NCBI GenBank assembly: GCA_946645685.1
Contig: CAMPCJ010000004.1
Location: 1-49,475, forward strand
Origin: an uncultured Clostridia bacterium
Lineage (GTDB): Bacteria > Bacillota > Clostridia > Oscillospirales > SIG627
DNA: 49,475 nt
Reading direction: 5' to 3'
In this document: piece after piece, positions 1 to 49,475 of the stretch
Layout of the letters: each line of letters begins with the position of its first letter
Numbering within the stretch: the stretch's first letter is position 1
Notes under the pieces: model-generated
Told to the model about the DNA's origin: nothing
The model's database searches: none
The model's input: the letters and a program-made list of their open reading frames with translations, nothing else
Position numbers and translations under genes: made by a program

Positions 1-363
1 GGCGTCGTCCCGCACCGAGAAGGTGACGGTCGCCGCGTCTCCCGTGGCGGTGAAATCTTCCGACGGGGAAGAAAAGAGGATCCGCTCCGCCCCCGCCTCT
101 CCCGCCGTCACGCCGCCGGGGAACAGATCCGTCAAAAGGATCTCCTTCACCGTCAGCGCCCGGGTGTCGTAGGAAAGGGACAGAGCGATCTCTCTGACGC
201 CGGGATTGCGTTCGCAGCGGATCGTCACGGAAAATTCGCTTCCCCGGGAAAGGCTCTGCTTTTCGGCAAGTAGAGAGAATTTGCCCTGCCCCGCCCCGTG
301 GACGGAAAGGGCGCCGCACCATAAAAGCGCCGCAGCCAGCAGGATCCAAGCCGCTTTTTTCAT
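1..363 (-). CDS. Secreted protein with cohesin-like domain (C-terminus cut off by window edge)
   Basis: Open minus-strand frame from ATG at 363 to the window edge: MKKAAWILLAAALLWCGALSVHGAGQ... signal peptide, then FSVTIRCERNPGVREIALSLSYDTRALTVKEI, resembling cohesin domains. Start overlaps the upstream stop (ATGA). Confidence 0.6.
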   Translation of the reverse strand, partial: MKKAAWILLAAALLWCGALSVHGAGQGKFSLLAEKQSLSRGSEFSVTIRCERNPGVREIALSLSYDTRALTVKEILLTDLFPGGVTAGEAGAERILFSSPSEDFTATGDAATVTFSVRDDA

Positions 364-1352
364 ACTTCTCCTCCGTTGGCGCGCAGGACCTCCCGCGCTT
401 TTTCCACCAGCTCCAGCCGAACACTTTCCGGCTCGATCACCCGCACCTTGTCGCCGAATCCCATCAGCCACGCCAGAAAGGGCGGCGATACCATCACGGG
501 CAGGGTCGTCTCAAAGCCTCCCTCCCGCTTCCGCGTCACCAGATTGGAGCCGAAGCGGTCGAAGAAGACGCCGGCAAGCTCCTCCCGGCACCACAGCGTC
601 ACCCGCTCCTCCCTGCCGCCGAACATCCCGAAGGTCTTCTTCTCATAGGCGGCGGGATCCAGATCCCGGAAGATCTCTTTGCCGAAGCGGCTTCGCTCCG
701 TCTGCCGGATGCCCTGCATTTTGTCGACCCGGAAATGGCGGATCTCCCGACTTGCTTCTTCCACGGCAATGAGGTAATAGTTTTCATCGTCCCAATGGAG
801 CAGATAGGGGGAGGCGACGTACCGTTCGCCGCCCCGGCGAAGCACCTTTTCCCCGGCGCTGTTCCACTCAAAATACTGGAAGGAAACGGCTCTGTCCTGT
901 TCGATGGCGGTGGATAGGGCGTCCACCGTCAGATAAATGCTCTCGTTCATCGTCTTGATCCGACCCGCCACCGCCACCTGCCGGGACAGCGTTTTGGCAA
1001 GATGGGTGCTGGTCAGGGTCTGCAGTTTCCGGATCAGCTCCGCGCTCTTGCGGGAGGTGAGAAAGCGGGAGGACTGTACCGCGTCCACCAGAAGCCTCAG
1101 CTCCGGCAGCTCGAAATCCCTCTCCCCTAAAAAATAACCGGTGTGCTTGCCCTTCACCCGAACGATGTCCAGCCCGAACAGCTGCAGCTCCTCCAGGTCG
1201 CTGTACAGACTCTTCCGTTCCGAACGGATCCCCGCGGCGGCAAGATGGGTCTGCATCTCGGCAAGGGTCATGGGATGATCTTCATCCGTCTGCTCCGTCA
1301 AAAGCTTGGCAAGTGTGAGCAGTTTGGCTTTCTGCCCGAATGCGCGTGGCAT
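360..1352 (-). CDS. WYL-domain transcriptional regulator with N-terminal HTH
   Basis: N-terminal HTH-like segment, WYL-type core (SPYLLHWDDENYYLIAVEEASREIRHFRVDKM) and C-terminal WCX-like region; sigma-A-like promoter upstream. Confidence 0.85.
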   Translation of the reverse strand: MPRAFGQKAKLLTLAKLLTEQTDEDHPMTLAEMQTHLAAAGIRSERKSLYSDLEELQLFGLDIVRVKGKHTGYFLGERDFELPELRLLVDAVQSSRFLTSRKSAELIRKLQTLTSTHLAKTLSRQVAVAGRIKTMNESIYLTVDALSTAIEQDRAVSFQYFEWNSAGEKVLRRGGERYVASPYLLHWDDENYYLIAVEEASREIRHFRVDKMQGIRQTERSRFGKEIFRDLDPAAYEKKTFGMFGGREERVTLWCREELAGVFFDRFGSNLVTRKREGGFETTLPVMVSPPFLAWLMGFGDKVRVIEPESVRLELVEKAREVLRANGGEV

Positions 1353-1373
1353 GGCGATCCCTCCTTTTTATAT

Positions 1374-1402
1374 ATTGTACCATAAAGCGGACAGATATGC
1401 AA
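1374..1402 (-). promoter_or_regulatory. Sigma-A-like promoter for the WYL regulator (TTGCAT-17-TACAAT)
   Basis: Reverse complement reads TTGCAT, 17 nt, TACAAT, about 20 nt upstream of the start codon. Confidence 0.6.
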
Positions 1403-1412
1403 GAGTTCTTTC

Positions 1413-1441
1413 TTGACATTTGCTCATCTCCCTCCTATAAT
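1413..1441 (+). promoter_or_regulatory. Consensus sigma-A promoter for galK (TTGACA-17-TATAAT)
   Basis: Exact TTGACA at 1413-1418, 17-nt spacer, TATAAT at 1436-1441. Confidence 0.85.
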
Positions 1442-1476
1442 GGAAAAAGAATCAGGTCACTGAAAGGAGAAACCCC

Positions 1477-2757
1477 ATGAGATCCCGGGAAGCTATGGAA
1501 GCCATCCGCTCCGGCGCGTATGACAAAACCTTCGCAGCGCTTTACGGCGCCGCCGCCGCCGCGCCCCAGAAGGAGCGGTATATCCGTTTGATCGAAACGT
1601 ATGAAAAAACCTTCGGAAAGGACGACGACATCGCCGTGTTTTCCGCCCCCGGCCGCACGGAGATCGGCGGCAATCATACGGACCATAACCGGGGCAGAGT
1701 CCTTGCGGGCTCCGTGGATCTGGACGTGATCGCCGTGGCGTCCAAAACGACGGATCAGATCGCCCGTGTGTATTCCGAGGGCTTCGCCCCGGACGACGTC
1801 GATTTGGACGACCAGACCGTTTATCCCGCCGAGCAGGGGCATTCCGCCGCCCTGCTCCGCGGCATTGCCCGGGCGCTGGATGAGCGGGGGTACCGCCGGG
1901 GCGGCTACCGCGCCGTCACCGTTTCCAACGTGCCCCGGGGCAGCGGCGTTTCTTCCTCCGCCGCCTTCGAGGTGCTTCTCACCACCATTCAGAACGCCTT
2001 TTATAACGAGAACGCCATCCCCCCCATGGAGGTGGCGAAGATCAGCCAGTTCGCCGAACGGGACTATTTCGGCAAGCCCTGCGGATTGATGGATCAGGCG
2101 GCTTGCGCCGTGGGCGGCATCTGCCTGTTCGATTTCGGAACGGAGGAGCCCGGCGTGGAGCAGATCCCCTTTGATTTCAGCGCCGCCGGATATAAGCTGT
2201 GCCTGGTCTCCGTGGGGGGCGACCATTCCGATCTGACGGACGCCTACGCCGCCATTCCCGCCCGGATGAAGCAGGTGGCGGGCTTTTTCGGCAAGAGTTT
2301 TTTGAACGAAGTGAGTCTGGAAGAGCTTACGTCCCGCTTAACGGAAGTCCGTGCGGCTTGCGGGGACGATGCCGTTTTGGCGGCGCTCCATTTCCTGCGG
2401 GAAACGGAGCGGGTCACCGTTGAGCGTTCCGCCCTGCTCCGGGGCGATTTCGACGGGTTTTTGAAGCAGGTGATCGCCTCCGGTCACTCTTCCTTCGAGT
2501 ATTTGCAAAACGTCCTGGTTCCTTTTGAAAACGCCTGCCAGGGCGCCGCTATCGCCCTTTTCTATGCCTCCGCCCTTTTGGAAGACGGCGCCCGGGGCGC
2601 CTGGCGCATCCACGGCGGCGGCTTCGGCGGCACCACCCAGAATTACGTGCCGGACGCTCTTGTCCCTGCCTTCCGCGCCGCCATGGACGGCATTTTCGGG
2701 GAAGGCGCCTGCCACGTGCTTTCCATCCGTCCCGTGGGGCCTGTTCAGGTCCTGTAA
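1477..2757 (+). CDS. galK: Galactokinase
   Basis: GRTEIGGNHTDHNRG signature, VPRGSGVSSSAAFE, C-terminal GGGFGGT motif of GHMP kinases. Confidence 0.92.
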   Translation: MRSREAMEAIRSGAYDKTFAALYGAAAAAPQKERYIRLIETYEKTFGKDDDIAVFSAPGRTEIGGNHTDHNRGRVLAGSVDLDVIAVASKTTDQIARVYSEGFAPDDVDLDDQTVYPAEQGHSAALLRGIARALDERGYRRGGYRAVTVSNVPRGSGVSSSAAFEVLLTTIQNAFYNENAIPPMEVAKISQFAERDYFGKPCGLMDQAACAVGGICLFDFGTEEPGVEQIPFDFSAAGYKLCLVSVGGDHSDLTDAYAAIPARMKQVAGFFGKSFLNEVSLEELTSRLTEVRAACGDDAVLAALHFLRETERVTVERSALLRGDFDGFLKQVIASGHSSFEYLQNVLVPFENACQGAAIALFYASALLEDGARGAWRIHGGGFGGTTQNYVPDALVPAFRAAMDGIFGEGACHVLSIRPVGPVQVL

Positions 2758-2768
2758 CGCGTCGGGGC

Positions 2769-2810
2769 AGCAAAAGAGAGCGGGAACGAAAGTTCCCGCT
2801 CTCTTTTGCT
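2769..2810. terminator. Bidirectional rho-independent terminator between convergent galK and pfkA
   Basis: AGCAAAAGAGAGCGGGAAC-GAAA-GTTCCCGCTCTCTTTTGCT, perfect 19-bp arms. Confidence 0.85.
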
Positions 2811-2816
2811 GTTTGA

Positions 2817-3809
2817 TCAATACAGAGAAAGGATCTTGCTGGTCTCGATAAGGCCCTCGTCGATGCTCTTGGTCATCCCCAGCGCCTCCTCGATGTCCAG
2901 ATCCACCACGTTCTCGCCCTTCATGGCGACGATCCGCCCGGTGATCCCCCGCGCCAGCAGAGAAACCGCTTCGGCGCCCATCAGGGAAGCCACCACCCGA
3001 TCCCGCACCGTGGGACTGCCGCCCCGCTGTTGGTGACCCAGGATGGTGGTGTTGGTGGTGATGCCGGTGGCTTCCTTGATCTTCTCGGCGATCTCCACGC
3101 TGCCGCCCACGCCCTCCGCTACGATGATGATGTAGTGGTGCTTTCCGGCGTTGCGGCAGGAAAGGATGGGTTTGATGATATCCTCGTTGATGTCAAACTT
3201 CTTTTCAGGGATGATGCACGCCTCCGCGCCCCCGGCGATGCCGCAGTTCAGCGCGATGTACCCGGCGTTCCGCCCCATAACCTCCACCACGCTGCAGCGT
3301 TCATGGCTGGACGCGGTGTCCTTGATCCGGTCAATGGCTTCCTTGACCGTGTTCATGGCGGTGTCGTAGCCGATGGTGTAATCCGTGCATCCGATGTCAT
3401 TGTCAATGGTGGCGGGAATGCCGATCACCGGCACGCCGATGCGGTGCAGATCCCGGGCGCCCCGGAAGGAGCCGTCCCCGCCGATGACCACCAAAGCGTC
3501 CAGCTTGAAAATATCCGCCATGGCTTTGCCCCGCTTTATACCCTCTTCGGATTGAAATTCCTTGGAACGGGCGGTGAGCAGCACCGTGCCTCCGCGGTTG
3601 ATGATATTGGAAACGGAGTGAGCGTTCATCTCGCTGATCTCCCCGTCCAAAAGCCCTTCATATCCGCGCTTGATCCCGAAAACCTGCAGCTTGTGATACA
3701 GTCCCGCCCGCACCACGGCGCGAAGGGCGGCGTTCATCCCCGGCGCGTCTCCGCCGGACGTGAGAACGCCGATTCGTTGGATCTTTTTCTCTTCCTGCAT
3801 TTTACTCAT
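2817..3809 (-). CDS. pfkA: ATP-dependent 6-phosphofructokinase
   Basis: IGVLTSGGDAPGMNAALRAVVR, VVIGGDGSFRGA, GIPATIDNDI motifs; start taken at MSKMQEEKK. Confidence 0.95.
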   Translation of the reverse strand: MSKMQEEKKIQRIGVLTSGGDAPGMNAALRAVVRAGLYHKLQVFGIKRGYEGLLDGEISEMNAHSVSNIINRGGTVLLTARSKEFQSEEGIKRGKAMADIFKLDALVVIGGDGSFRGARDLHRIGVPVIGIPATIDNDIGCTDYTIGYDTAMNTVKEAIDRIKDTASSHERCSVVEVMGRNAGYIALNCGIAGGAEACIIPEKKFDINEDIIKPILSCRNAGKHHYIIIVAEGVGGSVEIAEKIKEATGITTNTTILGHQQRGGSPTVRDRVVASLMGAEAVSLLARGITGRIVAMKGENVVDLDIEEALGMTKSIDEGLIETSKILSLY

Positions 3810-3847
3810 ACTTTCCTCCCGCGATAAAAAAAGGATCTCTCCCATAC

Positions 3848-3875
3848 AGTATAGCATTTTCCGGGAGAATTGCAA
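3848..3875 (-). promoter_or_regulatory. Sigma-A-like promoter for pfkA (TTGCAA-16-TATACT)
   Basis: Reverse complement reads TTGCAA, 16 nt, TATACT, upstream of pfkA. Confidence 0.5.
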
Positions 3876-3925
3876 GAGTGCGGCGGGTAAAAAAAGATGC
3901 TTTTGTTGTGAAAAAGCGCATTTTT

Positions 3926-4729
3926 TTACACGGCGCTCCCGTCTCTTCTCCCGGAGGGCGTTTTCCGACCCTGGAAAAAGTGGGCGGGAAAGCGCGTCTC
4001 CAGCGGCAGCCGTATCGTCAATGTCGCGGTTTTGCCGTCCTCGCTGATGTGCGCGTCGTATTCAAAGCCGCTTCTCCGGGACAGCACGCTCAAGAGCAGG
4101 ATCCTTTCCAGATCCTCTCCCGCAACCTCCGTAAACAAACGCGTCAGGATCGTCTGATGATTCTCGGCGGAGAAGGAGAAAGTCAGGGAGACCTGCTCCG
4201 CCGTCTTTTTCAGCTCCAGAGGGACCGTCTTCTCCCCGGCGGAAAAGCGCAGCAGGCGGATCAGCTGAAGGAGCACCTCTTTCACCTCCGGCACCGTCCA
4301 CACCGGCTCCTCCTCCGCCGAAGGGGAAAGAAGACCGCTTTCGGTCAAAAAGGAGATCAGCTCCAGCGGCTCCGGGTCAGCTGCCTCCGCCCCGGTCTTG
4401 TCGGGGCGGGAAAGCAGGATCTTTTCCGCCGTCCGGCTTTCCTCCTCCGCGAGAATGCGCAGGACCAGGACCTTTCTCAAGCCGTCCTGCAGGGGAGAAA
4501 GCCAGAACAACGTGTTCTTTCCGTGCAGGAGCCGTACCGTCAGGGAAGAGCCTTTCCCGACCTCTTCCGGAAAGAGAGCGTCGATACAGCGCTGCCGGTA
4601 AAACAACCGGGCGGCTTTTTCATTCCGGTACCGGATGTGCCAGGCGTCGTCGGTGATGAGAGCGGGCACGTCGTAGCGGGCGAGGGAGCGCTTCATCGCG
4701 GAAAGCGCGCGATCCGGCAGTCTTTTCAT
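3926..4729 (-). CDS. Hypothetical protein, PAS/sensor-like, possible degenerate histidine-kinase relative
   Basis: N-terminal PAS-like ALITDDAWHIRYRNEKAARLF; C-terminal region resembles an HATPase fold (LSRRSGFEYDAHISEDGKTATLTIRLPL) but has no clear H/N/G boxes. Confidence 0.5.
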   Translation of the reverse strand: MKRLPDRALSAMKRSLARYDVPALITDDAWHIRYRNEKAARLFYRQRCIDALFPEEVGKGSSLTVRLLHGKNTLFWLSPLQDGLRKVLVLRILAEEESRTAEKILLSRPDKTGAEAADPEPLELISFLTESGLLSPSAEEEPVWTVPEVKEVLLQLIRLLRFSAGEKTVPLELKKTAEQVSLTFSFSAENHQTILTRLFTEVAGEDLERILLLSVLSRRSGFEYDAHISEDGKTATLTIRLPLETRFPAHFFQGRKTPSGRRDGSAV

Positions 4730-4846
4730 GGAATGCCTCCTTTTTTGTTACAAGAATGGTCAGAGAACTGTCCTGCTTATGGGTCACAACTTATGGTATA
4801 CTGCAACCGTAGGAAGAAAAACGTCTGTTTGAAAAGGAGCGTAAAA

Positions 4847-5233
4847 ATGAAAGATACCATGCAGATCCTGGAGGAAAAAGCGGCGCGGGGAGATTACGCC
4901 GCCGCCTTAAAGCTGGCAGACGCCTTGAAATGGGGGTACTACGGGGAAGCCTCTCCCGCCCGCGCCATGGCGCTGTACCGCGCCTGCACGGCGTCCCCCT
5001 CCCGGAGCGTGGCGGCGAGCGCCTATTATAACCTGGGCGTTTTCTATTACTTCGGGTTATTGGAAGAAAAGACGGACGTGCGCTTGGCGTTTGACTGCTT
5101 TATGAAATCCGCCCTGCTTTTGCCGGGCAAGGAAGCCCTGTCCCGGCTTGCGGATATGTACCGCTACGGCCAGTACGTGGAGCAAAACGAAACGGTGGCG
5201 ATGCGGCTGTACCTGAAAGCCGCTTCCGCCTGA
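4847..5233 (+). CDS. Sel1-like/TPR-like repeat protein
   Basis: MKDTMQILEEKAARGDYAAALKLADALKWG... with Sel1-like AYYNLGVFYYFG and LADMYRYGQYV repeats; RBS AAGGAG before ATG 4847. Confidence 0.65.
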   Translation: MKDTMQILEEKAARGDYAAALKLADALKWGYYGEASPARAMALYRACTASPSRSVAASAYYNLGVFYYFGLLEEKTDVRLAFDCFMKSALLLPGKEALSRLADMYRYGQYVEQNETVAMRLYLKAASA

Positions 5234-5236
5234 CGG

Positions 5237-5554
5237 TCACGCCTCCGGCGGAGATACGGCGCGGAAGATAATTCCCTCCGGCAGTTTCACCAGCGCGTGC
5301 AGCAGACCGGGCTCCCGTGCCAGTTCTTCTTTGACGGGCTTTGCCGCCCGTTTCAAAAGCCGCTCCAGCTTGCTTGCCGCGCTGCGATCGGCGCTTTCCC
5401 AGACCGCAGCCATGAAAAGAGGCGTCCGATACCGCGTGTATCGGGCGCCTCTTTTGCTCCCGCTGCGGTGTTCGGCAAGCCGTCGTGCCGGATCGGTGGT
5501 GATCCCGGCGTACAGGGACCCGTCCCCGCAGCGCAGAAGATAGGTATAATACAT
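5237..5554 (-). CDS. GIY-YIG family endonuclease-like protein
   Basis: YYTYLLRCGDGSLYAGITTDPARRLAEHRSG...ARYTRYRTPLF pattern of the UPF0213/YhbQ group. Confidence 0.88.
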   Translation of the reverse strand: MYYTYLLRCGDGSLYAGITTDPARRLAEHRSGSKRGARYTRYRTPLFMAAVWESADRSAASKLERLLKRAAKPVKEELAREPGLLHALVKLPEGIIFRAVSPPEA

Positions 5555-6391
5555 TTATGCCTTGGGCGGCTTGTAATACACCGTGGAGCCCTCCGGCACG
5601 GAGCGGGTCAGCCACACGGAGCCGCCGATGACGCAGTTGTCCCCCACGAAGGTATCGCCCCCCAGAATGGTGGCGTTGGCGTAAATGATCACGTTGTTGC
5701 CGATGTTGGGGTGCCGTTTGATGTCCTTCACCGGGTTTCCGTTTTCGTCCAGCTCAAAGCTTCTGGCGCCCAGCGTCACGCCCTGATAGAGCTTCACGTG
5801 GTTGCCGATCACCGTGGTCTCGCCCACCACGATACCCGTGCCGTGGTCAATGCAGAAGTATTCGCCGATCTGCGCTCCGGCGTGGATGTCGATCCCGGTC
5901 TTCTCGTGGGCGTATTCCGTCATGATCCGGGAGATCAGCGGCACCTTCAATTGATACAGCTCGTGTGCGAGCCGGAAGATCGTAATGGCGTAAAAGCCCG
6001 GGTAGCACAAAAGCACTTCCTCCCGGCTTTTGGCGGCGGGGTCGCCTTCGTACAGCGCGACGATGTCCTTCATCAACAGCGCCTTCACCGCGGGCAGACG
6101 GCTGAAAAAGGCGTTCACCATCCCGTCCGCGTCCAGCGGGTCCTCCCGGAACGCGGCGGCTTTCCGGATCTCATCCGTCAAAACAATGCGGCATTTTTCC
6201 AAAAGTCCCTTGCCGGTCAAGGCTTCTCTGCGGGTGCTCTCGGAAGAAAAATACCCCGGAAAGATCAGCGCCTGCAGATCCTTGATCACCTCGATGACCG
6301 CTTTTCGGTCGGGCACGGGCGCTTGAAGGGTCGCGTCGCGTACCACGCTTTCCGTCCCGTCAAGTTCTTGCATAATGCGATCCAGTTCCAT
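5555..6391 (-). CDS. cysE: Serine O-acetyltransferase (EpsC/SatA type)
   Basis: GIDIHAGAQIGEYFCIDHGTGIVVGETTVIGNHVKLYQGVTLGA hexapeptide-repeat signature. Confidence 0.9.
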   Translation of the reverse strand: MELDRIMQELDGTESVVRDATLQAPVPDRKAVIEVIKDLQALIFPGYFSSESTRREALTGKGLLEKCRIVLTDEIRKAAAFREDPLDADGMVNAFFSRLPAVKALLMKDIVALYEGDPAAKSREEVLLCYPGFYAITIFRLAHELYQLKVPLISRIMTEYAHEKTGIDIHAGAQIGEYFCIDHGTGIVVGETTVIGNHVKLYQGVTLGARSFELDENGNPVKDIKRHPNIGNNVIIYANATILGGDTFVGDNCVIGGSVWLTRSVPEGSTVYYKPPKA

Positions 6392-6418
6392 ATCATATCC
6401 CCTTTACAAAGTGGCATC

Positions 6419-6447
6419 ATTGTACCATATTTTTCCGGGCATTGCAA
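6419..6447 (-). promoter_or_regulatory. Sigma-A-like promoter for the serine acetyltransferase operon (TTGCAA-17-TACAAT)
   Basis: Reverse complement reads TTGCAA, 17 nt, TACAAT, upstream of ATG 6391. Confidence 0.6.
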
Positions 6448-6480
6448 GACGTAAGCGGAAAAAGAGAGGGGAAAGAACGA

Positions 6481-6510
6481 TTGACAAGTCCCGCCCTCTT
6501 TCGGTATAAT
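6481..6510 (+). promoter_or_regulatory. Sigma-A promoter (TTGACA-18-TATAAT)
   Basis: TTGACA 6481-6486 and TATAAT 6505-6510 upstream of the CDS at 6585. Confidence 0.7.
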
Positions 6511-6584
6511 ATCATCGTTATGAAAAGATAAGCAAATCAAACGTTTTGCCGTATGAAACTGCGTTGTTCCCGAAGGAGATCTTC

Positions 6585-7481
6585 ATGGCTCACACAAAAA
6601 CCCGCCACCCCCGGGGAAAGATAGGGAAAAAGGGCGTCGTCATCCTCTCGTCTGTCGCCGCTCTCACCGTGCTTGCCGTATGTCTGGCGGTATTTCTGAT
6701 CTATCCGAACACCAAAATGGCGCCCGCCCGGCAGCTGCAGGCACAGGGACGGTATGAAGAAGCCATTGCCCTTTTGCGCCCCGTCCGGTATTACGGGCCC
6801 GCCGGGGAGCTTATCGACGCCTGCTTCGACGCCATCTACGGCAAAGACGCCTATCGCTTAGCCAAAGCCGCCCCGTCCCTGAAGGCGGGAAGCGTTTGCA
6901 CCTTCGGATCCTTTGAGCAGGACGGCAGCCGGAAAAACGGCTCGGAGCCGATTGAATGGGTCGTTCTTTCCAAGGAGGGAGACACCCTGTTTCTGATCAG
7001 TAAATACGCCCTGGATTGGCGCGCCTTCAACGTGAATGTCACCGGCGTCACCGGCGTGAATTGGCATATTTCTTCCGTGCGGGAGTGGCTGAACGGCACG
7101 TTTCTCCGCAGCGCCTTCAGCCCCACGGCGCAGCAGGTCATGGTGCCCTGCGCCATCACCTCGGTGGAAGCGGGGGAGACCGTGGAGGATCAGGATCTTG
7201 TCTTCCTCCCGGAGCCGGCGGATCTGGAGCGCTGTCCCCCGGTGGGTGCCGCCGTCACCTGCTTCCCCACGCCGTTCGCTTCCGAAGGGCGCAGCGCCCG
7301 TTCCGACCTGGGGGACGGCAGCTGTTCCTGGTGGGTGCGCCGGTACAGCGAGAAAGGCACCTCCGTTTTCTTTGTGGCGGGGGACGGCACCATGGGGGAG
7401 AACAACTGGGATCTGGCGTATCACTACCTGGGCGTCAGACCCGCCATCCGGGTGGATCTGAGCGGGATCCGGATCGATTGA
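6585..7481 (+). CDS. Membrane-anchored protein with DUF6273-like domain
   Basis: N-terminal TM helix (GVVILSSVAALTVLAVCLAVFLIY); C-terminal FGSFEQDG...PIEWVVLSKEGDTLFLISKYALDWRAFN and VRPAIRVDLSG pattern. Confidence 0.65.
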   Translation: MAHTKTRHPRGKIGKKGVVILSSVAALTVLAVCLAVFLIYPNTKMAPARQLQAQGRYEEAIALLRPVRYYGPAGELIDACFDAIYGKDAYRLAKAAPSLKAGSVCTFGSFEQDGSRKNGSEPIEWVVLSKEGDTLFLISKYALDWRAFNVNVTGVTGVNWHISSVREWLNGTFLRSAFSPTAQQVMVPCAITSVEAGETVEDQDLVFLPEPADLERCPPVGAAVTCFPTPFASEGRSARSDLGDGSCSWWVRRYSEKGTSVFFVAGDGTMGENNWDLAYHYLGVRPAIRVDLSGIRID

Positions 7482-7518
7482 AAAAATCGGAGCAAGGTTA
7501 CCTTGCTCCGATTTTTTT
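7481..7518. terminator. Rho-independent terminator between convergent genes
   Basis: AAAAAATCGGAGCAAGG-TTA-CCTTGCTCCGATTTTTT. Confidence 0.85.
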
Positions 7519-8278
7519 ATACCGCCATCCCCCGCATCTTCAAGCGAAGATTGTCCGCGATCATGGCGATGAATTCCGAGTTGGTGGGCTTCCCCTTGCT
7601 GTTCTGCACGGTGTAGCCGAAGAAGGAGTCGATCACGTCCACGTCGCCCCGATCCCACGCCACCTCGATGGCGTGACGGATGGCGCGCTCCACCCGGCTG
7701 GGCGTGGTGTTGAACTCCTTTGCCACACCGGGATACAGCGTCTTGGTCACCTCCCCGATGACCCGGCTGTCCCGCACCACCATGATGATGGCGTATCGCA
7801 GGTATTGATAGCCCTTGATGTGCGCCGGGATCCCCACCTGATGGATGATCCGGGTGACCTGAGCCTCCAGATCGAAATCGTCCTCCAGCCGAAAGCGATC
7901 CATTTCCGTCACCTGCATGATCTTGTCCGCCAGCGCGTCGTAGTCGAAGGGACGGATCACCACGCTGGATACCCCGCCGGCAAAAGCGTCCTCCAAAATT
8001 TGCCGCCCGGTGACGGCGGTGACCAGAATAAACTTGGGCGCCTTCGTTTTCATGGTGCGCTTCACCTCCCGGATCAGGCTGGCAAGGTCATAGCCGGGAA
8101 ACCACAGATCCAGAAGGACGACGTCCGGCGAAAGCCTGATGATCTCCCGCAGCGCCTCCTGTCCGTCCCCCGTGTCGCCAACCACGGAAAAGCCCAGGTT
8201 GGAAAGGCTCTCCCGGCAGACGAAGCGGAAATCGTTTCCCGCGTCGATGATGTACACTTTCTTGGCATTCTCTTTCAT
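7517..8278 (-). CDS. spo0A: Sporulation transcription factor Spo0A
   Basis: C-terminal effector domain: [57 protein letters not shown]-terminal receiver domain. Confidence 0.95.
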
Positions 8279-8351
8279 GTTCTTTTCCTCCGTTTATGTG
8301 CAGCCGCGGCTGCGCTTTTTTTGTCCCGTCCGGTCTGTCGGGTCCTTTGAT

Positions 8352-8380
8352 AATTTACCAAATATTGGCAAAAAGCGCAA
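8352..8380 (-). promoter_or_regulatory. Putative spo0A promoter (TTGCGC-17-TAAATT)
   Basis: Reverse complement shows TTGCGC (8375-8380), 17 nt, TAAATT (8352-8357), upstream of the spo0A start. Confidence 0.45.
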
Positions 8381-8503
8381 GGGGTTTTAAAAAAGTTTTT
8401 GCCAAAAAATGGAAATTTTAGCAAAGTGGACAAAAGCGGCGCCCCTTTTTTTTCGCCCTTTCAACAAAGGGGAGAGGGAGAAGTGGAACAAATTGTCGAA
8501 ATC

Positions 8504-8535
8504 AAAAGCGGCCTGCCCCTGTGGGACAGACCGCT
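8504..8535 (-). terminator. Terminator of spoIVB
   Basis: Minus strand AGCGGTCTGTCCC-ACA-GGGGCAGGCCGCTTTT immediately after the spoIVB stop. Confidence 0.6.
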
Positions 8536-8544
8536 CTTCCCGGT

Positions 8545-9738
8545 TTATGCCGCTTTTGGCGCGCTTTCGCGCATGCCGTCGCTTTTGAGCATATTTTCAA
8601 GGAAAATGCCGTATCCCTCTTCGGGCGAACGCACCATGACGTGCGTCACGGCGCCGATCAGCTTCCCGTTTTGCAGGATGGGACTTCCGCTCATTCCTTG
8701 AATGATGCCGCCCGTTTTCTCCAAAAGCTCGGGATCCGTCACCCGGATCACAAAGTTTTTGGTCTGGCTGTTCGGATCGCAGATCTCTTCGATCCGCGCG
8801 TCATACGCCTTCTTTCCGCTCTCGTCGATCTGACAGAGGATGGTCACTTTCCCCGGCTTGACCTCGTCCTTCAACGCCACGGGGACGGCTTCTCCATCCG
8901 CCCGGGACTGCGCATCCTTCGCCGTTCCGTAGATCCCGGTGGGCGTGTTGGCGCGCAGCTCGCCGATCGTTTCATCCGTGAGCGTTCCTCGAACTTCTCC
9001 GGGCTGGGCGGGTGTTCCCCGCTTGGCGCCCTCGGGCTTGACCTTGCAGACGCTTCCGCCGCGCAGGGGCAGGAGCGCACCGCTTTCCGCGTCGCAGATG
9101 CCGTGCCCCAACCCCGCGAAACTCCCTGTGCGCGGGTCGATAAAGGTTACCGTGCCGATCCCGGCGGCGGCTTCCCGCACCCAGAGCCCGGCGCGCCAAA
9201 CGCCGGCGGGATCTCTGACAGGCGTCAGGGTCACGTCCGTTTCCCTGCCGTTTCTTTCCAGGGTGACGGTCATCGCGCTGCCGCCGCATTTGGCGAGGAG
9301 CTTGGTGAAGGACGCCGCGCCTCGCAGCGCCACACCGTCCACCCGCAAAAGCCTGTCACCCGGCTGTATGCCCGCTTCCGTGGCAGGGGATTTCTCTGTC
9401 CCCTCCACCGGTCCCGTCCCGGAAACCAGAAGCCCGTCGATCTCCATGCGGATGCCGAACAACTCGCCTCCCGGAATGAGATCCATCCGCTCGAAGGACT
9501 CCACCCGGACTTCCTTCACCGGCAGGATGCCGAAAGCAAGGATCCGGCCCTTTTCCGCGCCGTCCTCTTCCTCAGCTTCCGTTTTCAGGGAAAAGCAAAG
9601 CTTGCTTTCCACGTCCTCTCCCGCAAAGCGGCTGATCCTGTCCGGATAGACCACCTGTCCCAAAGCGACCAGGGATAAAACCAGGAAGAAAAGAATGGAA
9701 GCGCCCTTGAGAGCGCGCTTTACGGTTTTCTTTCCCAT
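8545..9738 (-). CDS. spoIVB: SpoIVB peptidase (PDZ plus S55 serine protease)
   Basis: GLGHGI...; GMSGSPILQNGKLIGAVTHVMVRSPEEGYGIF catalytic region; PDZ QPGDRLLRVDG; next to spo0A as in many Firmicutes. Start taken at MGKKTVKRAL after an AAGGG RBS. Confidence 0.92.
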   Translation of the reverse strand: MGKKTVKRALKGASILFFLVLSLVALGQVVYPDRISRFAGEDVESKLCFSLKTEAEEEDGAEKGRILAFGILPVKEVRVESFERMDLIPGGELFGIRMEIDGLLVSGTGPVEGTEKSPATEAGIQPGDRLLRVDGVALRGAASFTKLLAKCGGSAMTVTLERNGRETDVTLTPVRDPAGVWRAGLWVREAAAGIGTVTFIDPRTGSFAGLGHGICDAESGALLPLRGGSVCKVKPEGAKRGTPAQPGEVRGTLTDETIGELRANTPTGIYGTAKDAQSRADGEAVPVALKDEVKPGKVTILCQIDESGKKAYDARIEEICDPNSQTKNFVIRVTDPELLEKTGGIIQGMSGSPILQNGKLIGAVTHVMVRSPEEGYGIFLENMLKSDGMRESAPKAA

Positions 9739-9907
9739 GGCTTGTTTTCCCTTCTTTTGTCCGTTTTTTTCGGACAAGGTTACTATGCGCCTTTGCGGGA
9801 TAAAATATGTCTTGGGAAAAACGGCAGTTTTTTGAATTCTGTTGCTTTTTTTCATGGCTTGATGTAAAATATCTTCATAATACCATGAGAAAGGCAGGAG
9901 GGATCCC

Positions 9908-10462
9908 ATGGCGTTTGACGTACAGGAGACCGGGTTCGGCGGCGTAACGGAGTATCTGGCTCCCCTTTCGGAAAAAAGACTCGTTCTGCCCCGGCAGCTT
10001 GCCGTGATCGGCGGCGGCGTGCTGGCGTTCGGGGCTTTGGTGACCGCGGCGCTGTTCTTTCCCGCGCTGACGCCTCTCTTTCTGCTTCTCGCGGTGGGAT
10101 TCGTTTTTCTCCTTTGGTTTTTATGGCGCTATACCCAGATCGAGTATGAGTACGTCATCGCCCAGGGGGAAATGACCTTTTCCGTCATCTACGGCAAAAA
10201 AAGCCGGCGGGACGTGTTTTCCTTTCCCGTCAAGCAAGCGGAGCGCATCGTTTCCTATCAGGCGGAAAAAGACGCTTGCGATGCCTTTCCCGCCGACGAG
10301 ACCCGTTTTTACGCCTCCTCCTTTTCGGATGCGGATACCCTTTGCGCCCTTGTCACGTTGGAGGACGGCAGGAAGGTGCGCCTCTTTTTCCGGGGAACGG
10401 AGCGGGCGGTGAGCGCTCTGCGCCGCGCCAATCCCGGCGCCGTAAGGGTGAAAAAGGCGTAA
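9908..10462 (+). CDS. Conserved membrane protein, DUF6106-like
   Basis: Two N-terminal TM helices, then YTQIEYEYVIAQGEMTFSVIYGKKSRR; RBS AGGAGGG. Confidence 0.6.
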   Translation: MAFDVQETGFGGVTEYLAPLSEKRLVLPRQLAVIGGGVLAFGALVTAALFFPALTPLFLLLAVGFVFLLWFLWRYTQIEYEYVIAQGEMTFSVIYGKKSRRDVFSFPVKQAERIVSYQAEKDACDAFPADETRFYASSFSDADTLCALVTLEDGRKVRLFFRGTERAVSALRRANPGAVRVKKA

Positions 10463-10562
10463 AGCGTTTTTCATACACTTTTCACACAGTTTTCAAGTTT
10501 TTCCTTTACAATACAGGCGAAAAGTAAGCGGGAGATCCCGCACAGAAAGGATCGTGACAAAT

Positions 10563-11951
10563 ATGACAGACGAATTTTTTGATCCTGGCAGACAAACGCC
10601 GGAAGAGGCCGTCCCCCAAACGACGCAGCCCGAAACAACTTCCGCGCCCGATCCGGAGCCTCGGCAGCCGGAGACGGCTTATCCTCCGTACGGAGCAGGG
10701 CAGGGATCCGCCCCCTCCGGGAATTGGAACTATGCCCCCCCGTCGGCGGAACGAACCCCCGCCGGAGCGGGTGAGAAGGTGAAAAAACGCCGCACAGGCG
10801 TCATCGTGGGGGTCACCCTGGCTTGCGTGACCAACTTTGTTTTGCTGGTGGCGGTGATCCTGCTGGCTGTGTTTGTGATGAATCACTCCCTGTCCGGACA
10901 GAGCCGTCTCGTGGCTGGGGAAAGCTCCACGGCGGAGGAAAAGGTCAGCAATACCCCCATCGGAACGGATGAACCCCGCAACGGCAGCGGCGCCATCGTC
11001 AACCCGGACTATACCGGCGACACCATGACCCCCGCCCAGCTTTACGAACAAAACGTGGACAGCGTGGTTTACGTGGAAGCCACTTACTCCAACGGCAAGT
11101 CCATGGGCTCCGGCTTCGTCATCGACGATGAGAACGGCTACATTCTCACCAACCACCACGTGGTCAATAAGGCGACGAAGGTCGCCATCACCCTGGTGAA
11201 CGGGGACAGCTATGAAGCCACCGTCATTGGCGGCGACGAGATCAACGATATCGCCGTTTTGAAGGTGGAAGCCAAGGGACTGAGAAAAGTCACCGTGGGC
11301 GACTCCGATTCGATCGTCATCGGCAGCTACGTGAACGTCATCGGCAACCCGCTGGGTGAGCTGACCTTCACCATCACCCGGGGCATCATCGGCGCGGTGG
11401 GACGTTCCATCAACACCGGCGAGTACAACGTGAACGTGTTTCAGACCGACGCCGCCATCAACGAAGGCAACTCCGGCGGCCCCGCCTTTGACGACCAGGG
11501 CAGGGTCATCGGCATCGCCTCCGCCAAATACGCCGACGTGGCGGTAGAGGGCATCGGCTTCTGCATCCCCATCAACGACGCGCTGCGGGTCGCCAAGGAT
11601 CTGGTGGATTACGGCTACGTGAAGGGTCGTCCCAACTTCGGCATCGCCGTCTCCACGTCCTCCGGCTACGCCACCACCACGGACGCCTTCGGACGCCGCC
11701 ATCTCATTGAGACCACCCCCGGCGCCGTCGTGGAGGAGATCTCCGAGAACGGGTGCGCCGCCAAAGCGGGCGTGAAGGTGGGCGACATCATCACCAAGTT
11801 GAACGATACGAAGATCACCACCGCCGCCGATCTGATCAACGCCAAGTTGACCCATAAGGCGGGCGATACCGTCACGCTGGAGATTTTCCGCGACGACGAA
11901 CTCATCACCGTTACCGTGACGTTGGATGAGTATCAACCAAGCGATAAGTAA
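10563..11951 (+). CDS. HtrA/DegP-like S1C trypsin-like serine protease with PDZ domain
   Basis: TM helix, GSGFVIDDENGYILTNHHVV (His), NDIAVLKV (Asp), TDAAINEGNSGGPAFD (Ser), C-terminal PDZ. An alternative GTG start lies at 10554. Confidence 0.92.
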   Translation: MTDEFFDPGRQTPEEAVPQTTQPETTSAPDPEPRQPETAYPPYGAGQGSAPSGNWNYAPPSAERTPAGAGEKVKKRRTGVIVGVTLACVTNFVLLVAVILLAVFVMNHSLSGQSRLVAGESSTAEEKVSNTPIGTDEPRNGSGAIVNPDYTGDTMTPAQLYEQNVDSVVYVEATYSNGKSMGSGFVIDDENGYILTNHHVVNKATKVAITLVNGDSYEATVIGGDEINDIAVLKVEAKGLRKVTVGDSDSIVIGSYVNVIGNPLGELTFTITRGIIGAVGRSINTGEYNVNVFQTDAAINEGNSGGPAFDDQGRVIGIASAKYADVAVEGIGFCIPINDALRVAKDLVDYGYVKGRPNFGIAVSTSSGYATTTDAFGRRHLIETTPGAVVEEISENGCAAKAGVKVGDIITKLNDTKITTAADLINAKLTHKAGDTVTLEIFRDDELITVTVTLDEYQPSDK

Positions 11952-11971
11952 GAGTTGATCCACGCAAAAAA

Positions 11972-12007
11972 ACGGCGGCTCGGCGAACGATCGCCGGGTC
12001 GCTTCTT
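11972..12007 (+). terminator. Terminator-like hairpin downstream of the HtrA-like gene
   Basis: CGGCTCGGCGA-ACGA-TCGCCGGGTCG hairpin with two G-U pairs, followed by a short T-rich stretch. Confidence 0.45.
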
Positions 12008-12038
12008 TGTACCAGGAGATGCTTTCGACAAAAGATGA

Positions 12039-12066
12039 TTGCTTTTTTTTCTTTTTTTGTTATAAT
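12039..12066 (+). promoter_or_regulatory. Sigma-A-like promoter (TTGCTT-16-TATAAT) with poly-T spacer
   Basis: TTGCTT 12039-12044, T-rich 16-nt spacer, TATAAT 12061-12066. Confidence 0.6.
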
Positions 12067-12072
12067 AAAGGG

Positions 12073-12125
12073 TAGCGAGGCTGTCAGCCTGCGTTCGTGA
12101 AGGACGGAAGCCAGACTGAGTATCA
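12073..12125 (+). ncRNA. Candidate structured 5' leader (class not recognised)
   Basis: Between promoter and RBS: hairpin AGGCT-GTC-AGCCT (12078-12090), then CGTTC-GTGAA-GGACG (12092-12106), then GAAGCCAGACTGAG. Confidence 0.3.
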
Positions 12126-12143
12126 TGCGGAAAGGAGACGTCT

Positions 12144-13097
12144 ATGGCGATCTTTTTGTGCCGGCGTCCGCCGGAGAACGCGTCCTATCTCACGCTCATT
12201 CCCGTAGTACGCAAAATGTTTTCCCTGCACCCGGTCCCCGTGGCTCTGCGCGCCCTTATCCCTGCCGGCAGCAACATCCCGCCCCTGCGACCGGAGGGGA
12301 CCTGCTACAACGACGTGGACAACACGCTCTTTCTCCGTTTGCCGAAAAAAATGACCCGGGAGGAACTGCTTCCCGTTTATGAAAGCGCTCTGCGGATCGC
12401 CAAAGACCGGCAGGAAAAGGGCGTTTTGATGCCCCTCATCCCCGTGGACGGATCCCCGTTTCCCGCGCTGGAAGCGGCGCGCCTTGCCACGGAAACGAAC
12501 GACGGCGAGCAAAACGTGTACCTTCTGTGGTTCGGCGACGCTCCCGAAGTGCCCTCGGATCTGGCGGAAAAGATGAGCGCCATGCCTGCCGCCCTGCTGC
12601 GGCTGGAGAAGGAGCCTGTCCGCCGCCGCGGCGCCGTCCCCGCGCCGTCCGCGCACTTTGCCCCGCCTCCGCCCACTGCTTCCCTCCAAGAGCATGCCCC
12701 GGCAAGCCAAAGTAAGGCGGTCTCTTCCGGGCTGGAAGAGCGGCTCGCCGACCTGGACGCGGGCTTTTCCGACACCCTGCTGCGCCTCATCGATGAGCGG
12801 GGCATGACGGACGCGCAGTGTTATAAAGCGGCGAACGTGGACAGAAAGCTCTTCTCCAAGATCCGGTCCGACGCCGCCTACCATCCCTCCAAGCCCACGG
12901 CGGTCGCCTTTGCGGTGGCGCTCAGGCTCTCCCTTCCGGAGACGGAAGCCTTCCTGAAGAAAGCGGGCTACGCCCTGTCCGACGCGGATCGCTTCGACGT
13001 GATCGTCGCCTATTTTCTCGAGAAAGGCGAGCACGATCTCTTCGCCATCAACGAAGCGCTTTTTGCCTTCGATCAGCCCCTTCTGGGCTCCCTGTAA
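12144..13097 (+). CDS. Degenerate macro-domain-like protein with conserved C-terminal helical/HTH-like domain
   Basis: Middle region resembles the C-terminal half of macro domains ([39 protein letters not shown]...NVYLLWFGD); C-terminus [34 protein letters not shown]...[67 protein letters not shown]. Confidence 0.6.
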
Positions 13098-13103
13098 AGT
13101 ACG

Positions 13104-13136
13104 AAAAACGGCGTTTCCCGGGAAACGCCGTTTTTT
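13104..13136 (+). terminator. Rho-independent terminator
   Basis: AAAAACGGCGTTTCCCGGGAAACGCCGTTTTTT palindrome with T-tract. Confidence 0.85.
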
Positions 13137-13196
13137 CACGTTTTACGGCGGAGGTTGTGCAAAGGCGGCCTTTTTCCGAAAAAAACACAAAAGGGT

Positions 13197-13225
13197 TTGA
13201 AAATCAACACGGTTTCGTGTATAAT
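13197..13225 (+). promoter_or_regulatory. Sigma-A promoter for lgt-folD (TTGAAA-17-TATAAT)
   Basis: TTGAAA 13197-13202, 17-nt spacer, TATAAT 13220-13225. Confidence 0.75.
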
Positions 13226-13260
13226 GAAGAATGGATTGTTGTTCAGACAAGGAGGAAAAG

Positions 13261-14151
13261 ATGTTTTTCGATCCCGATAACGTAACGGTCGTTGAATTTC
13301 CCGGATTCGGCTGGGGACCCTGGCGATTGAACCGGTTTTTGGTGAAGGAGCTGTTCGGGCGTTTCTCCATCGCCTGGTACGGCGTCATCATCTGCGTGGG
13401 CATTATCCTGGCGGCGTTTGTCATCCTGCATAACGCCAAAAAGCGGGAAGGGTTCAACAGCGAATCCTTTTCGGACTATTTTCTCGCCGCCCTGCCCCTG
13501 TCCATCGTGGGCGCCCGGTTGATGTACGTTTTGACCAGTCTGGATCAGTACCGGAACTTTGTGGACGTGTTCAAGATCTGGGAAGGCGGGCTTGCCGTCT
13601 ACGGCGGCGTCATTTTCGGCACGCTGGCGGTGTGGATCGTCAGCCGCGTGAAAAAGGACTCCTTTTGGAAGGCGCTGGACGCCATCGTCCCCGGGCTGAT
13701 CCTGGCGCAGGCGATCGGCCGCTGGGGCAACTTCGTCAACGGCGAAGCCCACGGCACCGTCACCTCGCTCCCCTGGGGCATGACCGTCAACGGAGAAGGG
13801 CCCTTCCATCCCACCTTCTTTTATGAAATGCTGGTGACCCTGTCCGGCTTTTTCCTGCTGCAGTTCCTTCTGTACCGCCGCAAAGCGTTCGACGGGGAGA
13901 TCCTCTGCGGCTATATGGTGTGGTACGGCGTGGGGCGCACCCTGGTGGAGGGACTCCGCACCGACTCCCTGTACGTGGGACCCTTCCGCATCAGCCAGGT
14001 CATCGGCGTGACCAGCGCCCTGGCGGGCGTCATCCTGTTTTTCCTGCTCCGCGCCGGAAGCAAGCGGGCGCGCCCCGCTCCGGAAGCGCAGGGGACGACG
14101 GAAGAAGAAACGCCGGAAGAAAAAGAAGCCGATCAAAGGGAGGAAGAGTGA
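13261..14151 (+). CDS. lgt: Prolipoprotein diacylglyceryl transferase
   Basis: [47 protein letters not shown] motifs; RBS AGGAGG before ATG 13261. Confidence 0.95.
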
Positions 14152-14152
14152 T

Positions 14153-15007
14153 ATGGCAATACGGATCGATGGGAAAGCCACCGCCGCCGCCGTGCGGGCG
14201 ACCCTGGCGCGGGAAACGGAAGAATTGAAGCAAAAAACCGGCGTCACCCCCGGGCTCGCCGTGATCTTGGTGGGAGAGGATCCCGCCTCCCAGGTGTACG
14301 TGCGGAATAAAAAAAGAGGCTGTGAGGAAGTGGGCTTTCTGTCCCGGGAGTACCGCCTGCCCGGGGATTGCACCCGGGAGGAACTGCTTTCCCTCATCGG
14401 GGAATTGAACGCCGACGACGCCATTCATGGCATCCTGGTGCAGCTCCCGCTGCCCGGGCATCTGGATGATAAAGAAGTGATCGAAGCCATCGCCCCCCAA
14501 AAGGACGTGGACGCCTTTTCCTACGGCAACGTGGGGCGCATCGTCACCGGGGATTACGATTTCGTCCCCTGCACCCCCGCCGGCATTATGGAATTGCTGC
14601 GGGCGTACGACGTGGCGATCGACGGGAAAAGAGCCGTGGTCATCGGCAGGAGCAACATCGTGGGCAAGCCCATGGCGCTCCTGCTGCTCCATCAGAACGC
14701 CACCGTCACCGTGTGTCATTCCCATACCGCGGATCTGCCGGCTGTCTGCCGGGAAGCGGATATCCTGGTGGTCGCCGTGGGCAAGGCGGGCTTTGTCACC
14801 GCCGATATGGTGAAAGAAGGCGCCGTGGTCATCGACGTGGGTATGAACCGGACGGAAGCGGGGCTGGTGGGCGACGTGGATTTTGAAGCGGTGGAAAAGA
14901 AAGCCTCCAAGATCACGCCCGTTCCCGGCGGCGTGGGGCCCATGACCATTACCATGCTCCTGCGAAATACTTTGACGGCGGCAAAACGCGCTGCGGAACG
15001 GAAATAG
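14153..15007 (+). CDS. folD: Bifunctional methylenetetrahydrofolate dehydrogenase/methenyltetrahydrofolate cyclohydrolase
   Basis: [55 protein letters not shown]. Confidence 0.96.
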
Positions 15008-15008
15008 C

Positions 15009-16211
15009 ATGAAAAGAATACTCTTTGCGCTGGCGGCGCTTGCCATGCTCCTTCCCCTGGCGTCCTGCGCCAAACAGGAGATCCCGGCGCCCGTTTCGGC
15101 GGAGACGGGAACAAGTGTGACCGATCCCGCGGTCGCCGCCTATCTGGAAAAGCTTCACAGCGGCGCCTACCAGGATTTGGAACTGTTCGCCTATGAGGAT
15201 CTGTCCCAATATTTTAAGCTGGGCGACTACAAAGGGCTCCACTATCCGGACGACGAGTATCTCGATACCGCCGTGACGGATGAGGAAGTGTACGACAATT
15301 TGGTGGTCGCCGTGCTTTCCTCCGTGGTGCCGGACAGCGACTATACCCACCTGACGCAGGGCGTGGTGGAAAAATACGACGCCGTGCATCTCAGTTACGA
15401 GGGCGTGGTGGACGGCAAGGTGCTGGAAAGCGCCACCACCGGCGCCCAGGGCGCCGATCTCATCATCGGCAGCGGCAACTACATTCCCGGCTTTGAAGCG
15501 GGTCTCCTCGGCAAAGCCATCGGCTCCACCGTAACGCTTTCCCTGCGCTTTTCCCCCTATTACGCGGACGAGACGGTGTCCGGCAAACCCGTGCGCTTCA
15601 CCGTGCACATCCAGTCCGTTCAGCGCCCGAAGATCCCGGAAGTGACCGCGGACTTGATCAATCAGATCTACGGGACGGATTTTTCGGATCTGGACAGTGT
15701 GCAGGCGGCGCTGAAAGAGGAGTTGGTGCGGGAACGCGCCGACCGGGCGCAAAGCTCCCTGGCGGCGTACCTCCAGGACAGGATCCTGGAAAACAGTACC
15801 GTCCTGGCATACCCCGAAAAGGAAATGCAGCATTACCGGGATCATTTTCAGGCGTATTTTCAGCAGTATGCCGACAGTCAGGAGAAAACGCTGGAGGATT
15901 ATCTGACCGGGCAGGGCTACGACCTGGCGGAATTTGAAGAAATGAAAGAAGAATACGCCAGAACGTCCTGCGAAGCGGATCTGCTCATTTTCTCCATCGC
16001 CCGGGCGGAAAACGTCAAAGCGGGCGACGATCAGGTGGAAGCGCTGATCCTGGGGCTGAAAGAAAACAATCAGAACTTTCCCGCCGTGGAGGATCTGATC
16101 GAGTATTACAATTCCGTGTACGGGCCCTATTATTTTGAAAACCGCATCCTCAGCGCCGCCGTGATGGAGCTGGTGGAAAAGAACGCCGTCAAGGATCCGG
16201 CGGCGTCTTGA
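15009..16211 (+). CDS. Lipoprotein with FKBP-type PPIase domain and trigger-factor-like C-terminal region
   Basis: Lipobox LPLASC; FKBP-like VEKYDAVHLSYEGVVDGKVLESAT...LIIGSGNYIPGFEAGLLGKAIGSTVTLSL; helical trigger-factor-C-like tail. Confidence 0.75.
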   Translation: MKRILFALAALAMLLPLASCAKQEIPAPVSAETGTSVTDPAVAAYLEKLHSGAYQDLELFAYEDLSQYFKLGDYKGLHYPDDEYLDTAVTDEEVYDNLVVAVLSSVVPDSDYTHLTQGVVEKYDAVHLSYEGVVDGKVLESATTGAQGADLIIGSGNYIPGFEAGLLGKAIGSTVTLSLRFSPYYADETVSGKPVRFTVHIQSVQRPKIPEVTADLINQIYGTDFSDLDSVQAALKEELVRERADRAQSSLAAYLQDRILENSTVLAYPEKEMQHYRDHFQAYFQQYADSQEKTLEDYLTGQGYDLAEFEEMKEEYARTSCEADLLIFSIARAENVKAGDDQVEALILGLKENNQNFPAVEDLIEYYNSVYGPYYFENRILSAAVMELVEKNAVKDPAAS

Positions 16212-16231
16212 CCGGTAAGGGAGACGTGTTT

Positions 16232-17362
16232 ATGAAAAAAACGATCGCTTTGTTTCTGGCGCTCGTCCTGCTTTTGCCCTTAGCCGCCTGCGGCGGCGGT
16301 ACGACAGGGAGCGGGAGATCCTTCTCCGCCATCCGGCAGGAGGCGCAAAAGACCTGGTATCCCTACGACCTGTCCCAATACGTGGAACTGCCGGAGTGGC
16401 GGGGCGTGGTCGCTTCCTTTGACGACCCGACCGTCTGCACCGAGGAGGAGATCGACGAAGCCATCTTTCAGGTCATGCTCACCTACGCCTCCTTTGCCCC
16501 CAAGGACGGCGCCGCCGAGCTTTACGACCTGGTGCGCTGTGAATTCTATATGTATTTCGGCGAGGAGCTGCTGGACGATCAGACCCAAAACGATCACGAA
16601 ATCATCCTGGGGCAGTCGTCTCTGGACGAATTGGATCAGGCGATCTCTCAGCAGATGATCGGCTGCGTCCCGGGGGATCTGTGCGTGGCGCCCTATACTT
16701 TTCCGGACTCCGCGTACCGCTACGGAGACCTGGCGGGTAAGACCGTGCGGCTGGTGGCGGAAGTGACCGGCGTGTTCAGCCCCACCGTGCCGGAATGTGA
16801 CGAAGCCTTCATCCGGGAGCTGCCCGAGGGCGGCTTTGAGACCATGGAAGCCTTTCGGGAAGATATCAAAAAAGACATTCTGGAAAAGAAAAAGGATCTG
16901 CAGATCCGCGCCGTCTGGAAAACGTTTTACGCCGGCGCCTCCGTGCTGGCTTATCCCGAAGCGGAAATAAAGCAGCACGAAGAGGAATACCTCAGTTACT
17001 ACCGGGAATTCGCGGATGAAAACGAGTTGGATCTGGACGCCTACCTGCGGGAGTATTTCAACTCCTCGCTGGAGAAGTTTGAGCAGGAAGCCCGCGCCTA
17101 CGCCGAGACCGTGGTGGCGAACGATATGATCTTCACCCAGCTTTCCCGGATCATGGGCACCACCCTTACCAAAGAGGAATACGAAGCGGGCGTTTTGGCG
17201 TACTTTGAAGTGGAGAAGGGACAGTTTGATACGCCGGAGGAATACGTCGCCCATTACGGCGAAGTCATCCTCTACGTAAATCTGGTTTGGGATAAGACCC
17301 TCCGCGCCATGGCGGAGGAGGCGATCCCCGCCGACGGGGCGCCCGATCCCGCTGCAAACTGA
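16232..17362 (+). CDS. Lipoprotein, trigger-factor-like paralogue of the preceding gene
   Basis: Lipobox LPLAAC; shared architecture (DLSQYVELPEWRGVV... vs DLSQYFKLGDYKGLH...; LAYPEAEIKQHEEEYLSYY vs LAYPEKEMQHYRDHFQAYF). Confidence 0.65.
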   Translation: MKKTIALFLALVLLLPLAACGGGTTGSGRSFSAIRQEAQKTWYPYDLSQYVELPEWRGVVASFDDPTVCTEEEIDEAIFQVMLTYASFAPKDGAAELYDLVRCEFYMYFGEELLDDQTQNDHEIILGQSSLDELDQAISQQMIGCVPGDLCVAPYTFPDSAYRYGDLAGKTVRLVAEVTGVFSPTVPECDEAFIRELPEGGFETMEAFREDIKKDILEKKKDLQIRAVWKTFYAGASVLAYPEAEIKQHEEEYLSYYREFADENELDLDAYLREYFNSSLEKFEQEARAYAETVVANDMIFTQLSRIMGTTLTKEEYEAGVLAYFEVEKGQFDTPEEYVAHYGEVILYVNLVWDKTLRAMAEEAIPADGAPDPAAN

Positions 17363-17365
17363 ACA

Positions 17366-17409
17366 ACATAAAAGGAAGAAGATCCGAATGGATCTTCTTC
17401 CTTTTATGT
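17366..17409. terminator. Bidirectional rho-independent terminator
   Basis: ACATAAAAGGAAGAAGATCC-GAAT-GGATCTTCTTCCTTTTATGT. Confidence 0.85.
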
Positions 17410-17424
17410 GCCCGCGACCGGCTC

Positions 17425-18297
17425 TTACAGTTTTTCTTTGCAGAGATTCAGGAAATTTTCCACCGCCCGGGACTGGTAGCGGTTTTTCATGGTGATCACC
17501 GCCCGTTTGGTGACAAGTCCGCCCGCCAGCTCTTTCACCGCAAGGCTGGTCTCCCCGTCCGTGAGAAAGCTGGTGGGGACGATGGCGACGCCCAACCCGT
17601 CCTCCGCCCAGCGCAGGCACAGGGACAACTGCTTGTTGATGCAGCGGAACGTGGGGGTCACCCCCGCTTCGTCGCAAAAAGCGCGGAACATATCCTCATA
17701 CCGGCGAATGATCAAAAGCGGCAAATTCACCAGATCCTCCGGCTTTACGCCCTCCGGATCCTCCGGCAGGGAAAAGCGGTCGGGGCGGTACGCGCAGACC
17801 AGATGTTCATCCTTCAGATAATGCACGTCCATATCCGCCGTCAGGGCGCAGGGCGTCCGCACGATGCCCACGTCCGCAACGCCGTCTTCCAGCAGGGACA
17901 GGATCACGTCGGATTCCTTTTCCTGGATCTCAAATTGCACCCCCGGCCACCGTGCCACGATGGTGGGGATCACGTCCCGCAGCAGCGCCATTTCCGCGGA
18001 CTGGATCACGGCGAGCTTCAACGTGCCAACCGTTCCGTCCTCAATATCGTGAACCTCCTTGACAAGAGAGTTCTCCATCAATATAATGCTTTTGGCGCGG
18101 TCGTAAAACAGGCGTCCGGCGTCCGTCAGCTTCTGCCGGCGGGAGTTCCGCTCGATGAGCAGCGTGCCCATCTCCTTTTCCAGCACCTTCAGCTGGTTGG
18201 AAAGCGCGGGCTGAGCAATGAACAGTTTTTTGGAAGCGGCGGTCAAAGAGCCGCTGTCCACGATCTCTACGAAATTGCGCAGTAACTTGATATCCAT
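17425..18297 (-). CDS. LysR-family transcriptional regulator
   Basis: MDIKLLRNFVEIVDSGSLTAASKKLFIAQPALSNQLKVLEKEMGTLLIER HTH followed by a substrate-binding domain. Confidence 0.93.
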   Translation of the reverse strand: MDIKLLRNFVEIVDSGSLTAASKKLFIAQPALSNQLKVLEKEMGTLLIERNSRRQKLTDAGRLFYDRAKSIILMENSLVKEVHDIEDGTVGTLKLAVIQSAEMALLRDVIPTIVARWPGVQFEIQEKESDVILSLLEDGVADVGIVRTPCALTADMDVHYLKDEHLVCAYRPDRFSLPEDPEGVKPEDLVNLPLLIIRRYEDMFRAFCDEAGVTPTFRCINKQLSLCLRWAEDGLGVAIVPTSFLTDGETSLAVKELAGGLVTKRAVITMKNRYQSRAVENFLNLCKEKL

Positions 18298-18345
18298 CGT
18301 GACACCGCCTATCGTCGGAATTTATGGGAAACGCGCTATCTTTCA

Positions 18346-18362
18346 AGATCTGTTATAGATCT
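18346..18362. promoter_or_regulatory. Putative LysR operator AGATCT-GTTAT-AGATCT
   Basis: 17-bp inverted repeat in the divergent lysR/yitT-like intergenic region, next to the LysR-side -10. Confidence 0.45.
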
Positions 18363-18368
18363 GCTTTG

Positions 18369-18397
18369 ATTATAGCCAATGATTTGCCAAATTGCAA
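18369..18397 (-). promoter_or_regulatory. Sigma-A-like promoter of the lysR-type gene (TTGCAA-17-TATAAT)
   Basis: Reverse complement reads TTGCAA, 17 nt, TATAAT. Confidence 0.6.
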
Positions 18398-18423
18398 GAG
18401 TTTTTGTCAAAAAAGAGGTCAGT

Positions 18424-19287
18424 ATGAAAATCTTGAAAATTGTCAGAAGTTACGGGATCATCATCGCCATGGCGCTTCTTATGGCGGTGAACTATCACGT
18501 TCTCATTTTGCAGAACAGCTTTGCCCCCGCCGGGTTGAACGGCATCGCCGCGATGATCCAGTACGCCCTGCATTTCAGCGTGGGTTATATGTCCCTTCTG
18601 ATCAACGTGCCGCTTTGTCTGATCGCGTTTTTTGTGGTGGATCGGGACTTTGCCTTAAAGACCCTCGCCTTCACCCTGGCGTTCTCCGGCTTTTTGCTTC
18701 TGTTCCAGTACAGCGGCATCCTGGAGCCCTTCGTTTACGCCACCGGTAATTCCAAGGTCCTGGCGCCCCTGGCGGCGGGCGTGGTGAACGGCTTCATTTA
18801 CGGCTGGGTGCTGCGGGAAAACGGCTCCACCGGCGGCACCGACGTGGTGGCGGCGATGGTGCGGGAAAAGAAGCCGGAATTTGATATCGTCTGGATCATT
18901 TTTGCCATGAACTGCGCCGTGGCGGGCGCCAGCTATTTTGTGTACGGCAACAATCTGGAGCCGGTGCTTCTCTGCATCCTGTATTCCTTCCTCACCAGCC
19001 GGGTGAGCGAGAGCATGATGCGGGGCAGGAAAAGACAGGTGCGGGTGGACATCGTCACCCGGGACTACGAAGCCCTCTGCCGGGAGATCATCGAAAAGCT
19101 GGGTCATTCCGCCACCGTTCTCCCCGCCCGGGGGGGATACAGCGGGGAGGATACGGATCTGGTCATCTGCGTCATCAACCCCCATCAGCTGGCGAAGCTC
19201 AAGGGGATCATCAGCCATTATCCCGCGTCCTTCTGCACCGTGACCACCGTGGGCGAGACCGTAGGCAATTTCAAGCGCATTTCGTAA
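18424..19287 (+). CDS. YitT family membrane protein (DUF161/DUF2179)
   Basis: GIIIAMALLMAVNYHVLILQNSFAPAGLNGIAAMIQY; GSTGGTDVVAAMVREK; C-terminal DUF2179-like region. Confidence 0.85.
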   Translation: MKILKIVRSYGIIIAMALLMAVNYHVLILQNSFAPAGLNGIAAMIQYALHFSVGYMSLLINVPLCLIAFFVVDRDFALKTLAFTLAFSGFLLLFQYSGILEPFVYATGNSKVLAPLAAGVVNGFIYGWVLRENGSTGGTDVVAAMVREKKPEFDIVWIIFAMNCAVAGASYFVYGNNLEPVLLCILYSFLTSRVSESMMRGRKRQVRVDIVTRDYEALCREIIEKLGHSATVLPARGGYSGEDTDLVICVINPHQLAKLKGIISHYPASFCTVTTVGETVGNFKRIS

Positions 19288-19294
19288 AAAACTG

Positions 19295-19323
19295 TTGAAA
19301 ATGCCCGACGGGTGTGATATACT
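19295..19323 (+). promoter_or_regulatory. Sigma-A-like promoter for mscL (TTGAAA-17-TATACT)
   Basis: TTGAAA 19295-19300, 17 nt, TATACT 19318-19323. Confidence 0.6.
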
Positions 19324-19360
19324 CAAGCCAGTCCCGAAGAAATAAAGAAAGGATGCAACC

Positions 19361-19852
19361 ATGAAAAAGTTCATCAAAGAATTCAAAGAATTCGCCATGC
19401 GCGGCAACGTGATGGATCTGGCAGTGGGCGTCATCATCGGCGGTGCCTTCGGCGCCATCGTCACGTCCTTCATCAACGACATCATCATGCCCCTCATCGG
19501 CCTGCTCACCGGCGGCGCCAATTTCCAGGATCAGTTCGTCATCCTCAAGCTTCCGGAAGGCGTTGCAAGAGAAGCGGTCACCTCTCTGGAAGAGGCGAAG
19601 ACCCTGGGCGTTGCCACCCTGAATTACGGCGCTTTCATCACCGCCGTCATCAATTTCCTGATCATGGCGCTGGTCATCTTTATGATGGTCAAGTTCATCA
19701 ACAAGCTCTCCGCCGTGGGAAAGAAGAAGGAAGAGGAAAAGGAAGAAGAGCCCACCACCAAGACCTGCCCCTTCTGCAAGAGCGAGATCGCGCTCGACGC
19801 TACCCGCTGCCCCCACTGCACCTCCGAGCTTCCGGAAGAAAAAGCCGAATAA
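19361..19852 (+). CDS. mscL: Large-conductance mechanosensitive channel with C-terminal zinc-ribbon-like tail
   Basis: [43 protein letters not shown]-terminal [18 protein letters not shown]. Confidence 0.95.
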
Positions 19853-19860
19853 CCGATCAA

Positions 19861-19899
19861 ACAAAAAAAGAGTCTGTCACCGACAGACTCTTTTTTTGT
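19861..19899. terminator. Rho-independent terminator
   Basis: ACAAAAAAAGAGTCTGTC-AC-CGACAGACTCTTTTTTTGT. Confidence 0.85.
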
Positions 19900-19903
19900 C
19901 CCC

Positions 19904-20857
19904 TCAGCCGTTGTCCCGGAAGACCGCTTCCTCCTCCGGCTCGATCTCCTTTTCCTCATAGAAGGGATCGATCATATGCTGCTTCACCAGCGGCCAGGCG
20001 CCGTAGAGCTGCACGAACCACATCAGCGCCACCGTCACCAGGAAGAAGAGCGCCGCGCCCAGAGGCGGCAGAAACAGGAAGAGCAAAAGATCCAGCGCCC
20101 CCACCCCCAGGGACAAAAGGGTAAAGAGCAGATTTCTGCCGATCCCGGCAATGGCGAGGATGTACGCGTTTTTCATCGCCTTGCGGATGGTCACGTCGAA
20201 GGTGACGATCTGCAAATACAAATACGGGCGCATGCAGAAATACAAAAACGCCAGGAACACCGTGAGGTACAGCATCAACAGGAGAACAAAGCTTCCTCCT
20301 CCCGTCAGATACGTCACGATGTCAAAGCCGATCACGAAGAGGAACAGCGCGTCGATCAGTCCTAAGGCGATTCCCTGCTTCCAGTTCTTTTTCATGGTGC
20401 CGAAATAGTCCGGCGCCAGATCCACCGGCTCCCGGCGGATGAAGTTCCGCAGAACAAAGGTCATGGCGGCGTTGGTGACGCCGAAGGTAAGAAGCGTGAG
20501 CAGCCCCACCCCCAAAAGAACGTACGTGACGGCGGAGGGATAGTAGTTTTCCACCTGGGTGCCCACCGTGCCGTACAGAGCGGTAAGCGCCGGGGACGGA
20601 GCGATCTTCATGATCCCCGCCAGGGGCTGAAACAAAACGTTTGCCGGATGGGGATACGCCACGCCGCCCACCGTGGCGGTATACGCCCACAGAGCGAACA
20701 GCGGAAGATTGGTGGCAAAGAAGATCAGGTTGACCACCACGATGTTCCAGAATTTATCCCCCAGGGTGACAAAAAAGCGCTTGAAGGTGAACTTCTTGAT
20801 CACGTCGCTTTTTTTCACGCCCTTGCCGGGCTTTGTGTATCGGTTGAACAGTCCCAT
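19904..20857 (-). CDS. YesL-like (DUF624) membrane protein
   Basis: Multi-TM; KFWNIVVVNLIFFATNLPLF and late TM block resembling DUF624 proteins. Confidence 0.6.
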   Translation of the reverse strand: MGLFNRYTKPGKGVKKSDVIKKFTFKRFFVTLGDKFWNIVVVNLIFFATNLPLFALWAYTATVGGVAYPHPANVLFQPLAGIMKIAPSPALTALYGTVGTQVENYYPSAVTYVLLGVGLLTLLTFGVTNAAMTFVLRNFIRREPVDLAPDYFGTMKKNWKQGIALGLIDALFLFVIGFDIVTYLTGGGSFVLLLMLYLTVFLAFLYFCMRPYLYLQIVTFDVTIRKAMKNAYILAIAGIGRNLLFTLLSLGVGALDLLLFLFLPPLGAALFFLVTVALMWFVQLYGAWPLVKQHMIDPFYEEKEIEPEEEAVFRDNG

Positions 20858-20879
20858 ATGTACTTCCTTTCATGCAAAG

Positions 20880-21503
20880 TCAGAATGCGTACGCCCGCGC
20901 CAGAGCGAAGAGAGCCGTCAAAAGGGTCTGCCCCGCCAGGGCGGCGAAGAAAAACAAAAGGTAGCTGAACAGGGAGCGGAGATTGACCGTCCCGCAAAAA
21001 AATTCCGTGTAAAACAGAGAGCCGCTGAATAAATGCTCCTCGCCCGCCGCGCCTCTTTCCGCGTGGGAGGAAAAGATCTTCCGGGAAACGCACACGCAAA
21101 AGGACGCGTAGGCAAAAAACCACAGGGCGGAAAACGTCAGATACAGGGCGGTCAAAAGAAGGGTGAAAAGACCCCTCCCGCCCGCCGGGGGCAAGAGACC
21201 CGACAGAATATACCCGGCGGCAAAGCCCTGCGTCAGCGCCGTCAGGATCAGGGCGGCGGGGGCGTAAATGGTGACCCCCGTCAAAAGGACGATCAGGTAT
21301 AAAACGCACGCCCGGGTGAACAGGGGAAGAAACGCCTGCCGGAAGGGGGCGCGCCCGGGCAGGGCGTGCGACGCCGCGGGAAACAGAAACGCGGTCAATA
21401 CGGCGCAGATCAGGGCAATGCCCGCCGCAATGGCAAACCACCTGCGAAAGGCGGCGAATTTCTTGTGCGCCAAAGCGCTGTTCCGAAGTTTTATACGAAG
21501 CAT
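20880..21503 (-). CDS. Multi-pass membrane protein, function unknown
   Basis: Several hydrophobic segments with tight spacing to the neighbouring minus-strand gene; no diagnostic motif. Confidence 0.6.
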   Translation of the reverse strand: MLRIKLRNSALAHKKFAAFRRWFAIAAGIALICAVLTAFLFPAASHALPGRAPFRQAFLPLFTRACVLYLIVLLTGVTIYAPAALILTALTQGFAAGYILSGLLPPAGGRGLFTLLLTALYLTFSALWFFAYASFCVCVSRKIFSSHAERGAAGEEHLFSGSLFYTEFFCGTVNLRSLFSYLLFFFAALAGQTLLTALFALARAYAF

Positions 21504-21549
21504 TCTTTCGTTCCTCCTACCCTACAAGGTATGAGGAACGGGTGCCGTT

Positions 21550-23664
<2,115 letters not shown>

Positions 23665-23690
23665 TTATGGAGAAAAGAGGCTGAAGATCC

Positions 23691-25205
23691 GTGAAACGAC
23701 GCAACGTTCTGTCGTATTTATATGAGACCGCTCCGCAAAAGCCGGACAAGATCGCCTTTGCGGACGAAACGGTCGCTCTGACCTTTCGTCAGGTGTATGA
23801 TCTTACCTCCGCCGTGGGCAGTTTTCTGCTTTCCCGGGGCGTCACCCGGCAGCCGGTGGTGGTTTTTATGCGGAAAAGCCCCCGGGAGATCGCCGCTTTC
23901 TTCGGCGTCATCGCCGCCGGCTGCTACTACGTGCCGCTGGATGAGGAAATGCCCGCCGGCAGGATCCAGCTGATATTGGACAACGTGAAGGCGCCCGTGG
24001 TGATCTGTGATGAGGACACCCTGCCTAAAACGAAAGACTTTGATCTCCGCGGTGGGAAAGCCGTTTTGTTTGACGAGGCGGCAAGCGCGCCGGCGGATCG
24101 TGCAGCGCTTGACGCGGCGTACGAAAAAGCGTTGGATATCGACCCCATCTACATCGTTTTCACTTCGGGCTCCACGGGACTGCCCAAGGGCGTGGCGGCT
24201 TGCCACCGCTCCGTGATCGACTACGTGGAGGAGCTTTCCGACATCCTTTCCTTCGGGGAGGATACCGTGTTCGGCAACCAGTCTCCGCTGTATTTCGACG
24301 CGTGCCTGAAGGAGCTGTATCCCACCTTGAAGTTCGGCGCCACCACGTACCTTGTGCCCAAAAAGCTGTTTTCCATGCCGGTCAAGCTGGTGGAGTTTCT
24401 CAATGAAAAGCGGGTCAATACCATCTGCTGGGTGGTGTCCGCCCTGACCATGATCAGCGCCTTCGACACCTTCAGCGTGGTGAAGCCCGAGACCTTGAAA
24501 ACCGTCGCCTTCGGCAGCGAAGTGTTCCCTCCCAAACAGTTTGCCATTTGGAGAAAGGCGCTGCCAGAAGCCTCCTTTACCAATCTCTACGGGCCCACGG
24601 AGGGCACGGGTATGTGCTGCTATTTCCGGGTGGATCGGGACTTGGAGGACGGGGAGCCCATCCCCATCGGCAGACCCTTCCCCAACCGGGAGATCCTGCT
24701 TCTCTCCGAGGACGGCAAAGCCGTTCCCGACGGGGAGACCGGGGAGATCTATCTGCGGGGCAACGCCGTAACGCTGGGGTATTATAACGACCCGGCTCGC
24801 ACCGCGTCCGCCTTCGTGCAGAATCCCCTGCAAAAGGCGTATCCCGAAACGGTGTACCGCACCGGGGATCTGGCGTATCGCAACAAGCGCGGGGAATTGG
24901 TGTACGTCTCCCGCCGGGATTATCAGATCAAGCACATGGGGCACCGGATCGAATTGGGGGAGATCGAAGTGAACGTGAATATGCTCCCCGGCGTCAAGCT
25001 CTCCGCCGCCTTGTACAACAGCGAGCGGAAAAAGATCGTCCTCTTTTATCTGGGGGACGTGGATGAAAAAGAGCTGGGCGCGGTTTTGAAGACAAAGCTG
25101 CCCCGGTATATGCTCCCCGGCAAGATCTGCCGTCTGGAAGAAATGCCTTTCACCCCCAACGGAAAGATCGACCGGGTCACCTTGAAAAAACGCGCGGAAG
25201 CGTAA
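23691..25205 (+). CDS. DltA-like amino-acid/acyl adenylation enzyme
   Basis: A-domain motifs FTSGSTGLPKGV, NLYGPTEGT, YRTGDLAYRNKRGELVYVSRRDYQIKHMGHRIELGEIE, NGKIDR. Confidence 0.88.
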   Translation: MKRRNVLSYLYETAPQKPDKIAFADETVALTFRQVYDLTSAVGSFLLSRGVTRQPVVVFMRKSPREIAAFFGVIAAGCYYVPLDEEMPAGRIQLILDNVKAPVVICDEDTLPKTKDFDLRGGKAVLFDEAASAPADRAALDAAYEKALDIDPIYIVFTSGSTGLPKGVAACHRSVIDYVEELSDILSFGEDTVFGNQSPLYFDACLKELYPTLKFGATTYLVPKKLFSMPVKLVEFLNEKRVNTICWVVSALTMISAFDTFSVVKPETLKTVAFGSEVFPPKQFAIWRKALPEASFTNLYGPTEGTGMCCYFRVDRDLEDGEPIPIGRPFPNREILLLSEDGKAVPDGETGEIYLRGNAVTLGYYNDPARTASAFVQNPLQKAYPETVYRTGDLAYRNKRGELVYVSRRDYQIKHMGHRIELGEIEVNVNMLPGVKLSAALYNSERKKIVLFYLGDVDEKELGAVLKTKLPRYMLPGKICRLEEMPFTPNGKIDRVTLKKRAEA

Positions 25206-25220
25206 AGGAAGGAAAAAACG

Positions 25221-25451
25221 ATGGAAGAACTGCTTGAGATCTTGAACGAACTCCACGATGACGTGGATTACGAGACCGAGGAACACCTCATTGACAACGG
25301 CATTCTGGATTCTCTGGATATCGTCACCCTCATCGCGCAGATCAGCGACCGCTTTGACGTGACCATCACCGCCAAGGACATCGCGCCGGAGAATTTCAAT
25401 TCCGCCGCCGCCATGGCTGCCCTCATCCGCCGTCTGGAAGAAGAGGGCTGA
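25221..25451 (+). CDS. Acyl/aminoacyl carrier protein (DltC-like)
   Basis: 76 aa; phosphopantetheine attachment motif NGILDSLDIVTLI. Confidence 0.88.
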   Translation: MEELLEILNELHDDVDYETEEHLIDNGILDSLDIVTLIAQISDRFDVTITAKDIAPENFNSAAAMAALIRRLEEEG

Positions 25452-25460
25452 CAGGTCTTT

Positions 25461-27038
25461 ATGCTGTTCACCTCCTACGAGTTCATCGGGTTTATCGCCG
25501 TCCTTCTGACGGTGTATTACCTGGTGCCCCGCCGGGCACGGCCGCCCCTGCTTTTGGCGGCAAGCTGCGCCTTTTACGCCTTTTCCGGGTGGGAGAATCT
25601 TCTCTTCATCGCCTGTACCGTCCTCTCCGTTTGGGGCGGCGGCTTGCTTTTGGAGAAAAATCTCGCCCGGCAGAAGGCGCGCCTTTGCGCGGGGGAGCTT
25701 TCCGCCGCCGATAAAAAGGCGATCCGGGACGGGGAAAAGAAAAAGCGCAAGGGCATCCTTGCCGCCGTTCTGCTCCTCAACCTGGGCATTCTGGCGGCGG
25801 TGAAATACCTGGGCTTTCTGACGGAAGGCTTGAACGGCGTTTTGGGGCTGTTCGGCGCCGCGCCTCTCTCCGCGGCGTCTCTCATCGTCCCCATGGGCAT
25901 ATCCTTCTACACGTTCCAGTCCATCGGCTATCTGGTGGACGTGTTTCGCGGGGCGGTGCCCGCCCAGAGGAGCCTGTGGAAATTCGCCCTGTTCGTGTCC
26001 TTTTTTCCTCAGTTGGTACAGGGGCCCATCAGCCGCTATGGGGATCTGTCCCGGACGCTTTTTGAGCCGCTTCCCCTGAGCTATGCCGTCCTGCGCCGGG
26101 GACTTGTGCGGGTTTTGTGGGGCTATTTCAAGAAACTTGTGATCGCGGATCGCCTTTCCGTGGCGGTGCTCGCCATGACGGGCGGGCAGGATCGCGGCGG
26201 CTTTGCCCTGGCGCTTCTGTTCCTCTATACCATCCAGCTTTACGCGGACTTCACCGGCGGCATCGACGTCACCATCGGTCTGGCGGAGGCGATGGGCGTC
26301 ACCGTGGCGGAAAACTTCCGCCGCCCGTATCTGGCGGTTTCCTTGAAGGATTACTGGCGCCGGTGGCACATTTCCATGTGTACCTGGTTTAGGGATTACC
26401 TCTTTTATCCCGTGTCCACCTCCCGCCTGATGCGTTCCCTCACCAAGGGAACGAAAAAGGTTTTCGGGGATAAAGCGGGACGGAAAGTTCCGCTGTATCT
26501 GTCCTCGTTCATCGTGTGGGGCGCCACTGGCCTGTGGCACGGCGCCAACTGGAACTTTTTGGTTTGGGGACTTTCCAATTGGGCGATCCTGATGGTCTCC
26601 CAGGAGCTGGAGGGGGCGTGGGGAGCCTTCCGTAAGCGCTTCCCCAAAACAGGCGGAAAAGCCTGGCGCGCCGTCGCCGTGGGCAGGACTTTTCTGCTGG
26701 TGGCTGCGATGAATCTCTTCGATTGCTATCCCACCCTGGGCGGCACCTTCGGCGCCTTCTTTTCCATTTTCGATCCCCGTGCTTGGGCGGGCTTTTCCTT
26801 TTCCTCGCTTCTCTCTCTCGGGCTGACCGGCGCGGACTTCGCGCTGACCGGCGTCGCCGTCGTCCTGATGTTCGCCGTGTCCTGCGCGGGGGCGTGGGGA
26901 GACGTGCGCGACCGTCTGGAAAAAATGCCCTTTGCCCTGCGCGTCGTTTTGCTGCTGCTTCTGTTCTTTGCCGTTTTGATCTTCGGCGCCTACGGCAGGG
27001 GATATGACGCGGGGCAGTTCATCTACAACCGGTTTTGA
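25461..27038 (+). CDS. MBOAT family O-acyltransferase (DltB-like)
   Basis: Multi-TM; YTFQSIGYLVDVFRG, YWRRWHISMCTWFRDYLFYP, GLWHGANWNFLVWG (MBOAT His). Confidence 0.92.
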   Translation: MLFTSYEFIGFIAVLLTVYYLVPRRARPPLLLAASCAFYAFSGWENLLFIACTVLSVWGGGLLLEKNLARQKARLCAGELSAADKKAIRDGEKKKRKGILAAVLLLNLGILAAVKYLGFLTEGLNGVLGLFGAAPLSAASLIVPMGISFYTFQSIGYLVDVFRGAVPAQRSLWKFALFVSFFPQLVQGPISRYGDLSRTLFEPLPLSYAVLRRGLVRVLWGYFKKLVIADRLSVAVLAMTGGQDRGGFALALLFLYTIQLYADFTGGIDVTIGLAEAMGVTVAENFRRPYLAVSLKDYWRRWHISMCTWFRDYLFYPVSTSRLMRSLTKGTKKVFGDKAGRKVPLYLSSFIVWGATGLWHGANWNFLVWGLSNWAILMVSQELEGAWGAFRKRFPKTGGKAWRAVAVGRTFLLVAAMNLFDCYPTLGGTFGAFFSIFDPRAWAGFSFSSLLSLGLTGADFALTGVAVVLMFAVSCAGAWGDVRDRLEKMPFALRVVLLLLLFFAVLIFGAYGRGYDAGQFIYNRF

Positions 27039-27049
27039 GGAGGGGTGGA

Positions 27050-28093
27050 ATGAAACGAGTGAAAACCATCCTGCGGGTTTTGTGCGCCCTGCTTCTTTTC
27101 ATCGGCACCTTTCTCCTCCTTCAGAGCCTTTTGACCCCCAAGTACGTGGACGACGTGGTGGAGGGCGCTTTTGTCGCGGAGTATTACCGGGAAAAGAAGG
27201 ATCACGACGTGATCTTCATCGGGGACTGCGAGGTGTACGAGAACTTTTCCCCCGCCGTCCTCTGGGAGGAATACGGCGTCAACAGTTACATCCGCGGCTC
27301 CGCGGAGCAGTACATCTTCCAGTCCTACTACCTGCTGGAAGACACCTTTTACTATGAAAAACCGTCCGTGGTGGTGTTCAACGTCCAGTCCCTCCAGTTT
27401 GGGGAGGCGCAGAGCGAAGCCTACAACCGTATGACGCTGGAGGGGATGCGCTGGTCTCCCGCCAAGGTGGCGGCGATCCGGGCTTCCATGACGGAAGACG
27501 AGCATTTTATCGAGTACGTTTTTCCCCTGCTGCGGTATCACGACCGCTGGTCGGATCTGAAGCAGACGGATTTTCAGTACCTCTTTCACAAAAAAACCGT
27601 GTCCCACAACGGCTACTATATGCGCCTTGACGCCAAGGCGGTTCCGGAAAACCTGCCCCCCGTCAAGCCCCTGGGGGACTATTCCTTCAGCGACCGGGCG
27701 TGGTCGTATCTGGATCGGATCGTGGAGGCGTGTAAACGGGAGGGCGTGCAGCTCCTTCTCATCAAAGCGCCCAGCGTCTTTCCCCATTGGTATGACGAGT
27801 GGGACGAGCAGGTAAAAGCGTACGCCGAAAAACAAGGCGTTCGGTATATCAATTTTCTGGAGCATACCGAGGAGATCGGGCTGGACTTTGCCACCGATAC
27901 CTACGACGCCGGTCAGCACATGAACCTGTCCGGCGCGGAGAAATGCGCCCGCTGGATCGGGCGGATCCTGGCGGAGGACTACGGCGTCCCCGACCGCCGG
28001 GGCGAGGAGGCTCTTTCCGCGGCGTGGGCGGGGAAACTCGCTTCTTACCGAGCGGAGATCGAAGAACAAAAGGAACGATACGGTTTATCTTAA
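27050..28093 (+). CDS. DltD-position SGNH-like membrane-anchored protein with GDC at block I
   Basis: N-terminal TM; DVIFIGDCEVYENFSPAVLWEEYGVNSY at the SGNH block I position; C-terminal DTYDAGQHMNLSGAEKCARW resembling DltD/DUF1574-type catalytic Asp/His region. Confidence 0.7.
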   Translation: MKRVKTILRVLCALLLFIGTFLLLQSLLTPKYVDDVVEGAFVAEYYREKKDHDVIFIGDCEVYENFSPAVLWEEYGVNSYIRGSAEQYIFQSYYLLEDTFYYEKPSVVVFNVQSLQFGEAQSEAYNRMTLEGMRWSPAKVAAIRASMTEDEHFIEYVFPLLRYHDRWSDLKQTDFQYLFHKKTVSHNGYYMRLDAKAVPENLPPVKPLGDYSFSDRAWSYLDRIVEACKREGVQLLLIKAPSVFPHWYDEWDEQVKAYAEKQGVRYINFLEHTEEIGLDFATDTYDAGQHMNLSGAEKCARWIGRILAEDYGVPDRRGEEALSAAWAGKLASYRAEIEEQKERYGLS

Positions 28094-28107
28094 AGTTGGA
28101 GTAGAGT

Positions 28108-29946
28108 ATGTGCGGCATTTGCGGAATGTTTGAAAAAGAAGACCGTGCCCCCGACGGCGCGGTTTTGGATCGGATGCTGGAAAAGATCGCCCACCGCGGG
28201 CCGGACGGCGTCAAAAAGACGGTCGCCGGCAGCGTGGGATTGGGCTTTTCCCGGCTGAGCTTTATTGACCTTGCCGGCGGTATGCAGCCGCTGGAAAACG
28301 AGGACGGCACCCTGCACCTGGCGGTAAACGGCGAAGTGTTCAATTATCAGGAGCTGCGCCGGGCACTTCTGGCGCGGGGACACCGGTTCCGCAGCGAGAC
28401 GGACGTGGAGGTCATCCTTCATCTCTATGAAGAATACGGCACGGATTTTCTGTCACTCCTCAACGGACAGTTTGCCATCGCTCTCTATGATGAAAAAAAG
28501 CGGCAGCTTCTCCTTGCCCGGGACGCCATGGGCATCTGCCCGCTCTTTTATACCGTCCTGGACGGCACCCTCGTTTTCGCCTCCGAGATCAAAGCCATCC
28601 TGGAATATCCCGGCGTCCCCCGGCAGTTGAATCTCGCCGCCGTGGATCAGCTGATGAATTTCCCCGGCGTGGTTTCCCCCGTCACCTTCTTCAAGGGCGT
28701 CCACGCCCTGGCGCCGGGACAGATGCTCCTGCAGCGCTCCGGGAAAGAGGCGCGTGTGGAGACCTGGTGGGATCTGTCCTTCCCGGAAGAGGAAGAGGAT
28801 AAGGGAGAGGCGTATTATACCGAACGCCTGCGCGTCCTTTTGAAGGAAGCCATCGACCGCCGCCTGGTGGCGGATGTGCCCATCGGCTTTTACGTCTCCG
28901 GCGGGCTGGACAGCTCCGTGGTGGCGTGTATGATCGGCAAATATCTCCTGAACAGCGCCTATTCCTTCTCCGCGGAGATCGGGGAAGGGGAGCTGGACGA
29001 AAGCGCGTTCCAGGCAATGGTGCGGGAGACCGTCCACTCTCACCACTACGCCGTGAAGGTGGCGGAAGAGGAGATCTGGGAGAATCTCACCCGGGTCATT
29101 TACCACGCGGAAAGCGCCGTGAAGGAAAGCTACGACGTGGCGGCGTTCCTGCTCAGCGGCCTGGTGCAGGCTTCTCCCGCCAAAGCGGTGCTCACCGGGC
29201 AGGGATCCGACGAACAGCTCTGCGGCTACGTGGGCTATATGCTGGATCGCTTCCGCCTGATGCAGAAGGGGCAAATGACCCCGGAGGAGCAGGCGTTGAA
29301 TGAAAAACTGTGGGGCGACCCCTACTTCCGGTACGAAAGAAACCATCCCGAGATCCGCAAGGTACACCGCCGGCTTTACAGCAAGGAGCTGGCGGGGGAG
29401 TTGGACTCTTTTTCCGCACTGAACCAAAGCCCCGTCAACGTGGAGCGGCTGAAAGGGCTTTCCTCTCAGAAACGCCGTTCGTACATCGACTGCAAACTGC
29501 GCCTGGGGGATCACCTGCTCATCGAGCACGGGGATCATATGTTCTTCTCCCATTCCGTGGAGGGGCGCCATCCTTTCCTGGATCCCGAGGTGGTGCGTTT
29601 CATCACCACCATTCCGGACCGGTACAAGCTCAACGGCGCCAACGAAAAGTACATTTTGAAGAAGGCGGGGGAGGGCATCGTGCCCGAGCCCATCCTCAAA
29701 CGGCGCAAATTTCCCTTCCAGGCGCCCGGTATGTCCGCCATGGTGAAAAAGAGCGCCCCGGGCATGGCGTTTCTGGATGAGAGCCTCATCAAAAAATACG
29801 GCGTGTTCGACCCGGCTTTTATCGAGCAGATGAAGCGGGACTACGCCGTGGACGGCTTTAAGCTGATGGGCGCCTATGAGATCGACTATCTTATGATCGC
29901 CCTGACCGTGACCATTTTATGCGAGACCTTCGGTCTTTCCGTGTGA
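28108..29946 (+). CDS. asnB: Asparagine synthase-type glutamine-hydrolysing amidotransferase
   Basis: Cys2 glutaminase MCGICGMFEK, IAHRGPDG, VNGEVFNYQEL; synthetase PP-loop SGGLDSS; GQGSDEQLCGY; RHPFLD. Confidence 0.9.
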   Translation: MCGICGMFEKEDRAPDGAVLDRMLEKIAHRGPDGVKKTVAGSVGLGFSRLSFIDLAGGMQPLENEDGTLHLAVNGEVFNYQELRRALLARGHRFRSETDVEVILHLYEEYGTDFLSLLNGQFAIALYDEKKRQLLLARDAMGICPLFYTVLDGTLVFASEIKAILEYPGVPRQLNLAAVDQLMNFPGVVSPVTFFKGVHALAPGQMLLQRSGKEARVETWWDLSFPEEEEDKGEAYYTERLRVLLKEAIDRRLVADVPIGFYVSGGLDSSVVACMIGKYLLNSAYSFSAEIGEGELDESAFQAMVRETVHSHHYAVKVAEEEIWENLTRVIYHAESAVKESYDVAAFLLSGLVQASPAKAVLTGQGSDEQLCGYVGYMLDRFRLMQKGQMTPEEQALNEKLWGDPYFRYERNHPEIRKVHRRLYSKELAGELDSFSALNQSPVNVERLKGLSSQKRRSYIDCKLRLGDHLLIEHGDHMFFSHSVEGRHPFLDPEVVRFITTIPDRYKLNGANEKYILKKAGEGIVPEPILKRRKFPFQAPGMSAMVKKSAPGMAFLDESLIKKYGVFDPAFIEQMKRDYAVDGFKLMGAYEIDYLMIALTVTILCETFGLSV

Positions 29947-29951
29947 GGTAT

Positions 29952-31673
29952 ATGGAGCAAAAGGATTTGAAAAAGCCGCAGCTGGATCTTCGGCCCGGCA
30001 AGTGGAAACCCAAAAAGGGAAAAAAGGTGAAAAAGCACAGACGCCTTCGGCTGCCCGTCCTGCTTTCGGGATGTGTCCTGCTGCTTGCCGCGGCAGGGCT
30101 GATCACGTTTTTCGCCGTAAAGAACAGCCGGGTCTATACCCGGGTGGAGGTGGAAGCGGGAGATCTGACCCTTGTGCCGGAGGACTTTTCCAAAAACGGC
30201 GCCCCGGTCAGCTTCGACCCCTCCTTTTCTCCGGACAGCGTGGATTTCCACACCCCCGGAACTTACAGCGTCAAGCTGAAAAGCGGCGTCTTCCACTACA
30301 CCGCCTCCCTTACCGTCAAGGATACGGTACCGCCCTCCGGGCGCGCCGTGGCGGGTATGCTCTCCCGGGGGGAGCGGAGCGACCCTTCGGCTTTGGTTGC
30401 CGACGTGAAGGATGAAACGCGCGTCACCGTTTCCTTTGAGACCGAGCCGGATACCGCTTCCTGCGGCGTCCGGGACGTGACGGTGCTTTTGACGGATCTG
30501 GGCGGGAACGTGACGAAGCTCCCCGCCACCCTGACCGTCATACCGCTGTATACCGTCCTCGTCCGGGAAGCGGGCGGACAGCTGACCCCGGCGGATTTCA
30601 TCCTGCCGGACTGCTCGGTCGCCGAGCTGTTCCCGGTGGGGGACGACGGCTCTCCCGCACAGGTGGATCTCGCCGCCTTGACGGAAAGTGCCGGAGATCA
30701 TCCCCTGCGCTTCTCCGCGGACGGGCTGATCTGTGACTGCGTTCTGCGGGTGAAGGATACCACGCCTCCCGTGATGGTCCTGCGGGACGTAACGAGCGCC
30801 GTGGGCGCGGAGGTGGAAGCCGCCCTGTTCGTGGAAAGCGTGCAAGACGCCGGCAGCGTGAGCTTCACCGTTTCCTTTACCGCCCCCCTGGATCAAACGG
30901 GCACGCAGACCGTGACCATTCGCGGTGTGGATGATTCCGGCAACGCCGCGGTCGGGAAGGCGACTCTGACCCTGGTGCCGGACGAGGAGCCTCCCGCCAT
31001 CCTCGGCGCGGAAAACATCGTTTCCTACGTGGGCAAAGCCGTCAGCTACCTCTCCGGGGTCTGGGCGGAGGATGCGCTGGATCCCAAGCCGTCTCTCACC
31101 GTGGACAGCGGCGCCGTGGATCTGCAAAAGGAAGGCGTCTACCCCGTGACCTACGTGGCGACGGACGCCGCCGGTAACCGGTCGGAAAAGCAGATCACCC
31201 TCACCCTGCTTACGGAGACCGTTTCCGAAGCGGACGTGATGGCAAAGGCGAAGGAGATCGTATCTTCCATCATCACGCCGGATATGACCCCCCGGGACAA
31301 GGTGGAAGCGATTTACCGGTGGATGAAGAAAAACGTCGCCTACCGGGACGGCGCCACCATCGTGGACTGGCAGCAGGCGGCGTATCAGGGCTTGACCACG
31401 CACCGGGGCGACTGCTCCGTCTTTCAAATGACCAGCCGCGCCCTTCTGACGGCGGCGGGCATTGAGAACCGGCTCATCGATACCGTGCCCTATTACAACG
31501 TGCATTACTGGAATTTGGTGAACATCGGGGAAGGCTGGTATCATTTCGACGCCACTTCGTTCTACGATAAACAGGACTTCTGCTATGTCGACAGCGCCAC
31601 CCTGGCGGAGCGCTCCGTCCATTACCGCCGCTCCCACACCTTTGATCCGGCACGCTTTTCCTACGTCTCATAG
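29952..31673 (+). CDS. Membrane-anchored transglutaminase-like protein with Ig-like repeats
   Basis: Basic N-terminus plus TM; Ig-like segments with DTTPPV and DEEPPAI; transglutaminase triad THRGDCSVFQMTSRALLTAAGI / VHYWNLV / YHFDAT. Confidence 0.82.
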   Translation: MEQKDLKKPQLDLRPGKWKPKKGKKVKKHRRLRLPVLLSGCVLLLAAAGLITFFAVKNSRVYTRVEVEAGDLTLVPEDFSKNGAPVSFDPSFSPDSVDFHTPGTYSVKLKSGVFHYTASLTVKDTVPPSGRAVAGMLSRGERSDPSALVADVKDETRVTVSFETEPDTASCGVRDVTVLLTDLGGNVTKLPATLTVIPLYTVLVREAGGQLTPADFILPDCSVAELFPVGDDGSPAQVDLAALTESAGDHPLRFSADGLICDCVLRVKDTTPPVMVLRDVTSAVGAEVEAALFVESVQDAGSVSFTVSFTAPLDQTGTQTVTIRGVDDSGNAAVGKATLTLVPDEEPPAILGAENIVSYVGKAVSYLSGVWAEDALDPKPSLTVDSGAVDLQKEGVYPVTYVATDAAGNRSEKQITLTLLTETVSEADVMAKAKEIVSSIITPDMTPRDKVEAIYRWMKKNVAYRDGATIVDWQQAAYQGLTTHRGDCSVFQMTSRALLTAAGIENRLIDTVPYYNVHYWNLVNIGEGWYHFDATSFYDKQDFCYVDSATLAERSVHYRRSHTFDPARFSYVS

Positions 31674-31689
31674 AAAGGATGAATGAAAC

Positions 31690-32244
31690 ATGAAACGCTT
31701 TTTGACCGCCCTTCTCGCCGTCGCCCTCCTTTTGGGTCTTGCCGCCTGCGCGGGCGAGGTGAAGGAGATCCGCAAAACCGCCGCTGAAGAAAAATCCGCC
31801 CCCGCCGTGACCGTGGGGAAGGAGGGCTCCGTAGACGGCTACGTCTTCCGTGCGGGGGATTTTTCCATCGCCGTGGACGCCGATATGGCGCCCGTCCTCG
31901 CCGCTCTCGGAGAGGCAAGGAGCTATTACGAGTCCGTCAGCTGCGCTTTCAACGGATTGGATAAGCTTTACACCTACGACCACTTTCAAGTCACCAGCTA
32001 CCCCGCGCCGGACGGCGACCGGGTGCAGACCGTCTGGCTGATGGACGATACCGTCGCCACCCCCGAGGGATTGCGGGTGGGCGCTCCCGCCTCTCAGGTG
32101 GACGCCCTCTACGGCTCGTCTTTCGAGGCGGTGGGCGCCGAGCGGATCTACTCCAAAGGCGGTATGAAACTGAAAGTCATCGTCCAGGAAGACAAAGTCA
32201 CCTCCATCACCTACCAGTCCGTCATCGCTGACGAAAACGATTGA
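31690..32244 (+). CDS. Conserved hypothetical lipoprotein
   Basis: Signal peptide with lipobox LGLAAC; YVFRAGDFSIAVDADMAPVLAALGEARSYYESVSCAFNGLDKLYTYDHFQV. Confidence 0.75.
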   Translation: MKRFLTALLAVALLLGLAACAGEVKEIRKTAAEEKSAPAVTVGKEGSVDGYVFRAGDFSIAVDADMAPVLAALGEARSYYESVSCAFNGLDKLYTYDHFQVTSYPAPDGDRVQTVWLMDDTVATPEGLRVGAPASQVDALYGSSFEAVGAERIYSKGGMKLKVIVQEDKVTSITYQSVIADEND

Positions 32245-32254
32245 CCGGGCAAAC

Positions 32255-32294
32255 AAAAAGAGAAGCAAGCGATTTGCTTGCTTCTCTTTTTTTG
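32255..32294. terminator. Terminator at end of the Dlt-like/AsnB operon
   Basis: AAAAAGAGAAGCAAGC-GATTT-GCTTGCTTCTCTTTTTTT. Confidence 0.85.
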
Positions 32295-32314
32295 CTTTTT
32301 TGTTTTTTCCGCCT

Positions 32315-34399
32315 TCAGCGATCGTCCGGCGTTTCAGGCACGGTGCAGTAGGTGTCCGTCATGTGGGAAGCCGCCACCAGCCGGATCTTCGCCTCCGCAT
32401 GGAAGAAGGAGGCGACCACTTTGGGATCGAAGTGACTCCCGGATCCTTCCCGGATGATCTCCATGGCTTTCTCAATGGGAAAGGGCTCCTTATAGCTCCG
32501 GCGGGAGACCAGAGCGTCGAATACGTCCGCCACCGCCATGATCCGGGCGGACAGGGGAATGGACTCGCCCTTCAGCGCCATGGGATAGCCGGAGCCGTCC
32601 CATTTCTCATGGTGATAATGAGCCATATTGCGTGCCTCCGCCAAATATCCGGAGCGCCAACCCACCGTGTTCATGGCGTGGGAAATGATCTCGCTGCCCG
32701 CGGTGGTATGGGTCTTCATCAGCTCGAATTCTTCCTCGGTGAGCTTGCCCGGCTTATTGAGAATGGCGTCCGGCACCTGGATCTTGCCCACGTCGTGAAG
32801 CGGCGCGGAGTTGGTCACGTTCTCGATAAAATCGTCGTCCACCATGTCGGGGTAACATCCGTCCGCCTTCATTTGTTTGGCAATGATGTTTACGTAAGCG
32901 GCGGTTTTGCGCACGTGGTCGCCGGTGCATTTATCCCGGCTTTCCACCAGATCCGCCAAAACCAGGATCAACCCGTTCTGCAGCTTTTGCACCTGTGCCG
33001 CCTGCTCCTGGGCGTCGGTAATGTACCGCACCGTGTCCTCCGTGGTCTTGGCGAGGGCGTGAAAGAGGTTTTCGATCTCGTCCCCGGTGCGGATGTCAAG
33101 CCCCCGGATCCGTTCCAGGATCTCCCCCCGGGAGCGTTCCGTGTTGTAGGCAAAGGATCCCGCCGCGTCCGCCATGGCGTTCACCGGCGTGACGATGCCC
33201 GACGTAGCGGCGTGCATGCTGATCACCAGGATCAAAAAGAAGAACCCGATGAAAAGGGAAGCGGCTTTCGCCAAAAGGGAGATCTCGTCCATCACAAGTT
33301 TATTCATGGAAATGTCCAGCCCCACGTAGCAAACGCACTCTCCCTGGCTGTTATACACCGGCTCGTACACCGTCAGAAGCCACCCGTAGGAATCGTTGGT
33401 GATTAGGGGATCAATGGGCTTTCCCTCCGTCAACGCGCCGAGATAAGGCTTGAAGGAGTCATCAAAGGAAATGATCTCCCCGGGACGCGCCCCCGGCTCG
33501 TCTTCCGTGTCCAGATCAAAGACCACGTGGCATCCGTCATAGCGGATCTGATACACGTACATATAGAGGAGGGAAGGGTTGCTCGCCCGAAGACTCTCCA
33601 GGCTGTTCTGGGTCTCCATGTACCCTTCCGCGCTTTTTCCCTTCCGGATGAAATCGTCCACCCGCTCCGGGTCAATGAGCCCGGCTTCCACCTTGGCAAT
33701 GGCGCTTCCCAGACTGCTTTGCTCGTCAATGGTGTTCTGATAGTAAAGGAAAACACTGATGGTTATCGCGCCGACGGCGGTGAACACCGTGGCGGCGGAA
33801 ATGAGCAGCGCCGCTTTTCGCCGCAAAGATCGTCCCGTCCGTTTTCCGGCGCTCTCAGGCTGGGCTTTTTCGCCGAACAGAGGAAAGCGGCTGGAAAGCT
33901 TTTCCGGCAAAAAGTGCAGGAGCATAAGGAGGATCAGAACGGTCACCGCCTTGTCCGCCAGTCCCAACAGGATCTGCGAGCGCAGCGGCATCTCCGTGCC
34001 GCTCTTCGCCCAGGAGAAGCTGCCGATCACCCAGGACAGTCCCGACCCCATCAGCGCGCCGATGAGGGTGAACGCCGGGATGGTCGCCAGGGAAGTTGCG
34101 ATCTTTTTGTAAGCTCCTTTCCGGTAGAAAAACGCCGCCGACATTGCCAGCGCCACGTTGAGAGAGCCGTAATAAATGACGTTGCGGTCTACGACCGCCC
34201 CGATCATATTGGTGAAAAAACCGGTAACGGCGCCCGGCAGGTACCCGCCGGCAACGGCGGTGAGAATGGTGCCGAGTCCGTCAAAGTAATACGGCAGATG
34301 AAAGATCTTTGCCAGGATAATACCGACGAGATTCACCCCTATGCCGCCCAGACACAGCCATAGGCCGCGTTTCCAACCGAGCTTTTTAGGTTTCGTCAT
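32315..34399 (-). CDS. Multi-domain membrane sensor with C-terminal HD-GYP domain
   Basis: N-terminal multi-TM module resembling ECF S-component-like domains, extracytoplasmic sensor region, HAMP-like linker, then APLHDVGKIQVPDAILNKPGKLT...HHEKWDGSGYP. Confidence 0.85.
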   Translation of the reverse strand: MTKPKKLGWKRGLWLCLGGIGVNLVGIILAKIFHLPYYFDGLGTILTAVAGGYLPGAVTGFFTNMIGAVVDRNVIYYGSLNVALAMSAAFFYRKGAYKKIATSLATIPAFTLIGALMGSGLSWVIGSFSWAKSGTEMPLRSQILLGLADKAVTVLILLMLLHFLPEKLSSRFPLFGEKAQPESAGKRTGRSLRRKAALLISAATVFTAVGAITISVFLYYQNTIDEQSSLGSAIAKVEAGLIDPERVDDFIRKGKSAEGYMETQNSLESLRASNPSLLYMYVYQIRYDGCHVVFDLDTEDEPGARPGEIISFDDSFKPYLGALTEGKPIDPLITNDSYGWLLTVYEPVYNSQGECVCYVGLDISMNKLVMDEISLLAKAASLFIGFFFLILVISMHAATSGIVTPVNAMADAAGSFAYNTERSRGEILERIRGLDIRTGDEIENLFHALAKTTEDTVRYITDAQEQAAQVQKLQNGLILVLADLVESRDKCTGDHVRKTAAYVNIIAKQMKADGCYPDMVDDDFIENVTNSAPLHDVGKIQVPDAILNKPGKLTEEEFELMKTHTTAGSEIISHAMNTVGWRSGYLAEARNMAHYHHEKWDGSGYPMALKGESIPLSARIMAVADVFDALVSRRSYKEPFPIEKAMEIIREGSGSHFDPKVVASFFHAEAKIRLVAASHMTDTYCTVPETPDDR

Positions 34400-34463
34400 G
34401 GTTGTTCCTCCGTGTATATGCGCGATGAAGTGCTGTCAACAGACTGTCATACAAGCGTCGCCG

Positions 34464-36317
34464 TCAATCGGGCCACTTCTGAACGTGTGCCTGGTTATCC
34501 CCGCGGGTCGCCGGGCGGCTGCGCCGGTTTTGCGCGGGCGGGGCGGGACGGCGTACCTGCCGGGGCTGCTGCCGCGCGGGGCGGCGCGTCTGCTGCGGCG
34601 TCTGCCGGATCTGCCTGCCTTGGGGTGCGCCTTGTCGGCGGGGCGGGCTTTGAGAGGGACGTCGCTGTCCCTGACGGGGCGGCTGCACCGCCTCCGGCTT
34701 GCGGAAGCGCTCCGGCACGCGGGCTACGACTTTGCCGGAGCCTAAGGCGTCGCTCTTACCGGAGAACACGCGATAGCCCTCCTGAAAGGCGTTCCGGGCG
34801 GCGCGAAGTCTGTGTTGGGTCTGTTTTCTCTCCTGCTTGCGGATCTCCCGCAGACGGCGGTTTTCCCGCTCCATTATTTCCTGGATGACCTGCCGCCGCT
34901 CCCGGGTGTTCCGCCGGTACTGCACGTATACGGTGATGATGAGAGCGGCAAGATATACCACCGCGGAGAAGATGACGATGATCAGGAAGACCCGCGCGGG
35001 ACCCGCGGAGAAGAAATGGCTGACGCCGTCCCAGATCTGCAGCCAGCGGGACAGGGGCACATTCGCCTGGGCGACCAGCTTTACCGTCCCCAGCTTTTCA
35101 TCGCCCCAGTACAGCGCCATTTCGCCGCATTCCTGCCCCTTGCGCACGGGCGCGTCCAGCGTATTGCTTCCCAGTTGGAGTTCTTTTCGGATATCCCCGT
35201 CCGAAAGATTGGCGGGCAAAAGGGCTTTCAGGGTGGATTCCGTCACCAGAACGGCGTGATCGGCGCCCCCGGACAGGCGTACCTTCTTTTCCCCCACGGT
35301 GGTCTCCTTCACCACCACTTCCGTGACGGCATACTCCTTCCGGCACCAGTCCAGAATGGCGGCGGCGTCCCGGTAGGAGGAGATCTGACTGCCGTCCTGC
35401 GCCTCGCTCAGATCCGTCCCCCCGGATACCAGCACGATGGCGTTTGCCTCGCCGGAGGCGCGGCAGGTGGCGCACACGTATCCCCCCAGGGGGGTGTACC
35501 CGGCGATAAAGCCCCGGGCGCCCCGGATCATATAATCCTTCTCCGCGTCAAAGGGGATCAGCGCGTTCCGGTTGGTAAAGGTGCGTTCCTCGGACAGATT
35601 GGTGGCGGGAACGGAGAGGCGTTCTTCGGAGGTGAAGTTCATGAAGTCGTTGATCCGGTAAAGCGCGCGGCACAACGAAAGCGTATCCCGCAGCGTGGTG
35701 TGCATCAGGGAATCGTAAACCCCGGTGGGGTTGGTGTAGTACGTCCCCGTCATCCCCAGCTCCGCCGCCCGGGCGTTCATCCGGTCTACAAAGGCAGCGG
35801 AGGAGCCGCTCACCACCACGGCAAGCGAGGTGGCGGCGTCGTTGTCGTTGGCGACCACCAGCCCCTTCAAAAGGGATGTGATCGGCAGCACTTCCCCCAC
35901 TTTGAGCCGCAGTCCGGAGCGGCTGGAGCCGGAGAGCATGTCCTCCCGGATCTCCACGGAAACGTCACCCGCCTCCCGGCGGTATTCAAACGCCACCAGG
36001 GCGGTCATCAGCTTGGTGAAGGCGGCGGGCGCGATGGGCTCGTCCGCGCCCTTTTCCAACAGCGTCTTGTCAAACGCCAGGTCGTAGCACAGGGCTTGCG
36101 GACAGTAGACGTTCGGCTGGGCAACGCCGCCGTAAGTGAAGGATACCGGCGTGTCCTCCGTTTGCAGAGGGGCAGAAGGCGTCTCGGCGTTCTGTACGGG
36201 CTCTTCGGCACCCTGCGCTCCCGGATCCGGTTCCGCCCGGGACACGAGACAAAGACCCGGCAGCAGCGTCAGCACCGCCAGGAGAAGACAGAGCAGTCTT
36301 TGTCCCGTTTTCTTCAT
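34464..36317 (-). CDS. DacA-like D-alanyl-D-alanine carboxypeptidase-fold protein, catalytic motifs lost, basic C-terminal tail
   Basis: PAAFTKLMTALVAFEY (PASLTKMMT-like), LLKGLVVANDNDAATSLA, NRNALIPFDAEKDYMIRGARGFIAGYTPLGGY; C-terminal TM then R/Q/P-rich tail. Confidence 0.8.
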   Translation of the reverse strand: MKKTGQRLLCLLLAVLTLLPGLCLVSRAEPDPGAQGAEEPVQNAETPSAPLQTEDTPVSFTYGGVAQPNVYCPQALCYDLAFDKTLLEKGADEPIAPAAFTKLMTALVAFEYRREAGDVSVEIREDMLSGSSRSGLRLKVGEVLPITSLLKGLVVANDNDAATSLAVVVSGSSAAFVDRMNARAAELGMTGTYYTNPTGVYDSLMHTTLRDTLSLCRALYRINDFMNFTSEERLSVPATNLSEERTFTNRNALIPFDAEKDYMIRGARGFIAGYTPLGGYVCATCRASGEANAIVLVSGGTDLSEAQDGSQISSYRDAAAILDWCRKEYAVTEVVVKETTVGEKKVRLSGGADHAVLVTESTLKALLPANLSDGDIRKELQLGSNTLDAPVRKGQECGEMALYWGDEKLGTVKLVAQANVPLSRWLQIWDGVSHFFSAGPARVFLIIVIFSAVVYLAALIITVYVQYRRNTRERRQVIQEIMERENRRLREIRKQERKQTQHRLRAARNAFQEGYRVFSGKSDALGSGKVVARVPERFRKPEAVQPPRQGQRRPSQSPPRRQGAPQGRQIRQTPQQTRRPARQQPRQVRRPAPPAQNRRSRPATRGDNQAHVQKWPD

Positions 36318-36326
36318 AATAGTCCT

Positions 36327-37241
36327 CTATTCCAAAACTTCTTTTGCGTTTTCCAGATCGTGGGCGATCTGCTCCTTCAATGCCGCAAGATCCCGGAATT
36401 TCTTTTCCTCCCGCAGAAAGCGGAGAAAGCGAACGGTTGCGGTTTTGCCGTACCCGTCTCCGGAAAAATCGAATAAATGCGTCTCCGCGGTATCCGCCCC
36501 GTTTTCCTCCACAGTGGGGCGCCGCCCCACGTTGCATACGCCGCCGTAGCGCTTGCCGTCCAGGATCGCCTCCACGGCGTAAACGCCTCTCCGGGGGATC
36601 ACGTAGTCGGCGGGGTAGACCTGGTTGATGGTGGGAAAGCCGATGGTTCGCCCCAGGCGCTTGCCCTCCGTCACGGGAAAGCGGATGAAATACGGCCGCC
36701 CCAGCATCTCCCGGGCGTCCTCGGGTCTCCCCTCGGTCAGCGCCAGGCGGATCCGGGTGGAGGAGACGGGCTCGCCCCGCCAAAGCACGGGCGGCACCAC
36801 GATCACGTCGGCGCCCGCCTTTTTCATTTCCCGCTTCAGATCCTCCGGCGTTCCTTCCCCGTTTTTACCGAAGCGGAAGTTGAAGCCGCACACGACCGCT
36901 TCCGCGCCCAATTCTCCGGCGAGGATTTCCCGGCAAAAGGCGGCGGGAGACAGATCCCGCACCCGGGCAAAGTCTTCCTCCACCAGAACGGAAGCCCCCA
37001 TTTCCTCCAAAAGGAGAGCCTTGTCCTCGGAAGAGAGGATGCTTTCCTTCCCGTGCCCGGGAAAATACCGGTCCGGGTGCCGCCCGAAGGTCCACACCAC
37101 GCTCGTCAGTCCGCTCTCCTTTGCTTTTCGCAGGCAAGCGTTCACGATGGCGGCGTGACCCCGGTGGATCCCGTCGAAATTGCCCAGGCACAGGCAGGTG
37201 CCGCTCAGGCGCTGCCCGCCGGTCAAGCGCAGTAAAGCCAT
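36327..37241 (-). CDS. ribF: Bifunctional riboflavin kinase/FAD synthetase
   Basis: LCLGNFDGIHRGHAAIV; GKRLGRTIGFPTINQ; RRGVYAVEAILDGKRYGGVCNVGRRPT. Confidence 0.95.
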   Translation of the reverse strand: MALLRLTGGQRLSGTCLCLGNFDGIHRGHAAIVNACLRKAKESGLTSVVWTFGRHPDRYFPGHGKESILSSEDKALLLEEMGASVLVEEDFARVRDLSPAAFCREILAGELGAEAVVCGFNFRFGKNGEGTPEDLKREMKKAGADVIVVPPVLWRGEPVSSTRIRLALTEGRPEDAREMLGRPYFIRFPVTEGKRLGRTIGFPTINQVYPADYVIPRRGVYAVEAILDGKRYGGVCNVGRRPTVEENGADTAETHLFDFSGDGYGKTATVRFLRFLREEKKFRDLAALKEQIAHDLENAKEVLE

Positions 37242-37251
37242 ATCTGTTCTG

Positions 37252-37764
37252 TTACACTTCCTCGACAAAAGAGACGCGCGCCATACGCATTTCCCGCAGG
37301 GGACGGTCGGAAAAGTCCGTTTCCGTCTCGGCGATGCGATCCACCGCCTCCATACCGCTTATCACCTTGCCGAAGGCGGCGTACTGCCCGTCCAAATGGG
37401 GCGCGTCCTTGTGCATGATGAAGAATTGGCTGCCCGCGGAGTCCGGCGCCACGGAACGGGCCATGGACAAAACGCCCCGGGTGTGGCGGATCTCGTTGCG
37501 AACGCCGTTCCGGGAGAATTCCCCTTTGATGGTCCAGCCGGGGCCACCGGTGCCGGTGCCCGTGGGATCGCCCCCCTGGATCATGAAGCCGGCGATGACC
37601 CGGTGAAAGATCAGTCCGTCGTAAAAGCCCTTTTCCACCAGGCGCTTGAAATTATCCACCGTAATGGGCGCCTGATCGGGGTACAGCTCCGCGATGATCT
37701 CGTCGCCATTTTCCATTTCAATGCGGATCAGATCCGTTTTCGTTTTCGTCATTTGATAAGCCAT
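37252..37764 (-). CDS. Cyclophilin-type peptidyl-prolyl isomerase, probably cytosolic
   Basis: APITVDNFKRLVEKGFYDGLIFHRVIAGFMIQGGDPTGTGTGGPGWTIKGEF; no signal peptide. Confidence 0.93.
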   Translation of the reverse strand: MAYQMTKTKTDLIRIEMENGDEIIAELYPDQAPITVDNFKRLVEKGFYDGLIFHRVIAGFMIQGGDPTGTGTGGPGWTIKGEFSRNGVRNEIRHTRGVLSMARSVAPDSAGSQFFIMHKDAPHLDGQYAAFGKVISGMEAVDRIAETETDFSDRPLREMRMARVSFVEEV

Positions 37765-37819
37765 TTTGGTTTCTCCTTTTCGGGGTGTGGGTCGTTTTGA
37801 ATAAAGGGTCTGGGACGGG

Positions 37820-38461
37820 TCAGTTTGCCCCGTCCGCGCTCGCCGTCAGGGTGACCTTCTCCATGATCACCGGCGTGACGGGCTTGTCGTTCGCCCCGGT
37901 CTTCACGGCGGCGATCTTGTCCACCACGTCAAGCCCGGTCACCACCTTGCCGAAGGCGGCGTACTGTCCGTCCAGGGAAGGGTAGTCCTTGTGCATGATG
38001 AAGAACTGACTGCCCGCGGTATCCCGGTACGGCGCGTCGTTATAGGGATTGCCCTGCCGCGCCATGGAGATCACGCCACGGGTGTGCTTGAGGTCGTTCT
38101 TCACGCCGTTGGCGGAAAATTCCCCCTTGATGGTCCAGCCGGGGCCGCCGGTGCCGTTGCCCGCGGGATCGCCTCCCTGGATCATGAATCCGGAGATCAC
38201 CCGGTGAAAGGTCAGCCCGTCATAGAAGCCGGAGGACACCAGCTTCTTGAAGTTTGCCACGGTGATGGGCGCCACGTCCGGGTACAGCTCCACCACGATG
38301 GTGCCGTAGTCCTTCACGTCGATGCGCACAAAGTTGGGCGTGCCGTCGTCCGCGGGAGAGGCGGACGGCGCCGTCGCTTTTTCCGTTTCCCCGCCGCCGC
38401 AGCCGGTAAGGCATAGGGTGAGGGCGCAGAGCGTGAGCAGGAAAGCAAAGATCCTTTTCAT
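37820..38461 (-). CDS. Cyclophilin-type peptidyl-prolyl isomerase, lipoprotein
   Basis: Lipobox LCLTGC; same cyclophilin core FYDGLTFHRVISGFMIQGGDPAGNGTGGPGWTIKGEF. Confidence 0.93.
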   Translation of the reverse strand: MKRIFAFLLTLCALTLCLTGCGGGETEKATAPSASPADDGTPNFVRIDVKDYGTIVVELYPDVAPITVANFKKLVSSGFYDGLTFHRVISGFMIQGGDPAGNGTGGPGWTIKGEFSANGVKNDLKHTRGVISMARQGNPYNDAPYRDTAGSQFFIMHKDYPSLDGQYAAFGKVVTGLDVVDKIAAVKTGANDKPVTPVIMEKVTLTASADGAN

Positions 38462-38793
38462 CGGTAATATTTGAAGTAGCAGATGATACTTCTCTCCTTT
38501 TCGTGTATTTCGTCAAAGCCCGTGAACATGACGCCGTCGCGGCTCATCAGCTCTCCGCTGCGCACGTCCCCGTCCCGGCACTTGAAGAGACTTTCCGTTT
38601 CGGCGTTTACGAATACGTACCCCGCGCTTACGCAGACGTAGGCGTCCCGGGCAATGACGATATCGCCCGCCTCCGTCCGCTCCGTCACCGCCCGGAGCCG
38701 CTTTTTGTCGTATCGCGCCGCCTCTTCCCGCCGGTAAGCGGGAGAGTTATAATAGCGCTTAGGGAATAGTTTCCTGTATAACTGTTTAATCAT
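38458..38793 (-). CDS. Small hypothetical protein
   Basis: MIKQLYRKLFPKRYYNSPAYRREE...; ATGA overlap with the lipoprotein cyclophilin suggests co-translation. Confidence 0.55.
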   Translation of the reverse strand: MIKQLYRKLFPKRYYNSPAYRREEAARYDKKRLRAVTERTEAGDIVIARDAYVCVSAGYVFVNAETESLFKCRDGDVRSGELMSRDGVMFTGFDEIHEKERSIICYFKYYR

Positions 38794-38919
38794 AAAAAAC
38801 AATATACCAAAAAACAGGAGTCCTGTCAAGGCAAAGCGCCCTGATTTTCGCCGGAACGGGGCGGGGGCGGCGCCGGGAAAAAAGAAGGGGAAAAACCGCG
38901 GAAAAATGCCCCGGATTTC

Positions 38920-38948
38920 TTGACTTTTCCGGCGAAAAACTGTATGAT
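38920..38948 (+). promoter_or_regulatory. Sigma-A-like promoter of the pot operon (TTGACT-17-TATGAT)
   Basis: TTGACT 38920-38925, 17 nt, TATGAT 38943-38948. Confidence 0.65.
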
Positions 38949-39025
38949 AAATTGATTTGTATCTTGAAATGGGGTAGGAGGCTTTTTTGCTCCGAAGATC
39001 ACCCCCGAGGAGAGGAGGAGGATAC

Positions 39026-40411
39026 ATGAAAAACACGACCCCGGAAGGATCCGTTCTCGTCCGGCTGGAACAGCTGTGTAAGTCCTTTGACGGAGAGCAG
39101 ATCCTGAAAAGCGTCGACCTTACCATTCGGGATAAGGAGTTCGTGACGCTTCTGGGACCGTCCGGATGCGGCAAGACCACCATTCTCCGGTGCATCGCGG
39201 GTTTTGAGAACCCGGACTCCGGCACGGTTTTCTTTGAAGGAAAACCCATGAACGCAGTCCCGCCTCATCTGAGACCGGTAAACACCGTCTTTCAACGCTA
39301 CGCCCTGTTCCCCCATCTGAACGTGTTTGACAACGTCGCCTTCGGGCTGCGGATCCGCAAAGAGAACGAACGCGCGATCCGGGAAAAAGTCCTGAAAATG
39401 CTGGCGATGGTGGATCTGAAGGGATATGAAAGGCGCCCCGTGTCAAAGCTTTCCGGCGGCCAGCAGCAGCGCGTCGCCATTGCCCGGGCGCTGGTCAATA
39501 TGCCCCGGCTTCTCCTGTTGGACGAGCCGTTGGGCGCGCTGGATCTGAAGCTGCGCAAGGATATGCAGCTGGAACTGCGCAATCTGCATAAACAGGCGGG
39601 GACCGCCTTTTTGTACGTCACCCACGACCAGGAGGAGGCACTCACCATGAGCGACCGGATCGTGGTTATGAAAAGCGGCACCATCCAGCAGGTGGGCGCC
39701 CCGCAGGATATTTACAACGAGCCCGCCAACGCCTTCGTGGCGGATTTCATCGGGGAAGCCAACATCTTCGACGCCACCATGCCCCGGGACAAGGAGGTCG
39801 TGTTCAGCGGCGCCGCCTTCCCCTGCGTGGATCAAAAACCGTCGGATCTGGTGGACGTGGTGGTCCGGCCGGAGGATGTGGAGATCGTTTCTCCCTTCGA
39901 CGGTACCGTCGCCGGCGAGGTGGAGGCGAGCCTTTTCAAGGGCGTTCATTATGAAATGACCGTCCGGGTGGGCGAGGATCAGTGGATCATCCACTCCACC
40001 CGCACCTGTTCCGTGGGCGAGGTGGTGGGGCTCCGGGTGACGCCGGAGAACATCCACGTGATGCGCAAAATGTTCCCCACCCCCGAAAACGAGATCGAAG
40101 TCACCGTGGGCGAAGACAATCAGGTCAGCTTTGACGGAAGGAGCTTTACCCTCCCCGCCGCCCCCGCCGGGGCGAAGGTCACCCTGGCGCTTTCTCCCGA
40201 CGACGTCGAGCTTTGCGCCGAGGACGAGGGCGTCTTTACCGGCGTTCTGGACAGCGTGGTGTGGAAGAGCAATCATTATGAAATGATCCTGGTCTCCCAG
40301 CACCGCCGCTGGCTCATCCGCTCCCAGGCGGACGAGCAGGCGGGCGCCGTCGTGGGCATCCGCTTTGCCCCGGAAAAGCTGCGCGTTTTGACGGCGGGAG
40401 GGGAAGGATGA
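39026..40411 (+). CDS. potA: Spermidine/putrescine ABC transporter ATP-binding protein with extended C-terminus
   Basis: Walker A LLGPSGCGKTT, signature LSGGQQQRVAIARAL, Walker B LLLLDEPLGALD; followed by potBCD-like genes. Confidence 0.93.
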   Translation: MKNTTPEGSVLVRLEQLCKSFDGEQILKSVDLTIRDKEFVTLLGPSGCGKTTILRCIAGFENPDSGTVFFEGKPMNAVPPHLRPVNTVFQRYALFPHLNVFDNVAFGLRIRKENERAIREKVLKMLAMVDLKGYERRPVSKLSGGQQQRVAIARALVNMPRLLLLDEPLGALDLKLRKDMQLELRNLHKQAGTAFLYVTHDQEEALTMSDRIVVMKSGTIQQVGAPQDIYNEPANAFVADFIGEANIFDATMPRDKEVVFSGAAFPCVDQKPSDLVDVVVRPEDVEIVSPFDGTVAGEVEASLFKGVHYEMTVRVGEDQWIIHSTRTCSVGEVVGLRVTPENIHVMRKMFPTPENEIEVTVGEDNQVSFDGRSFTLPAAPAGAKVTLALSPDDVELCAEDEGVFTGVLDSVVWKSNHYEMILVSQHRRWLIRSQADEQAGAVVGIRFAPEKLRVLTAGGEG

Positions 40412-41235
40412 AATCCAAAAAGCCCCTCATCCCGTACGCCATCTGGATGGCGATCTTCGTGGTCATCCCCCTGATTATGATCATCGTGAACGCCTTCACG
40501 GATAAAAGCGGCGCTTTTACCCTGGATAATCTGGAGCGGATCTTCTTCAAGGATCCCACCCTGCGTTACAATTTTCTCAATTCCCTGAAGATCGCCCTCA
40601 TTTCCACCGTTCTGTGCCTGGTGCTGGCGTACCCCATCGCCCTGATCATGGCGCGGCAAAAGCCCTCCGTTCAGCGGCTTCTGCACTTCCTTATTATGCT
40701 GCCGATGTGGATGAATTTCGTCCTGCGCATCTGTTCCTGGCTTCTGGTGCTGCAGCCGGACGGCATCCTGGACGTGATGCTCCGCGGCGTGGGTCTCCTT
40801 TCCCCCGGGCAGTCCAACCCCTTGTATATGACGGAAACGGCGGTGGTGCTGGGCATCGTGTACAACTATCTGCCCTTTATGATCCTGCCCATTTATACCA
40901 CCGTGGCGAAGATCCCCCGGTCTCTGTATGAAGCGGGGGAGGATCTGGGGTGCAGCCGGTGGAACGTCTTGAAAAAGATCGTGTTCCCCCTGTCCGTTCC
41001 CGGCGTCATTTCGGGCTTGACCATGGTGTTCGTCCCCGCCATGTCCTCCTTCGTCATCAGTATGAAGCTGGGCGGCTTTGCCTTGATGGGCGACATCATT
41101 GACAACTACTACAAGGGCACCGGCGGCGACCCCCATCTGGGCGCCGCGGTCTCCATCGTTCTCATGTTCTTCATCATCCTGTCCATCGCGCTGATGAACC
41201 GCTTTGACAAAGATGACGACGTGGTTTTGGCGTAA
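40408..41235 (+). CDS. potB: Spermidine/putrescine ABC transporter permease
   Basis: Multi-TM; EAA-like motif YEAGEDLGCSRWNVLKKIVFPLSVPGV. Confidence 0.92.
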   Translation: MKSKKPLIPYAIWMAIFVVIPLIMIIVNAFTDKSGAFTLDNLERIFFKDPTLRYNFLNSLKIALISTVLCLVLAYPIALIMARQKPSVQRLLHFLIMLPMWMNFVLRICSWLLVLQPDGILDVMLRGVGLLSPGQSNPLYMTETAVVLGIVYNYLPFMILPIYTTVAKIPRSLYEAGEDLGCSRWNVLKKIVFPLSVPGVISGLTMVFVPAMSSFVISMKLGGFALMGDIIDNYYKGTGGDPHLGAAVSIVLMFFIILSIALMNRFDKDDDVVLA

Positions 41236-41247
41236 GGGGGCGGATAT

Positions 41248-42039
41248 ATGAGAAAAACGCTCTCCTGGCTGTACTTCGGACTCATCTTTCTGTTCCTCTA
41301 CGCCCCCATTCTCATCATGATCGTCTTCTCCTTCAACGGGAGCCATAACATCACTGTCTGGGGCGGGTTTTCCCTGCAGAATTATGAAAATTTGCTGCAC
41401 AAGTCCAAGGCGATCGAATCCCTGTGGAACTCCCTTGTCATCGCCCTCCTCTCCTCCCTGGGCTCCTGCGTTTTGGGCACCATGGCGTGCCTGGGTCTGA
41501 ACAACCTGAAAAAGAGCCGGGGGCTGGTGATGAATATCTCCAACCTGCCCATCATCAATCCGGAGATCGTCACCGGCGTGTCCCTGATGCTCATTTTCAG
41601 CCTGCTCTTTTCCGGGAGCGTCGGGCTGGGCTTCCACACCGTCCTTCTGGCGCATATCGTGTTCAACACCCCCTACGTCATCCTCAACGTGATGCCCCGT
41701 CTGCGCCGGATGGATCAGAATTTGTACGAAGCCGCCCTGGATCTGGGCTGTCCCCCCGTAAAGGCGCTGTGGAAGGTGGTCATGCCGGAACTGTTTCCCG
41801 CCATCCTGTCCGGCTTCCTCATTTCCTTTACCTATTCGATGGATGACTTCATCATCAGCTACTATACCGGAGGCACCTTCCAGACCTTCTCCGTCTTCAT
41901 CTACAACAGCTTGAAGAAGGGGCCTCAGGACTGGATGCTGGCGCTTTCCGGGATCCTCTTCGTGGCGGTCCTGACCATTCTCATTATCATGAACGTCCAC
42001 GATATCCGTCAGGAAAAACGGGAAGCCGTCAAGCGCTGA
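41248..42039 (+). CDS. potC: Spermidine/putrescine ABC transporter permease
   Basis: Multi-TM; YEAALDLGCPPVKALWKVVMPELFPAILSGFLISFTYSMDDFIISYYTGG. Confidence 0.93.
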   Translation: MRKTLSWLYFGLIFLFLYAPILIMIVFSFNGSHNITVWGGFSLQNYENLLHKSKAIESLWNSLVIALLSSLGSCVLGTMACLGLNNLKKSRGLVMNISNLPIINPEIVTGVSLMLIFSLLFSGSVGLGFHTVLLAHIVFNTPYVILNVMPRLRRMDQNLYEAALDLGCPPVKALWKVVMPELFPAILSGFLISFTYSMDDFIISYYTGGTFQTFSVFIYNSLKKGPQDWMLALSGILFVAVLTILIIMNVHDIRQEKREAVKR

Positions 42040-42088
42040 CCGCTTTCATACAGGAAACAAACAACGAGAAAAAAAGGAGATTACTGCA

Positions 42089-43162
42089 TTGAAAAAACTC
42101 ACTTCCATCGTGCTGGCGCTCGCCATGCTTCTGTCCGCCGCTGCTCTCTTCGCTTCCTGCTCCAAAAAGGAAACGCTGGTGGTCTGTAACTGGGGCGAAT
42201 ACATTTCCGACGGTGAGGACGGCTATATGGACGTCGTCGCCGAATTTGAGAAAAAATTTGACTGCAAGGTGGAATACGTGGTGGCGGAGACCAATGAGAC
42301 CCTGTATTCCCTGATGAAGTCCGGCTCCGTTGCCTACGACGTGATCTTCCCCTCCGACTATATGGTGGAAAAGATGGCGAAGGAGGGTATGCTCGCCGAG
42401 ATCAACTTTGACAACATCCCCAATTACAAGAACATCCTTCCCGAATTCAAAGGGCTGGCGTACGACCCGGAGGAAAAGTATTCCGTGCCGTATTTCTGGG
42501 GCACCGTGGGCATCGTGTATAACGAAAAGCTCCTCACCCCCGAGGATCTGGCGACCGTGGAAAACGCCAAGGATTTCGAGATCCTCTGGTCGGAGAATTA
42601 TCCCAACCGCATTATGATGTTCAACAATCCCCGGGACGCCTTCGGCGTGGCGCTGAAGACCCTGGGCTATTCTCAGAACACCACCAGTGAAGCGGAGATC
42701 CGCCAGGCGGCCGCGAAACTGAAAGAACAGAAGTTCCTCTACTATATGGACGAATTCTTCACCGCCATGCCCAACGACTCCCTGGCGCTGGGCGTGTACT
42801 ACGCCGGCGACTACCTCACCGTCGCCGCGGAAAATGAGAATTTGAAATTTGTCATCCCGGAATGCGGCACCAACATCTTCAACGACGCCATGTGCATCCC
42901 CAAGAACGCTAGAAATCAGACCCTGGCGGAAAAGTTCATCAACTTTATGCTGGAGCCGGAGGTGGGACGCGATAACGCGGAATACCTGGGCTATTCCAGC
43001 CCCAACGCAGCAGCTCTCGAGATCATGGATGAAGAGATCAAGGACGATCCCGTGGCGTATCCCGAGCGCAAGGACAGCTGGGAAGCCTTCCGGGATCTGC
43101 CGGAAGAGACCAACGCGCTCATGCGCGACCTGTGGGCGGAGATCCTCACGGACAATAAATAA
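42089..43162 (+). CDS. potD: Spermidine/putrescine ABC transporter substrate-binding lipoprotein (TTG start)
   Basis: Lipobox LFASC; LVVCNWGEYISDGEDGYMDVVAEFEKKF...; RBS AAGGAGA upstream of TTG. Confidence 0.92.
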   Translation: MKKLTSIVLALAMLLSAAALFASCSKKETLVVCNWGEYISDGEDGYMDVVAEFEKKFDCKVEYVVAETNETLYSLMKSGSVAYDVIFPSDYMVEKMAKEGMLAEINFDNIPNYKNILPEFKGLAYDPEEKYSVPYFWGTVGIVYNEKLLTPEDLATVENAKDFEILWSENYPNRIMMFNNPRDAFGVALKTLGYSQNTTSEAEIRQAAAKLKEQKFLYYMDEFFTAMPNDSLALGVYYAGDYLTVAAENENLKFVIPECGTNIFNDAMCIPKNARNQTLAEKFINFMLEPEVGRDNAEYLGYSSPNAAALEIMDEEIKDDPVAYPERKDSWEAFRDLPEETNALMRDLWAEILTDNK

Positions 43163-43191
43163 AACGCGGCACGCGCCGTAAAGGAGATAAA

Positions 43192-45798
43192 ATGCAATAC
43201 ACCGGATTGAATGAACTGCGGGAAAAGTATCTTTCCTTTTTTGAATCCAAAGGGCACCTGCGCCTGCCCTCCTTCCCTCTGGTGCCCCGGGGGGATAAAT
43301 CGCTGCTTCTCATCAACAGCGGTATGGCGCCCATGAAGAAGTATTTCACCGGGGAGGAGGAGCCGCCCCGCCGCCGTGTCACCACCTGCCAGAAGTGCAT
43401 CCGCACCCCCGACCTGGAACGGGTGGGTCACACCGCCCGCCACGGCACCTTCTTTGAAATGCTGGGAAATTTCTCCTTCGGGGATTATTTCAAGAACGAG
43501 GCGATCCCGTGGGCGTGGGAATTTCTCACCCAAACGCTGGAGATCCCCGCCTCCCTTCTGTGGCCCAGCATCTATGAGAAGGACGAGGAGGCGTTTCACA
43601 TCTGGCACGACGTGATCGGCGTGCCGGCGGAAAAGATCGTCCGCCTGGGCAAGGAGGATAACTTCTGGGAGCACGGCTCCGGCCCCTGCGGGCCCTGCAG
43701 CGAGATCTACTTTGACCGGGGCGAAAAATACGGCTGCGGCAAGCCCGACTGTAAGCCCGGCTGCGACTGCGACCGGTATATGGAGATCTGGAACAACGTG
43801 TTTTCCCAGTTCAACAACGACGGCAAGGGCAACTACACGGAGCTTGCGCAGAAGAACATCGATACCGGTATGGGTCTGGAGCGCCTGGCGTGCGTGATGC
43901 AGGGCGTGGACAATATGTTCGAGGTGGACACCATCCGCAAGGTGCTGGACACGGTGTGTGCCCTGTCCGGCAAGACCTACGGCGCCGGCGGGGACACGGA
44001 CGTCTCCATCCGCATCATCACCGACCACATCCGCTCCGCCACCTTTATGATCTCCGACGGCGTGACCCCCTCCAACGAGGGACGGGGCTACGTCCTGCGC
44101 CGCATCCTGCGCCGCGCCATCCGCCACGGGAAGCTGCTGGGCATCAACGGCGCCTTCCTGACGGGGCTGGTGGACGTGGTCATTGACTCCTGCGAAGCCG
44201 GCTATCCCGAGCTGCGTCAGAAGGAGGATTACATCAAAAAGATCATCTCCCTGGAAGAAGACCGCTTCAACGAAACGTTGGACGCCGGACTTTCCATCCT
44301 TTCCCAGATGATGGAAAAAATCACCGGCGAGGGCGGGAAGACCCTGTCCGGTCAGGATGCCTTTAAGCTCTACGATACCTTCGGCTTTCCGGTGGATCTC
44401 ACCCGGGAGCTTGTCCGGGAAAAGGGACTTGAGATCGACGAAGACGGCTTTGCCGCTTTGATGAAGGCGCAGCGGGAGCGCGCCCGCGCCGCCCGCGCCA
44501 ATATTTCCGGCTGGTCGGACGCCGCCAAGACCGCGGTTTCCCACCTGGCGCCCACCGTGTTCACCGGCTATGAAAAAGACGCCGGCGAAGCCACCGTCCT
44601 TGCCGTGTTCGGCGAGGAAGGGGAAGTGGACTGCCTTTCCGAGGGAGAGGGCGCCGTGGTGCTGGACACCACCCCCTTCTACGGGGAAAGCGGCGGTCAG
44701 GTGGGCGACGTTGGCATCCTGGAAAGCGACAAGGGCGCCCTGTCCGTTTTGGATACCAAAAAATCCGGCGGCGTGTTCCTGCACTCCGTCCGGGTGGAAA
44801 ACGGCTCCGTCTCCAAGGGAGACAAGCTCTTCTGCCGGGTGGACGCGGAACGGCGGGACGCCATTCGCCGCAACCACTCCGCCGCGCACCTGCTTCAGGC
44901 GGCGCTGCGTGCCGTTTTGGGCGATCACGTGGAGCAGGCGGGCAGCTTTGTGGACGAAAACCGCTTCCGCTTTGATTTCAAGCATTTCCAGGCCATGACC
45001 GGGGAGGAGATACGCGCCGTGGAGGATCTGATGAACCGCAAGATCCTGCAGGCGCTTCCCGTGACCACCGACGTGATGAGCGCCGAGGAAGCCAAAAAGA
45101 CCGGCGCCATGGCGCTGTTCGGGGAAAAGTACGGCGACAAGGTGCGCGTGGTGACCATGGGCGATTTTTCCAAGGAACTGTGCGGCGGTACCCACGTGTC
45201 CAATACCGCCAACGTGGGGCTTGCCCGCATCACCGGTGAGGGCGGCGTCGCGGCGGGCATCCGCCGGATCGAAGGCGTCACCGGCAGCGGCGTCCTGCGC
45301 CTTCTGGCACAGCGGGAAGCGGTGCTGGAGGAGAGCGCGTCCCTGCTCAAGACCCGTCCCGACGGCGTGCCGGAAAAGGTGAAGGCGCTGCAGAAGGAAC
45401 TGAAAGAGACCAAAGCCGCCGCGGAAGAGCTGGGCGCTAAGCTCGCCGCCGCCGGCATCGGGGAGATCCTCTCCTCCGGCACGCAAAAAGGCGGCTTGAA
45501 CCTCATCTTCCGCACCCTGGAAGGGGACGTGGATCCCCGGGCTATGGGCGACCTCATCCGGGAAAAGGATCCCACGGCTGTTGCCGTCCTGGCGCAGGTC
45601 TCCGACGGGAAGATCCGCTTCCACGCCGTGTGCGGTGCCGAGGCGGTCAAAGGGGGCGCCCACGCGGGCAACGTCTTGAAAGCCATCTCCCCCATCGTGG
45701 GCGGCGGCGGCGGCGGACGGCCCGATTCCGCCCAGTCCGGCGGCAAGCTTCCGGAAAAACTGCCGGAGGCGGAGAAAGCGTTCTACGAACTGTTTTAA
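43192..45798 (+). CDS. alaS: Alanyl-tRNA synthetase
   Basis: LREKYLSFFESKGHLRLPSFPLVPRGDKSLLLINSGMAPMKKYFTG; TTCQKCIRTPDLERVG; RNHSAAHLLQAALR; CGGTHVSNT. Confidence 0.98.
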   Translation: MQYTGLNELREKYLSFFESKGHLRLPSFPLVPRGDKSLLLINSGMAPMKKYFTGEEEPPRRRVTTCQKCIRTPDLERVGHTARHGTFFEMLGNFSFGDYFKNEAIPWAWEFLTQTLEIPASLLWPSIYEKDEEAFHIWHDVIGVPAEKIVRLGKEDNFWEHGSGPCGPCSEIYFDRGEKYGCGKPDCKPGCDCDRYMEIWNNVFSQFNNDGKGNYTELAQKNIDTGMGLERLACVMQGVDNMFEVDTIRKVLDTVCALSGKTYGAGGDTDVSIRIITDHIRSATFMISDGVTPSNEGRGYVLRRILRRAIRHGKLLGINGAFLTGLVDVVIDSCEAGYPELRQKEDYIKKIISLEEDRFNETLDAGLSILSQMMEKITGEGGKTLSGQDAFKLYDTFGFPVDLTRELVREKGLEIDEDGFAALMKAQRERARAARANISGWSDAAKTAVSHLAPTVFTGYEKDAGEATVLAVFGEEGEVDCLSEGEGAVVLDTTPFYGESGGQVGDVGILESDKGALSVLDTKKSGGVFLHSVRVENGSVSKGDKLFCRVDAERRDAIRRNHSAAHLLQAALRAVLGDHVEQAGSFVDENRFRFDFKHFQAMTGEEIRAVEDLMNRKILQALPVTTDVMSAEEAKKTGAMALFGEKYGDKVRVVTMGDFSKELCGGTHVSNTANVGLARITGEGGVAAGIRRIEGVTGSGVLRLLAQREAVLEESASLLKTRPDGVPEKVKALQKELKETKAAAEELGAKLAAAGIGEILSSGTQKGGLNLIFRTLEGDVDPRAMGDLIREKDPTAVAVLAQVSDGKIRFHAVCGAEAVKGGAHAGNVLKAISPIVGGGGGGRPDSAQSGGKLPEKLPEAEKAFYELF

Positions 45799-45808
45799 GG
45801 AGAAAAAT

Positions 45809-46147
45809 ATGGATTGTCTCTTTTGTGCCATCAAAGACGGTCAGATCCCCTCGCAGAAGGTCTACGAGGACGAGTACGTGTACGCCTTCCGGGACATCAA
45901 TCCCCAGGCGCCCGTCCATGTCCTGGTGATCCCCAAGACCCACATCCCCTCCGCTGACGCCGTCACGGAGGAAAACGCCCCCCTGGTGGCGAAGGTTTTC
46001 TGCGCCATCCCCAAGATCGCCGCGGCGGAGGGCTTGACCAACGGCTACCGGCTGATCTCCAACGTGGGGAAGGACGGCTGTCAGACCGTGCCCCATCTCC
46101 ACGTCCACCTTTTGGGCGGGATGAAGCTCACGGAGAAGATGAACTGA
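45809..46147 (+). CDS. HIT family protein
   Basis: DCLFCAIKDGQIPSQKVYEDEYVYAFRDINPQAPVHVLVIPKTHI; HLHVHLLGG. Confidence 0.95.
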   Translation: MDCLFCAIKDGQIPSQKVYEDEYVYAFRDINPQAPVHVLVIPKTHIPSADAVTEENAPLVAKVFCAIPKIAAAEGLTNGYRLISNVGKDGCQTVPHLHVHLLGGMKLTEKMN

Positions 46148-46148
46148 C

Positions 46149-47204
46149 GTGAAGCAGTACCAGCCTCCCTTCGGGATCCGCCCCGCGGCGCTGAAAGCCC
46201 GCTTGAAAGACGCCCCTTCCGGCGCCTTCCTGTTCTGCGGCCCCGAGGAGATGCTCAAGCGCTTCTATCTGGACAAATTCATCGATCTGATCGAAAAGGA
46301 GGGCATGGCGGACTTCAATTTGGTGCGCCTGGACTTTTCCGATACCGCCACCCTGGACGATCTGGATCGGGAAACGGCGGTTCTCCCCGTTATGGCGTCT
46401 CATCGGATGATCCTTTGCCGCTCCCTCCCCGTGAAGGATCTGAAAGCCCAGGACGCCCAGCGCCTGGCGGATCTGGGCAAAAACCTCCCCGAGGGCATCA
46501 TCCTCATCGTCTATCTGGAGGAAGAGGAACTGCCCGCCGATAAGCGCACCATGGGGAAAAAGACCGTGGCGCTCCTGAAGGACAGTTGGACGGTCTGCTT
46601 CTTCCCCCTGCAAGAGGAGAGCGTCCTCATTCCCTGGGCAAAGAAGATCCTCGCCCGGGACGGACTGACCATTTCGGATCGCCCTTTGAGAACGCTCATC
46701 CGCCTGTGCGACGGCAGGATGGCGACCATGCGGGGCGAGCTGGAAAAGCTGGCGTGCTATTGCCTGGCAAAGGGAGAGACGGCTGTCACGGACGACCACG
46801 TTTCCCTCTTCGCCCGGGACAGCCGGGAGTTTCCGGCTTATGAATTGTGCGACGCCGTTTTGAACGGCGCCCTGCGCCCCGCGGAGACGTATTATCAGAA
46901 TCTCGTCCGGCAAAAGATCGACCCCTTGATCCTTTCCGCCGCCCTGTCCCGCCTGTTCACCAACTGCCTGTTGATCCAGGAGGGCGCGGACGAGCGGACG
47001 GTGGCTTCCGTCACCGGGCTGGGGGACTGGCAGTACCGGCAGTACAGCCGCGCCCTCTACGGCAAAAAAAAGGAAAACGTCTCCCGGGCGCTCTCCGTGA
47101 TCGCCTCGCTGGATCACGCGCTGAAAAACAGCGCCGTGGATCACGACCTTCTGTGTGAAAAAGCGGTCATCACCGTCACCCGCCTCATGGGAGAAAAAGC
47201 GTGA
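46149..47204 (+). CDS. holA: DNA polymerase III subunit delta (GTG start)
   Basis: AFLFCGPEEMLKRFYLDKFIDLI..., REFPAYELCDAVLNG, LSRLFTNCLLIQEG typical of HolA. Confidence 0.88.
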   Translation: MKQYQPPFGIRPAALKARLKDAPSGAFLFCGPEEMLKRFYLDKFIDLIEKEGMADFNLVRLDFSDTATLDDLDRETAVLPVMASHRMILCRSLPVKDLKAQDAQRLADLGKNLPEGIILIVYLEEEELPADKRTMGKKTVALLKDSWTVCFFPLQEESVLIPWAKKILARDGLTISDRPLRTLIRLCDGRMATMRGELEKLACYCLAKGETAVTDDHVSLFARDSREFPAYELCDAVLNGALRPAETYYQNLVRQKIDPLILSAALSRLFTNCLLIQEGADERTVASVTGLGDWQYRQYSRALYGKKKENVSRALSVIASLDHALKNSAVDHDLLCEKAVITVTRLMGEKA

Positions 47205-47758
47205 AGCCCCGCTGTAAAGGCGTGGTGGTGGTGGAAGGGAAGTACGATAAGATCCGCCTCTCTTCCGTTCTGGACGCCCGCATCCTTACCACCGAAGGCT
47301 TCGGTGTGTTCAAGGACGGGGAAAAGCGGGCGCTCCTCACCCGCCTTGCCCGCTCCCCCGGTTTGATTTTGCTGTTGGATCCCGACGGCGCCGGGCAGGT
47401 CATCCGCTCCTTCCTGCATAACCTGACGGGGGGCAAGGGCGTCACCGATCTGTACGCCCCGCCCCGTCCCGGAAAAGAAAAGCGGAAAGCCGCTCCGGGC
47501 AAGGAAGGCATTCTGGGCGTGGAGGGAATGGACAACGCCACCCTGCTCTCCCTCTTTGAAAAGGCAAATCTTCTGGAAAACACCCCCGCCGCTCCGGCGC
47601 CCCGTTATACCAAAGGCGACCTGTACCGCCTGGGCTACTCCGGCGGCACGGACAGCCGCTCTCGCCGCCTCGCCGTTCTGGCGGCAAACGATTTGCCTCT
47701 CACCCTGTCCGCCAACGCGTTTTTGGACGTGGTCAATCTATTGGAGGTCGTTTTATGA
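47201..47758 (+). CDS. rnmV: Ribonuclease M5 (Toprim domain)
   Basis: VVVVEGKYDKIRLSSVLDA, LLLDPDGAGQVIRSFL; GVEGMDN. Confidence 0.9.
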   Translation: MKPRCKGVVVVEGKYDKIRLSSVLDARILTTEGFGVFKDGEKRALLTRLARSPGLILLLDPDGAGQVIRSFLHNLTGGKGVTDLYAPPRPGKEKRKAAPGKEGILGVEGMDNATLLSLFEKANLLENTPAAPAPRYTKGDLYRLGYSGGTDSRSRRLAVLAANDLPLTLSANAFLDVVNLLEVVL

Positions 47759-47976
47759 AACTTCGTTTTACCGGTTGGCTCCTGTTTGCTCTCACCGCCC
47801 TCGCCGTGTCCGTTTTGTGCCTGTTGCGCCTGTTCACCGCCTCCGCCTGGGTCGGCTTGATCGGCGTTACGGCGGCGCTTTCCGTAGGCTATTTCCGCCA
47901 CGCCGACAAAAAACTGCGCCAAACCGCAAACGAAGCGGCGCGGCAGCTGGAACAGGACGAAAAAAAGGAAGACTGA
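47755..47976 (+). CDS. Small membrane protein, unknown function
   Basis: 73 aa with two hydrophobic segments and a charged tail; ATGA overlap with rnmV. Confidence 0.55.
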   Translation: MKLRFTGWLLFALTALAVSVLCLLRLFTASAWVGLIGVTAALSVGYFRHADKKLRQTANEAARQLEQDEKKED

Positions 47977-47985
47977 TCTCCTTCC

Positions 47986-48014
47986 TTGACGGAACACGTC
48001 GTTTCCGCTACAAT
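47986..48014 (+). promoter_or_regulatory. Sigma-A-like promoter (TTGACG-17-TACAAT)
   Basis: TTGACG 47986-47991, 17 nt, TACAAT 48009-48014. Confidence 0.65.
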
Positions 48015-48064
48015 GAAAGCAAGGGGAGACCGGTTCCCCTTTGAGATGATGAATGGAGAATGAT

Positions 48065-49018
48065 ATGGAAAATTTTGAACAAGCCAAGATCAGCAGTGCC
48101 ATGACGGAAGAAAGTCGCCTTTCTCCCGCCTCCCTCCTGCCCCTGGCGCAAAGCGACAAGCGCGCCGCGGAGACCCGCTCCCTGGCGGTGCTTCTGGCGA
48201 CCACCGCCATCGTCTTTTTGGCGTGGGCGTCCGGCGTGACCAAGGAATTGGGGGTCATGGTCGTTCACATCGTCAACGCCATCCTCTTCTTCTCCGCCGC
48301 CTACGTGCTGCGGGGCGCCCGCCGGAAGCGGGAGATCGCCTCCCTTTCCGTGGCGACGCTGGAGGATGCCGCCCGCCTTGCGCCGGAGAAGATCCGCCGG
48401 GATCTGGTGCAGAAGCTCTTTGCCGACCATCTGCGCCGCGGCGCGAAAGCACATATCGGCTTGAAGCGCGGCGCCCGTCCCTATACCCCCCAGGAAAAAC
48501 CCGGCTGGAAAAGCGTGGACTACGTCCGGCTGATGGATCTTGCCGCCACCCGGAAAAAGAACCGGGGGGACAGAGCCGCCTTTTTGTATCGGATGGCGGT
48601 CTTCGCCGGCTCCTGCTTTGTGGGTCGCTTTCTCATCAGCGCGTTTCAGCGGGTCGTCATCGTGCGCGTCCCCGCTCTGAAAGAGTGGGTGAACATTCAC
48701 GGTCAGCGTTACGCCGCTCTCATGGGGCTGGCGCTTCTCGTCCTCGCCTTCTGTATGACATATCTTTTGATGCGCCGCTATTGGCTCTCCCTCACCGAGA
48801 TCTATTCTTACGGCGTGGACTGCGAAAGGGACTCCTTCTGGGCGGTTTGGAACGAAGCGGATCACCTCCACGCCCTGATGGGCAAGAGCGAGTCCGACCA
48901 AAAGGACGAAGGCTCCTCCACCGGCTCCCGCCGCCGTCACCGTGGCGGCAGAGGCAAGAAGAAGCCCGCTCCCGCCGCTTCCGCCCCCGCAAAGCCCGCC
49001 TCTCCCGACGGAAAGTAA
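48065..49018 (+). CDS. Membrane protein with Arg/Gly/Lys/Pro-rich C-terminal tail
   Basis: Hydrophobic segments near residues 45-90 and 175-240; tail GSRRRHRGGRGKKKPAPAASAPAKPASPDGK; RBS GGAGA before ATG 48065. Confidence 0.65.
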   Translation: MENFEQAKISSAMTEESRLSPASLLPLAQSDKRAAETRSLAVLLATTAIVFLAWASGVTKELGVMVVHIVNAILFFSAAYVLRGARRKREIASLSVATLEDAARLAPEKIRRDLVQKLFADHLRRGAKAHIGLKRGARPYTPQEKPGWKSVDYVRLMDLAATRKKNRGDRAAFLYRMAVFAGSCFVGRFLISAFQRVVIVRVPALKEWVNIHGQRYAALMGLALLVLAFCMTYLLMRRYWLSLTEIYSYGVDCERDSFWAVWNEADHLHALMGKSESDQKDEGSSTGSRRRHRGGRGKKKPAPAASAPAKPASPDGK

Positions 49019-49029
49019 AAATCGAACAA

Positions 49030-49071
49030 CATAGAAAAAAGCACTTGCTTTCGCAAGTGCTTTTTTCTATG
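49030..49071. terminator. Bidirectional rho-independent terminator
   Basis: CATAGAAAAAAGCACTTGC-TTTC-GCAAGTGCTTTTTTCTATG. Confidence 0.85.
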
Positions 49072-49084
49072 CCACATCGTTCTA

Positions 49085-49348
49085 TCAACGCATGTCGAGC
49101 CGTTCAAAAACCAGCGTCGCCTGAATGCGGTCGCCGCCGCCGAAGCCCTTGCTGCCTCCGTTGGAGGTGGACATGGTGTGCAGTCTGTACCCCTTGGCAG
49201 CCTGCTCGTTGATGACCTGCTCCAGATCCGTCAGATTGCCGGAGCCGGTGCCGAAGAATTTTTCCTTGAGAGTGACCTGCATCACCACGTAAGGAAGGTT
49301 TTGCCCGGAGGCAGTGGAAAAACGGGAAGAATCGTTCCAGTTCGCCAT
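49085..49348 (-). CDS. Small DUF4177-like protein
   Basis: LPYVVMQVTLKEKFFGTGSGNLTDLEQVINEQAAKGYRLHTMSTSNGGSKGFGGGDRIQATLVFERL. Confidence 0.7.
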   Translation of the reverse strand: MANWNDSSRFSTASGQNLPYVVMQVTLKEKFFGTGSGNLTDLEQVINEQAAKGYRLHTMSTSNGGSKGFGGGDRIQATLVFERLDMR

Positions 49349-49459
49349 AGTATCGTACTCCTTGCTTTGTGTCGTCAGAGAAAGCGTTCCTCTGCAAAAA
49401 CAGTATACGGCTTTCCGTCCCGTTCCGTCAAGACCTTAGATGCCTCTCCAACACAAAAG

Positions 49460-49475
49460 CACCCCTTTTGGGGTG
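49460..49475. terminator. Probable start of a terminator hairpin cut by the window end
   Basis: ACAAAAG-CACCCCTTTTGGGGTG, left A-tract plus hairpin; right T-tract would lie outside the window. Confidence 0.3.

Follow-up and report, generated by a model that had tools for sequence, protein, structure and literature searches.

Two described systems lie closest to the locus analysed here: the Dlt pathway, to which DltD (PF04914) belongs, and PatA/PatB, the peptidoglycan O-acetyltransferase. To our knowledge, the characterised MBOAT–SGNH pairs all work through a Ser intermediate, and literature searches for an SGNH transferase with a Cys nucleophile found no report. In PatA/PatB, an MBOAT membrane acyltransferase precedes a distinct SGNH protein, PatB, and acetyl-CoA is the donor. 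It has been shown experimentally that the Tyr in the C-terminal FXYXXF motif of PatA bears the acyl group; in the Dlt pathway, the motif is found in DltX (PMC12148441). Alternation of Ser and Cys at one catalytic position, with the rest of the triad kept, is documented for α/β-hydrolases and 3C proteases (PMC9825947); the main text of that paper does not mention SGNH or GDSL.

The window, by which we mean the whole analysed stretch of 49,475 nucleotides of DNA from an uncultured Clostridia bacterium, contains at positions 27050–28093 a gene for an SGNH-fold acyltransferase-like protein of 347 residues, with an N-terminal membrane helix (residues 2–27) and with Cys in place of Ser in block I. 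We refer to it as the GDC protein; its gene and all others described below are on the + strand. The codons at 27218–27238 (ATC GGG GAC TGC GAG GTG TAC) read I-G-D-C-E-V-Y, placing the G58-D59-C60 motif at 27221–27229 (GGG GAC TGC) and the Cys60 codon at 27227–27229. This bears out the substitution reported in the preliminary description. The retention of the C-terminal Asp/His region, D283-T-Y-D286-A-G-Q-H290 (block V, DTYDAGQH at residues 283–290, 27896–27919), is borne out too. Compared with the SGNH/GDSL superfamily, the block V Asp and His are present and conserved (D283, D286 and H290), and the catalytic Ser of block I is replaced. The DltD label did not hold up, since the protein had no match to PF04914, the Pfam DltD family, at E ≤ 1, and "DltD" can describe its position only. 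Its sole Pfam match was a weak one to Lipase_GDSL_2 (E = 0.0034, below the cut-off), and NCBIfam gave nothing of note. A search for PF04914 across the genome also gave no match, while B. subtilis and L. lactis controls did.

An AlphaFold model built from 30 relatives (pLDDT 80, pTM 0.81) consists of the membrane helix (residues 2–27) followed by an α/β domain with a predicted SGNH fold, in which C60 lies directly past a strand (residues 54–58), at the start of a helix. When the model was compared to the PDB with Foldseek, the top match was E. faecium DltD (6pfx, E = 2e-5), and S. pneumoniae DltD, GDSL esterases/lipases, TesA and PatB were also matched. Searched by sequence against solved structures, the GDC protein gave chance matches only. 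Profile comparison with a canonical DltD (locus L174) aligned the C-terminal part alone, and weakly (E = 0.0068), with D-A-G-Q-H opposite D-D-P-S-H. His164 (27539–27541), which is part of a YH.RW motif, was invariant in the aligned Cys and Ser relatives.

Upstream are genes for a DltA-like adenylation enzyme (23691–25205), whose predicted pocket code, DAKCVFLGMK, is unlike that of DltA; a DltC-like carrier protein (25221–25451) with its attachment Ser in DSLD; and an MBOAT membrane acyltransferase (25461–27038) with His360 in LWHG and a PatA-like C-terminal extension. The last ends in FIYNRF (27018–27035), a C-terminal FXYXXF acyl-shuttle motif with the Tyr522 codon at 27024–27026, and the SGNH protein follows, which is the PatAB type of arrangement. 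The same motif ended 124 of the 126 upstream MBOAT ORFs at loci with the cysteine (Cys loci); the exceptions were a split MBOAT (L133) and a locus at which the MBOAT is fragmented (L136). The genome encodes one MBOAT only, and no DltX-like small ORF with FXYXXF was found near the operon. Against the DltA, DltB and DltC equivalogs, the adenylation enzyme, MBOAT and carrier scored 276.7 of 559.85, 153.5 of 375 and 42.8 of 68 bits, respectively, all below the cut-off. By sequence, these three proteins are related to Dlt; because the Pfam DltD and Dlt equivalog cut-offs failed, we call the GDC system Dlt-like rather than Dlt.

The GDC protein thus resembles DltD in its place after the adenylation enzyme, carrier and MBOAT genes, its membrane helix, its SGNH fold, for which DltD is the best structural match, and an Asp/His region close to the C terminus, but it has Cys for Ser and no Pfam DltD match, and its system lacks DltX, has sub-threshold pathway proteins and has a different adenylation pocket. 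The likeness to PatA/PatB lies in the MBOAT with its own C-terminal FXYXXF, in the separate SGNH protein that follows it and in the presence of PatB among the fold matches, whereas the donor there is acetyl-CoA rather than an adenylation enzyme and carrier, and the PatB nucleophile is Ser.

A scan of translated genomes, one for each species, yielded 401 relatives. In the best 80 of these, examined at 57–82% identity, Cys60 was invariant, together with G58, D59, E61, D283, D286 and H290. Since one of the search patterns had included the Cys, the test was repeated by profile on 398 genomes from the phylum and 388 from the class. The resulting scores fell into two sets, with none between about 440 and 212 bits: every one of the 131 ORFs in the upper set (at least 430 bits) had Cys and every one of the 36 in the lower set had Ser, some of these rows being duplicates. 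A third sample, drawn from one family (328 genomes), populated this interval, with four Ser proteins (L283–L286) at 286–342 bits and a short Cys protein (L282) at 371 bits; it also contained a Ser protein (L298) at 448 bits. Over all samples, Cys was found in 171 of 222 distinct ORFs and in 171 of the 172 distinct members of one clade, and relatives outside this clade had Ser wherever the residue could be read, and Cys in none. The cysteine is fixed across a large monophyletic subfamily. Free variation at this position was looked for, and one natural Cys-to-Ser change was found among the 172 members; a nucleophilic Ser elsewhere was also sought, and the Ser residues conserved in the clade fell in other columns of the alignment than the nucleophile position of the relatives. 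Both Cys codons are in use (TGC in 96 and TGT in 75 of the 171), so it is the residue and not the codon that is conserved, and this pattern indicates purifying selection on the cysteine. H290 was invariant in Cys and Ser relatives alike, D283 and D286 were present in 99–100% of the Cys clade, and D59 and E61 were retained there. GNC replaced GDC in L296, L297 and L304 (8 distinct sampled ORFs); at this motif the Asp varies and the Cys remains constant.

In a first maximum-likelihood tree (76 rows), all Cys proteins fell on one side of a single branch with 100/100 support. A second tree (87 rows) recovered the Cys clade, including L298, at 100/99, with the Ser proteins L283–L286 as its sister and the joint clade supported at 100/99. 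These sisters have a G[SPA]ST motif and the same adenylation enzyme–carrier–MBOAT–SGNH genes, but differ in their Ser nucleophile, in their pocket code and in having no lipoprotein or transglutaminase gene nearby. L298 (positions 6746–7996, + strand), which reads GDSEVYSNF and so has a Ser within the Cys clade, is nested with L136 and L141 (100/100). Its Ser codon, AGT, is one base off TGT. L136, the locus with the fragmented MBOAT, has lost its adenylation enzyme and carrier, and L141 is also without both; L298 itself adjoins a foreign MBOAT that belongs to a different cluster and has a carrier-like ORF of its own. The simplest history suggested by the trees is one Ser-to-Cys change, followed by one reversion once the pathway had been dismantled, L298 being the single case of such a reversion after pathway loss.

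The adenylation enzymes were compared at the usual NRPS pocket positions. By alignment, the code is DAKC[VI]FLG[MV]K at most Cys loci, with other codes at seven; it is DA[IV]R.F.G.K in the Ser sisters, and DltA and the more distant Ser relatives differ again. Because the pocket differs from that of DltA and is conserved in most Cys loci, the enzyme probably activates an amino acid other than D-Ala. A link between the cysteine and one particular amino-acid pocket is weakened by the seven Cys loci with other codes. A link to carrier-fed (aminoacyl) pathways in general was rejected, as an adenylation enzyme and carrier are also found with Ser relatives; since these have the complete adenylation enzyme–carrier–MBOAT set, aminoacyl transfer alone does not demand Cys. 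As a possible source of the acceptor, the genome encodes three sulfatase-family proteins resembling LTA synthase, an LtaS assignment that is our own reading of the sequence.

The comparisons establish, at the level of sequence, the position of the cysteine, its fixation and single origin, the gene set around it and the shuttle motif. On this basis we consider it reasonably likely that the locus encodes a hybrid Dlt/Pat-type pathway, in which the terminal extracytoplasmic transferase uses a catalytic Cys for the SGNH Ser. The adenylation enzyme would activate an amino acid and load it onto the carrier as a thioester. By analogy with the experiments on PatA and DltX, the MBOAT would then pass the acyl group across the membrane onto its own Tyr522, in FIYNRF, as an aryl ester. 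With His290 and an Asp (286 or 283) to activate it, Cys60 would take over the acyl group as a covalent thioester, and a nucleophile of an envelope polymer, probably (lipo)teichoic acid, would receive it. Of this scheme, we infer the thioester as well as the identity of the amino acid and of the acceptor. The cysteine-based acyl transfer suggested in the preliminary description fits the fixed Cys, the kept Asp/His and an MBOAT with an intact shuttle Tyr, although the thioester itself goes beyond these observations. The same three features disfavour drift or a decayed enzyme. There are counterpoints, among them the matching gene set of the Ser relatives noted above. L298 appears to have tolerated Ser at least once. 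The main loose end is a set of four sampled loci in one genus (L138, L139, L142 and L143) that keep the Cys with no adenylation enzyme, carrier or MBOAT adjacent. At these loci the GDC, transglutaminase and lipoprotein genes are found together, and the MBOAT is elsewhere in the genome, in a cluster of a different kind. At L139, glycosyltransferase-like genes lie immediately upstream.

The genes downstream of the GDC protein bear on an alternative. They encode an AsnB-type glutamine amidotransferase (28108–29946), an exported protein with Ig-like domains and a transglutaminase core (29919–31673), and a lipoprotein with a tandem α/β repeat fold and an invariant Cys85 (31690–32244; Cys85 codon 31942–31944). 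Among 78 Cys loci having at least 4.5 kb upstream, neighbouring genes for the MBOAT were found in 72, the carrier in 71, the adenylation enzyme in 63, the transglutaminase-like protein in 65, the lipoprotein in 62 and AsnB in 36. AsnB amidates peptidoglycan in Listeria (PMC8554201), which, by analogy, suggests a charge-modifying locus. Of 50 genomes that encode the GDC protein, 48 also have the lipoprotein, against 7 of 338 that lack the GDC protein (Fisher p about 3e-51, uncorrected for relatedness), and the lipoprotein was absent from all 36 Ser loci first examined. Its predicted fold has two α/β repeats, for which PDB matches were weak, and Cys85, which is not the lipobox Cys, was present in all 102 GDC-locus lipoproteins in which the position could be read. 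This close companionship, the invariant Cys85, the frequency of the transglutaminase-like gene and the genus that keeps all three genes together without the MBOAT would suit a Cys60 that stably accepts the acyl group or docks the shuttle peptide instead of turning over as a nucleophile, with another protein, such as the lipoprotein or the transglutaminase-like protein, completing the transfer. We regard this as unlikely: His290 and the Asp residues are as conserved as in the Ser enzymes, and a mere acceptor would need neither. Furthermore, lipoprotein homologues with the same Cys adjoin genes for an MBOAT and AlgX/DHHW-type SGNH proteins in genomes that lack the GDC protein, so that Cys85 is not specific to Cys60, and the lipoprotein seems to serve MBOAT–SGNH systems in general as an accessory. 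A direct Cys60–Cys85 pairing is weakened, as Cys85 also occurs in homologues that neighbour Ser-type systems.

A thioesterase or editing enzyme, in which Cys60 hydrolyses or re-routes acyl-Tyr or envelope esters, is improbable. The SGNH fold does cover hydrolases, TesA being one of the fold matches, and the gene is kept at some loci after loss of the adenylation enzyme and carrier. However, in most loci it directly follows the MBOAT, in the position of the terminal transferase, and a further SGNH partner was not identified at these loci. Least credible of all is a pseudoenzyme with a redox or structural Cys60 (disulfide or metal): Cys is indeed not the ancestral nucleophile, and the MBOAT of the Cys clade could work with another partner, but the clade has kept D59, E61, H290 and the two Asp, the Cys is undecayed over 171 members, and C228, the only other conserved Cys (0.98 and 0.81 in Cys and Ser relatives), is common to both groups, for which reason a C60–C228 disulfide was rejected.

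Taken further, the reading of Cys60 as the nucleophile of a terminal transferase raises the tentative and rather doubtful prospect of a separate branch of envelope acylation, in which the final intermediate would be a Cys thioester and not a Ser ester, the enzyme could aminoacylate amines to give amides or could handle an amino acid other than D-Ala, and the lipoprotein would be an obligate partner. The natural Cys version, the Ser sisters with the same genes and the one reversion make the last transfer step testable, and thioesters can be trapped and labelled. The locus may also point to an amino acid or acceptor so far overlooked at the surface of abundant gut Clostridia, where changes of this sort can control how well cells resist cationic peptides and lysozyme. 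The Ser-to-Cys swap, which happened once and was kept in about 170 proteins, suggests a thioester variant of the serine chemistry.
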